Origin: Cytauxzoon felis
Taxonomy: Eukaryota > Apicomplexa > Aconoidasida > Piroplasmida > Theileriidae
Reading direction: 5' to 3'
DNA length: 64,000 bases
NCBI GenBank assembly: GCA_020283715.1
Contig: JAIQCW010000107.1
Span: 1-64,000, forward strand
Shown here: positions 1-64,000 of the stretch, piece by piece
How the letters are laid out: every line of letters starts with the position of its first letter
Position numbering within the stretch: the first letter of the stretch is position 1
Program-made: the position numbers and the translations under genes
The notes under the pieces: model-generated
Told to the model about the DNA's origin: nothing
The model's database searches: none
Seen by the model: the letters and a program-made list of their open reading frames with translations, nothing else

Positions 1-60
1 GAGTTGGATTGGACCTCAGGTGGAACGCCGACTGGAAGTAAGGTATATTGGACCTCAATT
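1..60. repeat. Right end of G+C-rich modular repeat (copy R1), in kinase intron
   Basis: The window opens inside a repeat copy. It holds two close variants of the terminal unit GGATTGGACCTCAGGTGG (one near base 8, a degraded one near base 48). The same unit, in either orientation, bounds copies R2, R3 and R7, and R4 and R6 end in a close variant. It is followed by A+T-rich sequence ending in a splice acceptor AG at 110-111, so this copy appears to lie in the intron just before the kinase exon. The other end is outside the window. Confidence 0.6.
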
Positions 61-111
61 GGAATAATATTATATTATATTATTACTGTATAAATATTAA
101 TAATAATTTAG

Positions 112-1078
112 TGGTTGTGTGTTATGGGAATTGATAAAGTATTCTGGTGTATTGGATGAGAATTTGGGTAGGCGTTATATAATACAGATTATAGATGGTT
201 TACGTTATATACATGAGAATGGTATTGTACATCGTGATTTAAAATGTGAGAATATTGTTGTTGATAAGAATAATGATTTGAAGATTATAGATTTTGGTTC
301 ATCTATATTTATAGATACAGATTTAAATTTATGTATAGATGATGAGGAAGATGTTGTAGAAGATAATAAATTATCTAGACGTAATAAAAAAAATTTTAAA
401 CATTATGTTGGTACACCAAATTTTATACCACCAGAATCATTATCTAATATAGATAGTGGTAGATATCGTGATATATGGAGTTTAGGTTGTTTAATATATC
501 AATTATTATGTGGTAGACCATGTTTTTATGGTACAACAGAATATTTTATATATAAAAAAATAAAATTATTACAAATAGATTATCCAAAAAATATAAATCC
601 ATATGCAAAAGATTTAATAAATTTATTATTAAATCCTATACCAGAATTAAGATTAGGTTCAAAATCTATTAATGATATATTATCACATGATTATTTTAAT
701 ATCGCAGTTAATTTAAATGTCATCCCTATATCATATCCTCATCATCATGGACATGAAAATCGTATTGAAATTATTAATACATTATTAAATTATTCTTCAA
801 TATTAAATGATAATTTCATGAACATTATAAAAAAGTCATGTATAAAAATTGGTAATTTAGTATTGGAGATGGAGAATGATCGCAATTTGAAGAGGTGTAA
901 TGAATATGAACTGACAATGGATAGATTAATGGATGATTTGAAAAATATACCAACCATGAATGATATAGAAGTAAATGTATTAAATAATTCAATAACATTA
1001 ATGAAATGGATATATGATGATACTATAAATCAAATTACTATTGAAACCAATGAAGCCAATCTATATCTAGGGTCTTGA
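112..1078 (+). CDS. AGC-type Ser/Thr protein kinase, PDK1-like, 5' end missing
   Basis: This is the last visible exon of a Ser/Thr kinase. From the start of the exon it shows a hinge-like segment (LWELIKYSG), the catalytic loop HRDLKCEN, the magnesium-binding DFG, the activation segment GTPNFIPPES in the APE position, and DIWSLGCLIYQLLCG of subdomain IX. The glycine loop and catalytic lysine must lie in exons left of the window. The exon begins after the acceptor AG at 110-111; no ATG fits here and the first in-frame start-like codon (119) is GTG, so this is not a gene start. The order and sequence are closest to AGC kinases of the PDK1 type, but the subfamily is an inference. A roughly 100-residue tail follows the kinase fold, with no PH domain that I can recognise. 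The preceding intron carries repeat R1. Confidence 0.8.
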
Positions 1079-1180
1079 GGGAGGAGGGAGGATGAGGAGG
1101 ATGTTGAAGAAGGATGTTTCTTCTTGAAGAAGCATCATTCATCTGAATGTTGGATGATGTTTCAACTTTCATGTTCTAAT

Positions 1181-1290
1181 CCATGAGCCATCCTCCTCTT
1201 CTTCTTCTTCTTCTTCCACTATAATGAAGATGGTGATAATATTATATAAATCTTCTATATACATATTTTCCAACGCATGTTTACACGAGT
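1181..1290 (-). pseudogene. Decayed partial copy of RPL41
   Basis: On the minus strand this stretch parallels the neighbouring RPL41 gene across the end of exon 1, the intron and the start of exon 2. Shared blocks include ATGCGTTGGAA, TTCATTATAGTGGAAGAAG and the intron body. The first exon has lost its start region, the splice donor GT has become AT, and the second exon has expanded to a run of AAG codons and soon meets a stop. It therefore cannot make L41. Its position 3' of the intact copy points to a local tandem duplication followed by decay. Confidence 0.65.
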
Positions 1291-1383
1291 ATAGCTTGAA
1301 TCATAATTGATTTCAATAATCATCTTGAATGAAGTAGATCATTATACAACTTCAGGATCTCCTTCATCTCCAACTTCATTCAT

Positions 1384-1548
1384 TCATCTCGAACGTTGAC
1401 GCATCTTTCTTCTTTTACGTTGTAATCTATGAGTCCTCTTCTTCTTCCACTATAATGAACATGATGATAATATATCTATATTCAGTATACATACCTTCCA
1501 ACGCATTTTGGCATGAGCCTTCTTATACCTACTGGCACCGTGAGACAT
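1384..1548 (-). CDS. RPL41: 60S ribosomal protein L41 (eL41), 39 aa, two exons
   Basis: The exons are 1495-1548 and 1384-1449 with a 45-nt GT-AG intron. They join to a 39-residue, strongly basic peptide that begins MSHGASRYKK, contains AKMRWK at the splice junction and ends KMRQRSR. This is the form of eL41 known in apicomplexans, which has a longer N-terminus than the 25-residue eL41 of animals and yeast. eL41 is a short helix at the bridge between the ribosomal subunits. The gene is too small for ordinary gene finding. It is divergent from AOS1, with 514 bp between their starts, and lies next to its own decayed copy. Confidence 0.9.
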
Positions 1549-2062
1549 TTTTTTTAAAAATTTATTAAATCTATTTAAATAATACAATCATTTAACTAGA
1601 ATTAATTAATAGTGTCATGTTAATATTAAATCTAACAACCCCATCGATTGATTAATAACAGTAGCACATTTATATTTTATATATGACTAGACATTATCAT
1701 ATTTACAATTTCCTACGCATTGATAAAGAATTTAATAACATTTTCAACGTCACATGTCTTTAAATGTCAACCTTTTGGCAACGTGACGGTTACCGATAAA
1801 AAATTTTTAATTTATACCTGAAATGACAGTCTTCTAACGTATATTACACCTTTTAAATTATAACTTACTATAAACATTAATTTTTATTACATTTCTTCCA
1901 ATTTTCAAATTTTATGATCCACACCTCCATACACCCTCCACCTTATCTGACATCTACTTCAATCAATATCAACAGCCATGAATTAGTATATAAATGGCAA
2001 TAGCTGTAATTCATTTATAATTCACCAATATATTGGTCATAAATTCGGGAAATTCCTCAAGA
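1549..2062. promoter_or_regulatory. Intergenic region between RPL41 and AOS1 starts (divergent promoter by position)
   Basis: About 514 bp separates two divergent start codons, so promoters for both genes must lie here. The sequence is A+T-rich. I see no repeat copy or ORF, and no motif that I can name. Confidence 0.4.
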
Positions 2063-4509
2063 ATGGTGGATTCTGATGATTTAGTCGAGTTTATTGACTT
2101 ATCAGACTCTGAAGACGAGACTATAGAGCCAATTGATATAGATATACCCGAAAATAAACTCAATAAGACGGAATTATCAAGTGTTGATGAGATGATTTTC
2201 GATAGACAAATCAGACTTTGGGGTATCGACGCTCAGGAGAGGTTTGAAACTAACACTTAGCAAGTAATCATTATAATGTATAGGATAATGAGCTGTAGAG
2301 TACTGTTTTTGGGTAAGAATGGTATACAAGAAGAGGCTATTAAGAATTTATTGTTGGCTGGTTGGTATTCATCAAAACAATTTTTATAATTTATAGGCAT
2401 GAACGTCACTATTGTTAATGATCACATAGTTACCACCGATGATGCTACAGCAAGTTTCTTTCTTACAAAAGACGACATCGGGAAATCTGTACGTCATATC
2501 CTTCATTAGTCCTGCACCTGAGGTCCAATCCTTATCTTCCACTCGGCGTGGAGCCTTCTTCCAATTACCTGTCTCTAAAGAGTATAACCACTCCCGGAGA
2601 TCGTGGCGAAATATCCGAGACGATCTATGGGAGTCGAGGGGAAGTAAATAGAGAAGGCTCCACGCCGAGTGGAAGATAAGGATTGGACTTCTAGTAGAAG
2701 ACTGTCTCATGACGACTACAATGGAATTTGTCGAATGACTAAATAGAGCCCAATAGAACATGCACAATATATATTACATTTCTTTATCTTCATATATTTA
2801 TATTCAGCATGCGGTATCATTGTCATTAAGGATGTCTGAGATGGTTAGCCATCCTAAACGTGTGGTAGGATACAAGTCTCAATATTTAATTGAAGAAAAT
2901 GGAATGTATAATTTAATAAATTTAAATGATCTGGATAATTATAATGTAATTTGTATCGCCAATGAAGATTATTTACTACATAAACTCGTATGTCTATTTA
3001 ATTCTTAATGCGGCTCTGCCTACCCACCTGAGGTCCAATCCACCTCTTTTCCTCTTGCAGAGAGCTCTTCCAATTACCTCTCCCTCCGCTTCCCATAGAT
3101 CAGCTCCGGGTTCCACTCGAGGTCCAATAACTATACTTCGGCCACGATCTCCGGGAGTGGCTATACTCTTTAGAGATAGGTAATTAGATGAAGCCTCCAC
3201 GGCGAGTGGAAGAGAGGTAGATTGGACATCAAGTGGAACGCCAGGACGAGCTCAGATGGAGTAGCCATCTTACGACGATGAATGTATATTTGACACGCGT
3301 ATTTTATCTATTCCTTAGATTCGTCTGGACAATATATGCCGTGAGAAAAATATCGCATTTTATTCTACATTATCTATCGGTATCAATGGTTATATATTTA
3401 CTAACCTTCATTTACATAAGGTGTATGTTTACTTATTTCTTAATTCCCCACTTAATCCCCATTTTTACGTTAATAATTAATTCATATTATATTTAGTGTA
3501 GAAAAATTAAATAAAAAAATACAGCCATGTATTATAAACTATCGTACATTATATCAATTTTTAAATGAGGTATGTTATGGTTGAAAATTAAATTAATTTC
3601 TCCCTATATTCTGTTTCCCCCATTAAAAATTTTCTTCTTTAGCCTTCTATACCGGATGGTTGTGATCGTTTGATTAGGGAAATGTATGGATTAATATTAT
3701 TGGTAAAAACCTTCCCAGATTTAACTAAATTAAATTTCTATTCATCGGATGTATCTATTTGCATTAATGAAATTTGTAAAAATATCAACACAACACCGAC
3801 TGATGTTTTGTAAGTTGAATTCCACAGTGAAATTTACATCAATAGAACAAAATTACAAATGTATGGTACAACATTCCCACTCACATCAAGCATCTTAGGA
3901 GGATATCTATGTAAGTTATTTTTTAACACGCACTGAAATTATTCACTATACCAAATAAGATGTCTTCTAGACAACACTCACCTGAGGTTACAGACTCTGA
4001 TCCAACTAGGCATTCCACCAGATATCGTCTTGCAGACAGCTCTTCCAATTACCTATCTCTAAAGAGTAGAGCCACTCCCGGAGATCGTGACGGTGAAGGT
4101 AGTGATGAAGTTAGTGATGGATCATCCATCATGGGAATGATGGAAGATGGTGATAAGGTTGTGAGTGATGTAACCTCAAGTGGATTACCTGGAAGCGATC
4201 TACGGGAGCTGGAAGGGGATGTAAATAGAGAAGGCCACCACGGCGAGTGGAAGACCTCAGGTGGAGAGCTGTCTGCAAGACGAAGAGAGGTGGACTGGAA
4301 GTGACATAACCTCAGGTGGAATGGAGAGTATAATCTTAAATGATGTATATATTATTTGAATAATACATATTAAATTAAAACTAAAATTGAACATATATTC
4401 ATCTACAGCGTTGGAAGTTCGTAAGTATGTTACAAAACAGCACGAGACAATACCTAATTTTTGTGTTTTTGACATGAATAATTCGTTAGTAACGACTGCG
4501 ATGATATAA
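2063..4509 (+). CDS. AOS1: SUMO-activating enzyme subunit 1 (AOS1/SAE1), nine exons
   Basis: Nine exons join in frame to 345 residues: 2063-2241, 2284-2360, 2397-2488, 2808-2987, 3319-3422, 3497-3569, 3643-3809, 3846-3910, 4409-4509. AOS1 is the half of the SUMO E1 heterodimer that pairs with UBA2 to adenylate SUMO in the nucleus. Family marks are FDRQIRLWGIDAQER near the start of the fold, VLFLGKNGI in the glycine-rich loop position, LDNICREKNIAF with INGYIF, and PLTSSILGGYL near the end. An acidic leader of about 45 residues precedes the fold. The usual GxGxxG is weak (LGKNGI), which fits the subunit that does not bind ATP. Introns 1, 2, 5, 6 and 7 are 36-74 nt. Introns 3, 4 and 8 are 319, 331 and 498 nt because each holds a repeat copy. 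Confidence 0.88.
2514..2692. repeat. Repeat copy R2 in AOS1 intron 3, fold-back
   Basis: This G+C-richer insert lies inside the 2489-2807 intron. Its two arms, 2524-2559 and 2652-2687, are perfect 36-nt reverse complements, and about 90 nt of loop holds the shared module TCTCTAAAGAGTATAACCAC. No transposase is visible. A short MITE-like fold-back element is the best description. Confidence 0.8.
3024..3236. repeat. Repeat copy R3 in AOS1 intron 4
   Basis: It starts CCACCTGAGGTCCAATCC and ends with the near reverse complement GATTGGACATCAAGTGG. Inside are shared modules: the CTTGCAGA unit, the CCCTCCGCTTCCC unit and the CACGATCTCCGGGAGTGG unit. It lies wholly within the 2988-3318 intron, whose splice sites are normal. 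Confidence 0.78.
3979..4320. repeat. Repeat copy R4 in AOS1 intron 8
   Basis: It begins CACCTGAGGTTACAG and ends ATAACCTCAGGTGGA, which are inverted ends. Modules include CTTGCAGACAGCTCTTCC, the palindromic CATCCATCATGGGAATGATG unit and a GATCTACGGGAGCTGG unit. The plus strand is open for 114 codons (3960-4304), but the flanking AOS1 exons place the whole stretch in an intron. Confidence 0.78.
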
Positions 4510-4676
4510 TATGATGTTAAATATTCAATTTATTGTATATGTTATCTATGTGAAACTATATTACACATAAGTGGTGTATATTGTACTATGAAGATTCCAT
4601 CAGATTATAATGATGAATTGTATATTATATTGGAGATTTATAATTTTATTTTAATTAAAATAAATTATTTCTCGTC

Positions 4677-6161
4677 ATGATAATATATTTGTATGTGATA
4701 ATTTTGTTTACATCGTGTATAAATATATTGACTATAAATATTCCATCGCATAGACTTATCCATTTAAATTTCATATACAATAGGCATTTATTGCCTAAAT
4801 CGACTGGTAATATTAACAGATTGTTTTTAAATAGTAAAATATCTGACCAAGAATTGAATGATGAGATACAGGATTTGTATAAAGGTTTGAAGGACAAGAA
4901 ATGGTCATTTAATGATTTGCAATTGAAATTAACAAATGAAGGAATAACATTGGATGGTTGTAATAGACCTGATGATGTGATAAAACGTGTTGCTCAATTG
5001 AATATATTAGGTAAAGAGAAGTTGATGGTGTATTTACAAGACAATGATCCTGAATTTTCTAGTAATTATATAAAATTGTTACAAGAGAATACGAATAAGT
5101 ATGAAAATTTATCTGATGATGATAAAAAATCATTTATTGAATCATTGAAGTCTACATTAACTGAGAATGGCATTACAACTGATGATAAGCATATGAATGT
5201 TCTTGAATTATATTCAAGATTTCAAACTGATTTCCAATTAAAGTCTAAATTACCATCTACTAAGTAAGTAGAAATAAATTATTAATCATTCATCTTCCCT
5301 AGACCTGACAATGATGGAGTACAGAATGTTGAAGCATACAAGAGTGAGACCGAGTCGATAATGGGTGTATATAATAGGGTAAAGTCTAATAATGAGATGA
5401 AAGTATGTATAATTTCTATATATAAAACTATATTTTTTTAGGAAAAATTAATATCTGATGTTTGTAATGAGTTGGATTCACTCAGTGTTGATTATAAAGA
5501 CTGTAAAACTGATGAGCAATTGATTAATAGATTAGCTTATGCACGTGTTTATCCTAAAGAGGAAAGGGGTAAAAGTACAGTTAAAAGTCGTCGTAGAGTA
5601 ATCCAGAATGGACCATTGAGGACTGTTTTAAATATACAAACCCATAATTTAAATGATATTTTCCCCAACAATGGGGGCTCTATATTTGATAGTTTTTTTA
5701 ATGATATACAGAATGATATTGGATTTGATGGTACTAATTTGGGTAATGGGTTTTCATTACTTAAAGATATCGCATCTATGTTTGGTCTAGATTCAAATCT
5801 TCTTGGACAACAACAGCAGCAAATCCAATTCCAAAATGAAGAAAAATTCAATGATAATATTGAAAATAGACATAATGACGATGTAGAAGATGATTTTATA
5901 GAAACTGATCCTGAATTATTAGCACTACAAAGAAAGGCACAATTATCGGGTGATTCAGCACTACAAAATATGATAAATAAGGCTATAAAGGTAAATTTAT
6001 ATAAAATATTTATAATTTATTTATAGGATCCTAATTTACGTAATGTACTTAAGATTGCTACAACAAAAGGATATCAACATGCCCGTGATGCATGTTCAGG
6101 TGATCGTACATCATTATATATTCTCGATAAACTCAATGATAAACACATGTGGTCATCATAA
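4677..6161 (+). CDS. Secreted or apicoplast-targeted protein of unknown function
   Basis: The start ATG opens a hydrophobic signal peptide (MIIYLYVIILFTSCINILTI). After it comes a basic, Asn/Ser-containing stretch, the two-part pattern used for import into the apicoplast. The mature part is hydrophilic and helical. One segment repeats the pattern of short helices ending in LTNEGIT and LTENGIT. A QQQQQ run and an acidic stretch follow, and the protein ends KHMWSS. Short introns lie at about 5262-5302, 5404-5442 and 5991-6027, all with GT-AG ends. I do not recognise the family; apicoplast location is inferred from the leader only. The gene converges on the next gene, with 31 nt between the stop codons. 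Confidence 0.65.
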
Positions 6162-6192
6162 TGATAATAATATATAAATATCACTAATATAA

Positions 6193-8026
6193 TTAATCCT
6201 TTATTATTCTTGATTTAAATATACCCAACTTACCCCCTTTTGAATGGGGTGATGATGGGGTTAATTTTTTAATATTTTTAATTTGATCATCATTATTACT
6301 ACTAGAATGTTTAGTAATAATCGGATTACTTTCATCACGATTACCTGTACGCTTGACAATTTTTGTAATTTCATCAATGTCCAATTCATCAACATCATCC
6401 CTAATTGTGTTTTCAACAATTTCCTTTATATCGTCAATCGCAACCTCATCACCAATAGATGTCTTCTCAACAATTTTCTTAATCTCATCAATGTCAAGCT
6501 CAATATCAGCCTGTGATATAGTCGCCGTCACACTTGAGGTCTTTCCACTAGGCGTGGAGCCTCCTCTAATTACTTCCCCCTCCGCTTCCCTGAGATCAGC
6601 TAAGGGTCCACTCGAGGTTACATCACTACCTTCAGCTATTCCAACCGAGGTCGTCTTGCAGACAGCATCTCTATTTACTCCCCCCTTCGCTTCCCTGAGA
6701 TCAGCTACGGGTAGTCCACCTGAGGTCATGTACTCATCAACACCTTTTACACATGATATATCATGGGGTTTATTATCATTATTATGAGGTTTTTTATCCC
6801 CAGAATCCCCCATTACCCCACTTTCTCCACTCGAGGTCTTGTCAAAACCTTCATCCCTATCTTCCAGTACAACCTCTGCTTCGTCTTGCAGACGGCTTCC
6901 CTTATTTACCTCCCCTTCCAGCTCCCGTAGATCGCTTAAAGGTACTCGACTTCCACTCGAGGTTACATCCAACACATCCTTATCAGCATCTTCCATCATT
7001 CCCATGATGGATGATCCATCACTACCTTCTCCACGATCTCCGGGAGTGGCATCACCCTTTAGGGATAGGTAATTGAAAGAGGCACCACGGCTAGTGGGAT
7101 CATAGGTTGTAACATCGGGTGATGCATGATGTTGTTTATAATATTTATTTTTCTTGATTGCGTTATGATTGATGATGAAGGCTTCTAGTTCTTTGGTATT
7201 GTATTTATTATTATTGTCATTATCATTATTGTTTATATGATTCTTGTTATGTATGGATTGACTATTAGCTTCATTGATATGATGTATTAAATCGGAATTG
7301 GATTTAAATAATTCTATTTCATTAATTGTATTATTTAATTTATTTTCTAAAGAGTTGATATAATTACGTTTATTATTATAATTTAAATTATTATTATTAA
7401 GATTATTTTGATAATTATTAATATTATTATTATAATAATCAATTTTTATATTTAAAAATATAATACAAATTATATATCTTTTTATTCTTTCATAATATAA
7501 ATATAAATTTTATTAAATTTTATTTTATTATTTAACCCCATACGATTTTGATGAAAATTTTTAACAAAATTATTTATTTCATCAATCTAGTAAGAAAAAA
7601 AATTTTTTTATTAAAATAATGAAAGATAAAACTTCACCTCATTATTATTTTTAATAAAATCTCTATAAGATTCTAATGATTTTATAAAAACCTGAAGAAT
7701 TTTATTATAAGTTGATAAAAATATACTTTAAATATAATCAATTCATTATTATTAGCATTTATATTTATATCCAAATCTATTTCATCATTATTAATCATAG
7801 ATGATTCAATATATAATGGTTTATCATCTTTTATTCTATTAAATGTAGCAAAATAAAATGTACCCAATATACTAGTCATTATTATAATCAATATTGATAT
7901 CGTTATATTATGATATAACCATATTGGATCTATAATACTAGGTATAACTAATATAGTCAAATTAAATGTCATTATGTTCCTTAATGAATTATATATCGTA
8001 CTGTAATCAGATATCCTACTACCCAT
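6193..8026 (-). CDS. 565-aa membrane protein with about 200 residues encoded by a repeat copy
   Basis: Exons 7727-8026, 7638-7691, 7537-7586 and 6193-7486 join in frame (1698 nt). Residues 1-62 contain two hydrophobic segments. A third, shorter one follows the last splice (about residues 137-150). Residues 150-255 are Asn-rich and coiled-coil-like. About residues 257-454 are the translation of repeat copy R5, with units such as TSSG, DLREAEGEV, SSIMGMMEDA, NYLSLKGDATPGDRG and GDKKPHNNDNKPHD. The C-terminus returns to ordinary sequence, with three related units (LDIDEIKKIVEKT, IDDIKEIVENT, LDIDEITKIVKRT), and ends basic. No known family is recognised. The frame is continuous from ordinary sequence through the whole repeat to the stop, so the insertion has not killed the gene; whether the protein is made is unknown. 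Confidence 0.65.
6531..7120. repeat. Repeat copy R5, inside the coding exon
   Basis: It is the longest copy, about 590 bp, bounded by CACTTGAGGTC at the left and a TAACATCGGG-type variant end at the right. It contains every module seen in the other copies: two CGCTTCCCTGAGATCAGCTA units, one related TCCAGCTCCCGTAGATCGCT unit, several CACTCGAGGT units, the CATCATTCCCATGATGGATG unit and the CACGATCTCCGGGAGTGGC unit. All modules share one open frame on the minus strand. Confidence 0.78.
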
Positions 8027-8086
8027 TACCTCATGACCTATAGAAGTATATTATGTCATAATAATTCAGCACTCATGCTCTGCTAT

Positions 8087-8598
8087 CCACCTGAGGTTAC
8101 ATCACTGTCTTCATCTTTTCCACTCGCCGTGGTGGCCTTCTCTATTTACTTCCCCCTCCGCTTCCCTGAGATCAGCTACGGGTAGTCCACTTGAGGTTAC
8201 ATCCATCACATCCTTAGCAACATCTTCCATCATTCCCATGATGGATGATCCATCACCACACCTCTGCCACGATCTCTGGGAGTGGCTCTACTCTTTAGAG
8301 ATAGGTAATTGGAAGAAGCCACCACGGCGAGTGGAAGAGAGGTTGTACTGGAGGATGGAGGTGATGTTAGTGATGTAACCTCGAGTGGAGAAAATGGGGG
8401 TAAAAGTGGGTTATGGGGATAAAAAACCTCACAATAGTGATAATAAACCCCATGATGTACCTGATAAACATGAATATAAGTATGTAACCTCAGGTGGAGA
8501 ACCTGGAAGCGATCTACGGGAGCTGGAAGGGGAAGTAAATAGAGGAGCTGTCTGCAAGACGACATCAGGTAGATACTATAGGACTAGACCTCAGGTGT
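8087..8598. repeat. Repeat copy R6, intergenic
   Basis: It begins CCACCTGAGGTTACATCA and ends TAGACCTCAGGTGTAACG, inverted ends. It is mosaic: the left half carries modules in one orientation (CGCTTCCCTGAGATCAGCTA), the right half carries a related module reversed (GATCTACGGGAGCTGG) with the GATAAAAAACCTCACAATAG unit. It sits between the start of the 565-aa gene and the stop of the next minus-strand gene. Confidence 0.75.
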
Positions 8599-8647
8599 AA
8601 CGTCGATCTTCATTCATTGTATAAATAATAATTCTTCTTTATATTCA

Positions 8648-10838
8648 CTAACCGATTAGTGCGAGTAGTAAGAGTAGTAGTATTGATTGGTATAAGATAA
8701 TGAGTAGATTTCTGGTGTTTGTGATGATTTTCTTTTTGACGATGGTATGATTTTCATTATATGTGGTATAATATTTGGGTATATAGATTGAGAGGTATAT
8801 GATGATGCAAGTGATGTTAATTTTTAATAATATCTCTAATATATATTGTATTTTAATATAATTTAATATAAAACTTGATATATAATTAAGATTATCTATG
8901 GTGTATATATAATTATTATTATAAACAAACTTGAATTATTTCGAATTTCATTAATAATATGTGGTAAAATATGTATTGATAATATAAAAAATATAATATT
9001 TGTAGATAACATAATAAATTGTATAATAATATCAAATGTAAATTTATTAATATAATAATTTATTATTATTATAATTAATAATATTATACATGATATTAAA
9101 CTATACCATTTATATAATATATTATATTCTGGTTTCATTGTATTAATTTCTATCGTATTTATACCCATATTAAACTATACATTATTATTATACCCCATAA
9201 ATAAAAAACCCAACATACTTTTATTATTGTTATTAAATTATTATTTAATTTCTTTAATATTATAAACATTTTTATATCATCTACATTATTACTATTATAT
9301 ATCTTTAATTTATCATTTGTATCAATATATAATTTAATACTATTATCATCATCTATCAACTCTAACCATTTATCTAATATATACTTTTTATTAATCTCTG
9401 ATAAACCATTCACCATCACCACCTGATCCTATAATATCATTCATCACTACTCTCCACATCCTCACCTCCCTACTTATCATATAATTATGCCCCATTTCAT
9501 CCCCATTTTGCCCCATAATTTTAAATTGTGGTATACCATTTAGATTGAATGGTTGTGTAAGTTTATTATAATGGTTAGTATTTACAGAGTTATATTGATG
9601 ATGTTTAAGATGTACGAGTAGGACAATTGTTAGTATGGAATGAATGAAGGTTAATATGAAGATGGAATATTTAAATTTGAGAGAGTGTTTAACATGTTGA
9701 AAATCATTTTGAACATTGATCTGAGTTGAAGATGGTGTTGATATAATAATAAACATACAGAAATGACATTATCTAATTCTAAGAATGGAATGAATAGATA
9801 TGATTAATATAAAACATACTGGTTTTATTAATATTTTCATTATTAATTTTATTATATAAATCAAGTACAATGCATTGTAATACAGGAGCCCATATAAACC
9901 AAAATATAAATTTGATAATAGTAAAGTTAATAAATAATCTTAATGAGATTGTAATTAATACTAATGAATAATCAGTGAATATAAAATAAAATAATCGATG
10001 CATTTTATTATGTTGAAGTAATATACCCGATTGTATAACATATAATAATAATGATACAATAATTAATGATAGTGTTGAAATTCTATTTAAATAACATAAT
10101 AATCTATAATCTATATAAATATATATAAAACTATATACAAGTAAACATACTATCCATAGATAATCTTGTAGATGTTATATTACATATAGTATAGACTAGT
10201 ATAGATACTAGTAATAGATATACAGGTATATTAATCTTCTTATATAATACAATAAATATAACAGCAATAATAAACATTAATATAATACCATAATAATTAC
10301 TAGTTTTTATAGCTATACGTATTTTATTTTTAATATCCCATACATTTTTATTATTATACTTCATTCTAGTCAATGACTCTATGAATTAATAATATTATAA
10401 ACAAATTATAAATACCCAAATATACATTATGATTATCATCCAATATAGACGCAATCAACTTTATATTACCATTTAAATGGACATTTAAAGGTAATTTATC
10501 ATCAGGTACATTTAAATTATAAGCAACTATAAAGTGTTTAATCATAATGGAAAAGACATACCATCATCAGTAATCAATTGGAGTTTAACCAATTTATAAT
10601 CATCAGGTAATGTCCATAATGATATAGATTTCATTAATTTTGTATAAAATGACATTAAATCCTCTTCATTATTATTTACAGCACATGGTAATTCATCAGT
10701 ACGAACAAGAGATGATATAACAGCTCTAGCCTTGAAACGTATGATGTTTTCACCAAATGTACTATAAACTATACAAAATGAACATAATGCGATAAATATA
10801 ACACACGCTTTTATACCATAGCGAGTTAATCTAATCAT
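8648..10838 (-). CDS. Polytopic membrane protein, multi-exon, family unknown
   Basis: The start at 10838 gives a basic N-terminus and one membrane segment (VIFIALCSFCIVYST). A non-membrane region of roughly 120 residues follows, rich in Asn and Asp, then a series of about seven further hydrophobic segments spread over exons near 10131-10373, 9779-10003, 9391-9756, 9159-9422 and 8896-9168, and a last exon ending at 8648. Introns are about 30-40 nt where I could follow them; not every junction was resolved. One N-terminal membrane helix, a lumenal domain and a seven-helix bundle is the layout of Wntless/TMEM181-type proteins, but I see no sequence motif that proves it. Sequence is extremely A+T-rich, as expected for a poorly conserved membrane protein here. 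Confidence 0.55.
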
Positions 10839-11060
10839 TTCACGTACACATTTGAGTTATTTTACATTTTAAATGATTTAAACATGTATATATACAATTA
10901 AATATAATTTAAAGACATTTTTAAAATCTGTCCAGTTGTTTCGATGTTGACGTGTTGAATGGTCACCATATTGGAACGAGTTGAGTAAACGATGAATTAA
11001 ACGTCATTCATAATACATATTATAACTATAATTAAATAAATAATCGTATACATTTGTCTA

Positions 11061-11255
11061 ATGGGCTGGTTTTGGTCATCAGAACCATCAAATACTCAAC
11101 TTTCAAAGTCTGGTAAAAAAATTTGCTGTGTATGCAAGGAGACTAAAGAAGCTAGAGATTTATGTATAGTAAAAAACGGTATTGATAAATGTAAGGAATT
11201 TATAGATGCTCATAATAAATGTCTTCGTGAAGAGGGATTTACAGTTGATGATTGA
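11061..11255 (+). CDS. COX17: Cytochrome c oxidase copper chaperone COX17
   Basis: This single-exon 64-residue protein passes copper to Sco1/Cox11 in the mitochondrial intermembrane space during assembly of complex IV. The copper site KICCVCKETKEARD matches the family's CC-x-C signature. Two further cysteines spaced by nine residues (DKCKEFIDAHNKCL) complete the twin helix. The length is normal for COX17. The start ATG is the first in frame, and the gene is divergent from the upstream membrane protein gene, with 222 bp between starts. Confidence 0.93.
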   Translation: MGWFWSSEPSNTQLSKSGKKICCVCKETKEARDLCIVKNGIDKCKEFIDAHNKCLREEGFTVDD

Positions 11256-11303
11256 ATTGATGATATTGGAAGTTTATTGGAATTATCTTTACATTTTATT
11301 AAA

Positions 11304-12271
11304 ATGACTACTATATTTAATTTACAATTAGATTCTGATGATTCAGATTCTGAATATAATTTATCAGATGATGAAGAAACAGAGAGTGAGGATGAGAATG
11401 AAATTAAACGTCGTAAACGTGAAGAACGTCAAAAGAAAGAGAAGGAGAAATTAGAAAAACAAGCAGATGATATGTATAAAGATATGTTAAAAGAAAGTGA
11501 TTTATGTTATAAACATAATGAAACTATATTAAAGAATGATTTTATGTTACAATTTCATAAAAGAATACCTATACGTAATAAAATTAATACAACATTACCA
11601 GAATTAATAAAATATATGAATAATAGTATAAGTAGAATATTTAATGATAATTTAACAATTGATATTAAAAAATTTAAACAAGATTGTTATTCAACATCAA
11701 ATGATGAGAAATTACAACTTGTAAAGAATGCTGTTATAACATTAGATGATGATTTACATGTACCAACATTGAAGAATAAATTTATATTTGCTGGTACAAT
11801 ATATGAGTATGTACAATTATTATTATCATCATGTAAAATTTATAGAATACATGAACAAGTTGATAAGAAATCCAAGAAATATTTAAATACATTAAAGGTA
11901 ATTATACATCTACTTCCTTCATCAATTTAACATTTAGAAACAAAAAAAATCTCTTGGTGGTAATTTCAAATTTTTAGATGATATGTTATCTGGTATATTA
12001 TTATTTATATAATTAATACAATAATTATATAGAACTAAATACTACACGTAAATTAAGTGCTATATCTAAATCAGAAATTGATTGGTATATTTAAATTAAA
12101 ATATTAAAAGAACAATTCCATTATAATTTTAGGAATCAATTTAAAGATAAAAATAATTTATCCGAATCATTACGTCGTCAACATAAATACATCAAAGATC
12201 AAGAATTCCTTAATCGTGTCTCATGGAAAGAATATGAAACGAAAAGAAATGCTAAAAACAATGATACATAA
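11304..12271 (+). CDS. BCNT/Craniofacial development protein 1 (SWC5-like chromatin remodelling subunit)
   Basis: Four exons; exon 1 is 11304-11897, exon 2 starts at 11938, and the last ends at 12271. The N-terminus is an acidic Ser/Asp/Glu stretch followed by a Lys/Arg/Glu-rich helix. The C-terminus is a BCNT-C domain built from the three small last exons: FLDDMLSGLNTTRKLS, KSEIDWNQFK and KYIKDQEFLNRVSWKEYE. BCNT proteins (Swc5 in yeast) belong to the SWR1/SRCAP complex that deposits H2A.Z. The acidic N-terminus is also typical because it binds H2A-H2B. I chose the ATG at 11304, since 11277 is TTG. Repeat R7 begins 53 bp after the stop. Confidence 0.82.
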
Positions 12272-12323
12272 TATTACCATCGAAATAATTTTCTACTTCA
12301 ATATACTTTATTATAATAAATAT

Positions 12324-12860
12324 ACTCGAAGTCCAATCCAAGTCTTTATCCACTCGCCGTTCCACCTGAGGTCCATCTTTTCCATTGCATGGAGCTCTTC
12401 TATTTAGTCCCCCCTCCGCTTCCCTGAGATCAGCTACGGGTTCCACTTGAGGTCTTGTACTCATCAACTTGTATTCCAGGTACATCATGGGGTTTATTAT
12501 CACTATTATGAGGTTTTTTATCCCCATAAACCTCCTTTACCCCACATTCTCCACTCGAGGTTACATCAATAACTTCACAGATTCCATCTTCAACTACACC
12601 TTTCATTCCACTCGCCGTGGTGGCCTCTCTATTTACTTCCCCTTCCAGATCCCGTGGATCGCTTCCAGGTATTCCACTCGAGGTTATATCACCACCTTTC
12701 GTCGTCTTGCAGACAGCTTCCCCATTTAATCACCCTCCGCTTCCCGTAGATCAGCTACGGGTTTATCGCCACGATCTCCGGGAGTGGCATCACCCTTCAG
12801 GGATAGGTAATTGGAAGAGGCTCCACGCCTAGTGGAATAGAGGATTGATTGGACCTCGTT
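12324..12860. repeat. Repeat copy R7, intergenic
   Basis: It is bounded by ACTCGAAGTCCAATCC at the left and GGATTGATTGGACCTCG at the right, an imperfect inverted pair. It has the same modules as R5 in the same orientation: two CGCTTCCC units, a TTTATTATCACTATTATGAG unit, several CACTCG units and the CACGATCTCCGGGAGTGGC unit. It fills most of the space between two converging genes. Confidence 0.77.
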
Positions 12861-12916
12861 GTAAGATCTGACGGCAGGACGAAGGAATGGTGATGTAGAG
12901 AAGAGTATGATTGAGT

Positions 12917-14202
12917 TCATTTATTAATTGGTTGTAATTTATCATAATATTTATAATTAATTTTCTTTTTTTTATAAACTTTATAGTATTTATCATGTCC
13001 GGTGATAACATGTATGAATTTGATAAAGAATGAGTTATAATAATAGTATTTGATTTTATTGATTAAAAATTTCGTCCTTGTGATTGTGAGTATAATAAAT
13101 AATAATTGTAGAAATGATCTTAATGTTAATATAATAATAATTGTAATGATAAAGATTAATAAAATGAATAGTATACGATGATATAAATCATTTGGTAATA
13201 TAAATTTAATATCTGGATTAATATAAATGATATAATTAAATATAATTTCTAATATATTATTAAATTTATTAATAACGACTGTTAAATTATTATTATTATT
13301 AACATCATCAATATTTAATATAAAATTTATAATTATAATTAAATTATATAATAAATATGATAATATTAATTTATATAAATATATTAATTTATATAAATAT
13401 AAATTATATAATATATTTAATGCTATATATTTATTATTTACAATATAAAAAACCCCAGTTTTATATATAAATAATTTTTATATATAAAATTATTATTATT
13501 ATCATTTAAAAAAACACCACAATAATTACTTACATTTAAATTCATTGTATAAATATATTCATTTATATCATCATTTAATATAATTAAATTATTATTTATA
13601 TTATTATAATATATTTTTATATAATTTAATATATAATTTAATAATTTTTTTATATTATTATTTAATATATTTAAACCTATTGGTAATTTTATTATTATAA
13701 TCTTATATATAAATAATTCTATACTTGAATATAATGGTATATTATTCCTTAATATTATTAATGGTGTATTATATATTATATATAATATATATATTACCTC
13801 TGATAATTTTAAATTTAATATATTCTCCAATGATAATATATTATAATATGTATTGAAATAATGATGTCTATTATAATTTTCTATATCCTTTGGCACTATA
13901 TTTATATCATGTGTCTTTATAGTGTCTGATTTATCATTTACTGTCTTTATATTTGAATTGTTATAACGTACATTATTAGATGATTGAATATTCATTACAT
14001 TATCGACATTCATTACATTATCCAACTTCTTTACATCATCCACATCCAATTTAACTTCATCCACATTCTTCACATCATCCTCATTCATTACATCATTATA
14101 TGATAAAGAAGGAGTATCCGGTGTAATTAAATGTAAATTAGCGTCATTAGTAATGACGAAAGATACAATAGACAAGAAAAGGTAGATGAATTTAAAAATC
14201 AT
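12917..14202 (-). CDS. Secreted or membrane-anchored protein, extremely A+T-rich, unknown
   Basis: It starts with a signal peptide (MIFKFIYLFLSIVSFVIT). Next is an Asp/Val/Asn-rich repeat stretch of short units like DDVKNVDEVK and NVMNVDNVM. A long Ile/Leu/Asn/Tyr-rich helical part follows, and near the C-terminus is a strong hydrophobic segment (FILLIFIITIIIILTL) with a short basic tail. One intron lies around 13440-13520; several donors are possible and I could not fix the junction. After it the frame stays open to the stop at 12917-12919. No family is recognised. The layout (signal peptide, acidic repeats, C-terminal membrane helix) would suit a surface or organelle membrane protein. Confidence 0.5.
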
Positions 14203-14480
14203 ATTATAATAATTAATAGTATATGAATGATAAATCTAAAAGTAATAACAAAGGAGAGTACGTGTTAATAGATATAAAGCTATTCATATTATAATATGAT
14301 TACTAACATTAAAATCATTAAAAAAAATATAAAACTACTAATTATTATGACATTATTACATGAAAAAAATAATTAAATGTATATAATCTACATTTACCAA
14401 TGAATATTAATATAAAGTAGAAATGATATATAAAAGTCTATATAGTGGGTAATATTAAAGTGATATTGGACATTAATAAA

Positions 14481-15102
14481 ATGTATCCATCGTCATGTAA
14501 ATTTATAAAATTCCATCGCATATTTTTTTATAATCGCAATTTCATTAATCTTCTAACTTTTAATATCACTAGACAACTTACACATTCATCAATACATAAT
14601 TTACACGCTCAATCGTATAATTTCATGACTAAAAGATTCTATAGACCAGATTTACATATAGATTGGTTAGGGATTAAACGACGTTGGCATACTAAACAAT
14701 TGATTAACAAGAAAAAGAAACATAAAAATCATGCAAGAGTAGCACTTCGATTTAGATTAACAAGGTATAACTCTTAAATTTGATATAAATAAAACAATCA
14801 GATTCGGCTGGGAACGTTTACAAAGTGGTAGGAATGCTAAAAAGTATAATCTGGTACGTGTATCCATTACCATTACTTTTATAAACCATTAGACTCGATT
14901 AAAGTATAAAAATAAAATGAGAATTAAATTTGTATCAAGGCCAGATCTCAAGAAATTGAAGAGACAATTACCCGGATATAATCTTCGGTATGATTTATAC
15001 TTGTAAATTTCATTATATTTCATCAGGATTCGAGATCCACCGATCAATAATAATCCAAATATACGGAAGATACGTGATGTTTTGAACGCATATTTCGGCT
15101 GA
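14481..15102 (+). CDS. Organellar ribosomal protein bL35
   Basis: Four exons. The N-terminal ~70 residues look like a targeting leader (RIFFYNRNFINLLTFNITRQ). The core has KKKKHKNHARVALRF, RLTRFGWERLQSG across the first splice, and the conserved end RPDLKKLKRQLPGY, in the order seen in bL35 (KxHxgaxKRF...R...lLPY). A short extension follows. bL35 is a protein of the bacterial-type large subunit, so this serves the mitochondrial or apicoplast ribosome; the leader favours mitochondrion. The ATG at 14481 was chosen; the frame extends upstream only to a GTG. Confidence 0.72.
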
Positions 15103-15307
15103 TATCACAGAGCATCGAACAAATGTACTATAAAACACGATAAAATATTAATTTATTTATTCGATGAGTTTATACTGTATCTAGGTTTTGATACAAAAGT
15201 TTATGTTGATGAACGATTTTATATTGAATACTTGTTTAAAACAATACTTGACTTCAAATGTATAAAATCTTCTAATAATACTGGCAATTAATGTCAAAGA
15301 TCCTTAA

Positions 15308-15536
15308 TCACTGATCTTTGAGTGTATTTTTATTGTTGTACCACCATTTCCATTTACTGGTGTCAAAATCTGGATATACGGATATACCATATTCACTGAA
15401 AATACATGTATAAAATAGAAAAGTCAACATACTATTTGACAACAGCCTCAGCTAATGCTAATAATGCAACTGTAGATAGGATACGTCTGGTAAACCATCC
15501 TTTACGGAATAGTAAACCCATATCACGTCCCTCCAT
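15308..15536 (-). CDS. Small single-pass membrane protein, 63 aa, two exons
   Basis: Exons 15433-15536 and 15308-15395 join in frame across a 37-nt GT-AG intron. The peptide has a basic start (LLFRKGWFTRR), one membrane helix (LSTVALLALAEAVV), and an aromatic tail (KWKWWYNN). This is the size and layout of accessory subunits of mitochondrial respiratory complexes, many of which are lineage-specific in apicomplexans. I do not recognise it, and the assignment is inference from layout alone. Confidence 0.55.
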
Positions 15537-15749
15537 ATTGAAATTAATAATTATAAAGTATAATATATCATGTATAATTGTATATATCGGATTAATTACA
15601 CTACATAATCTGTATGCTCCGTGGGTACAAGATAACTATAAATAGAAATACTTATATAAATACTTAAAAATATAAAAAATTTTATTAAAATTATACTATA
15701 AAGATTAATATAATAATTATTATAATAGACAGGTTATAAATTAAAACAT

Positions 15750-15821
15750 ACGGGCACCGAGGATCGAACTCGGGATCTTCTGCGTGTTAGGCAGACGTCA
15801 TAGCCACTAGACCATGCCCGC
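15750..15821 (-). tRNA. tRNA-Val (anticodon AAC)
   Basis: Read on the minus strand, it folds as a 72-nt tRNA. The acceptor stem GCGGGCA pairs with TGCCCGT, the D-arm has TCTAGTGGCTATGA, the anticodon stem TCTGC/GCAGA encloses CTAACAC with anticodon AAC, and the T-arm is CCGAG-TTCGATC-CTCGG. The internal promoter boxes fit. There is no intron. Confidence 0.93.
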
Positions 15822-15992
15822 TACTCTCAGCGCCTGTATTAATTACTTATATGAAATGAAAATGATTTTTCATGTATATTATTAATATGTTAATAGAAAT
15901 TTATTATAATTACTATATGTTACACTAGAACATCAAAAAATATACTAACCTCATATCATTGTTATCTATCGTTACATAATTCATAAAGACAT

Positions 15993-16064
15993 ACGGGCAC
16001 CGAGGATCGAACTCGGGACCTCCTGCGTGTGAAGCAGGCGTCATAACCACTAGACCATGCCCGC
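15993..16064 (-). tRNA. tRNA-Val (anticodon CAC)
   Basis: This is the partner of the previous tRNA, 171 nt away and in the same orientation. The acceptor, D- and T-arms are nearly identical. The anticodon stem CCTGC/GCAGG encloses TTCACAC, anticodon CAC. The two genes probably arose by duplication followed by change of the anticodon arm. Confidence 0.93.
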
Positions 16065-16163
16065 CCCTTCGAGGTTTCAATTTATCGTTTCAAAATATAT
16101 AAATGTTACAACAAATAATTATGTGCAAATCTCCACTTAAATAATGATCAGTTAATATATGAA

Positions 16164-16845
16164 ATGGTTTTGTCGAGTTTTAATCATATATTTAAACCTA
16201 AAGTCTTTAACTATAAAATATCGCAATTAATTAATCTACCAGATAATGTTATCTATAATACTGTTTTGGATGTTCCTAAATATTCAAACTTCATCCCTTG
16301 GTGCCATGTATGTTTAACGTTTCATCAGTCTATCATTTGTATTTTAGAAGAGTATATGGCTGACTAATCCGGCACCTTTGGAGAATGGACAGACTAAGGG
16401 ATACAGAAACGCTCTACTATCGATTCAATTTGCAATCTTTAACGAATCATATACTTCTAAAGTTATTTTTGAAGATTATAAACATATACAGGTATGGTTT
16501 TAATTTAATGAGAAGTTGTCTATCTGATGGAGATTAACTATTAAAGGATACTTTCCATCGTCTAAAGAGGACGAAGATTCATCAATAGATTCTATTCATT
16601 AAACTATACAGGCTGTGGCTGCGGATAGTAGAATGTTTGAGGTATTGGATACAAATTGGGAGATAAATGGTATGAACAACAAGACAATGGTTGATTTTTA
16701 TATATGTTACAAGTTCAATAATCCGTTATATCAACATGTGTCGACGTCATTTAGTACGTTAATCGCAAAAACTATGTTAGACTGTTTCATAAAAGAATCA
16801 TATAAACGTTATTATAATGATCTAAAATCATCGCAACTGAATTAA
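16164..16845 (+). CDS. COQ10: Coenzyme Q-binding protein COQ10 (START-like fold)
   Basis: Three exons; the introns are near 16309-16352 and 16491-16613. COQ10 is a mitochondrial lipid-binding protein that chaperones ubiquinone to the respiratory chain. Family marks are VIYNTVLDVPKYSNFIPWC in the first exon, YTSKVIFEDYKHIQ before the second intron, MVDFYICYKFNNPLYQ and the C-terminal helix STLIAKTMLDCFIKES. The second intron (about 120 nt) is long for this region. With COQ2 at 55-56 kb it gives two ubiquinone genes in the window. Confidence 0.82.
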
Positions 16846-17085
16846 ATTTAATTAATATAAATATTCATCTATTTTTAATTAATTTTGTTTACCCTCATGC
16901 CCATCCTCCCCCCATGGGTTGATAATGTCTAAATATACCTCTAAATTCAGTATTAAAACCATTACCATTGAATTTAGTATAATTTTGTATATAAAAATGG
17001 TAATTAAATGTGATATTTATATGGGTTATACATTGATTGAATAAACTATCATAAATTAATAGGAATCTCCATATATTCATATGAA

Positions 17086-19086
<2,001 letters not shown>

Positions 19087-19301
19087 TTAATGTTATGGTA
19101 GTGGATTTTTCATTTAGAAAATTGTTTAACGGATTGGACATGTAATATTCAAACATAAGAGTACTAGATTTAAATATTATTACCATTTATTTATAATTAA
19201 TTTTTATACATGATATATTAATTAGTCGATATATGAAGTCATCACATTGTCTTGCTATCCTTTCATGTACCAATATAATAATTTCCAAGTGTATGTCACC
19301 A

Positions 19302-22065
19302 TCATCCATCATCGATGGGTTTGGTGTATAGTGCGACATTGTTGAGTGGTTCTTCAAAGATATTACCATCTTGTGATTGTAGTTTAGCGATGTTGTTATT
19401 GATTGAGACTAAAGTTAATACATCATGTTTGGATCGTTTGAATGCCAATGCTAAATCTCCAGCATTTTTGGGTTTTATTGGTACCACACTTTCTGTGGCA
19501 ATGGCGATATAATCTTCACCAACGTGAACATGTAATACTTGTAGATTTGTATCAGCCATTGTATCAAATACTTCACCGATAACACCAACTTTACCTTTAT
19601 ATACACCAGCACCAATAATTTCAATACAAACACCTCTTGTAGCCCAATCAGGTGTCTTTGATTGTGTATTATTATTATTATTATCAACGACAACTTTATT
19701 CGTATCTTTAACAACATTTATATTATTTGTACTCCTTTGTCTCTGTTGTCTAATATAATTATGCCAATTATCCATAACAACACAATCTTCTCTACGATAA
19801 CGTACAGTTTTAGGCTTAACCTTGAGTAATATAGTAAATTGACCTGGTTCAACATGTACTATATCACCTAATAAACCTTTATATCTACCCTGTAATATCT
19901 TTACTGTTTTACCTAACAATGTCGATCTCTTATGTACCTCCAACTTCTTACTAACAACACGTTCTCTCTGCATATGCTCAACATTAGATGATACAGCTGT
20001 TGATAAACAACATTCAGCTGGTGCTGATATCATATCACCACCCTCTAATGATATAAATACTGTATTCTTCCATAAATGTTGTACCAAACCAGATTTATGT
20101 TTATAATGACCCTTAACAACTAATACACGACTCTTTAATTCTATAGATTGACGATTAAAATCACGACATGAATGACCAAATGAACTACGTTTACATACTA
20201 CTTGTGCAGCTGTACATCTTATCTTATTACCATCATCCGATAATACAGTAAACATACCAACTCTATCTATACTAATTATAACACCAACATTACCATTAGA
20301 TGTCTGTACTAAATCACCAACACAATAACCATTCAATGCACCAAATTGATAATCATTCGTACCCAAACCTTCTTTAGGTATCAATGTCAAATATTCTAAC
20401 CCACATTTAAATTCTTGTCCCGATTGTGGTGAAAATATCACAGCGGTTTTATTCTGCTCATTTATTAATGATATCAATCCAGTCTCCCCTTCATTCATAC
20501 CACCAATTGCACGCACATTATCACCCTCCACAAAATGTTTTATAATACAAGAACGATGAATCTTAAAATGAGGAACATCCTTATTATCTGGTTCTATTTC
20601 AACCTCATCATCGTCAATAGATATTATCTTACCAACAATACTAACTAATTCACCACGTGTAACACGAACCCTTTCACCCAATTTATATAAATGAACACTT
20701 TTTTTCTGTACTCTAGATAATGTCTGTGATGAATCTATTATATTTGCATCAATATTAAACTCCTTCAACTCAGTCAATGTTGCATTCACAGAATCACCTG
20801 TTATCAATCTCTTCACATTCATCTTCATCAATACATGACCACTCTCTTGAAATGTCATACCCTGATAACGATAGGTACCAGGTAATATACCCTGCTCTAT
20901 TAAACCACCACTCAGTTCCACTTGCTCCCTATCAAAAAATAACTTTGGAGGTCTCTTTGATTTATTCCTTAATACAGTCTCCTTCATCTTTACAGTCAAA
21001 TCAGGATCATAATCATAATTATTAACATCATTCAACGAAGGATCTAATCTAGGAATCAATTTAACAGTTATTACAGAATTTAATTCATCCGATTCAAATA
21101 CCTGACCCAAATCACCAGCATATTTACCAAATTTAACTCTTACATATTCACCAACCATCGGTATATATATATTATCAATCCCTGTAGTAAAAACACTAGG
21201 CATTTCATTTAACGGTACCATTTTAACCTTAGTCAAAATAACTTGACGGAATTCAGATAGAGCTTCAATTACTGTAGCCTTACTATCAGCTTCAACATAT
21301 ATATATCCATTGACACCATCAGGAGCAAAACATGAATATATGCCCATGTTGGTATTACTATTTTGCATTTTCAGAAACTTATTCAATAATGATATCACTA
21401 AATTTCTATCAGATCCCTGTCTTGTTGTACGTACAATCCATAGTTTTGGATCACCAAAATCAGGCATTAATGCCGATGTCTCTTCAATATCATCATCTAT
21501 AAGATTTATATGATTGATGAAATTATAAAATATTGATAAACAAATTTGTACTTACATTGTACTCGTTCACCGGTATCTTCTTCTTCCTCTTCTTCCCCTT
21601 CTTCAAATGTTTGATCTTGATACCTCTTAGCAAGTTTATCGATGGCGGTTTCTAGATAACCTGTCCCACCAATTCTGCGATCTTCGTGCCTATATTAAGT
21701 TGAAGTTAAACAAGTAAAATCTGCACATACCTAGTGCCTTCTTGTAGGCGTTTAAGTCTACTCCTATTCTCAAGACGTTCTGCTTCAGTTGATTCATCTT
21801 GTAATAAAAAATCATCCTCATAATTATCATCTTCTTCTTCACCAACCTACAGAAACTTAATTTAAATGTAAAACAAACAAACCTGAGCCTCTGTATCTAA
21901 AAATGCAGATACAGTAAGACGTCTCTTTTTATTTGAATCATGTTTCTTTAATTTTTTAACTCTCTTTACTTTATTTTCAACATTTTCATCGTCATTATCT
22001 ATGACATCATCAAACAAATTAGGCTCATTTGTTTCTGGTACAATAGTAGTAGCCTCGTCTGACAT
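19302..22065 (-). CDS. SPT5: Transcription elongation factor SPT5
   Basis: Four exons (21883-22065, 21731-21846, 21556-21689, 19302-21496) give 875 residues. SPT5 with SPT4 forms DSIF, which clamps RNA polymerase II and controls pausing and processivity. The N-terminus is acidic with a basic patch (KKHDSNKKRRLTVSAFLD). The NGN domain follows (LWIVRTTRQGSDRNLV to the ADSKATVIEAL region). Then come several KOW modules, recognisable by patterns such as VRVKFGKYAGDLGQV, GERVRVTRGELVSIVGKI, GDNVRAIGGMNEGETGLI, KTVKILQGRYKGLLGDI and EIIGAGVYKGKVGVI. The heptad CTR found in yeast and animals is not apparent. All but the N-terminal 150 residues lie in one exon. Confidence 0.92.
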
Positions 22066-22227
22066 TTTAATTATGTAAACATTTTATACAGAACAAAACT
22101 ATTTAATTAAATATAATAACATAGAAATTAACACTAATATATGCCAACATATAACACATGTTGGGTACCTATGTAAAATAAAAGGATAAATTAACATATA
22201 TCAATATAAAATATTTATAATATCAAT

Positions 22228-23832
22228 TTATTGTACAGTGTTTGTTTGACCCATACGGTTGAGTGTATCTATTAAGCTTCTTGAATTGATTAAATGTGAT
22301 TTTACATAGTACTTGACTGTTGGTGTAGTCGAAATGGATACATTATCAAATTTCCAATTGGGCGCTGTATTTATTCTATAAAAACCTGTGATTTTTTTGG
22401 CTTTGTATATTGTATCATCTTGTTTTTGGACGTTCTCTACTACGGCACTATTTCTAGACCTTCCCGTATTCGATCTTGGCATTAAAGGCGTTTTAACTAC
22501 ATTTTCATGAGATGGTACATAATTTGGATGTAATAATATCGGATGATGGTTTACATATTGTATGGTATTTGTTGGTGGATATATGAATTGATTCCATGAT
22601 TGATTGTTTTCGCAATATTTTATTGTTTGTACAGGAATTGTATTTCTATTAAATGAATTTGGCATTGGAACCACTTCATTTGGTATCACTTTTGTCCTAC
22701 AATCGAAAGTAGGTTTATTCATTCCAGATCTTTTTGTTGTTAACTTTCTTGGTCTGAAGCCTGTGGTAAAATTTCTTCTTACAAATGTAGCACTGGTCAT
22801 CATTCTTTGATTTGTATTATAACATAATTGATTACTCTCCTTTACACATTTTGTATCTTGTTGTTTGTCTTCTTTACGCTTACAGAAATTAAATTTGAAA
22901 ATATTAAAGAAACTAAAAGCTTTATTAGATCCTTCTTCTTCATTATTCTCTACTGGAGGTTCCTCAAATACAGGTTCAATATTTACTGCATCGTTTGCTT
23001 TATTTGATCTCGTGCTATTTACAGGTTCCAATAAACTATCAACGTTTGGTATATTTAGGTTAATTTCAACGTTTACATTGCGATTAGGATCTTCGTTGGT
23101 ACAGTTTTTAACGCTGGATGCTATACATGTTTGCAAAATATTTGTTATCTCATCTGATTTCGTTGTTACTTTATCACAAGTTTCCATACCATTTATTTTA
23201 TTCTTGTCTGACTTTTGTATAGATTTTAGCTTTTCCTTTAATAGTTCCTTAACATTAGCATTGTCTACCTTTTCTTCTATTAGCTTAATGAACACCTTAA
23301 TAATCATATCTTCCAAAACTTCTGTAGAAACCGACTGTTGATTACTGGAGTTAACTGGTTTTAATGAAGTTTGTGTATTCAAACTTCCATCCACCAATTT
23401 CGCATTATTTTCATTCGGTAAATTTACGGCCTTATCTAAACTTTCTAGGTTTTCAGGAGCTTTTTGGACTTCCTGTTTTGTATTCTTTATTATCTTGTTG
23501 ATTGATTCTATTCCAGGTTTCTCATTGAGCTTATAATATCCATTTTCATGTCGAATTCCCGTTGTTTGTACTTTATTATAGTTTTTTGGTTCCGATACTT
23601 CCTTGACGTCTGTCATGTATTTCCTTGGGTTATAACTACGTGATTTAGTAGTATCGTTGTTATTTAAATCATTGACAATTCCACACCTTTTCATTCTTGC
23701 CCTCAACATACGATTCTTGTGAGCTTCAATTGACCGTTTAAGATTATCATTCACTCTTTTACGATCAATTGGTTTGTTAGGGTAACATATGTCTTGTGGC
23801 ACCGCGTCACATTCGTCGTACACATTTGCCAT
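22228..23832 (-). CDS. Hypothetical protein, 534 aa, single exon
   Basis: This intronless ORF of 534 residues is unusual in a region where most genes are split. The N-terminus is basic and helical (RVNDNLKRSIEAHKNRMLRA). A Lys/Asn/Glu-rich middle follows, with a KRKEDKQQD patch, and a Pro/Asn-rich C-terminus. There is no signal peptide or membrane segment. Base composition is less extreme than in its neighbours. It could be a lineage-specific cytoskeletal or nuclear protein; no family recognised. Confidence 0.7.
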   Translation of the reverse strand: MANVYDECDAVPQDICYPNKPIDRKRVNDNLKRSIEAHKNRMLRARMKRCGIVNDLNNNDTTKSRSYNPRKYMTDVKEVSEPKNYNKVQTTGIRHENGYYKLNEKPGIESINKIIKNTKQEVQKAPENLESLDKAVNLPNENNAKLVDGSLNTQTSLKPVNSSNQQSVSTEVLEDMIIKVFIKLIEEKVDNANVKELLKEKLKSIQKSDKNKINGMETCDKVTTKSDEITNILQTCIASSVKNCTNEDPNRNVNVEINLNIPNVDSLLEPVNSTRSNKANDAVNIEPVFEEPPVENNEEEGSNKAFSFFNIFKFNFCKRKEDKQQDTKCVKESNQLCYNTNQRMMTSATFVRRNFTTGFRPRKLTTKRSGMNKPTFDCRTKVIPNEVVPMPNSFNRNTIPVQTIKYCENNQSWNQFIYPPTNTIQYVNHHPILLHPNYVPSHENVVKTPLMPRSNTGRSRNSAVVENVQKQDDTIYKAKKITGFYRINTAPNWKFDNVSISTTPTVKYYVKSHLINSRSLIDTLNRMGQTNTVQ

Positions 23833-24497
23833 TTTAAAGCATATAATGAATATGTTGCTATTCTAAATAATAAATAATTCTTAAAATGTATATTATTATA
23901 TTATCAAACAAAAAATCTTATTACATTTTACATAGAACACTTTAAAGTCTGAACTGAATGTACATGTATGATTCCATTTAATGACAGACTTAGTTTATTG
24001 TATAAAATACACATATAATTAAATAATTAATAACAATGTTAAGTGTCTTTATTGATTGTTATAAATGTATTTAATCTGAATTTGTACTCCAACGTCATAT
24101 AGAATCATCATTAATAGGTGCACATTCCTGCATTAGGGGTACTCTTCGCATACTTTCGTTTATTAATCTCAAACAGATATACTATTTTTTAAGAGATTCT
24201 ATGCTCATTTATCCATTTGTGCGGTGATATAACAACTACATCGTACAACAAGATTACAACCTTTACAATTCATTAAATAAAATTTATCATCATATAATAA
24301 TACCTAAAAATATATATTATAATATAAATATTTGTAAATATCTGTAACAATATTATTCTTATATAATACACATTTTAATGATTTACATTAATTATACCAT
24401 ACTTTGTAATTTACTTGTTTATCATGTCTTATTCAATAATTCTAACAACAAAATGTTGATATATACAACCATTTAATATTATACTATACTGTTATAC
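23833..24497. other. Intergenic, 665 bp, divergent starts
   Basis: The region lies between divergent genes. It is A+T-rich except for about 24100-24260, which is more mixed and can fold (see findings). No ORF of note. Confidence 0.4.
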
Positions 24498-26566
24498 ATG
24501 GATTTTGAGCCAGAAGATCTCGAGGTATTTATATGATCGTTGATTTATATCTTTTTCAGGAACTGTTAGAATCCGTATTAGATACAGTTGAAATTCATAG
24601 TTTACGAATATCTGAAAATGTAGCATTACCTGCACGTTTGAAATGGATTATATCCGATGGCGCATATGTCATTAAGGATCAAATATTAGCTGTATTAACC
24701 CCTTCATGCGATGGAACAGAATCCGTTGGATCACGGGATTTAATGTTAAAGAGCCCAATTAATGGTAAAATATCATTATCTATTGAGAATTCATCTTTAT
24801 TGTACGATAAAGATGTAGTTCTTGCCAAAATTGAGCAGGGTAATTGTAATCATGAGGTTTTGATACATGGTTTATGTGCTTATTGTTCTGTTGAAGTTTA
24901 TGAAGAGAACCCAAACAATAAAAAAAGGAAGCGTGAAAATGATAAAATACGGCCTGGTTTTATAACAAATAATAGTGCAATGAGAATTGATGTAACTTTA
25001 GCTAATGATTTGGAATGCAATGAATTGTATAAATATTTAACTAATAGGAAATTGTGTTTAGTATTAGATTTAGATAATACATTATTACATGCTACATCGG
25101 TAAGACATCCAAATGATATGGATGTAACTGAAATAGATATTATGGATAAGTCTGTTAAAAATTACATTAATACTGTACAATATCAGGAAGATGATGAAAG
25201 TTTAATGCTTCAAAGAAATCTTGAAAATTCTGTTCTTAAGACTGTAGTATATAATGATAGTGGTACAACATGTTTTAAAACATATACTAAATTAAGACCA
25301 GGTGTATTTAAATTTCTAAGGGAGTGTAGTAAATTATTTGATTTATATTTGTTTACAATGGGTACAAAACAACATGCTTCAACAACATTATCTATTTTGG
25401 ACCCTCAGGGTCTCTTTTTTAATAAACGTGTATTTTGTAGGGATGATTCTAAATCATATATGAAGTCATTGGATAGAATTTTCCCTAAATATAAACATTT
25501 GATTTTAATTGTAGATGATTCGGAACTTGTTTGGACTACTAACATAAATATAATACGTGTTCATCCTTATTTCTTCTTTCAGGACTTATCTCATCTAACA
25601 ACTAAAGATTATAGAACTCTTACTAGATCTGCTGCTGCTCTTCAAGCTCCATGTATATATTCAAATTTCATATGGTCTAAAGTTATGTCATCTACAAACA
25701 GTAGTGATTCAACAGCCAATAATACTGACCGTGAATCTACCAATATAAACTATCATAATGATACATTCAATCTATCTAAATATAACTTAGAAGATAATAA
25801 CAACGGTGAAACTACATCAAATTCAGATGATTCAGTTGTTTTATCCTCTAGTGGTGTCAAGGATAAAGATGGTTTTAATGTTCCACCGTCAATTACATCA
25901 ATGTCAAAACACAAGACTAACAATGTACCAAAAGGTCAAACAGATGTAGATTTTCATTATTGTAATTTATTTATATCAAATAAAAGACCATCAACTATAT
26001 TTAAATCGCGTGGAGAAGGTGAAGTATTTAAAAAAATATCAATATTGGAGACTGATGTTCAATTACAAAAAGTTTACCAATTGTTGAATCAAATTCACTC
26101 AAAATACTTTGAAACCATTGATAATATAACTGATGATTTAACAATTGATCTATTGAAGGATTTGTTAGACTCTAATAAACTTCCAAATGCTGGTGTTATT
26201 CTACAAGATTACCAAAGGAAATTATTATCTAATGTTTGTTTATATGCAAATCCATTCGATTTCACGTGTCCAAAAACGAATAGGGCTATTGACTTCAAAT
26301 ATTTGGATTATGGACATTATGTTACTAAATTTGGTGCTAAAATTTCGGACAGATTGAATGATAATGTTACACATTATTTATGTAATAATAAAACAGAATG
26401 CACATATGATGATCTTAATATTAAAACTGTGCATATAAAGTGGTTAGAGGCTATTATGTATACTTGGGAATATTATAACGAAGAGGAATTCAATGTAAAT
26501 AATTGGAAAGAACCTATACGATCATTTTGGGATATTCTATATAACCTTACAACGAATAAACCATGA
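24498..26566 (+). CDS. FCP1: RNA polymerase II CTD phosphatase FCP1-like (FCPH + BRCT)
   Basis: A nine-codon first exon (24498-24524), a 35-nt intron and one long exon give 677 residues. FCP1 removes phosphates from the Pol II C-terminal domain to recycle the polymerase. The N-terminal part is biotinyl-like beta structure. The catalytic domain begins LCLVLDLDNTLLHAT, the DxDxT nucleophile motif of the HAD/FCP family. It continues with KLRPGVFKFLRECSKLFDL and ends with LILIVDDSELVW, the acidic pair of motif III. A low-complexity Ser/Asn linker follows, then a C-terminal BRCT-like domain (VTKFGAKISDRLNDNVTHYL to VHIKWLEAIMYTWEY). The architecture matches FCP1 rather than the small SCP phosphatases. 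Confidence 0.9.
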
Positions 26567-26681
26567 AAATATTGTATGATAATAAATTATCATTTACAGT
26601 ACATGTTTAATTTCATTTAATTGATGTTCAAGATATTACATTTTAAATTTCATGATTCGAGTCTTCAATTGATTTGTATCG

Positions 26682-28679
26682 TTATTTATCCTGTGACCCG
26701 TATAATATTTCATTAAAAACTTTATAATATTTGATTGGCATTATTGAATTTATTATATTAATTTGTGCTTCAATATTATTATACATTTGTTGTATGAGTT
26801 TTAATTTTGTATCATTTAATGTTTCACAGATCATATGTAACATTTCTAAATTTAACATCTCTTCTAAATCATTAGTACATGTAATATCACGTTGATCAGA
26901 TTTTAGATATTTATATAATGCTTTATGCATAGTTTCATATTCTTTAGTTATTAATTCAATTTTATCATCAATCAATTGTATAGATTCAATAGCTTTATCA
27001 ATATATTCTTTACTACCTTTGGTACGTGATAGATGTTTTGATAATAATTCAAAATTTATATCCATTTTATCACGACCACTTAATGATATGCGATCTGTGT
27101 TTGTATTATATAAATTAATTTCAAATATACCTTGATCATCATTTAAATCTTCTTGTAAATGCATTGTTGAAGTTGGTATTATCCTACCATTTATATATCT
27201 AACTGTAATATGTTTATTAGAATAATTTTCTTGTATATTATGTAATCTATTGCCAAAATGTGTGATAGTAGCTTCATCTTTATTATCATTACCTTCGTCT
27301 CTATTAAAACGATTACTTATTTGTATTAAACTTTCTAAATCACTCATTGCCTTCGATTCATCATCTATACATTTCCGTATCACATTTGAAAATACATTAT
27401 AATCATCAATCATCTCAGTTTGTTCAATTAAACTCTGCAACTTCTCATTACATAATTTACGATACTCTGATGGCTTTATTTTCTTCTCATCATACAATTC
27501 CAAATCATCTTCCAATCTAGATGATTGATCCTATTAAATATAAATTAAATATACAAGTAATAATTAATATACCTTATTTGTATTTAACTTTGGCATATAA
27601 GATAAATTAGAAAAATCATATAAACTATTATTCTTTATATATGGTCTTGAATATAAATAGCTTAATACATCGTTATCATCATCAACAAGACATCCATCAT
27701 TAAAGGAAGCAACAGGTTTAGTTAGTGATTGTTTATGATATTTTGAATCACCATTAGACATATTTTGAATAATATCTTCATGTCTTTTAACTAATTTAAT
27801 TAAATACCCCATTGAAAATTTGGTTGACTTATTAGATTTATAAGAACTACTACTAGATTGTTGATTAGATTTTTTTACATTTATATGATCATCTTCATCA
27901 TTGCGATAAGTAGATTTGGATTTTTGTTCATCTTCATCAACAATATATTTTTCATCCTTATAAAAGTCTTCACTATGAAATTCATTTATAGAACCAAGAA
28001 CATTTTTAAGTTCATTATCATTAATGTCACGTAATACCTTTATATAATCATCAATATAACTTCTTTTCCTCTTTATAGAGTGGGTTTTATTCAATATAGT
28101 ATCCAAAATGAAATTCAATGTAATTTTCTGTTTACTATCATTTGATACTTTAGTCGTATCATATGACGTCGTATTATTATTGTTATTTGATTTCAACTTT
28201 TTCATATATTCATAAAGTTCTGTGGCATTTTTCTTAAGGTCGTTAATATTAATTGATGGAATAAAGGGTAATGATTGTTCTGATACAAATGTATTTTTAT
28301 CAACATCATTAATAACCCTTTGTATAAATTCCTGTCTTTCATAATCTATATATTGTAATCTAGATGTCAAAGTGCCATTAAAATCACTATATTTACCAAA
28401 GTTCAATGATTTAAAATACCTAGTTATATTCAACCAGAACACAATTTCATCATTAGTAGGCACTTCATTATAATCTGCTATCAATCTCATATAAACATTG
28501 CCTAAAAAATATGCTACTTTGGAATTATAACGATTAGATGAGAAATGTTTAGCCTTCTTTATGCCATTATCAATATATCGCGCACGCCATTCCTATTACA
28601 AAATTATATGAAAATATGATTATAAATATACCTGCTTATTTGAATGATAATATAAATTTACAGGAGTAATTATATCCAT
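26682..28679 (-). CDS. Hypothetical nuclear-type protein, about 630 aa
   Basis: The start ATG at 28677-28679 opens a 16-codon first exon, MDIITPVNLYYHSNKQ. A 38-nt intron leads to EWRARYIDNGIKKAKHF. A further short intron lies near 27535-27572. The protein has an ordered N-terminal ~150 residues, an acidic/Ser-rich middle and a helical C-terminus with coiled-coil stretches. Patches such as SIKRKRSYIDDYIK may be nuclear localisation signals. I do not recognise the family. Confidence 0.7.
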
Positions 28680-28789
28680 TTATTTATTAATATATTTTAA
28701 TGTTAATTATTAATCACTAAATTTTATAGCGTGGGTAAATGTATATTTTAAAACTATATCACTATGTATGTAAATTATAATAAAAATTA

Positions 28790-29884
28790 TTAATCCATAT
28801 TAACATCATTTATTATGTCCTTTGTTTTAAATGAAAGTTGTAATGAATCACCAATAGTAAATTTGCACGACGACAATGTCTTGGAATCCAATCGATGATT
28901 CATCTTGAAGCAATGAACGGAAATCACATCTTCTTCTACTTTCCCATCTAAAATAATTTTTATTAGTATGATGAATAATAAATGATAAAATAAATGAGTC
29001 ATATGATAATCAATATTATGTTGGAATATTTCCACGTATTCAAATTTAAACACAAATACTAACCTTTAACAATGTTAAAATTCCATAATCCTGACATTTC
29101 TCTAGCTTTCGGACATATATCTTTAACTAGAGTAACAAGATCTCTGAGAGTTGAATCCAACCATACATATAGATGTAATTCCTCATTATTCTGCTCCGTT
29201 CCATTTCCAAAATCCGCCATTACTTTAACTAAAAATGGCGTGTTTTTAGTTCTATCAACAACGTCATTCCGATAGTCTATAGAATTTTAAAATATGTTAA
29301 TTTGTTAACAAACCTCTCTTTATGGTTCTTTCGCGACTAAGTTTTTTATTAAAAAGAGTGTCCTTAATATGTTTACTAACGAATTTACGATTAGAATATG
29401 GAGATCGTTCCCTCCTATTGCGAGTTGGTGGAGTAATACTTCGTCTATTGTGACGTGGGGGAGTTTTATCCCTTCTTCTATAACGGTTGACAGGTGTTCT
29501 ACTTCTTCTAAAACGATTATGTGGTCGAGATTCACTCCTAGAACGGCGTTTATAATCACGTCTATATCGATCTCTTGTTTTATATTTGTTGTTTCTATCA
29601 GATTTATAACGATTGTACGAACTTACACTCCTACTGGAGCTAAAACTGCTTCTACTATGATATTTATGCCTTCTATAGTAAGATCTATCACTGGAAGACG
29701 ATAATGAATATTTAATATTGTGCCTAGATGGACTTCTTGAACTATAATCACGGGAATATCGCTTGTTATTATTATCCGTCGCATTTGTTCCATTGTATTT
29801 ATCATCTATACTCATACTACGACGAAATGACATACTTCTGCTCAAACTCATTGAGCGACTTTTACTAGTAGAAGAGCTTATCAT
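28790..29884 (-). CDS. RS-domain protein fused to SAP18
   Basis: Exons 29314-29884, 29064-29276 and 28790-28947 join in frame to 313 residues. Residues 1-190 are an RS domain dense in SR/RS, RD and RY pairs. Residues 191-313 are SAP18: VVDRTKNTPFLVKVMADFG, LHLYVWLDSTLRDLVTLVK, FTIGDSLQLSF and an acidic end. SAP18 is the ubiquitin-fold subunit that with Acinus and RNPS1 forms the ASAP complex on spliced mRNA; RNPS1 and Acinus bring the RS regions in animals. Here one chain carries both parts. The junction codon is supported by a clean GT-AG intron (29277-29313). Confidence 0.85.
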
Positions 29885-30236
29885 TTTAATGAGAATATAT
29901 TATATGCTTATATACCAAATTCTAGAATGAAGTTCGACAAAACCCATTTGGTTATTCATATTAATTTAGAAGCATTCATAAAGTGGTAAATTTAAAACTA
30001 CATTCATTGATTCTGATGAATCTGCTTAGTTCGAACATGGGGAACTACATCGAGCACATTTATAAACAAAGTTATTTATGTATTTGTGCTCATTCACATC
30101 TAATAATGATTTATATTTTGTTTCGTCAATGTCTTTATATTGTATAATTTTTGTTCAAATTTAAATATTATTCTGTTATTTTTAAAAATGTGTTTGTCAA
30201 TTTGTATAGTGATACTTCCTTTAATATTCTCAGAAA
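29885..30236. other. Intergenic, 352 bp, divergent starts
   Basis: It lies between the RS-SAP18 start and the PSF2 gene start. A+T-rich, no repeat, no RNA gene that I can see. A short reading frame starting at 30188 is not supported. Confidence 0.35.
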
Positions 30237-32125
30237 ATGTTCAGTCAAGATCGTAATATATCATTAAATTTTGATTTCTTTAAAAAACGGAAAAAACCTG
30301 ATCGTGGACATAATGGTTTGTATTTATATTTTACATTATTGTTACACCCTTCAGGTGATTTATCTAATAACTCTCTATCTGAATCCATACCTAACTTACA
30401 CCCTCGTAATTCATCTAATCACCGAAGGAGTTCTTTCAGAGGTGTGCTTAATGACATTACTGTAAAACCTTTACGCACCAATAATAATACTAATGCCAGT
30501 AATACCCCTGAGGATGATATTGATACTATTCCTGTACAGCCTTTAATTGATACTAATCTTTGTAAAGCTATTAATTATATTACATGGGTATGTTTCTATA
30601 CTTTTCCATATGTGCACTGTGTTTATTACTCTTTAAATTTACATTGTATTACATCAATTATTATTTTCTTGTAAACAATTTGTTTATAGGTACGTGATCA
30701 AATGGTATTTGGTAATGAGCAAATTATATCTATACCAAGCTTAGAAAACGATTTTTTGGCGTTGATGGAAGTTAGTATTTCATTGGTTATCTTTTAATTA
30801 GTTTGTAGGATATGAAAGTTGATATGAAACGTGGATCAAATATAACAAGATGTATAATAGAGGTTACTTATAATAGGATGGTAGATATATATAAATCGTA
30901 TAATTATTTGATGAATAATTCAACTCAATACTGTCATTTATCTACAATATATATAAATTCATTTTTATTTGTTCGACCTATTGATTTTTCATTATTTGAT
31001 TTTTCATCAAATACTACAAATAATGTTTTAAATATTCAAGGTCAAGAAGTTAGCGGACCTGTATTTATACATGCATCATTACTCCCTCAATTTAATAAAA
31101 GTTGTGAATATCTTCCTTCTAAATTGTAAGTTATTAATTAAATAATTATGATACATTAATAAAAATCATTATAGTTCTCATGAATATATTTATAAACAAG
31201 TATCTGTAGAGAATGATTATATACCTAATTTAATAACAAAGGTAACATATCATCGTGCAGTTCGTCAATTAGTTGTAGTAAAGGCTATTTTAGATTTACC
31301 TGAAATAAATTTAGGACCATTTGAAGTTAATTTATTTATAATTATAATAATTATAATATAATTTAGGGATATGAAATGGAAGGATTAAAGAGTGGTGAAA
31401 AGGGTTGGTTACCTATATATATAAGTGAACGTTTATCACATCATGGATATGTAATAATTGAGTTACCATTATTTTTAACAAGATCATCATTGAAAGAGTT
31501 ACGTAAATTAGAAAATCAATCTACTAAATTAGAGAAATTACCTAATGATTATTTTTTTGAAATCGCATATTTTTTTTACAAAAGCAAAGATGTTGTATGT
31601 TTATAATATAAAATTATATTATATTATAGTAAAAAGTTATACATACCAAATTTAGTTAATAATAGTCAGATTTATAATTATATTTCCAAAATAGCGGGTA
31701 TTTATATACATTTGGTATATAAAATATAAATATTATTAGGAATTATAGAAGATATTAAATATACAAGAATTAGAAAGATACATAATTGTATGTATATTTA
31801 ATATTTATAATAACAATTCTATACTATAGTTTTAGAATCACTTAATATATCGGATCCAATTATAGAGGTTGAAAATTTTCAATATTCAGAAACATATTTA
31901 ATGTAAATATTAGATGATGATTTAATATAAAATATATATAGGAATCAATTTTCATCTGGTTATTGTTCATTTGAAGATAGGAAACAACGTTTGAATAATC
32001 AACCATGGATGCAAATAGGTATTGTATAATAATATAAAAATTATAATAATATTAATTTAGATCATTTAATTGGAGATTTAGAAAATACATTATTAGATTC
32101 TATAAAACATCAATCTATAATTTAA
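30237..32125 (+). CDS. GINS complex subunit PSF2 with a long N-terminal extension
   Basis: Many small exons. The C-terminal half resembles PSF2, a subunit of the GINS complex that activates the CMG replicative helicase. It has the stretch PEINLGPFEGYEMEG with a LPIYISERL position, then ELPLFLTRSSLKEL with KLPNDYFFEIA, and a last helix IIEDIKYTRIRKIHN followed by IIEVENFQYSETY. PSF2 is usually about 185-230 residues. Here about 250 residues precede the domain: an Asn/Ser/Arg-rich leader (RHSSNHRR-type) and an ordered segment (VRDQMVFGNEQIISIPSLEND to KSYNYLMNNSTQYCH) that I cannot assign. A good donor/acceptor pair (about 31127-31174) joins the two parts in frame, so one gene is likelier than two. 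Stop is 36 nt from the converging NSA2 stop. Confidence 0.6.
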
Positions 32126-32161
32126 TTTTTTTATTATATATAAAATAAATATAAATGCGAT

Positions 32162-33159
32162 TTATACTAGTAATACTGAATTTATACATCCATCATTTTC
32201 AGGATTATTTGTAACTTGTGCATATTTTGCCCAAATAACTTTACCAGTTTGTGTTACTAGACCTAATTCACTAACATTAACTTCAATAATTGTACCTTTT
32301 GTAATTACACCCAATGTTGTATATAAATGTGATTGTGGATTCTTTTTAACTGATATAATATCTAAATAAAATGTAGTCTTCAATTCAGGATGTGTTACAT
32401 GTGCTTTTTTAAATCTTAAACCAGTTGGTCTTATAAATCTTTCATATTTTGGAGGTTTACGTGTATAATCCTCAGGTACAAAACATGCTTTATCAACAAC
32501 ACGTTTCCACATTTTTTCTAAAATTATATATTTACATAAATTAAAACATACTCTTTCTTTTACCAGTACGAAGTACACGAAACATTTCATCTTCATTCAT
32601 TGCACGAACCTAATTTTATATATAGATGTTAAGATATATTACAACAATATATAAAATACATACCTTCGGTATAGGTACATTCCATTTACCAGCCTTTTCT
32701 TTACGTTTCTGTTTAATCATATTACTTAAAATCTATAATATAAATTATATAGAAATAAATATATATAAATACCTTTGTACGATTAACATCTCCTCTTTCA
32801 AGTAAATATGCTGGAATAGCTCCATCAGTCTTTTCAATCAATTCAGTATTCGCTTCCTTTTCTTCATGTTTTTTAACTCTAAATATTATAAAATAATATC
32901 AATAATAAATATTCAACATACAATTTCTTTAACTCAACCTTCTCCGTATAACGCTGCTTCTTAAATATTTTAGATTTAATACCCCTTAACTTCTGAATCT
33001 TTTTACTTAATGTATGTACTGATCTAGCCAATTTTTTACGCCTAAAATAGTTTAGTATATATTAGAATCACAATGAAATAAAACACACTTTCTAGTTTCA
33101 TGGTCAAATCGGCGACCATGTAACTTTATATGTCGCTCTATATATTCGTTTTGTGGCAT
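32162..33159 (-). CDS. NSA2: Ribosome biogenesis protein NSA2 (TINP1)
   Basis: Several exons. NSA2 acts in the nucleolus on pre-60S particles for processing of 27S rRNA. The N-terminus [17 protein letters not shown] is near the universal start of the family. The middle reads [17 protein letters not shown] and [16 protein letters not shown]. The C-terminal eS8-like fold is almost invariant: [40 protein letters not shown] and [15 protein letters not shown]. Introns of 30-45 nt break the N-terminal half. The ATG at 33159 is the family start. Confidence 0.95.
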
Positions 33160-33297
33160 TTTAATTATTTAATGTATATATAATGTTAAATATAAAATTA
33201 CATCTATCTGGTATTAATAGGGCACCTGGGACTACGAGGGTGAACATTTTATTGATAGGAGCACAAGGTATATATAATGTATAAATATAATATAATA

Positions 33298-34386
33298 TTA
33301 TTCTTTACCAAATATCTTAACAAATAGTTGAAAGGGCACATGGAATTCTTCATCATCTGAACCTTTTTTATCTGATGTTTGTGCCTCTGATACATCATCA
33401 TTAGTGATGGTTGCCTGAGATTTAATTTTGAATTTTGATAACAATTCCGGTGTAAATGTATATTTAATTTCTCTTCTTCCACATTCTTTATCCTTCTTTT
33501 CATCTGTTGAGTGTGTAACAAATTCGATCTTTTTAGTGTATTTTTCCAATAAATCATTAACATCTGTGGTATCTTCATTTACTTCTACTATAGGTTTGAC
33601 TATTAGGTCATAATATTCTGAATAGTATTTCTTGATATCTTCTAAATCTACATCTCTATCATACTCGTGATATATAGAAGAATCATTTGGATTAGGTGAT
33701 GTAATTAATCCTGTAGGTTCTGGTTTCGTTGACTTTATCCACTTATCTACACCCTTTTCTATATTCTCATCACTATTAGGATCAAATCCTATTCCTCTTA
33801 AATCATTCATACTACGAACAGATAAACTAGATTCAGGTTTAGGCTTCTGTGGTCCTATAACTTTTTTTAAATATCCATAATTATGCATAATATTCTTAAC
33901 AATCCTTGAGATTTCCGCTTGTTTAGCATCTATTTGTAGATTGCTCAGTATATTTTTAGACAAAATTTCATTCTATAGATAATAATGATGTATTGTAACA
34001 TTCATTTCAACAACTATAGTGATAGAAACATACATCTTGATCATCTACAAAGTTATCAATTTTTTGAAATGTATAATCAGCACGATTTAATCTTGAAGAT
34101 TTAAATGTTGAAGGTGCCCAATCTAAGTATGAGATGATAATATCCATTAATACCATATCAAACCTGTAGTATCGACTGTATATAAATAGTTAAGACGATT
34201 TTTACGAATTCTTTCACGATTTTGTTTATGAATTAATCCCTTGTTTTTATAATAATTTGCAACTTTCTCATTCTTAAAATCCGTTTCTGTAATAAAAAAT
34301 TAGCAGATAGTTGAGTTGATGTGCTTACCTATATCATCAATCTCATATTTAGTTAGGGGTGTACCCAGAAATGTTTCTAGATACAT
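33298..34386 (-). CDS. G-patch domain protein 1 homologue (GPATCH1/TGH family, DUF1604)
   Basis: Three or more exons from the ATG at 34386. Near the start is the family box [13 protein letters not shown]. The next box, [20 protein letters not shown] followed by DNFVDDQD, matches the conserved DUF1604 segment (WxPSTFxSSRxNRA...DFMDEED). The G-patch glycines are not obvious in the rest, which is acidic and Lys-rich. GPATCH1 family proteins join the catalytic spliceosome with DHX35. It is flanked by NSA2 and FAM32A. At about 310 residues it is much shorter than animal GPATCH1 (over 900). Confidence 0.7.
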
Positions 34387-34574
34387 ATTTATAAAACATA
34401 AATATTACAGTATGTAATGATGTGTAATTCTGCATTGATTCAGATGATTAGTGTAATAAATGAATCGATTACCCAAGGCAATCATGAGGATAGCAAGTAC
34501 AAAAAGAATTATGTAAAGAGTATAAAGACATAAAAACAAATTAAAATCTTATCATTTGTATTATTATTTATAAT

Positions 34575-35055
34575 TCATCCTGGTCCAACTCTTGGAATAT
34601 CGAAATCTAAAATATTTATGTTTGTTAATTATTTTAAACAAACGTTCTGATAATTTTGACAATTTATTATTGAAATTTTCAATCTTGTCACGATGGCCTT
34701 CCTTTAATGCTTCATTAACCCTTTTATGTGTACGTTTAATCCTTGCGATCATAAAGGATTTTTCCGAACTTGTTAGGTTTGGATTATTCTTCACTAATAA
34801 TTGAAATATAACACAATTTATAAATATACCTAATTCAATTCTCTTTTCAATTGTATTATAAGTACTAGATGATGTTTGATTATCCGATTTTTTGTCATCA
34901 TTTGATATATTTGTTGGTAATGTAACAAATTCATCCTCTTTTACATCAGTAGGTATATGTACAACCTTATTTTTATGCTTACAAATAATTTTACCTTTCA
35001 ATTTCAAGCTACCAACAATTGCATTATCATATGTTTTATCAATTTCCTTTTTCAT
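34575..35055 (-). CDS. FAM32A homologue, spliceosome exon-ligation factor
   Basis: Three exons. It starts MKKEIDKTYDNAIVGSLKLK, holding the family's N-terminal SLKLKG. The middle is Lys/Ser-rich. The C-terminal helix EALKEGHRDKIENFNNKLSK runs through a last splice to a tiny final exon that ends FDIPRVGPG. This matches the DIPKVGPG end of FAM32A, which in human C*/P spliceosomes reaches into the active site at exon ligation. The last exon, of a few codons, is invisible to a simple ORF scan; without it the protein would run on to an unrelated tail. The ATG at 35055 was chosen over an upstream TTG. Confidence 0.8.
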
Positions 35056-35347
35056 GTTTGGCAAGTGTATATAAATTAATCATTAACATAGCCACGATTA
35101 ATATACCTACAAAAGGATACGTACAAATATATCTATAACATACCACATATATTACATAATAAATATAATTCATATTCCATATCTATATAATATTAATAAT
35201 GGAATCATTACCGCAATACTCCCTACTTATATGAGTAATGGTCACATTAATTTTTATTTTTATAATGTAAATTAGTATAAGTTATATATTTAATAATCTT
35301 AATAAAATATTTTAATGTGTATATTTGTTTGAATTGTCTTATTTAAA

Positions 35348-36178
35348 ATGGCTGATAATGTCGCCTTAAATAAATTAGTTAATACTACGAACGTAATTTT
35401 CAATATGATGGACATGTGTCCATATATAATGGTATTACCTATGGATATAAATAATAGCAATAGAAAAAAACGTAAGATTTTGACTAAAATAATGAATAAT
35501 AATAAAATGTGTAAATCTACAACGAAATCGAATAAAAATTTATCAAAATCCACCAATGCTAATAAAAAACAATCACATATAGATGATAAAACGTCTTCAT
35601 TAGATTCTGTAATTGATCGTCTGGATCATAAAAATATCTTAGGTTGTATGATTATAATAGGTAAAAATAACACGGATAAATCAGGGGTTATTCCTGTAGC
35701 TGGTGGAATAATAGAGTTTTATGATCAATATGAAAGTACTATAAATTGTGTATGGGCTGATACCTCTGCTAATAATAACATATTGTTAGATTCACTTATA
35801 TTAAGATTATTTGCACATGCATATCAGATGGCTATTGATGGTAAAGTTAAAATCAAAAAGATGAAAATAGTATCAATATATGATAATCTGGCTCAATATT
35901 ATCCTAATAATGCTTATAAATTCATAATAAACAATATTACAGCAACTAAGCATAATGAACTACTACTGAATGATATCAAACACGTTGACCATCCAAATAA
36001 CCCCTGTAAATGTATAGAGAAGTCTTATAATGATTCCCTAATGTTTTATAGTATAACACTTGCTAGGTTCGTTAACGTTTATCTCAATTCATTACATGAC
36101 CTTCTTCTTGGACACATATCTACACTCTCTGGTTGTTCCAATGAATACACTAATAGAAGTTATAAAAATGCATCGTAA
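35348..36178 (+). CDS. Hypothetical protein, 276 aa, single exon
   Basis: Intronless. Residues 14-40 (NTTNVIFNMMDMCPYIMVLP) may be buried strands. A Lys/Asn/Ser-rich stretch (about 40-85) follows, with KKRKILTKI as a possible nuclear signal. A domain then begins LGCMIIIGKNNTDKSGVIPV and continues to about residue 200. The C-terminus has a Cys-x-Cys (CKCIE) and a helical end. No family recognised. Confidence 0.65.
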   Translation: MADNVALNKLVNTTNVIFNMMDMCPYIMVLPMDINNSNRKKRKILTKIMNNNKMCKSTTKSNKNLSKSTNANKKQSHIDDKTSSLDSVIDRLDHKNILGCMIIIGKNNTDKSGVIPVAGGIIEFYDQYESTINCVWADTSANNNILLDSLILRLFAHAYQMAIDGKVKIKKMKIVSIYDNLAQYYPNNAYKFIINNITATKHNELLLNDIKHVDHPNNPCKCIEKSYNDSLMFYSITLARFVNVYLNSLHDLLLGHISTLSGCSNEYTNRSYKNAS

Positions 36179-36325
36179 TTTAATAATTTTAATTTTATAA
36201 GTTTATATAATAATATTTATTGTTTATTACTTTAATTATGTACTCTGTTTTTGTCTTTGATATTACACAAATCATTGAATCGTTTTGTCCCTATAGTTGA
36301 TTTCCATACCTTCTTCTACTATAAA

Positions 36326-38822
36326 ATGGCTCATTTATGCTCTCGGATATTAATGGTATGTTTATTATTTATATCTACAATTTGGATATTACTTTTGTCA
36401 TATCATTATCGACGATGATATTAACTCCTTTATATTGTATCTACTTCATTCTTAAATATACCCAAACAACTTCTTCACATTATAAAAATTCTTGTTATTT
36501 ATTCATTAATTTTCATTTAGAATTTATATCCGCATATATTGTCTTGTCGAAGATGTTTTTCCACTGGTCACTTGGATTTAATTCGTAACATAGGTATATC
36601 AGCCCATATAGATTCAGGAAAGACTACTTTAACTGAACGTATATTATATTATACTGGAAGGATATCAAAAATTCATGAAGTCCGTGGTTCTGATGGTGTA
36701 GGTGCTAAGATGGATTCTATGGAACTAGAACGTGAACGTGGCATAACAATTCAATCTGCTGCTACAAATTGTAAATGGGAATATGATGGAAAATCACATT
36801 CAATCAATATAATTGATACTCCTGGTCATGTTGATTTCACCATAGAGGTGGAACGTGCATTGAGGGTATTAGATGGTGGTATATTATTATGTTGTTCTGT
36901 TGCGGGTGTTCAAAGTCAGACATTGACTGTGAATAAACAAATGGATAGGTATAGGGTACCTAGGATCGTCTTTTTAAATAAATTGGATCGTGATGGTGCA
37001 GATTATAAAAGAGCTATAGATATGATTAGAAAAAGATTGGGTATTAATGTTTCATTGATACAAATTCCGATTGGTATTTCAACTAAATTAATTGGGATTG
37101 TAGATATTATAAAATGTAAGGCTTATTATTTCAGAGGTTCCCATGGTGAAATATTGGAGGAATCTGTTGTACCGGTAGAATTATTAGATGAAATAGAATC
37201 ATTACGTACAGAATTGATTGAAAAATTATCTGATGTTGATGATGAATTTGCTGAACATTATTTGGAAGGTAGTGTAAATGAAAAAAATATTAAAGATGCT
37301 TTAAGGAGATGTACGATACAACATAAATTATATCCTGTTACAATGGGATCAGCTAAAGGTAATAAGGGAGTGCAACTACTATTGAATGCTGTATGTGATT
37401 ATTTACCTAACCCAATAGAAACGGAATCAGTTGCTTATGATAAAGATGGTAATGAATTATTACTTAATAAGAAACCTACGGATCCATTAATAGCATATGC
37501 CTTTAAAATACAAGATACACATTTAGGTCAATTAACATACCTTAGGATTTATCAAGGGTTATTAAGAAAAGGAATACAGTTGCATTTGGTAGAGGATGGT
37601 AAAAAATATTCTACAAAGAAATTATATCAAATGAATTCTAATGAAACAATTGATATTAATCAAGGATCAACTGGAGATATTATTGCAGTATCTGGTTTAA
37701 AATGTCCATCAGGTGTTACTTTTACAGATGGTAAACTTAATGTTACCATGGCACCCATATTTGTACCTCAACCTGTAGTATCATTAGCCTTAAAGGTATG
37801 TTTGATGTTATATTGTTGTTTAAATTTTACAGAAGGTAAGCCATTCGGATTTATCCAAGTTATCCAAAGCGTTGGATAGATTTCAGAGGGAAGATCCTAC
37901 ATTTAAGTATGTTTTATTAATGTGTTGATAATAATTTATATAGAATAACAGTCGATGAAGAGTCTAAAGAGATGATAATGTCTGGTATGGGTGAATTACA
38001 TTTAGGAATTTATGTTGAGCGTATGAAAAGAGAGTATGATCTTGTAGTTGAAACTGGTAAACCTAAAGTCAATTATAGAGAAACTGTTACTTCAAGGGTT
38101 GATTTTAATTACACGCATAAGAGGCAATCTGGAGGTGCAGGACAATATGGGAAAATCATTGGCTATTTTGAACCTATAAGTATCGATGATCCCAACAGTT
38201 GCTTATATACCGAATTTGTTAACCAATTTGTATGTCAAATAATCCCACATATCATCCATTCAAATTAATTTATTATTTAGGTTGGAAATGAAATATCACC
38301 AAACTATATAACATCAATTGAAAATGGTTTCAAAGAATGTGCTAAAAAAGGGTTATTAAGTGGACGTCCATTGATCAATACACGTTTCGTATTAGTAGAT
38401 GGCGCTTCACATGATGTAGACAGTTCAGATATTGCATTTAAATTGGCTGCTTATGGAGCTTATAATCAATTCTATCATCAAGCTGAACCTACTATTTTAG
38501 AGCCCATCATGGATATCGAGGTTGTTGTACCAAGTGAATACCAGGCTCAGACCTTATCTACAATCACTAAAAGAAAAGGTGTTATTACAAATACATCAAA
38601 TTATGGAGATAATGTTATTTTAAATGCAGATGTTGCTCTTAGAAATATGTTTGGATATATTTCTGACCTTAGAGCCGCCACTAAGGTATGTTTGATGATT
38701 GATGAGTTCAATGTTTCCAGGGACAGGGTGAATTTACAATGGAGTTTAAATGTTATAATGAAATGAGTAAAATAGATCAGAATGAAGTGATTGAAGAATA
38801 TAAACGAAGTTTATCAAAATAA
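36326..38822 (+). CDS. Mitochondrial elongation factor G (GFM1)
   Basis: Five or more exons. The first is short ([10 protein letters not shown]) and is followed by an intron of about 160 nt; the leader reads through to [10 protein letters not shown], a mitochondrial presequence. EF-G catalyses GTP-driven translocation on the ribosome. G-domain motifs are [17 protein letters not shown] (P-loop), [13 protein letters not shown] (switch I), [10 protein letters not shown] (switch II) and [12 protein letters not shown]. Domain IV has [11 protein letters not shown] and [10 protein letters not shown]. The C-terminal domain V has [16 protein letters not shown]. The last exon begins [17 protein letters not shown]. 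Apicoplast EF-G is possible, but the leader lacks a signal peptide. Confidence 0.9.
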
Positions 38823-38901
38823 TTGTAGAATCTTACATCACCACACATTAAATGTAGTATATTCTAAATTGTTTAATTATGTCTAATGTATTATTAATTA
38901 A

Positions 38902-41900
38902 ATGGATGATTTGAAAAATGTATTAAGTTCTCTAGTATCTGATCGTGTAAGATATTATGACCTTGTTAAAGTAACCATACATTCATACACACGTAAATTG
39001 TACATATTAGTTGCTGATAGAGGTTGGTACTTTGAATGGTTAAATTATACATCAATATTTAGCAATTTACTTGGTAACTTATAATCTCAGTGGTGTGTTA
39101 AAAGACAGTACGATTAAGTATGATAATATTGATGAAATCAAGTTAAATGATTCCAATGACAAAGTTTTGCTCAAATCGAAAAAGAGTTTAATAAACATAA
39201 ATGTATGGAAGTTGTTATATATCATATCATATATTGAATGTCTAGGATTCTGAAGTTAAACTTGATCAAATATTGATTGATACTCCTAATTGTCTTTTAC
39301 TTTATGATAAGCTCAAAATTGGGTGTGATACATATCATATGATTAATAATTTTAAGGTATATTCGTTATTTTAGTTGTATATTATCGATTTTCTAGGAAT
39401 CTGTTCAAGATGAGGAGGATGTAACTGTTAACAATGTGATAACTTTATTGCCATTCAAAGGGTATCATTTTCTTTATATATCTATACACTAAATTATAGT
39501 TATAAGAAGGTTATATTTGGTGATTATTACTTTTTCATCAAGGACAGTTTTAAGGGTAAGTCTAAACCTATTGAAGATTTTATTACTTCTACTATGCTCT
39601 TGTTGGACATTCTAACTTCTATACATTAATTTCTTCTAGATACAACATTCAATACAATGTATGTAACAAGATTGGAGGATACTAGAGGTATTTATATTAT
39701 TTCCTATGTTATTATCTATAGGTGTATCAATTTCTATAAATATAAAGGATTTGGCTCCAATATATCATCTTGAATTGGTTTGTTTATCAATACATCGAAA
39801 TAAATATCTATAGAATGATCCTACTGATTTGTATGATTATTCTCGTGGATTCTTACAAGAGATTAAAGCTGTTGAGAATCAATGTTTTAATGATGTTTAT
39901 AATAGTCCCTATGAGATTTTAAGAGATGAGGTTTATTATAAGAAGATGAAATTGAATAATGATGTTTCTTTATGGTCTGGTTATCATATTGTAATTAGAA
40001 CAAACAATCGTTTTATCGCATTCTTTATATTACGACGATTATGTATGTCCATTATCACATTTAAATATAAATCATTAGATATTCCACCATTATTAGATGT
40101 ATGTCAGGATATTTCAATAAGGTTTGATTGTAAATTTGATAAAGGTAAGTCTAATAATATTATTTATAGCTTCTATCCATAGATTCTAATATTAATTTTT
40201 GTGAATTATGGAATGAATTTTGTATTACAGTAAATTCATTTACAGCAAATTCTGAATATTTCATATGGTGAGGCTATTAAGAGTTTATAACACATCTACT
40301 GATTAGGAATCAAGATTTAATACAAATGCGTGTAGATAATTTACGTTTTGATCGTCCAATGTATACATTTTTACGATTAACATATGGAATTGTTGTATGT
40401 TTAAAATTTATTTAAATTAATCTTCAGCCATCATATTATAAATTGATTAAAGAATTTATTGGTTCATTACTTAATTTATTACCTCCTGATAAGGTTGATC
40501 CTTGTATGTTTATATTATAGAGGTCAATGAATTTATTATATATAGTTTTAATTTCTAAATTTGGTAGTAGATTAACATTTGTTGATAATCCAATGGAATA
40601 TATTTATAGAATAATTACACAAATTTTTGGTAAATTTAATTTGTATTCTTCATTTACATTATAGGCATTGGTAATAATGTCAATACTAATCTTAGAATGT
40701 CATTAATAAATAATTTTACAATGAGATTAGCTGATTATATAACATTTTGTATAGAAGAATTAACTAATGGTATTTATTTATTTATTATTCAATCATCAAT
40801 TCATTCTAGAGAATTTAATGTATTTATTATCTACTTGTGCTAATGATTTAGATTTAAATCTTAAAAAGGTATCTTTGTATTCATTAAATGATATAAATTT
40901 ATAGAAGGTTGATGAGGTTGTAATGTTCTTGATGCATTTTAGAAGTATTGATTATATACAAGAATATAAATGTAATGTATTTGAAGGTTTAATGGATGTA
41001 TATAAGATGGGTGATGGTACTTGTGATGTTGGGAATATAATATTTAATGAATATTCTGTATCAGTATGTTGATGTATAATGATTTATACCTCTATTTACA
41101 TCAGTGCTTTCTTGGTTATATTGGTGTATTGATAAATAATGAAGATGGTTATTTAAAATTATTATCAATGTTGATTGAAAATTTTAATGATTATAATATA
41201 TTAAAGAGGATATTTAGAAAGTTATTAGAAGTGCCTGTACCAATACCTATTGTTTATTTACCACTTGTACCATCATTAGTAAATATATTAAAGCATCAGG
41301 TTTGTGTTTAATAATTGTAATTTATTATATATAGATTAATTCTAAATTAACTAGATTATTATTATCTGTATTGATAAATTTTAGTTTTCATGGTGATGAT
41401 TTCAAGGTGGTTTTATACTGAATAATATATGCACTTTTATAGGATGAGATGATATCATCACATTTACCATTGGTTATAGTAAAGTATATATTATATGAGG
41501 TTTGTGGATGTGGATGCAAATGTGATGTACATGTATTGAATAGGATGATATAGCTTTATTAACGTTAAAGTTGATTACTAACTTGACGAAATGTAAATCA
41601 CATCAAGAAGCATTTGTAGATGATGGTATATTTAGTAGCTTAATTATTTTACTAGAGGTATATATCATTGATGATGATGATGATTCTATAGAATAATTAT
41701 AATCGTAATTGTGATATTATAGCATATTCAGCTGGTGTTATTGGACAAGTTTTAAACACTAATCATAATTTATCACAAGAGCAGTTTGTTTATCTCGAAT
41801 TGATATCATACTCATTACTAGATTCGAATACATAACAGATGTTATGATTTATAATTTCCATATTGGAGCTGGTTGTATTGAAAATTATATTCGGGTATAC

Positions 41901-42268
41901 AATTCATTTTATATTCAGTCTATATCCTATAGATTTTATTTTGTTTAAAAAAGTTGTTAATAAATAAGCCTACAATGATTAAAATAGGTAGACATTGTAT
42001 AAATACATTAATTTTTGTAAGTTGAATTCATTCATTACAACTTTAAATCTTCTAGAATTTAAAATATGTTAAAGATTGTGATTATGTTTTAAATGTATTC
42101 GAGATGCTATATGAATTGGCAGAAGTAGTATATAATTGTAAATTAATGAAGGCTTATGGTATATATCAAGTGATTGATGGATTGGATTCAAATACTGATA
42201 TGATTATACAAGCATCAATAAGATTAGTACATAAAATTAAAAAAAAGACATTACATTGTGATGTTTAA
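38902..42268 (+). CDS. Large multi-exon protein with helical repeats, unknown
   Basis: The gene is split into about 25 short exons by introns of 30-45 nt. The first exon begins MDDLKNVLSSLVSDRVRYYD. A splice at about 38954-39062 gives YILVADRAIYLVTYNLSGVL, which looks like one strand pair of a PH-like fold. The middle and end are leucine-rich helices typical of ARM/HEAT solenoids (LLTLKLITNLTKCKSHQEAF, IIAYSAGVIGQVLNT). It ends KKKTLHCDV. I cannot name the family. I estimate about 950 residues but did not resolve every junction. Confidence 0.6.
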
Positions 42269-42294
42269 TATGAAGATGATGATTGAATTAATCT

Positions 42295-42627
42295 TCAATT
42301 TCTTTTAATATTTCCTGTAATCCATTTTACTTTTGCGATTAGATCATTAAGCTATAAATGTATACAATCATTTATAATATATAAACAAACATCTTTAATA
42401 TTACAAGAATATTTGAATATATGCCATACAATTGTAAGATATACAACAATTATACAAAATGGTTGTAAAAATAATGTTAATATTTCACCTCTAGTATAAT
42501 AATCCCAAACATTTGGTTTATTATCACGTCTATTAATATTTTTATTTGTTATAAATCTATAATTTATTAAATTAAATTTAAATCTCTTTAATATACATGT
42601 TAATATTAATCTCCTAAATATATACAT
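42295..42627 (-). CDS. Small mitochondrial-type membrane protein, about 96 aa
   Basis: Two exons; the last is short and ends KWITGNIKRN. The N-terminus is a basic amphipathic leader (MYIFRRLILTCILKRFKFN), followed by RRDNKPNVWDYYTRGE and one membrane helix (LFLQPFCIIVVYLTIVWHIF). This is the layout of a small inner-membrane subunit. Family not recognised. The ATG at 42627 was preferred to a TTG at 42648. Confidence 0.55.
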
Positions 42628-42702
42628 TTTATATGAAACGAAGTTCAATATTGATCCATAGGCATCACATCATCAACATCATTATATATAAAAGACATAC
42701 AA

Positions 42703-43189
42703 ATGACAAGAGTATCAATTAAAAATTATAAACAATGGAAAGATTTATTAATATTTAAAAGGTTTATTTAAAATTTAAATAAATTAATGAATAAATTATA
42801 GATATAATGGTCATCATGTATGGAATTTACCAAAATTTAATCCAAATGAATTTGGATATAGAAGAATCGCAAGGAAGCCGCCATTTTTTAAATTTAGAAG
42901 ATATACATTTCCAAAAATAATAAAATGTTATAATTATGGTAAAGGTGTATTATTCAATAGAGATTTATATATTAAATATAATTGGGGGAATTATTCACAA
43001 GAATTTCATCAATTAAATGAATTTATAAATGATAATATGAAAGGTATTAATGTAATTGGTATACCAACTGAAGATACAACACATTTACTTCAAATATTTA
43101 ATCATAATGGAAAGAATATATTCAATACAAGCGATAAACATATAAATAACATGTTTGATGTTATATCTAAACATATAATAGATGATTAA
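42703..43189 (+). CDS. Basic protein, 148 aa, possibly mitochondrial
   Basis: Exons 42703-42761 and 42802-43189 join in frame. The protein is basic and aromatic, with ARKPPFFKFRRYTFPKI and YNWGNYSQEFHQLNEF. It resembles the small divergent mitoribosomal proteins of apicomplexans in composition, but there is no motif to prove it. Because its first exon is short, an ORF scan misses it. It overlaps the converging gene in the stop codons. Confidence 0.55.
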
Positions 43190-45432
43190 TTGTATGAGAT
43201 TACATCTTTTCTTGTTAGCATTCCCTTAAATTCATTAAATTTGTCGTTTATATTACATGGTGTATTTAGTGTTGTATCATCATCTATAGCATTGAATGTT
43301 CCAACATGGAATATACGTTTAAATAATTCATTGTTGCATTGATAAATGTAAAATAATCCCATTAACACGTCATTATTTTTAAATTTCATTACATTTGATG
43401 ATATATAAATTAGAAATTCACTAGTATATCGTCGGATTTCTAATGGCCCACCATTCTCTTCAAGTGTATAATATAATAATGAAAGTGTATTGAACACTGA
43501 TGATAACATCTTCTCATCTTCATCAATATAATGTTTAACAACACTTAAAATCTTAATAATGCTATAATCCATTTGATTTAATTTTATAAAACTTGATAAT
43601 ATTCTTAAATAATCATTGACATTCGATTTCGATTTTAAATTTAATGTCATGTCATCTAAATGTTTAGCAACCACTTTACATAATGCTAAAGGGATTTGGA
43701 TATTTGCATTGGAATATGAACTAATGATGATGGATAAATCATAACATGTACAATTATTAAATTTATCAAATAGTCTTGTAAACAATACATTATCATTAAT
43801 ACCACTCTTGACCAATGAACTAATAATTAATCGGATATCTAATGGTCTGAATTTATTGATGACATCATCAGTAATTTTATCCTTCAACCATTGTAATGTA
43901 TCTTTAACATCTTGACGGAATTTATCAATCAACTTTGTATCTATTTTAACTGTAGCATCTGAAGCTTCATTATTACCTTCTATTGAACTCTCTCTAGGAT
44001 AAATAAATAATAATTTATCTGTATGATAAACATGTGTACTAGTTACATCCATTGTATAAAATATACCCAATGAATTAAATGTTGATGATATTTCCATGGG
44101 TAACATCAAATGTATAATTTTCGGTAATTGTAATGACATTCTTATTATCAATAATGAATGTATAATATTACATCTAGAATATGCATTAAATATTGTAGCC
44201 AAATCTGTACCATTTAATTGATCAATACAACGTAAAATATTATTTCCAAATTTAAAATAGATCATAGGTGAATATATTCGTATTTTAGATAAACCATTTA
44301 ATATATTAGCATAATTTTGAGGAATAAAACTATCTAATGATTCCAATTTCTCCAAGTACTTTGAAAAGGCAATAAATAATTCATATACTAATTTACGATC
44401 CATTCTTGTATTGAATTTAGCAAATGCAGATATTGTATTACCAATACATTGTGGTGTCATTTCTCCAATTCTACTTAACAGCAACTCTCTAGATAACATA
44501 AATAATTCTTCATCGTAATAATTTAACTTTGAATAACCGTTCAAACAATTAACTATACATCTAATAGGGAAATCATTAATACATCTACAAATACGTCTAG
44601 CTAATGATTCTAATAATAATATATCACGTATACCTATCCTAGCAAATCCATTTGAAATTTGTGCCATACATTGTGGTGTAAAACAATCTTTATCCAATCT
44701 TGATATTATTATTGGTGTCAACATTGATAAAGTATTATTTTCATCTTTTCCATATAACGCTATTGAATTTGCTAATATTGCTATAGTTTGATCACTTAAT
44801 TTATCATATTTATCTGATAATGATATAACAATCTTCTTTAATACTTTATTAGATTTTAAAACATCACTATTCAACAAGCATACCCTCAACAGCATTGAAA
44901 AATCTTGTTCATTAAAATTTTTTATCAAATTGTAAATGGATTCAATGTCTTCAATTAAATCAAATTTAATTCCATCAGATTTTATTAATTTATTTAATAA
45001 TGACTTAATTTTACCAGTTTGTTTAAGCTTACCTAGAGAATGAATTACATTACATACATCCCTAGTATGAATGCTTCTTATATGCCGATTTATTATTCTT
45101 GTACATGAATTAATAAGATCTAAATACATGAAACCAACTTTTGCAAACGAATTTAATATAATACATACGTCTTTTACTTCATATTTTGATAGAATAGATG
45201 CAGAATCAGAGTCAGATGTCCCGTAATCACTATGAGTCAATAATTCAGCTGCTCTATGCCAATAAAATTTTGAATGGTTAATCTCTTTTTTTGATAATAA
45301 ATTCAAACAATGCGATACAGTATTACCTTCCAGTGAAGGTAATACTTTCAATAATTTACTAAATGTTAATTCTACATCTTTTTGTGTGTTGCTACGAGCT
45401 ACAGAATTAAGTAAAAATGGTAATTTCGTCAT
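43186..45432 (-). CDS. Helical-repeat protein, 748 aa, HPR/OPR-like, probably mitochondrial
   Basis: A single exon of 748 residues. It is built of tandem helix pairs of about 37 residues with recurring centres: VCIILNSFAKVGF, VCNVIHSLGKL, CMAQISNGFARIGI, CIVNCLNGYSKLNY, CIGNTISAFAKFN, YANILNGLSKIRI and DLATIFNAYSRCNI. This is the pattern of the alpha-helical repeat proteins of apicomplexan mitochondria (heptatricopeptide-type), which bind fragmented rRNA or organelle RNA. No C-terminal RAP domain is visible. The N-terminus MTKLPFLLNSVARSNTQ could be a presequence. Confidence 0.75.
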   Translation of the reverse strand: MTKLPFLLNSVARSNTQKDVELTFSKLLKVLPSLEGNTVSHCLNLLSKKEINHSKFYWHRAAELLTHSDYGTSDSDSASILSKYEVKDVCIILNSFAKVGFMYLDLINSCTRIINRHIRSIHTRDVCNVIHSLGKLKQTGKIKSLLNKLIKSDGIKFDLIEDIESIYNLIKNFNEQDFSMLLRVCLLNSDVLKSNKVLKKIVISLSDKYDKLSDQTIAILANSIALYGKDENNTLSMLTPIIISRLDKDCFTPQCMAQISNGFARIGIRDILLLESLARRICRCINDFPIRCIVNCLNGYSKLNYYDEELFMLSRELLLSRIGEMTPQCIGNTISAFAKFNTRMDRKLVYELFIAFSKYLEKLESLDSFIPQNYANILNGLSKIRIYSPMIYFKFGNNILRCIDQLNGTDLATIFNAYSRCNIIHSLLIIRMSLQLPKIIHLMLPMEISSTFNSLGIFYTMDVTSTHVYHTDKLLFIYPRESSIEGNNEASDATVKIDTKLIDKFRQDVKDTLQWLKDKITDDVINKFRPLDIRLIISSLVKSGINDNVLFTRLFDKFNNCTCYDLSIIISSYSNANIQIPLALCKVVAKHLDDMTLNLKSKSNVNDYLRILSSFIKLNQMDYSIIKILSVVKHYIDEDEKMLSSVFNTLSLLYYTLEENGGPLEIRRYTSEFLIYISSNVMKFKNNDVLMGLFYIYQCNNELFKRIFHVGTFNAIDDDTTLNTPCNINDKFNEFKGMLTRKDVISYN

Positions 45433-45879
45433 TTATCATATTATTTACAGGGTGTTTTCTTTTGTTCTCGAGTTCTTAGCGATAAAATGAACAGAATCTT
45501 TGTATAGTTCGACATTTGATTCCATCGATCGTTTTCGATGTTAATAAAAACATTCCTGAACAAACTAAATTAAAATATTTTAAATCTACATAATTTATAT
45601 ATTTAAATTCTAATAATATCGTTATTTCTTTATATTATTAGTGATTCTATATACAACACACTTTACTTCCATTTGATCCTATTTTAGTGATATTAAAGCC
45701 TATTATTTTCATAATCAAAATAGAAAAATCTATTTATATGACATATTTATGGATTCATTTAGTTATTTTGAGTGTACGTCACATATTATAAGTGAGATGA
45801 TACATATGTGAGCACGTGACACAATATCTGCCGTAATTATCTATATTAGACACTTATTTATTGAATTATAATCAACAAT
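45433..45879. other. Intergenic, 447 bp, divergent starts
   Basis: A+T-rich gap between the helical-repeat protein and the first perforin-like gene. I see no RNA gene or repeat; it should hold both promoters. Confidence 0.4.
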
Positions 45880-48084
45880 ATGTATATGTACTATTTTCCA
45901 TTAATATTATTTATATCATTTTGTTACTGTAATATTCATGCAGATAAGAATAGTAGAGGGCAAAGTAACAATGTAAAGAATATTAGTGGTAAATTCCGCT
46001 GAAAACTATTTACCTACATATTTCATAGGTTATGTTGGTATTGGATACGATTTATTATTAGGTAACCCATTTGGTGATGCTACTATGCAAAATGATTATG
46101 GGTATCGCAATACCGTTATACTACAACCAAATATTAAAATAGACGAGATGGGTAATGTATACTTGCAAGATTATAACAAGTCGTATTGGATTCGAAAGAA
46201 TAGTTATTGTTGGCAAAATAATGAAGTTAGTAAATTTGCAATTTAGACTTTATGTTGCATATTAATATAACATAGCCCGATAATATATCAACTAAAGAAG
46301 ACTATTTAAAGGAATTATATAATGATTTTGAAATTGATAATGCACTTGGTAGCAATCTGTTGAAAGCTAACACAAGCAACAATATTAAAACTATTACTAA
46401 GAATATACAATCAGTATATAAAATTATGAAATCATATTGTATCATATATGAAAGTGGAATGATATTACCATATTCAGGGTTATTATTAAAATAAAAACAT
46501 AATTCACTTATAAATCATATTATATAGTAAATTATCAACTCATTTTATCGATGCTATGTCAAAATTACCTAATACAATCGATGATGTATCTGAATGTCCG
46601 GTCGATGTATACATATCAAACAACAATAATTCTAAATGTCAAAACACCGATATTTGGATGAAGTTCTTCAGCATATATGGTACCCATTTTGCTAGTTACG
46701 TTGTTATAGGTTTATTTAATATACTTTTAAATTTTCAACAAACCCTATATTTTAGGTGGCAAAATTATAGACATCGAGGGCTGGACTGATGTAAGGAATA
46801 AAAATATAGAAAACTCCTCTGTTACACACAATAACTCGCATACTATACACAAATTCGAAAAAGATATTAAGGGTCGTAAAACATCGAAACGGGTGTGGGT
46901 TATTGGTGGGTATTTTACCAGGGGGTTGGAGAACAAAAATGATAAAACATTTTCATTATGGTCGAAATCACTAATAAAAAGACCAATGCCAATTAAGGCT
47001 AGATTTAGAATGTTGTCACAATTCTTTCCCGATAAACACGATACATATATAAAGGCGATGAATTACTATTCCAATGTTATTGGCTTAAGGACCAACACAT
47101 TGGAAACTGACACAATTGATCAATTAGTGAGCTTATTTCTATAACATATGAAAATGCTATATAATATTTGTAGTTTAATGATTCATATGATATGATATCC
47201 AATATGGGCACTATATTTTGCCCTAACGATACTTATGTTCTAGCCGGATTTGTAATAGAGAAAGTCAACAATAAACTCAATATTAGGGATTGTATAAAGG
47301 GAAGGTAGGTTTAATATACAAATATCAAATACTTTATTGATGGGGAATTAATATTATTATAAATTAAACTATATTATAATTTAAATATAGGGACATATGC
47401 ATAGGGAACACTTCAACAATAAGTCCGTCAATTTGGCTGCTTTGTGGGATGAACAGTATAAATAACATAGTTACCATTGCTTCAAAAGATGTATTATAAA
47501 ATTTATCATTTATAAACAATTAGGAGCATATCAAATGTCCATTGGACTTTAGCATATCACTGGGAATATCACTCGGATTCGATAAAGACAACTATGATTT
47601 GAAATTATGTAATATGGGTTTGTGAGATTGTATTAAATCTATAATTGCAGGTGAAAACTCTTGTAATGCGGTTGAATATAAAAATAGAATATCATGGATG
47701 ATGTGCGTACCACAACAAGAGATTAACTGGGTAAGATAATAATTAAAGTGATATGAAAACTTTATTATGATTCTAATTATTAGAATTCATTATTATAATT
47801 ATTAATAAATAGAAGGTTGATATTGTAATGGGAAAGGTACACAAGGGACGTGAGTTCACTACGAAATGTCCACCAAATTATAAAATATTAAAAGGTAAAT
47901 TTATTACATAATATTCTAATACTAATATACTCTAGGGTTCACATTAAAGTTTGAGCGACTAACGTTAGACAAGATAATAAACATATCAATATCAATGTGT
48001 TATAAAGGTTTAACAAATTGCAAAAGTTCATGTAAGTATGATCAATGTAGATTATCTATAACGATTCTAATATGTATGGAATGA
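45880..48084 (+). CDS. Perforin-like protein (MACPF + C-terminal Cys-rich domain)
   Basis: Many exons. A signal peptide leads to the N-terminal MACPF strand GYDLLLGNPFGD. The MACPF signature is FSIYGTHFASYVVIG, with the second glycine supplied after an intron (GGK). A KRPMPIKARF segment follows as in other apicomplexan perforin-like proteins. From about 47160 to the stop, small exons encode a Cys-rich beta domain with repeated patterns of a cysteine after a hydrophobic strand, comparable to the APC-beta domain of Toxoplasma and Plasmodium PLPs. PLPs are secreted and permeabilise membranes for egress or traversal. It is the only plus-strand member here, and keeps both domains. Confidence 0.85.
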
Positions 48085-48201
48085 TTATCAAGTTTTATAT
48101 TTAATGTCATGTGCGGCATAAGATGTTGTTATGATAATAAATACACTATAAGGAGAAACATAATTAATTAATGTAATTTTTTTTGAATAAATATATTTAA
48201 A

Positions 48202-49144
48202 ATGGCAGATGAGGGTGAATATAGTTTTTCTCTAACCACATTTAGCCCCTCTGGTAAATTGGTCCAAATTGAATATGCTCTAAATGGTGTATCTAAGGGA
48301 GCTCCTACATTAGGTATATATAAGTTTATAAAAATGATGTAAATATATTAAAATTTTAGGAATTAGAGCATCTAATGGTGTTGTTATAGCTGCTGAAAAG
48401 AAACAAGGTTCTTCATTGATTGAAAGTGGCTCTCTTAATAAAATTGATTTGTTTGCTGATCATATTGGAGCTGTAGCTGCAGGAATGCCGGCTGATTTCA
48501 GAGTTGTTCTTAAAAAAGGTAGAAAAGAGGTACGTTTTCCGATTTCATTCATTCACTATACTACCCCCTTTATACTTTTTGACCTTTTCACCCATTAATT
48601 ATGTCATTATCTCCATCCTTTACACGCAATACACTTCAAAACACATTTAAACTCCATGTCAACATTATATAGGCTATGAAGTACAAGGCAATGTATGGTG
48701 ACGATATACCTGGATCACAATTGGTTAAAGATGTGGCATCAATAATACAGGAATTTACACATTCTGGAGGTGTAAGACCGTTTGGAATATCATTGTTATT
48801 AGCATCGTTCGTTTATTAGTATTTAAATATGAATATTCATTATAATTAGGTATGATGATGAGGGTCCACAACTATATCAAATTGATCCATCCGGTGCTTA
48901 TTTTGGTTGGAAGGCAGCTGCAATTGGTAGTCGTATGCAAAACAATAATACTTTCCTTGAGAAACGTTATAACCCAGATATGGAGCTTGAGGATGCTATA
49001 CACATTGCAATATTAACATTAAAAGAGGGTTTTGAAGGTGAATTGACCGCAGATAATATCGAAATCGGTGTTGTTGGACCTGATAAAAAATTCAAAATAT
49101 TAACTCCTGATATTATTGATGATTATCTCAATGAAGTCCAATAA
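48202..49144 (+). CDS. PSMA2: Proteasome subunit alpha type 2
   Basis: Five exons. The start [20 protein letters not shown] followed by VQIEYAL is the diagnostic N-terminus of alpha subunits, closest to alpha 2. It continues [16 protein letters not shown], then [23 protein letters not shown] and [15 protein letters not shown], all in the family order. An intron of about 150 nt near 48528-48673 is long for the region. The subunit is non-catalytic and forms the outer ring of the 20S core. Confidence 0.95.
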
Positions 49145-49236
49145 AGTGTAATGATCCCACAATGTGGTTTAATTTAACTATAAACAATATATTTGTTTAG
49201 TTATATGTCTATAATAATAATATATATATTAATAAT

Positions 49237-51189
49237 ATGTCGTCTGAATCTGATGAAGACAGAGATAATCAGAAAGTTTTTAATTTGGATTTGTCCAAGT
49301 CTATCGGAGATGTTAGAATTATTACAGAGGGTTTGATTCGAACTAGTATGTTTTATTTTTCTAATAATGTTATATATTATTGAAAATTCATTTAGAATTT
49401 TCACATATTTATCCTGATTTATTACCAATCAAGGATGCTAAAAATATCGGTGACTTGTTCTCTCTCATTGAAGAATCTCATAAGGTTAGTATAGAAATTT
49501 TTAATGTATACATTTTTTTATTAATAAATGAATGCAATTATGTATGGAATTTTATTATATTAAATTAAAAATTATCTTTTAAAGACAAACAAAAACACAT
49601 TTATATGCGTTTATAATTTTATTTAATACATGAATATTACATTATAGAATCTCGATAAACTAGAGTTGTTTAATGAAACTACAACTCATTTACAGCGTGG
49701 TTTAAAGGCTGGTGATATTGATGTTGTATATAAATTTACTGAAAAGACTACACAATATACTATTGGTGCTAATGTCAATTCGAAATCTAATGCTACAATT
49801 GTAACTTATATACTCCTCATATAAATTATTTTGTATTATAGGAGTTTAAAGGTGAAATTCCAGGAGTATTTAAAACTATTAATACTTTATCATTAAATAT
49901 TAATACATCTGGAGTAAAAAGTAATGAAATTACTGTATGTTTATTATTATATATGCTTTAATATATTCAATTATTAGGGTTCATATTATATGCCACGTAT
50001 TATCGGATTACCCACATTTACTGGATTATTTCAATTATATACTAATCAAACAGATTTATCAAATTATTCATCTTATTATACATATTCTAAAGGATTCAAA
50101 TTCATTCTATCAAATATTAACAATAGACATAAATTTCTATGGGTTTGTAATTTATTTCAATCTTTATATGATATAATTCAGGAATCATCAATACGTGATG
50201 TCTATCCAATATTTAATGATCATCGTAGAGCTTCTGAATTGTATATTTATTTCTTGAATTAAACAATTTATATATCTTCTATAGAATCTTAAGAAATTCT
50301 GGACGTTCAATAAAGAATTCATTATCTTATATATATCTATTAGATAATTTAAAATGTGTTGGTATACCATTTGATGGTGAATGTACCCAAATAAATCTTG
50401 TATAGTTATAGGATATGAATTTATAAATTATAATTAGGAAGCTGCAATACCAGGAGGGGATTGTCAATATTTTAAATTTGATTATAACATGTTGTTATCG
50501 CGTATCATTAGAGATAAATTTGTAAGAGCATTATAAATTAATTATATTTATACCTTTAGATTACACATTTGATGTTTTCAGTTGGATATATTTATAAATT
50601 TACATCTTATACTAAAAAAGATAATATCCTAGATAACTTTCATTTTACTGGTAGTTTTGGTGCCTTTAATACATTCAAAGGTTTCAAATTTCGCGGTGTT
50701 GGGCCATGTGATTATGGTATTAATATAATTTATTAAATGAAGACATTTTAAATAGGTTTATTATTTATCAATGATAAAAATGATTGGGTTAGAAATATTG
50801 ATCATATCGGAGGTGATTATTATACAAATTTACAATTATCATTATATTACCCACTAAATATTATTAAAGCACCAATGTAAGTTTAATGATATATTTATAA
50901 CAATTTATATATAGACCATTACTATTTGGTTTCCTTAATGTTGGTACCTTATCTTCAGCAACTACAAAAAGTATGTTGTGGATATAAAAATACATTATCA
51001 GATAACATTATAGACAAAATTTATCTTCAAGCATTAGAAGATATGCGTATTTCATTAGGATTCGGATTATCATTTAGTATATCCAACGGATGTTGGATAG
51101 AATCATACTTTGCAAAACCACTCGTATATAAACCTACTGATATAACTGACAATTTCCAATTTGGAATAAGATTCAAACATAATTTATAA
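49237..51189 (+). CDS. SAM50: Sorting and assembly machinery SAM50 (Omp85 family)
   Basis: Many exons. The N-terminus is acidic; the middle shows alternating beta strands typical of a barrel. The C-terminal part is best conserved: FKFRGVGPCDYG, LFGFLNVGTLSS and RISLGFGLSFSISNGCWIES, ending FQFGIRFKHNL. The last strand and the VGxG region correspond to the core of SAM50, which inserts beta-barrels into the mitochondrial outer membrane. A POTRA domain is likely in the N-terminal half but not provable by eye. Confidence 0.78.
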
Positions 51190-51217
51190 ATATATAAAAG
51201 TATATTATTATAATAAA

Positions 51218-51472
51218 TTAATATCTAATACCCGGTGTGGTATTCCTACGTTCCATTTCAACTTTAAATCGTTCATTATCATAATATGTAGAAACTAGTG
51301 GTGTTACTAATAAAAATCCAGCTAAAGCAACAAGTAGTGGTGTAGACTTCATTAAACGTCCTGGTTTTGGATTTACGCATTGATTAACAACATTAGGGTC
51401 ATAAGGTTTCCTTGAAGTTGTTGAAGTATAAAACCTTTTATAAAAACTATTAAAAACTTTTATATTTTTCAT
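51218..51472 (-). CDS. Small mitochondrial membrane protein, 84 aa
   Basis: The ATG at 51472 opens a basic leader (MKNIKVFNSFYKRFYTSTTS) of mitochondrial type. Next are KPYDPNVVNQC and one membrane helix (LLVALAGFLLVTPLVS), then a charged tail ending RRNTTPGIRY. An upstream TTG would add 16 residues and spoil the leader. The layout fits a small respiratory complex or membrane assembly subunit; family not recognised. Confidence 0.6.
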   Translation of the reverse strand: MKNIKVFNSFYKRFYTSTTSRKPYDPNVVNQCVNPKPGRLMKSTPLLVALAGFLLVTPLVSTYYDNERFKVEMERRNTTPGIRY

Positions 51473-51589
51473 TTTATTTAAAATACAAGATTTACAATCT
51501 ATACGAACCAATTGGTACAATTACATTATCATTAGATATCATGGGGGTTGGAAGTACTATTTTAAACACATTATAATATCATTACATAA

Positions 51590-53537
51590 ATGTATGAATA
51601 TATATTGTATATAGTTTTATTATCTATTACAACTGTAAATTCCGAAGCATATGATGATCAATTTAAATTAGACGTACCTAATATACACGGTAGTCAAGAG
51701 TAATTTTATAAATTTAAACCAATGAATATTCAATACATTTTAGGATTTATAAAGCATTTCAAAACACTTATAAGATAGAAAATTTACCTGAACTTGAAGG
51801 AAATATATTGACATCAACAACATCACGTGTATGTTTCAAGTGTGTAAAATTGATTATAAAATTCTATTAGAAAACTAATGATTCATCTAATGATTGTAAG
51901 CAAGATTTAACAAGTGATTGTCCTGGTACTTTTAAACTTTATTGAATGAAAATATATTGACATTATAGAGGGATGGGAAGTATGTGTATAATATAATTGA
52001 TAGCATATTTTAGAATAATAATAAAGTATGTAAAGCACCTAATTCATATAAAGGTGAATGTAAAAAAATAATTTCATTTGATTCTATGACTATTGATGAA
52101 AAATTAAACTGGTCTATATCATGTAATGTATGTCTATTATATTAAATGTATCTATACATCTATAGGTAAAATGGCCATGTAAATTAGAAAGTAAATGTAA
52201 CGATCGCAATGTAAGATTTTTAATGTGTATATAATATTAATTATATATTATAGTATCTACAACCTTGTCCAGAGTTATTTATTAAACAAGTTCGTTGAAA
52301 TTTGATCACGCATAATACCATTATAGAAATCTGATAATGGAGACTATATATGTGTTCCAGGTATATTTATTATATTTTATTTACTGACCTCATAGATTAC
52401 TCATTATATGATGGACCATGTGATACATTTATGGACTTTACAAATTTTACAGATGATGCTAAACGACAATGGGCTGTATGTTGTTGATTATTGTTTAAAT
52501 ATTTATTTAGGAATCATGTAAGACAGATTGGCCATGTATGGTATGTTTTTTCTGTTGCATTCATTAGATACCTCAAACCTCCTTCATTAAATACTATACC
52601 TCAATAATACCTCAGACTAAATGCATTAATATATTCTTCGATTGTCCAATGGATTGGACATTAGATAATGATGGATTTTGTAGAGCACCTATTTATTATA
52701 AAGGTCCTTGTGACGTAAAGAAATCATTCAAGTACTTTACACCAAGTATGTATATATTGAAATTCATTAAAGTAAATTTAGAAATGAAACTTGATTATGT
52801 AAAATCATGTAATATACCATTTGAATGTATTGAAACATGTATTAAAGATTATAATAAATGTCCAGGTATATTGACATTTCCACAAATATAAATGACTATA
52901 CTACATCAGTTAATTGGACTAGTGATGGTAATTTCTGCCTTCCACCTAATGGTATAGAATCATGTTCTAATGATTATGTTAACATCTTGGATGATGTAAA
53001 AAATATTAATAAATTATCTAAAGATAATAAAATAATACTTGAATCTAAATGTATATTAATAAATTGGCCATGTGAAGTTAATGATAATATTGATTGGTCA
53101 TTACCTTGTCCTGAAGGTATTTGTTGCAAGATTAATATTTAAATTACATCATAGGGCGATTATTGGAACATAATGGTAATTGTACTGGTATATTAGATAC
53201 AGATGATGAATGTAAAATATCTCGTTCATTTGATACTGAAGAAGATAAAAGATTTTGGTCATCACAATGTAATATACCATGGCCTAGTATAAATAATAAT
53301 GAGATGGTAACAATTCCTGGTATTAATGATACGAAGACAATCAATGAAGAGAAGAATGAAGTTATCAATAGATTAAATGGTCCTATAAGTTCAGGTATGT
53401 TGGAAAAATATTCATCTTCAACTCAAATAGGTACAATACATGTAATTAAAGAGCATATTATAATGGAACATAAACCTAAAGATATGAATTATCAATCGCA
53501 ATTAAAGAATATTAAACGTAAATATATAGATTTATAA
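51590..53537 (+). CDS. CPW-WPC family secreted protein, five domains
   Basis: Signal peptide (MYEYILYIVLLSITTVNS) and a short acidic spacer, then about five CPW-WPC domains. Each opens with CP-x-x-W, has a cysteine with a Tyr/Gly-rich turn and ends with WPC or a variant. Examples are CPEGWEVC with VKWPC, CPELWKS with TDWPC, CPMDWTLDN with IPFEC, and CPEGWLLEH with IPWPS. The last domains have lost the strict ending. A Lys-rich C-terminus follows. The family is confined to apicomplexans and relatives and in Plasmodium is found on ookinetes. Exons are short with 30-40 nt introns. Confidence 0.85.
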
Positions 53538-53568
53538 TATATAATTAACAAATTATAATTTTTTTTCA

Positions 53569-54161
53569 TCATCCTTTACCTGTAATTACAAAAAATACTA
53601 CAGATGCTGTTACAAGTACTTTTATTGCTGGTATTTCATTAAGATAAATACTAATTATACCAATTTTTGGTATCTTTAATAATACAGTACCAAGTATATT
53701 TTGATCTTCTAACCATTTTGTACCATAAGGATATAATCCACGATCATGAATCTCATTATTATCACCTTTTGTTAATAGATTATAATCATTATCTTTAACT
53801 TCATGTAAAGATATAACACGATGTACAATAGGAATATCACGTCCTTTAACTTTAAATACAACAATATCACCAGAATGAACTACATCCTTTTTCATTAAAA
53901 ATAATATATCACCGCGATGAAATGCTGGTTCCATACTACCACTTAATACAACAACTACTGGAGAATCAGTACCTATATGATATTGATTATAATAATAAGA
54001 TTTCATGAACCTGTAAGTATCATTGATAACTTCCATAACATTAATGCGGTAAAAATCATACTAGTCATACTAAGAAAGAATTCTATATTCTCTCTAGGAG
54101 TTTTTAAAAATAATTTAACATCATTTTTAATCTTATAATATTCATCTCGTATAAGTCCCAT
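53569..54161 (-). CDS. SEC11: Signal peptidase complex catalytic subunit SEC11
   Basis: Two exons separated by a 20-nt intron (about 54015-54034). The N-terminal membrane helix contains FTALMLWK. The catalytic serine sits in VVVLSGSMEPAFHRGDIL, the signature of ER signal peptidase. The second box is HRVISLHEV, supplying the catalytic His, and the acidic residue lies in DNNEIHDRGLY. A C-terminal hydrophobic segment ends the protein. If the 20-nt intron were not removed the reading would stop at once, so the splice is required. The start ATG at 54161 follows a typical family N-terminus. Confidence 0.92.
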
Positions 54162-54378
54162 TTTAACAACATATAATTAATACTAGTCGTGTGGATTAAT
54201 AATATTTAACATGTAAATTAAAATATAGTGTTGTTATTATATTTAATTTATTAATTATAATCATTTGAAATTATAGTTGGTTCATTAATTTTAAAAATTA
54301 AATCACGACTTGTATAATCTTAGACGTCTATAGAAGATTGAACATTACACATTGTGCTAATACTTACATTATAGTAAA

Positions 54379-55008
54379 TTATCTCTTTGATACCATTGGA
54401 TATGCTACAAAACAACAAGATGTTACTTTTCTACCTTTCCTTTTTAACGCCTTTACAAAATGCTCTTCAGACCCAATATATCTCTCCACGCTTAATGCCG
54501 GTTTTCCAAATACAAATCTTATATCAAATTTAGGTTCTATTGGTGGTACAAATATTAAAGCACAATAACTTAATGGTATACCAGATTGTGGTAATACAGT
54601 TACATAATCTAGATCCATTCTGAAACTAGCTTCACCATTTTCATCTGGCATTTTACTACTACTCCATCCATATAGACTACCTTTATTTGCTCTTTTTTCA
54701 TCATTATGTGTATCATAACCTATTAATAAACCATTGAATTTTTCGTGGATACCAGTTAACTTAAATATTGGCGATACACCATATGGTCTCTTTGCTGTTA
54801 CTGCACATTTAATTTCATTTGTAGTCTTTATATCTAAATCATCAAGTTCATCCTTTAATAAACTATCAATCATATCATCTAATTGTGGTATATCTACATC
54901 TTTAATTTTTTTACCAGCCGAATTTATTACAGTCTCCTTCACAAGACCATTACAATAGGAAGTCCATATAGTGATGGATATAAATATTATATATTTCAAA
55001 CTAGTCAT
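54379..55008 (-). CDS. Secreted protein of unknown function, 209 aa
   Basis: Intronless. It opens with a signal peptide (MTSLKYIIFISITIWTSYCN). Residues 45-60 are acidic (LLKDELDDLDI). A domain from about residue 65 to the end has cysteines near 68, 148 and 196-197 and motifs such as YGVSPIFKLTG and LPQSGIPLSYC. It lies between SEC11 and COQ2. No family recognised; secretion is inferred from the leader. Confidence 0.65.
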   Translation of the reverse strand: MTSLKYIIFISITIWTSYCNGLVKETVINSAGKKIKDVDIPQLDDMIDSLLKDELDDLDIKTTNEIKCAVTAKRPYGVSPIFKLTGIHEKFNGLLIGYDTHNDEKRANKGSLYGWSSSKMPDENGEASFRMDLDYVTVLPQSGIPLSYCALIFVPPIEPKFDIRFVFGKPALSVERYIGSEEHFVKALKRKGRKVTSCCFVAYPMVSKR

Positions 55009-55062
55009 GTTATAAATACAAATTAAATTTTAATGAGTAATAGATTAATCTATAAATAATTT

Positions 55063-56391
55063 TTATACAGATACATTTACAACTGAATTTTCATCGCTTA
55101 GATTTAGAATGTGATCACGACCAAATATTAAACCAAATAAAATTAAACCTCCATATACAACATTTCTCTTGAAAAATCTTAAACAATTTGCTGGATCATC
55201 TAGATTAACCATGCGTAATTCACGAATCATCCATAGATGTGAAGCCAATAGCGATGTATAATATATGTACTATAATTTGATTAAATGATTTCCATCATTA
55301 TATAAACATACATTTAATCCACTATAATAACCACAAATTGTCATTAAAGAAGACATTATATGTAAAACAATAAATGAATTCTTCCTAGTATCTTTCCTAT
55401 ATATAATATAAGAGATGATATCATTTGGTAAGATACCAATGAAGAGATAATGATTTCAAATTTAATAATTTATCATATTCTTTATCTTGATGAGCATAAA
55501 TTGTATCATATATGACAGACCATAAGCTAGTTGTCATGTATATACATAGTGGAGGTATGCTTAAACAGCTGGCACTAGTCATGGACGTCCAACCCTAAAA
55601 GTAATTGAATGTATACTAAATATTAAATATACCATTAATGTACCAACAGCAAATGAACATCCCAAAAATAATTGAGGATAATTAGTAAATCTCTTTGTAA
55701 ATGGATAAATTGAAGCCATTACAGCGGATAGAAATCCCAATGAGATCCTGTAGAAATGTATATTATTGAATCACTCAACAAACGTTCTATCGTCAAACTG
55801 TAATAATATAGACAATGCTGCAGATGCATTAAAAGCCAATGTCATGAATGCTATAAATTAATGGATATGAATACGTTAAAGGAGGATATAAATACACAAA
55901 GGAGGATATAAACACAATAAATCATAATGATACAAATAAATGAATGAGGTCCTACCATCAGTATGTGTAATGCTATTGGAAGCGAGTGGTCTGATTTTCG
56001 TTCTTTCTACACATCTGTCAAATTTAACATCTGCTAAATCATTGATACAACAACCTGCAGATCGTGCAAAAAAACCACCCAACCAATACAATGCAAAGTT
56101 TTTAAGCTGATCAGCTGTAACAACAGCAGGCATTGCCAAGCTCGCGCTCCACATGACAGGAGTAACAATTATAACAATAGGAATTGGTGAATGACATCTC
56201 ATTAACTTAGTACAGTTTATAATTTTATCTGAAAATTTAGCATTTTTCAATGTATTAAAGTCATAGTTTCGATTAATAGCCGATTGATTTATTGCAGACG
56301 TATAAATTGATGTATTGTTATGTTTTACTACATTATTATAAATATTAATCCTTATACTTTTATATATTGACGGTCTAATACCAACAAACAT
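55063..56391 (-). CDS. COQ2: 4-hydroxybenzoate polyprenyltransferase COQ2 (UbiA family)
   Basis: Several exons. The N-terminal ~60 residues form a mitochondrial leader. The first Asp-rich motif is INDLADVKFDRCVERTKIRP, which binds the prenyl diphosphate and is close to COQ2. The second is in the exon with YDTIYAHQDKEYDK. Multiple membrane segments lie between and after. The last exon ends DENSVVNVSV. COQ2 attaches the isoprenoid tail to 4-hydroxybenzoate in ubiquinone synthesis. The intron at about 55850-55960 contains two copies of ATATCCTCCTTT. Confidence 0.88.
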
Positions 56392-56608
56392 TTTTGTTTT
56401 GAAAATTCTCCGACGTATTCTTTCACCATTACATCAACTTGCCACATACAACATGAGCCGTGTCGGAGGGATGCGTGTAATTAATAGTTAAATTTCATAC
56501 ACATCCTTCCTCTATTGTTCATTCATATTCCGTCTAAATTCAGTCTCTTTATTCAATTATTATTTACACTTCCTTCATTTACAATTCAACCAACGTCCAA
56601 CCTTCCGT

Positions 56609-57950
56609 CTACAAGGTTATAATTGTTATAATATTGTACAAACTCAGATTAAAATAATACTTTAGAGCATTATTGTATGCATTTTTAAGCTTAACATTTT
56701 TAAATAGCATAGATAAAGGTGCAAATTGTGATCTTATTGGCATTGGATATTTATATATACTTTTTATCCATTTCACATAGTTTTCTTCACTTTCCATATC
56801 TCCTACAGATATACCACCCAATATATTTGTATATTTATACATGTCATTGCTATTATTTTGTTTATTTTCCTTATATCCCAAGCCTAATGCCACTTCACCA
56901 TTAATACCGCTACCACTTTTATATGCTGTAGCGCCTAAATTAGCATTCAATTCCTTTTCATCATTGTTTTTCTTCTTTTTTGTACTTTCGACTGTTACAT
57001 CCGTTTTCTTGCCACCTTTAAATTTTTTAATTAAAATTAATTAAATTACATTTATTATACCAAAGGATATAAAAGTAGACAAACCTATTTTAATATTATA
57101 TGAAACATGTGTACCGAATTGTTTAAACATATCTATCCATGGTTTTATGCCATATTTACAATCCATATGGTGAGGATTTATAGTAAATTTAATCAAACTA
57201 CATTTCTCAACAAATTCTTTTATATCTGGTTTCAATTTTCTAGCAGCAACAATGAATGATTTTCTAAACCTCCTATTATAATATCATGACTTTATATTTA
57301 TAATATACCAATCAGAATGTATAGGAAGACCTGCTTCTAACAGAAAACAATATGATCGTTCTATATAAAGACGATTTTTGTTGAAATTTAATGCTTCACT
57401 CGTTTGATTATAATTCGCAGACAATGAAAATTTTGCTGTATCATCTATAGCTGATAATGATACATCACCATCAATACCAATAACTTTTACGTATTCTGAC
57501 ATGTTATTTACAATACTTTTCTATAACTATGTAATAATATTAACAATATCCAACCTGATTTGATCTTTTGCATTCTATCAACGGACGTATCCATGCCCCG
57601 TTTATTTTAGAAAATATCATCCTTTTAACATGTCCACGTTGTTTATTTACAATTGAATATGATATTATTGGTTCTCTATAACCAGGATCGACTAGAGTTT
57701 CAGGATCAAGTAATGGATTACCATATAATATATCATATCCACAACCAAGATATTCTATTAAATATAATATATTTACTTTAGATAAAAACCTAGCGCTGGT
57801 ATTTTTCTATTCATCTTAACCTTTTTAATTAAATCTAAAGAATGGGAATAGTATATAGGTCAATAGCATACCACCTTTAGACTTATGGTCCAATTTAATC
57901 TGACAATATATAGAATATATATAACAAAATAATATATAAAGCATTAACAT
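56609..57950 (-). CDS. Perforin-like protein, MACPF domain only
   Basis: Several exons from the ATG at 57948-57950. A short signal peptide leads into the MACPF region, which opens with YLGCGYDILYGNP and has the signature MFKQFGTHVSYNIKIG with the glycine pair across an intron. It ends soon after the conserved segment YPMPIRSQFAPLS, with a stop at 56609-56611. I find no exon for the Cys-rich C-terminal domain in the 217 bp to the COQ2 start. The gene therefore lacks the part present in the first and third members. It starts 52 bp past the stop of the next minus-strand member. Confidence 0.78.
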
Positions 57951-58001
57951 TTTTCAGGTTAAAACTTATATTGAGCTTATAAGGACACAGTTGATGCAAT
58001 T

Positions 58002-60209
58002 TTAAATTATACATATCATCCATGATAATTCCAACGTACAGTCCTTGCAACTTAACGTGCAGAAATTTAAGTGACGTGGACATGATTCAAGTGTAATTTT
58101 CATGTTCTTCTGTAAGAATTTAACACCTAGAAATGAGATAAATGAAATAAAATAATTACCATGATACAATTTGTGATTTTTATTACACAATTTCTTTTTA
58201 TCTACGTAATTGTTCCCAAGAACTATTTTTAAGTTCTAGTAGTAATAGATTATTAATATGATGAATTAATTTCTATTCAATCTACTTACTTTCAATCCAC
58301 TTGTATTTTTATATACACATAATGCCCATATAATACCATTTGTTCCTAAATTCGTTATACCACACTCTTCTCTGCCTACAACATTAAAATAAATAAACTG
58401 TTTAAACTATAACCTTGGATACAACCTTTAATACTCATCTTACCATTATTATCATTGATTTTCAATATCAATCCAAAGGCTACAATCATATCTTTATCAC
58501 ATTTTACACTCGTCTATTGTATATATAGACATATTTAATCACATATATAAATACCCATTTGGAAATATCATTATCATTACCCTTTACCATTTTTTGAACG
58601 AAATCATATCGTTGTATATCATGGCAGAATACCCATGATATCCTGTATGCAACATCTTTGGAATCCTCTAACAGACATTTGTTCCTAAAATTATACAATT
58701 ATTGTCTACAATTATTCATACAGCCCACTGTAGCAAATCTTTGCTTGTAAGATTTCTCTATTATCATTAATAGTTAATCCAAATCCCCAAAGAATTCTCT
58801 TTTCATTGTCACATAAATTATCATTTCTTATTTCATTAGAAATGACTTGATTGGATTCTTTAATCTATAAATTAATATTTCTAACATATATTTAACGATT
58901 TATTACCAATTTTATTACTTCTCCTTCAAAATTGTTATTCGTATGCTCGTTCAATTTATTGCCTTTAAGTTCTGAATAATAATCCAGAGCTCTGATGAAT
59001 ACATCTTTATCTCTTTTATCACCAATCAGATCCCCTAGACTAATAAAGTCTGTTTTAATAGGAGCCGGATTTCTAATCACATTTTCGATCCATTCACGTA
59101 ATGTGGAAGTAGATAATATGTTGCTTGATGGCTCTGGTCCTATTGTAAAGGTTAATATATCATCAACAACATTTTTTGAATTATTTCCTGATTTATTTTC
59201 TTCATTCGATACAGATTTGTTGGATATTAAATTGAAAAATGTAGATGATTCTCTAATAGTAATTTTGTTTTTATATCTTTTACGTTGTGATTTTGATGAA
59301 TTTTTATTGATGAATTTCCTTATAATACCACCTTGAGATGTTTATTAAAAAAATATATAACAAACCCATTGTTATATAATTGGTTACATGTGTACCATAG
59401 TCTAAGAAGAATTGCATCCACTTAGAAATACATTTTGAGCATTTAATATTGTATGGATTAGATTTATATAAGCTAATAGGACAATCATCTATATGAAACT
59501 TGTAATCACAAGACTTCATGAGGGCATCAATTATACTGTTAAATACATTCATGTTTGGCCTATAAATACATGTATCTTTTATGGTAAATAAATAACTTGA
59601 TATCATCTTTTAATAAACCTGCGCTATATACTGTACATTCGTATTTTTTTATTAGTACATTTCTCATACGGGATAGTTTATCAAGTAAATCATCATTTTC
59701 ATATTCCTTTGTACGACTAGAAGACCAAATATTAGTACCTTCATCAATTTTACTTGATGATAGGTTTTTAATTAAAGATTCTTTATTGTCTATTTTTGTT
59801 TCCTAGATTATACTACTGTTAATAATATATATATTCTCACTTCTGTAATTATATTGCACATAAACTCATTCCTAATCCAAAATCCCAATTTATCTACATT
59901 ATTAATAGACATTTCATCAATAGAATATGTATCTAAAATGGGAGCTTTATAATTATTAACGGTAAATGATGATTGCTCGTCTATGCTGAACTTGTTGAAC
60001 ATATCATACCCAGATCCCAAATATTCTATAAATAAAATAGAAATATAGTAGTTATATATACCAATATTTGATATAGTTGTTTCGTCAGAATATTCTTTCA
60101 TATCAATTTTGAATAATAGGTTCTTATTTGATTCAAGGTTTGTATGTACAGGAATATAATACATGACTAACATAAATACATATAACGTCAACATATAAAT
60201 ACATATCAT
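58002..60209 (-). CDS. Perforin-like protein (MACPF + C-terminal Cys-rich domain)
   Basis: Many exons from the ATG at 60207-60209, with a signal peptide. The MACPF start is YLGSGYDMFNKF and the signature FLDYGTHVTNYITMG with the glycine pair after an intron. The central linker is Ser/Lys-rich (KNSSKSQRKRYKNK). After the conserved segment PAPIKTDFISLGD, the minus strand between 58900 and 58002 holds small Cys-containing exons (RISWVFC, ESCPRHLNFC, LELSWMIC) that form the C-terminal beta domain. The full two-domain form is retained. Not every small exon junction was resolved. Confidence 0.78.
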
Positions 60210-60257
60210 TACGAAAATTAAAATTTAGATTGTAAATGATAATCAGTCTATTATGAA

Positions 60258-61610
60258 TCATGAAGTCACATTAGAATTTATATAATTATTTCTATACATT
60301 TGATAACTATGCCAATATCCATACTGAAGATTATCATCGATGAATGATCCCAATGGAGTTACTTCCAGTTTGATTGGCATAGGATTATTATAAACACTTT
60401 TAATCCAGCGTATAAACTCTACATCTGTTATATTTGAAATTATCGTGTCACCTCCTATAATAAACATTTTGTCAATTTTATTAATGCTATTAATCATATT
60501 TTTATCGTCGCTTTTATTGTTTACATCTACAGTAGCATTCAAAGCATACAATTTGATATCGGAATTAGTGCTTTGTTGTACTTTAATTGTGCTATCTTCC
60601 GAACTTTTCTGTCGATATTCCATTTGCATAATTTTCCCACCTATACATAAAAGTGTGATTGTATTAAAAAACTTGATACCAAATGTTATTCTTGTCAAAA
60701 TATGAGTACCAAATGAATCAAAAATATCAAACCATGATTGAACAATTTCATAACAATTATATTTAGGATCATGTACTTTGTAACTTTTCAAATCACAATT
60801 ATGGGAATTCTTCATTAATCTAGATATTTGATCGATAGTAACACTAAATCCACTCGTTAACTCCCTAAAAGTGGTATAATCTAATATATTTTAGGGAATG
60901 TTAGTTCATATTATATTAGCTGATATATACTGACCACCGATGTGAAAGTATCATACCTGCAGTATATACAGCACAGTCAGATTTGTGTATGGTCATGTTA
61001 GCTGATTGTTCCTTTAACCATTTTTTCATATTAATAAATTCGCTTTTGACTGAAAAATTTAGCTGATCATTGAATGCGAATGATGTTTTCATATCTTCTG
61101 AAATTAGATCATCGATTGATTCATCACTATCCATTATTCTAGACTAATAAAATGATACAATATATAAATGAATATACATGATGTGATCTATGACAAGATG
61201 ATTGATTTCTAATCCATATACCCATTGGTACATTACTGGCATATCTATTGTCGACACTATCCATGGACCATTTGAACTGTATTATTGGCTGAGTATATCC
61301 AGGATCTAATGGCATATCATTATTACCAAATGTTAACCCTTTCAATATATGATAACCATAGCCCATATACTCTACAACAAATAATTTAGTCAAATATATT
61401 CCTCACCCAGTCCCGGTAAAGATTTTGATCTAATAAAAATATTATCATTCATTGTTCCGGATAATATAAGTTTACTATCTATACGTGATTGTTATATCAT
61501 AAACATATATCAAATATAATACCATTGTTAAGATTTCCATCATTTGTATATTGAACACCTACAAATGAGAGGTTGGCATAGTACGGAAATAGGAATATAT
61601 AGTTGAACAT
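60258..61610 (-). CDS. Perforin-like protein, MACPF domain only
   Basis: Several exons from the ATG at 61608-61610. The first exon is a hydrophobic leader. The MACPF region opens YMGYGYHILKG and carries the signature IFDSFGTHILTRITFG with the glycine pair after an intron. The conserved segment YNNPMPIKLEVTPLGS follows, and the gene stops soon after at 60258. Only 48 bp then separates it from the start of the next member, so there is no room for the Cys-rich C-terminal domain. This is the second MACPF-only member. Confidence 0.78.
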
Positions 61611-62898
61611 TTTAAGGTATTTATATTACAATTATTAGGAATTAATCCGGATCATTTCGATACTAAGAACATTGTGTCACATTCAGAATAAAATAGAAAG
61701 ATATATTAAGACTGAAATATAAAGATCTATGGATTAATGGATGCATAGCATGTTCATTAATAAATTAATCGTTATAAATAAATAAAATAATCTAATAATG
61801 CGCCAAAATTTATACATAAATTAGGCATATTTGTATAAGGTGCATATATATAGATAATACAATATACTTTACATTGTCTAACAAATAAAAATCATTAAAA
61901 TAATAATATTATTTACATACTAACAAAATTTTTAACAAATTGATTATATAATATCGTTTTGTAATATATATAAGCTAAACATCATAAATACTGCAGTAAT
62001 GATATTTGAAGATTCCATGACAGCAGCATAAAAATTTTGTTAGCGGATTGGTATACACCATTTATAATAAAAATTACATGTTATTATATAGTTTACACAC
62101 AAAATTTATTATCTTTTACAGTCAATTAATTAATTTATACTTTGGATATTTTAAAATATATGAATACATACACTTGGGATCGTTTATATATAATTTTTTC
62201 AAATATCAATCAATTAAACGGTTATAAATATACATGGCTATTTTAAACAAGTTTAAAATTATTAATGCGGTTTATATATATGTTGATCTTCAGTATTTAC
62301 AAAAAATAGACGTTCAAATTCAAACGAAGTTTTAATGTGCAGTTATTATTACCATTCTAATGATTAAATAACCATACACGATCAATCATTACAAATTATT
62401 CACGTTAGTTTAATTATATATTATGACATATTAATTTGTTTTTCGTTATCCTGTTGTAGACAAATTGATTACATATATAAATATGTATATTATATTTTAA
62501 ATATTATTACATCAAATTAGTTTCTTAAAGAGTAATCATATTATAATATTATAGGAATGGAAGGATCCCTTTGAAGGATTTTATAATAGTTAATCGTTGG
62601 AGAAATTGTCCGATTTATATATGTATATATATGTACACGAATCTCTGCCGTTGTTTTCAATTTGTCACATGTATGGGCCTTAACACGAGCGGTCCTAATT
62701 TAAATTGTTTTTGTTACACTGTATTTTTGTTTTGAGCAAGAGATTATTATAATTGTATGATGTATAACCTGTATTTAAAATATAAAGCATAATCGCATTT
62801 GTGAACTTTGTTCGTTGTCTATCAAAGGTGTTTAATACACTTTCACCTTTGTTGTTAAATAAATTTAAAAAGATCTTGGATATGTATTATTATTATTC
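61611..62898. other. Intergenic, about 1.3 kb, divergent starts
   Basis: This is the longest non-coding stretch in the window. It lies between divergent start codons, so it holds two promoters and likely a long 5' leader for the gene at 62899. It is strongly A+T-rich to about 62550 and more mixed from 62560 to 62720. No repeat of the 0-13 kb family, no ORF, no tRNA. Confidence 0.45.
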
Positions 62899-64000
62899 AT
62901 GGGATGTTTATGTCATCACGAAGATCATCCAAATTGTCCGAGTAGTATAAAGGATCATTTGTTGTTGGATGATAATACAATGGTATTGAATGGAAAAGGT
63001 ACGAACGGTATTACACAATTGGATTTGTTGTGTAAGCCTAGAACTATAGCCGATTTGCGTTACAAAATCCAACAGAGGAAGGATTTATACATTGATAAAG
63101 GTATTGGTATAAAGCGTGAGCATTTTTTACGTAATTTATCTACGGATATAGAAAATCCTGATTCGAATTCGAGTAATAGTCGTTTTACAGATGAAAATGA
63201 ATTTCGTGACTATGTAAAGGCTGCTATAAAGGAGATTAATATCCGTGATATGCGATATGAAAAAGAAAAGCTGATTGATGTTGTTAAGAATAATGAGGAA
63301 CAATTAACTGAAAGAAAAGGTGGATTAACTTGGGTTAAGACTGGTAATGATTCGTTATTACCATATATAGAAAATACTTGGTTAAAACATATGATTGTTA
63401 TGTTACAATCAGATCCTAAGGCATTGGCTAGTTTTTTTCGTAACTTGGAAAAGTGTCTATATGATGCTGTTACATTTTTGTATAATGAAGGAATTAAACC
63501 ATATTTGGGTGATGTAGCTAACCAAATGAAGCGTTCGATTGCTGATAATTTTTGGAGTGCTGCAGAGGTTGCTTATGTATCATTGCATTGTCGTGGTACA
63601 GTAGAGTTAAAAATTGAACTAAGAGTTAAAGGTGAAATGGGTTGGGTTGTATATTTATTGAAGGATCCACCAAATTTTAAAGGTTTTGTTGATACACATA
63701 GTACTGTTGATTTATATTCTCCATATCATTGGAGGGCATTAAACAAATTTGCTGTTGAGTTGATGTCTAATTTATCATCAGAAAGTTCATCACCTGCATT
63801 TAGTGGTGGACGTTATGCATTTGCTGAACGTCTTAAGGAGAAGGTTTTTGCATTTAAGAATATGAGATTAGGTGAAGTTGTACATTTAGTACAATTAGCT
63901 ATATATAGTGGTGTATTTGTATATGCACAAAGAATATTATTACCTGTTGCTGCATGTGAAAAGACAGCTGAAGAATTATTTCCAAAGCCTAAGAAAATTA
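62899..64000 (+). CDS. Protein with MGCLC acylation motif, 3' end outside window
   Basis: The ATG opens MGCLCHHEDHPNCPSSIK, with Gly2 for myristoylation and cysteines 3 and 5 for palmitoylation, a combination used to anchor proteins to the plasma membrane or the inner membrane complex. The frame stays open for 367 codons to the window end. The body is ordered, with helices (LRYKIQQRKDLYID, EYVKAAIKEIN-like) and conserved-looking segments WLKHMIVMLQSDPKALASFF and LHCRGTVELKIELRVKG. Base use is less A+T-rich than in its neighbours, suggesting strong constraint. I do not recognise the family. Confidence 0.75.
   Translation, partial: MGCLCHHEDHPNCPSSIKDHLLLDDNTMVLNGKGTNGITQLDLLCKPRTIADLRYKIQQRKDLYIDKGIGIKREHFLRNLSTDIENPDSNSSNSRFTDENEFRDYVKAAIKEINIRDMRYEKEKLIDVVKNNEEQLTERKGGLTWVKTGNDSLLPYIENTWLKHMIVMLQSDPKALASFFRNLEKCLYDAVTFLYNEGIKPYLGDVANQMKRSIADNFWSAAEVAYVSLHCRGTVELKIELRVKGEMGWVVYLLKDPPNFKGFVDTHSTVDLYSPYHWRALNKFAVELMSNLSSESSSPAFSGGRYAFAERLKEKVFAFKNMRLGEVVHLVQLAIYSGVFVYAQRILLPVAACEKTAEELFPKPKKI

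Follow-up and report, generated by a model that had tools for sequence, protein, structure and literature searches.

Exons are normally cleared of selfish DNA. The closest described systems are the Rickettsia palindromic elements (RPE) and similar coding repeats of Wolbachia, many copies of which, according to the available portions of the sources, lie in frame in unrelated housekeeping genes (PMC10969869; PMC2996958). RPE are given as about 150 bp long, with 44 integrations in R. conorii, close to half of which lie in open reading frames (ORFs) (PMC10969869, in excerpt). PARCEL is a palindromic coding repeat of bacteria and some algae; in the accessible part of its description, its tandem 25-residue units sit in ORFs without assigned function and not inside conserved genes (PMC2996958). 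The coding palindromes of nematomorph mitochondria are also hairpins inside coding sequence, but their inverted repeats are perfect and belong to mitochondrial genes, and the portion of the source at hand describes no dispersed family of the present scale (PMC6649704). Introners, transposon-like makers of introns, are repeats scattered in genes, with inverted ends in some families (PMC9860276, in part). Class II transposons seem to be missing from Apicomplexa, and as far as the available text of the source goes, no transposable elements are reported in C. felis, T. parva, T. annulata, and T. orientalis (PMC9141347). Searches of an open-licence library listed no account of in-frame mobile repeats for a piroplasm, which is not proof that such repeats are unpublished.

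The window analyzed here is a stretch of 64,000 nucleotides of Cytauxzoon felis (contig JAIQCW010000107.1, positions 1 to 64,000; C60 in our numbering) from an assembly with 181 contigs and a total of 8,623,106 bases (GCA_020283715.1). One of its genes carries a copy of a repeat family that, like RPE, is dispersed, palindromic, and in frame within unrelated genes. RPE, as partly described, are bacterial elements of about 150 bp, whereas the present copies are 78–972 nt long and modular, number hundreds per genome, and reside in a eukaryotic nucleus, where splicing is possible. The likeness is one of way of working and is drawn from published descriptions, seen in part, rather than from sequence comparison; membership is not claimed.

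The window gene was modeled on the minus strand as four exons with introns of 35, 51, and 50 nt, all GT-AG; the exon joins were placed by splice-site consensus only. The sum of 566 codons given for this model by the first-pass annotation was reproduced, the stop being counted, so that the predicted protein has 565 residues. Exon 4 lies within a stop-to-stop ORF of 438 aa (6193–7509). Judged by eye, no in-frame ATG precedes the repeat in this ORF, and upstream exons are therefore required, as the model assumes. The features of the gene and the family copies in this part of the window are as follows.

7727..8026, minus strand: exon 1, with the start codon and a hydrophobic N-terminus (splice sites by consensus)
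7638..7691, minus strand: exon 2 of the gene model (by consensus only)
7537..7586, minus strand: exon 3 of the gene model (by consensus only)
6193..7486, minus strand: exon 4, with an Asn-rich part, the repeat copy, a C-terminal part, and the stop (open flanks)
6531..7121, minus strand: the window repeat copy (R5), in the family sense frame and stop-free (self-BLAST mask, frame test, genome peptide matches)
6987..7017, minus strand: 31-base core with an imperfect palindrome (genome-wide count of core sites)
7068..7097, minus strand: left arm (approximate) of an imperfect inverted repeat near the end of the copy (predicted DNA fold; ends by eye)
about 6545..6574, minus strand: right arm (approximate), pairing with 7068..7097 (predicted DNA fold; ends by eye)
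2506..2701, no strand assigned: other family copy, one sense-frame stop (mask)
3020..3240, no strand assigned: other family copy, no sense-frame stop (mask)
3979..4320, no strand assigned: other family copy, one sense-frame stop (mask)
8083..8581, no strand assigned: copy just upstream of the window gene, in two frames or strands, two stops (mask)
12324..12884, no strand assigned: other family copy, in two frames or strands, four stops (mask)

As first annotated, the last exon is open through the repeat copy. The copy is flanked by 364 and 334 nt that stay open in its frame; when either flank was shuffled 2000 times with dinucleotides preserved, no shuffle was open. The repeat was earlier assigned to residues 257–454 of the protein, and the copy delimited independently by self-comparison agrees with this (about residues 257–454). 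The recurring peptide units TSSG and ATPGDRG were found as described, and the third unit, DLREAEGEV, in the form DLRE[AL]EGEV; a PARCEL-type tandem array of 25-residue units was not found at this copy, the one searched for it. The predicted DNA fold runs through the copy from end to end (z −3.06). The copy is in frame and, from the sequence, most likely translated. The label of membrane protein is putative, given the hydrophobic N-terminus judged by eye. Neither the whole-protein search, in which Asn-rich words probably crowded the candidates, nor a separate search with residues 1–150 revealed a homologue, and an insert-free orthologue could therefore not be shown; since the protein set searched may contain few apicomplexan proteins, this absence means little. 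Exons 1 and 4 had no Pfam match, and positions 2000–13500 of the window had no Rfam match. The copy at 8083–8581 adjoins the start of the window gene and could carry or disturb its promoter.

The family extends over the whole genome. The 31-base core occurs at 456 sites (220 + 236) with up to three mismatches, while a reversed control pattern gave no site. A repeat-peptide query against the genome yielded at least 190 matches, 150 of 3180 candidates having been scored, and open frames of 400–2200 codons hold many of the matches listed. For closer analysis, we used 63 merged segments with a total of 285,159 bases, including the window; they came from DNA and peptide searches, from contig order, and from larger regions around known copies, so the sample was drawn partly by peptide search. 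Self-comparison of this sample masked 151 repeat regions of 78–972 nt (median 342), with a G+C content of 48.5% compared to 31% for all sampled segments together. The copies are modular. The inverted motif CCACYYGAGGT...ACCTCRRGTGG was present at both ends, with at most one mismatch, in 87 of 150 copies (28 of 43 copies classed below as genic and 59 of 107 others); in 1668 unmasked control windows its left part occurred once and its right part 11 times. The mean fold z was −4.6 for 14 genic copies and −6.0 for 14 others, within a range of −0.9 to −16.9 and with 12 shuffles each, which makes these values rough. The family is thus palindromic with a strong hairpin, as for a Rickettsia-type element, though some copies have z values near −1. 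Short length, inverted ends, high copy number, and lack of an evident protein of its own are features shared with MITEs, from which the family differs in that many copies are intact in-frame exon inserts and that no target-site duplication was detected: for lengths of 2–9 nt and offsets of 0–3, 86 copies showed no clear excess. Mobility of the repeat is therefore not proven.

With a mean GRAVY of −0.87 and a high content of G, S, E, and D, the sense-frame peptide is hydrophilic and of a composition that fits a disordered linker. It had no match at E 0.01 in the public protein set, and a 25-base pattern of the core gave no exact match in viral contigs.

The relation of the copies to genes was assessed from their flanks. 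For 48 of the 151 masked regions, the sequence on either side was open for 60 codons or more on a single strand, in whatever frame. The same frame was found on both sides in 44 of these 48, where one third was expected (P 4e−17); some copies lie in one ORF and are not fully independent. The contig-order sample alone (contigs C1–C24) gave 16 of 18 (P 1.7e−6). All 44 frame-keeping copies were in sense orientation, and 43 of them, referred to here as genic, were stop-free; such in-frame insertion in unrelated genes is what is described for RPE. The absence of stops from genic copies is a matter of definition, so only the flank-based count was used as a test and the stop count by genic class was excluded. 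Gap lengths in pairwise BLAST alignments were uninformative because of ambiguous gap placement. Outside the genic set, 70 of 102 copies with a peptide match had a sense-frame stop or a change of frame or strand, some of these 102 being cut by segment ends or having one open flank. The other five frames of the 43 genic copies contained 1.8–12.2 stops per 100 codons and were fully open in only three instances; usually, then, one of the six orientations and frames is readable. A similar asymmetry was seen in 74 single-frame copies outside the 43, where the sense frame had 1.5 stops per 100 codons vs. 2.2–9.3 in the other five and was fully open in 27.

These counts bear on the idea that the copies are introner-like elements spliced out of the message, their inverted ends supplying GT and AG; this is the main alternative, which we regard as unlikely. 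Terminal inverted repeats are reported for 72 of 177 assessable published introner families, according to the part of the source available (PMC9860276), and some copies of the present family do sit in apparent introns. By eye, the copy ends often read CTGAG followed by GTTACATC, and GTAACCTCAG followed by GTGG at the far end, so that possible splice sites are at hand. Splicing, however, demands neither a kept frame nor the absence of stops, yet 44 of the 48 copies keep the frame and 43 of the 44 are stop-free. Moreover, the introns predicted in the window gene are 35–51 nt long, whereas the masked copies have a median of 342 nt. In contrast to introners, as partly described, most exon copies probably stay in the message, judging from the pattern of frames and stops, although some may be spliced.

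Five of the 48 flank-selected copies fell outside the genic set. One (L011, at locus 1501–2050, minus strand) kept the frame and contained three stops, all inside a single 51-nt GT-AG stretch, which leaves room for partial splicing of the introner kind and is possibly a new intron born inside the repeat. Its upstream side has a weak ARM-repeat match and its downstream side matches nothing; the two flanks likely belong to one gene. In a ubiquilin-like gene on contig C16, the frame shifts inside the copy; the upstream part is ubiquitin-like (E 2.6e−16), and the downstream part weakly matches ubiquilin-type domains. In the third copy of the Aquarius gene (L043, 6576–7147), the frame is displaced by a single base within a G run, after which the repeat sense frame resumes and is followed by the helicase C-terminus (E 1.8e−57 to chain 4pj3_A); decay or a base error could account for this shift. 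The remaining two copies are antisense, with different frames on their two sides and stops in all three host frames. One is in a methyltransferase gene, of which Pfam matches the downstream part and not the upstream part; the other lies downstream of PA200 on contig C37 and gave no match. For both, inspection by eye showed donor-like (GTACGT, GTATGT) and acceptor-like sites beyond the copy, and they look like insertions into introns. The position of these sites is as expected for copies in true introns and speaks against introners, whose splice sites would be at the copy ends. If the two antisense copies are intronic, exon copies obey frame and orientation and intron copies do not.

Identified host proteins allowed the position of copies to be compared with known homologues. 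In a Vps33 gene, the copy occupies ORF residues 304–409 within an unaligned part (237–450), and the flanks align to residues 135–213 and 222–346 of human VPS33A. The copy in isoleucyl-tRNA synthetase (IleRS; 270–470) lies in an unaligned part (252–485) between flanks that align to residues 9–106 and 120–267 of a solved IleRS. The Aquarius gene has three copies: the first (202–301) lies ahead of the first strong match, the second (1112–1234) between parts aligned to 515–701 and 781–945, and the third between aligned residues 945 and about 981. In these three genes, homology was thus found on both sides of a copy. A PLD-family enzyme with a copy at 250–482 is a weaker case, the second part alone scoring E 2.8 against a solved chain; Pfam counts two PLD-like stretches, with the place shown only for the better one. 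The PA200 gene (L039, 2270–6079) contains three copies, and only its first part scores alone against solved chains. The first two of these copies are 96% identical over 337 nt, which suggests local copying. A Pfam scan of 27 host-ORF queries gave 17 with a family match at E ≤ 0.01, some of these matches falling below Pfam's own cut-off; one query (L016) is part of L039. Further families were Nrap, helicase-PHD, RRM, SMC hinge, SMC_N, CW zinc finger, FAINT, TPR, PHD, DUF676, DUF908, and a tRNA-ligase anticodon domain. The FAINT domain is linked to piroplasms, and together with the short introns and the size of the genome it points to a Theileria-like organism.

Copies flanked by homology in conserved proteins look inserted into existing exons. 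The first-pass annotation had proposed, for one membrane-protein gene, either exonisation of a repeat or a family that began as a coding repeat. The in-frame copy in that gene holds, but the pattern is genome-wide and not a single-gene case, and exonisation fits poorly with copies that interrupt conserved proteins elsewhere; the family may have had a coding origin. The same two-sided homology in three genes, together with the frame agreement and the shuffle result for the flanks of the window copy, makes it extremely improbable that the open frames are due to chance or are an assembly artefact, although the one-base shift in the G run of Aquarius hints at base errors.

In the explanation that we favor and consider quite likely, the repeat is a MITE-like element of this piroplasm-like parasite, modular, dispersed, and with inverted repeats. 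Usually one of its six frames is stop-free and encodes the hydrophilic Gly/Ser/Glu/Asp-rich peptide, and the element would insert into exons, apparently into introns, and into intergenic DNA. Insertions into exons would persist mainly if they are sense and in frame, and an exon copy would then reach both the mRNA and the protein, where the host tolerates it as a linker or loop that is probably disordered. The window gene would contain one such exon insertion. The data show the family and its dispersal, its folding and inverted ends, how frame, orientation, and stops are distributed between open flanks, and the interrupted conserved proteins; that the element moves, is translated, is disordered as a peptide, and is neutral is inferred.

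Substitutions between copies gave no sign that the inserted residues are constrained by the host. Relative to a simulation keeping the substitution spectrum, N:S was 0.89 for 825 genic pairs and 0.83 for 938 other pairs; plain dN/dS was 0.65 and 0.62, respectively. As N:S in genic copies does not fall below that in the others, the genes appear to keep the frame without extra constraint on residues. This result also bears on the suggestion that the insert peptide has a selected function, for example, as a localisation, turnover, or interaction module. The recurring peptide units would suit such a role, and acidic Ser/Gly-rich segments could be linkers, but constraint is not stronger inside genes and the identified host proteins are unrelated to each other; we hold this explanation to be very unlikely.

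The abundance of genic copies is close to what tolerated insertion predicts. Among exact-core copies sampled by contig order (30 core places and 8 of the next 10), 11 of 38 were genic (95% interval 15–46%). Random insertion with one of six orientations and frames tolerated, in a genome with 65–70% coding sequence, predicts 24–28%; a coding share of 66–69% is given for C. felis and T. parva in the available part of the source (PMC3748084). The genic and other copies are intermixed, and the best match was non-genic for 24 of 41 genic copies. When non-genic copies were aligned on two genic copies, no codon column had a majority stop, and the form that multiplies thus probably has an open frame. 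This would follow if the element arose as coding sequence or if new copies are seeded from those in exons; the family may have begun as, or be maintained by, coding sequence.

A version without any mobile element would have a coding repeat spread between genes by recombination or gene conversion, the intergenic copies being decayed debris. The sense frame is indeed the cleanest even outside genes, and no target-site duplication was found. Among 145 sampled copies, 16 had their best match within 10 kb, compared to 2.5 expected, so part of the spread is local. The other 129, however, had their best match elsewhere, and defined inverted ends are present in non-genic and genic copies alike, which fits an element. 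We therefore judge spread by recombination alone to be improbable and retain the MITE-like element as the preferred explanation.

More broadly, and with somewhat less confidence, we think it probable that this nuclear genome has been colonised by an exon-adapted mobile element with one hydrophilic frame of six, which lengthens many proteins, including essential enzymes. Selection on the inserted residues would be weak, roughly 70–210 copies would lie in exons (15–46% of the 456 core-bearing sites), and new introns may arise in copies. If true, this extends the Rickettsia observation to eukaryotes, with many conserved proteins interrupted in one small nuclear genome. It would also be an experiment already run in nature, showing what amount of foreign peptide a protein can accommodate and how inserts may become linkers or introns; in it, exon, intron, and intergenic copies within one genome serve as mutual controls.

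Two further observations concern other parts of the window. Two neighbouring tRNA-Val genes are located on the minus strand at 15749–15821 and 15992–16064, with the anticodons AAC and CAC. At 13990–14096, an 18-nt unit is repeated 5.8 times in tandem; the unit corresponds to six codons and could be a coding repeat.
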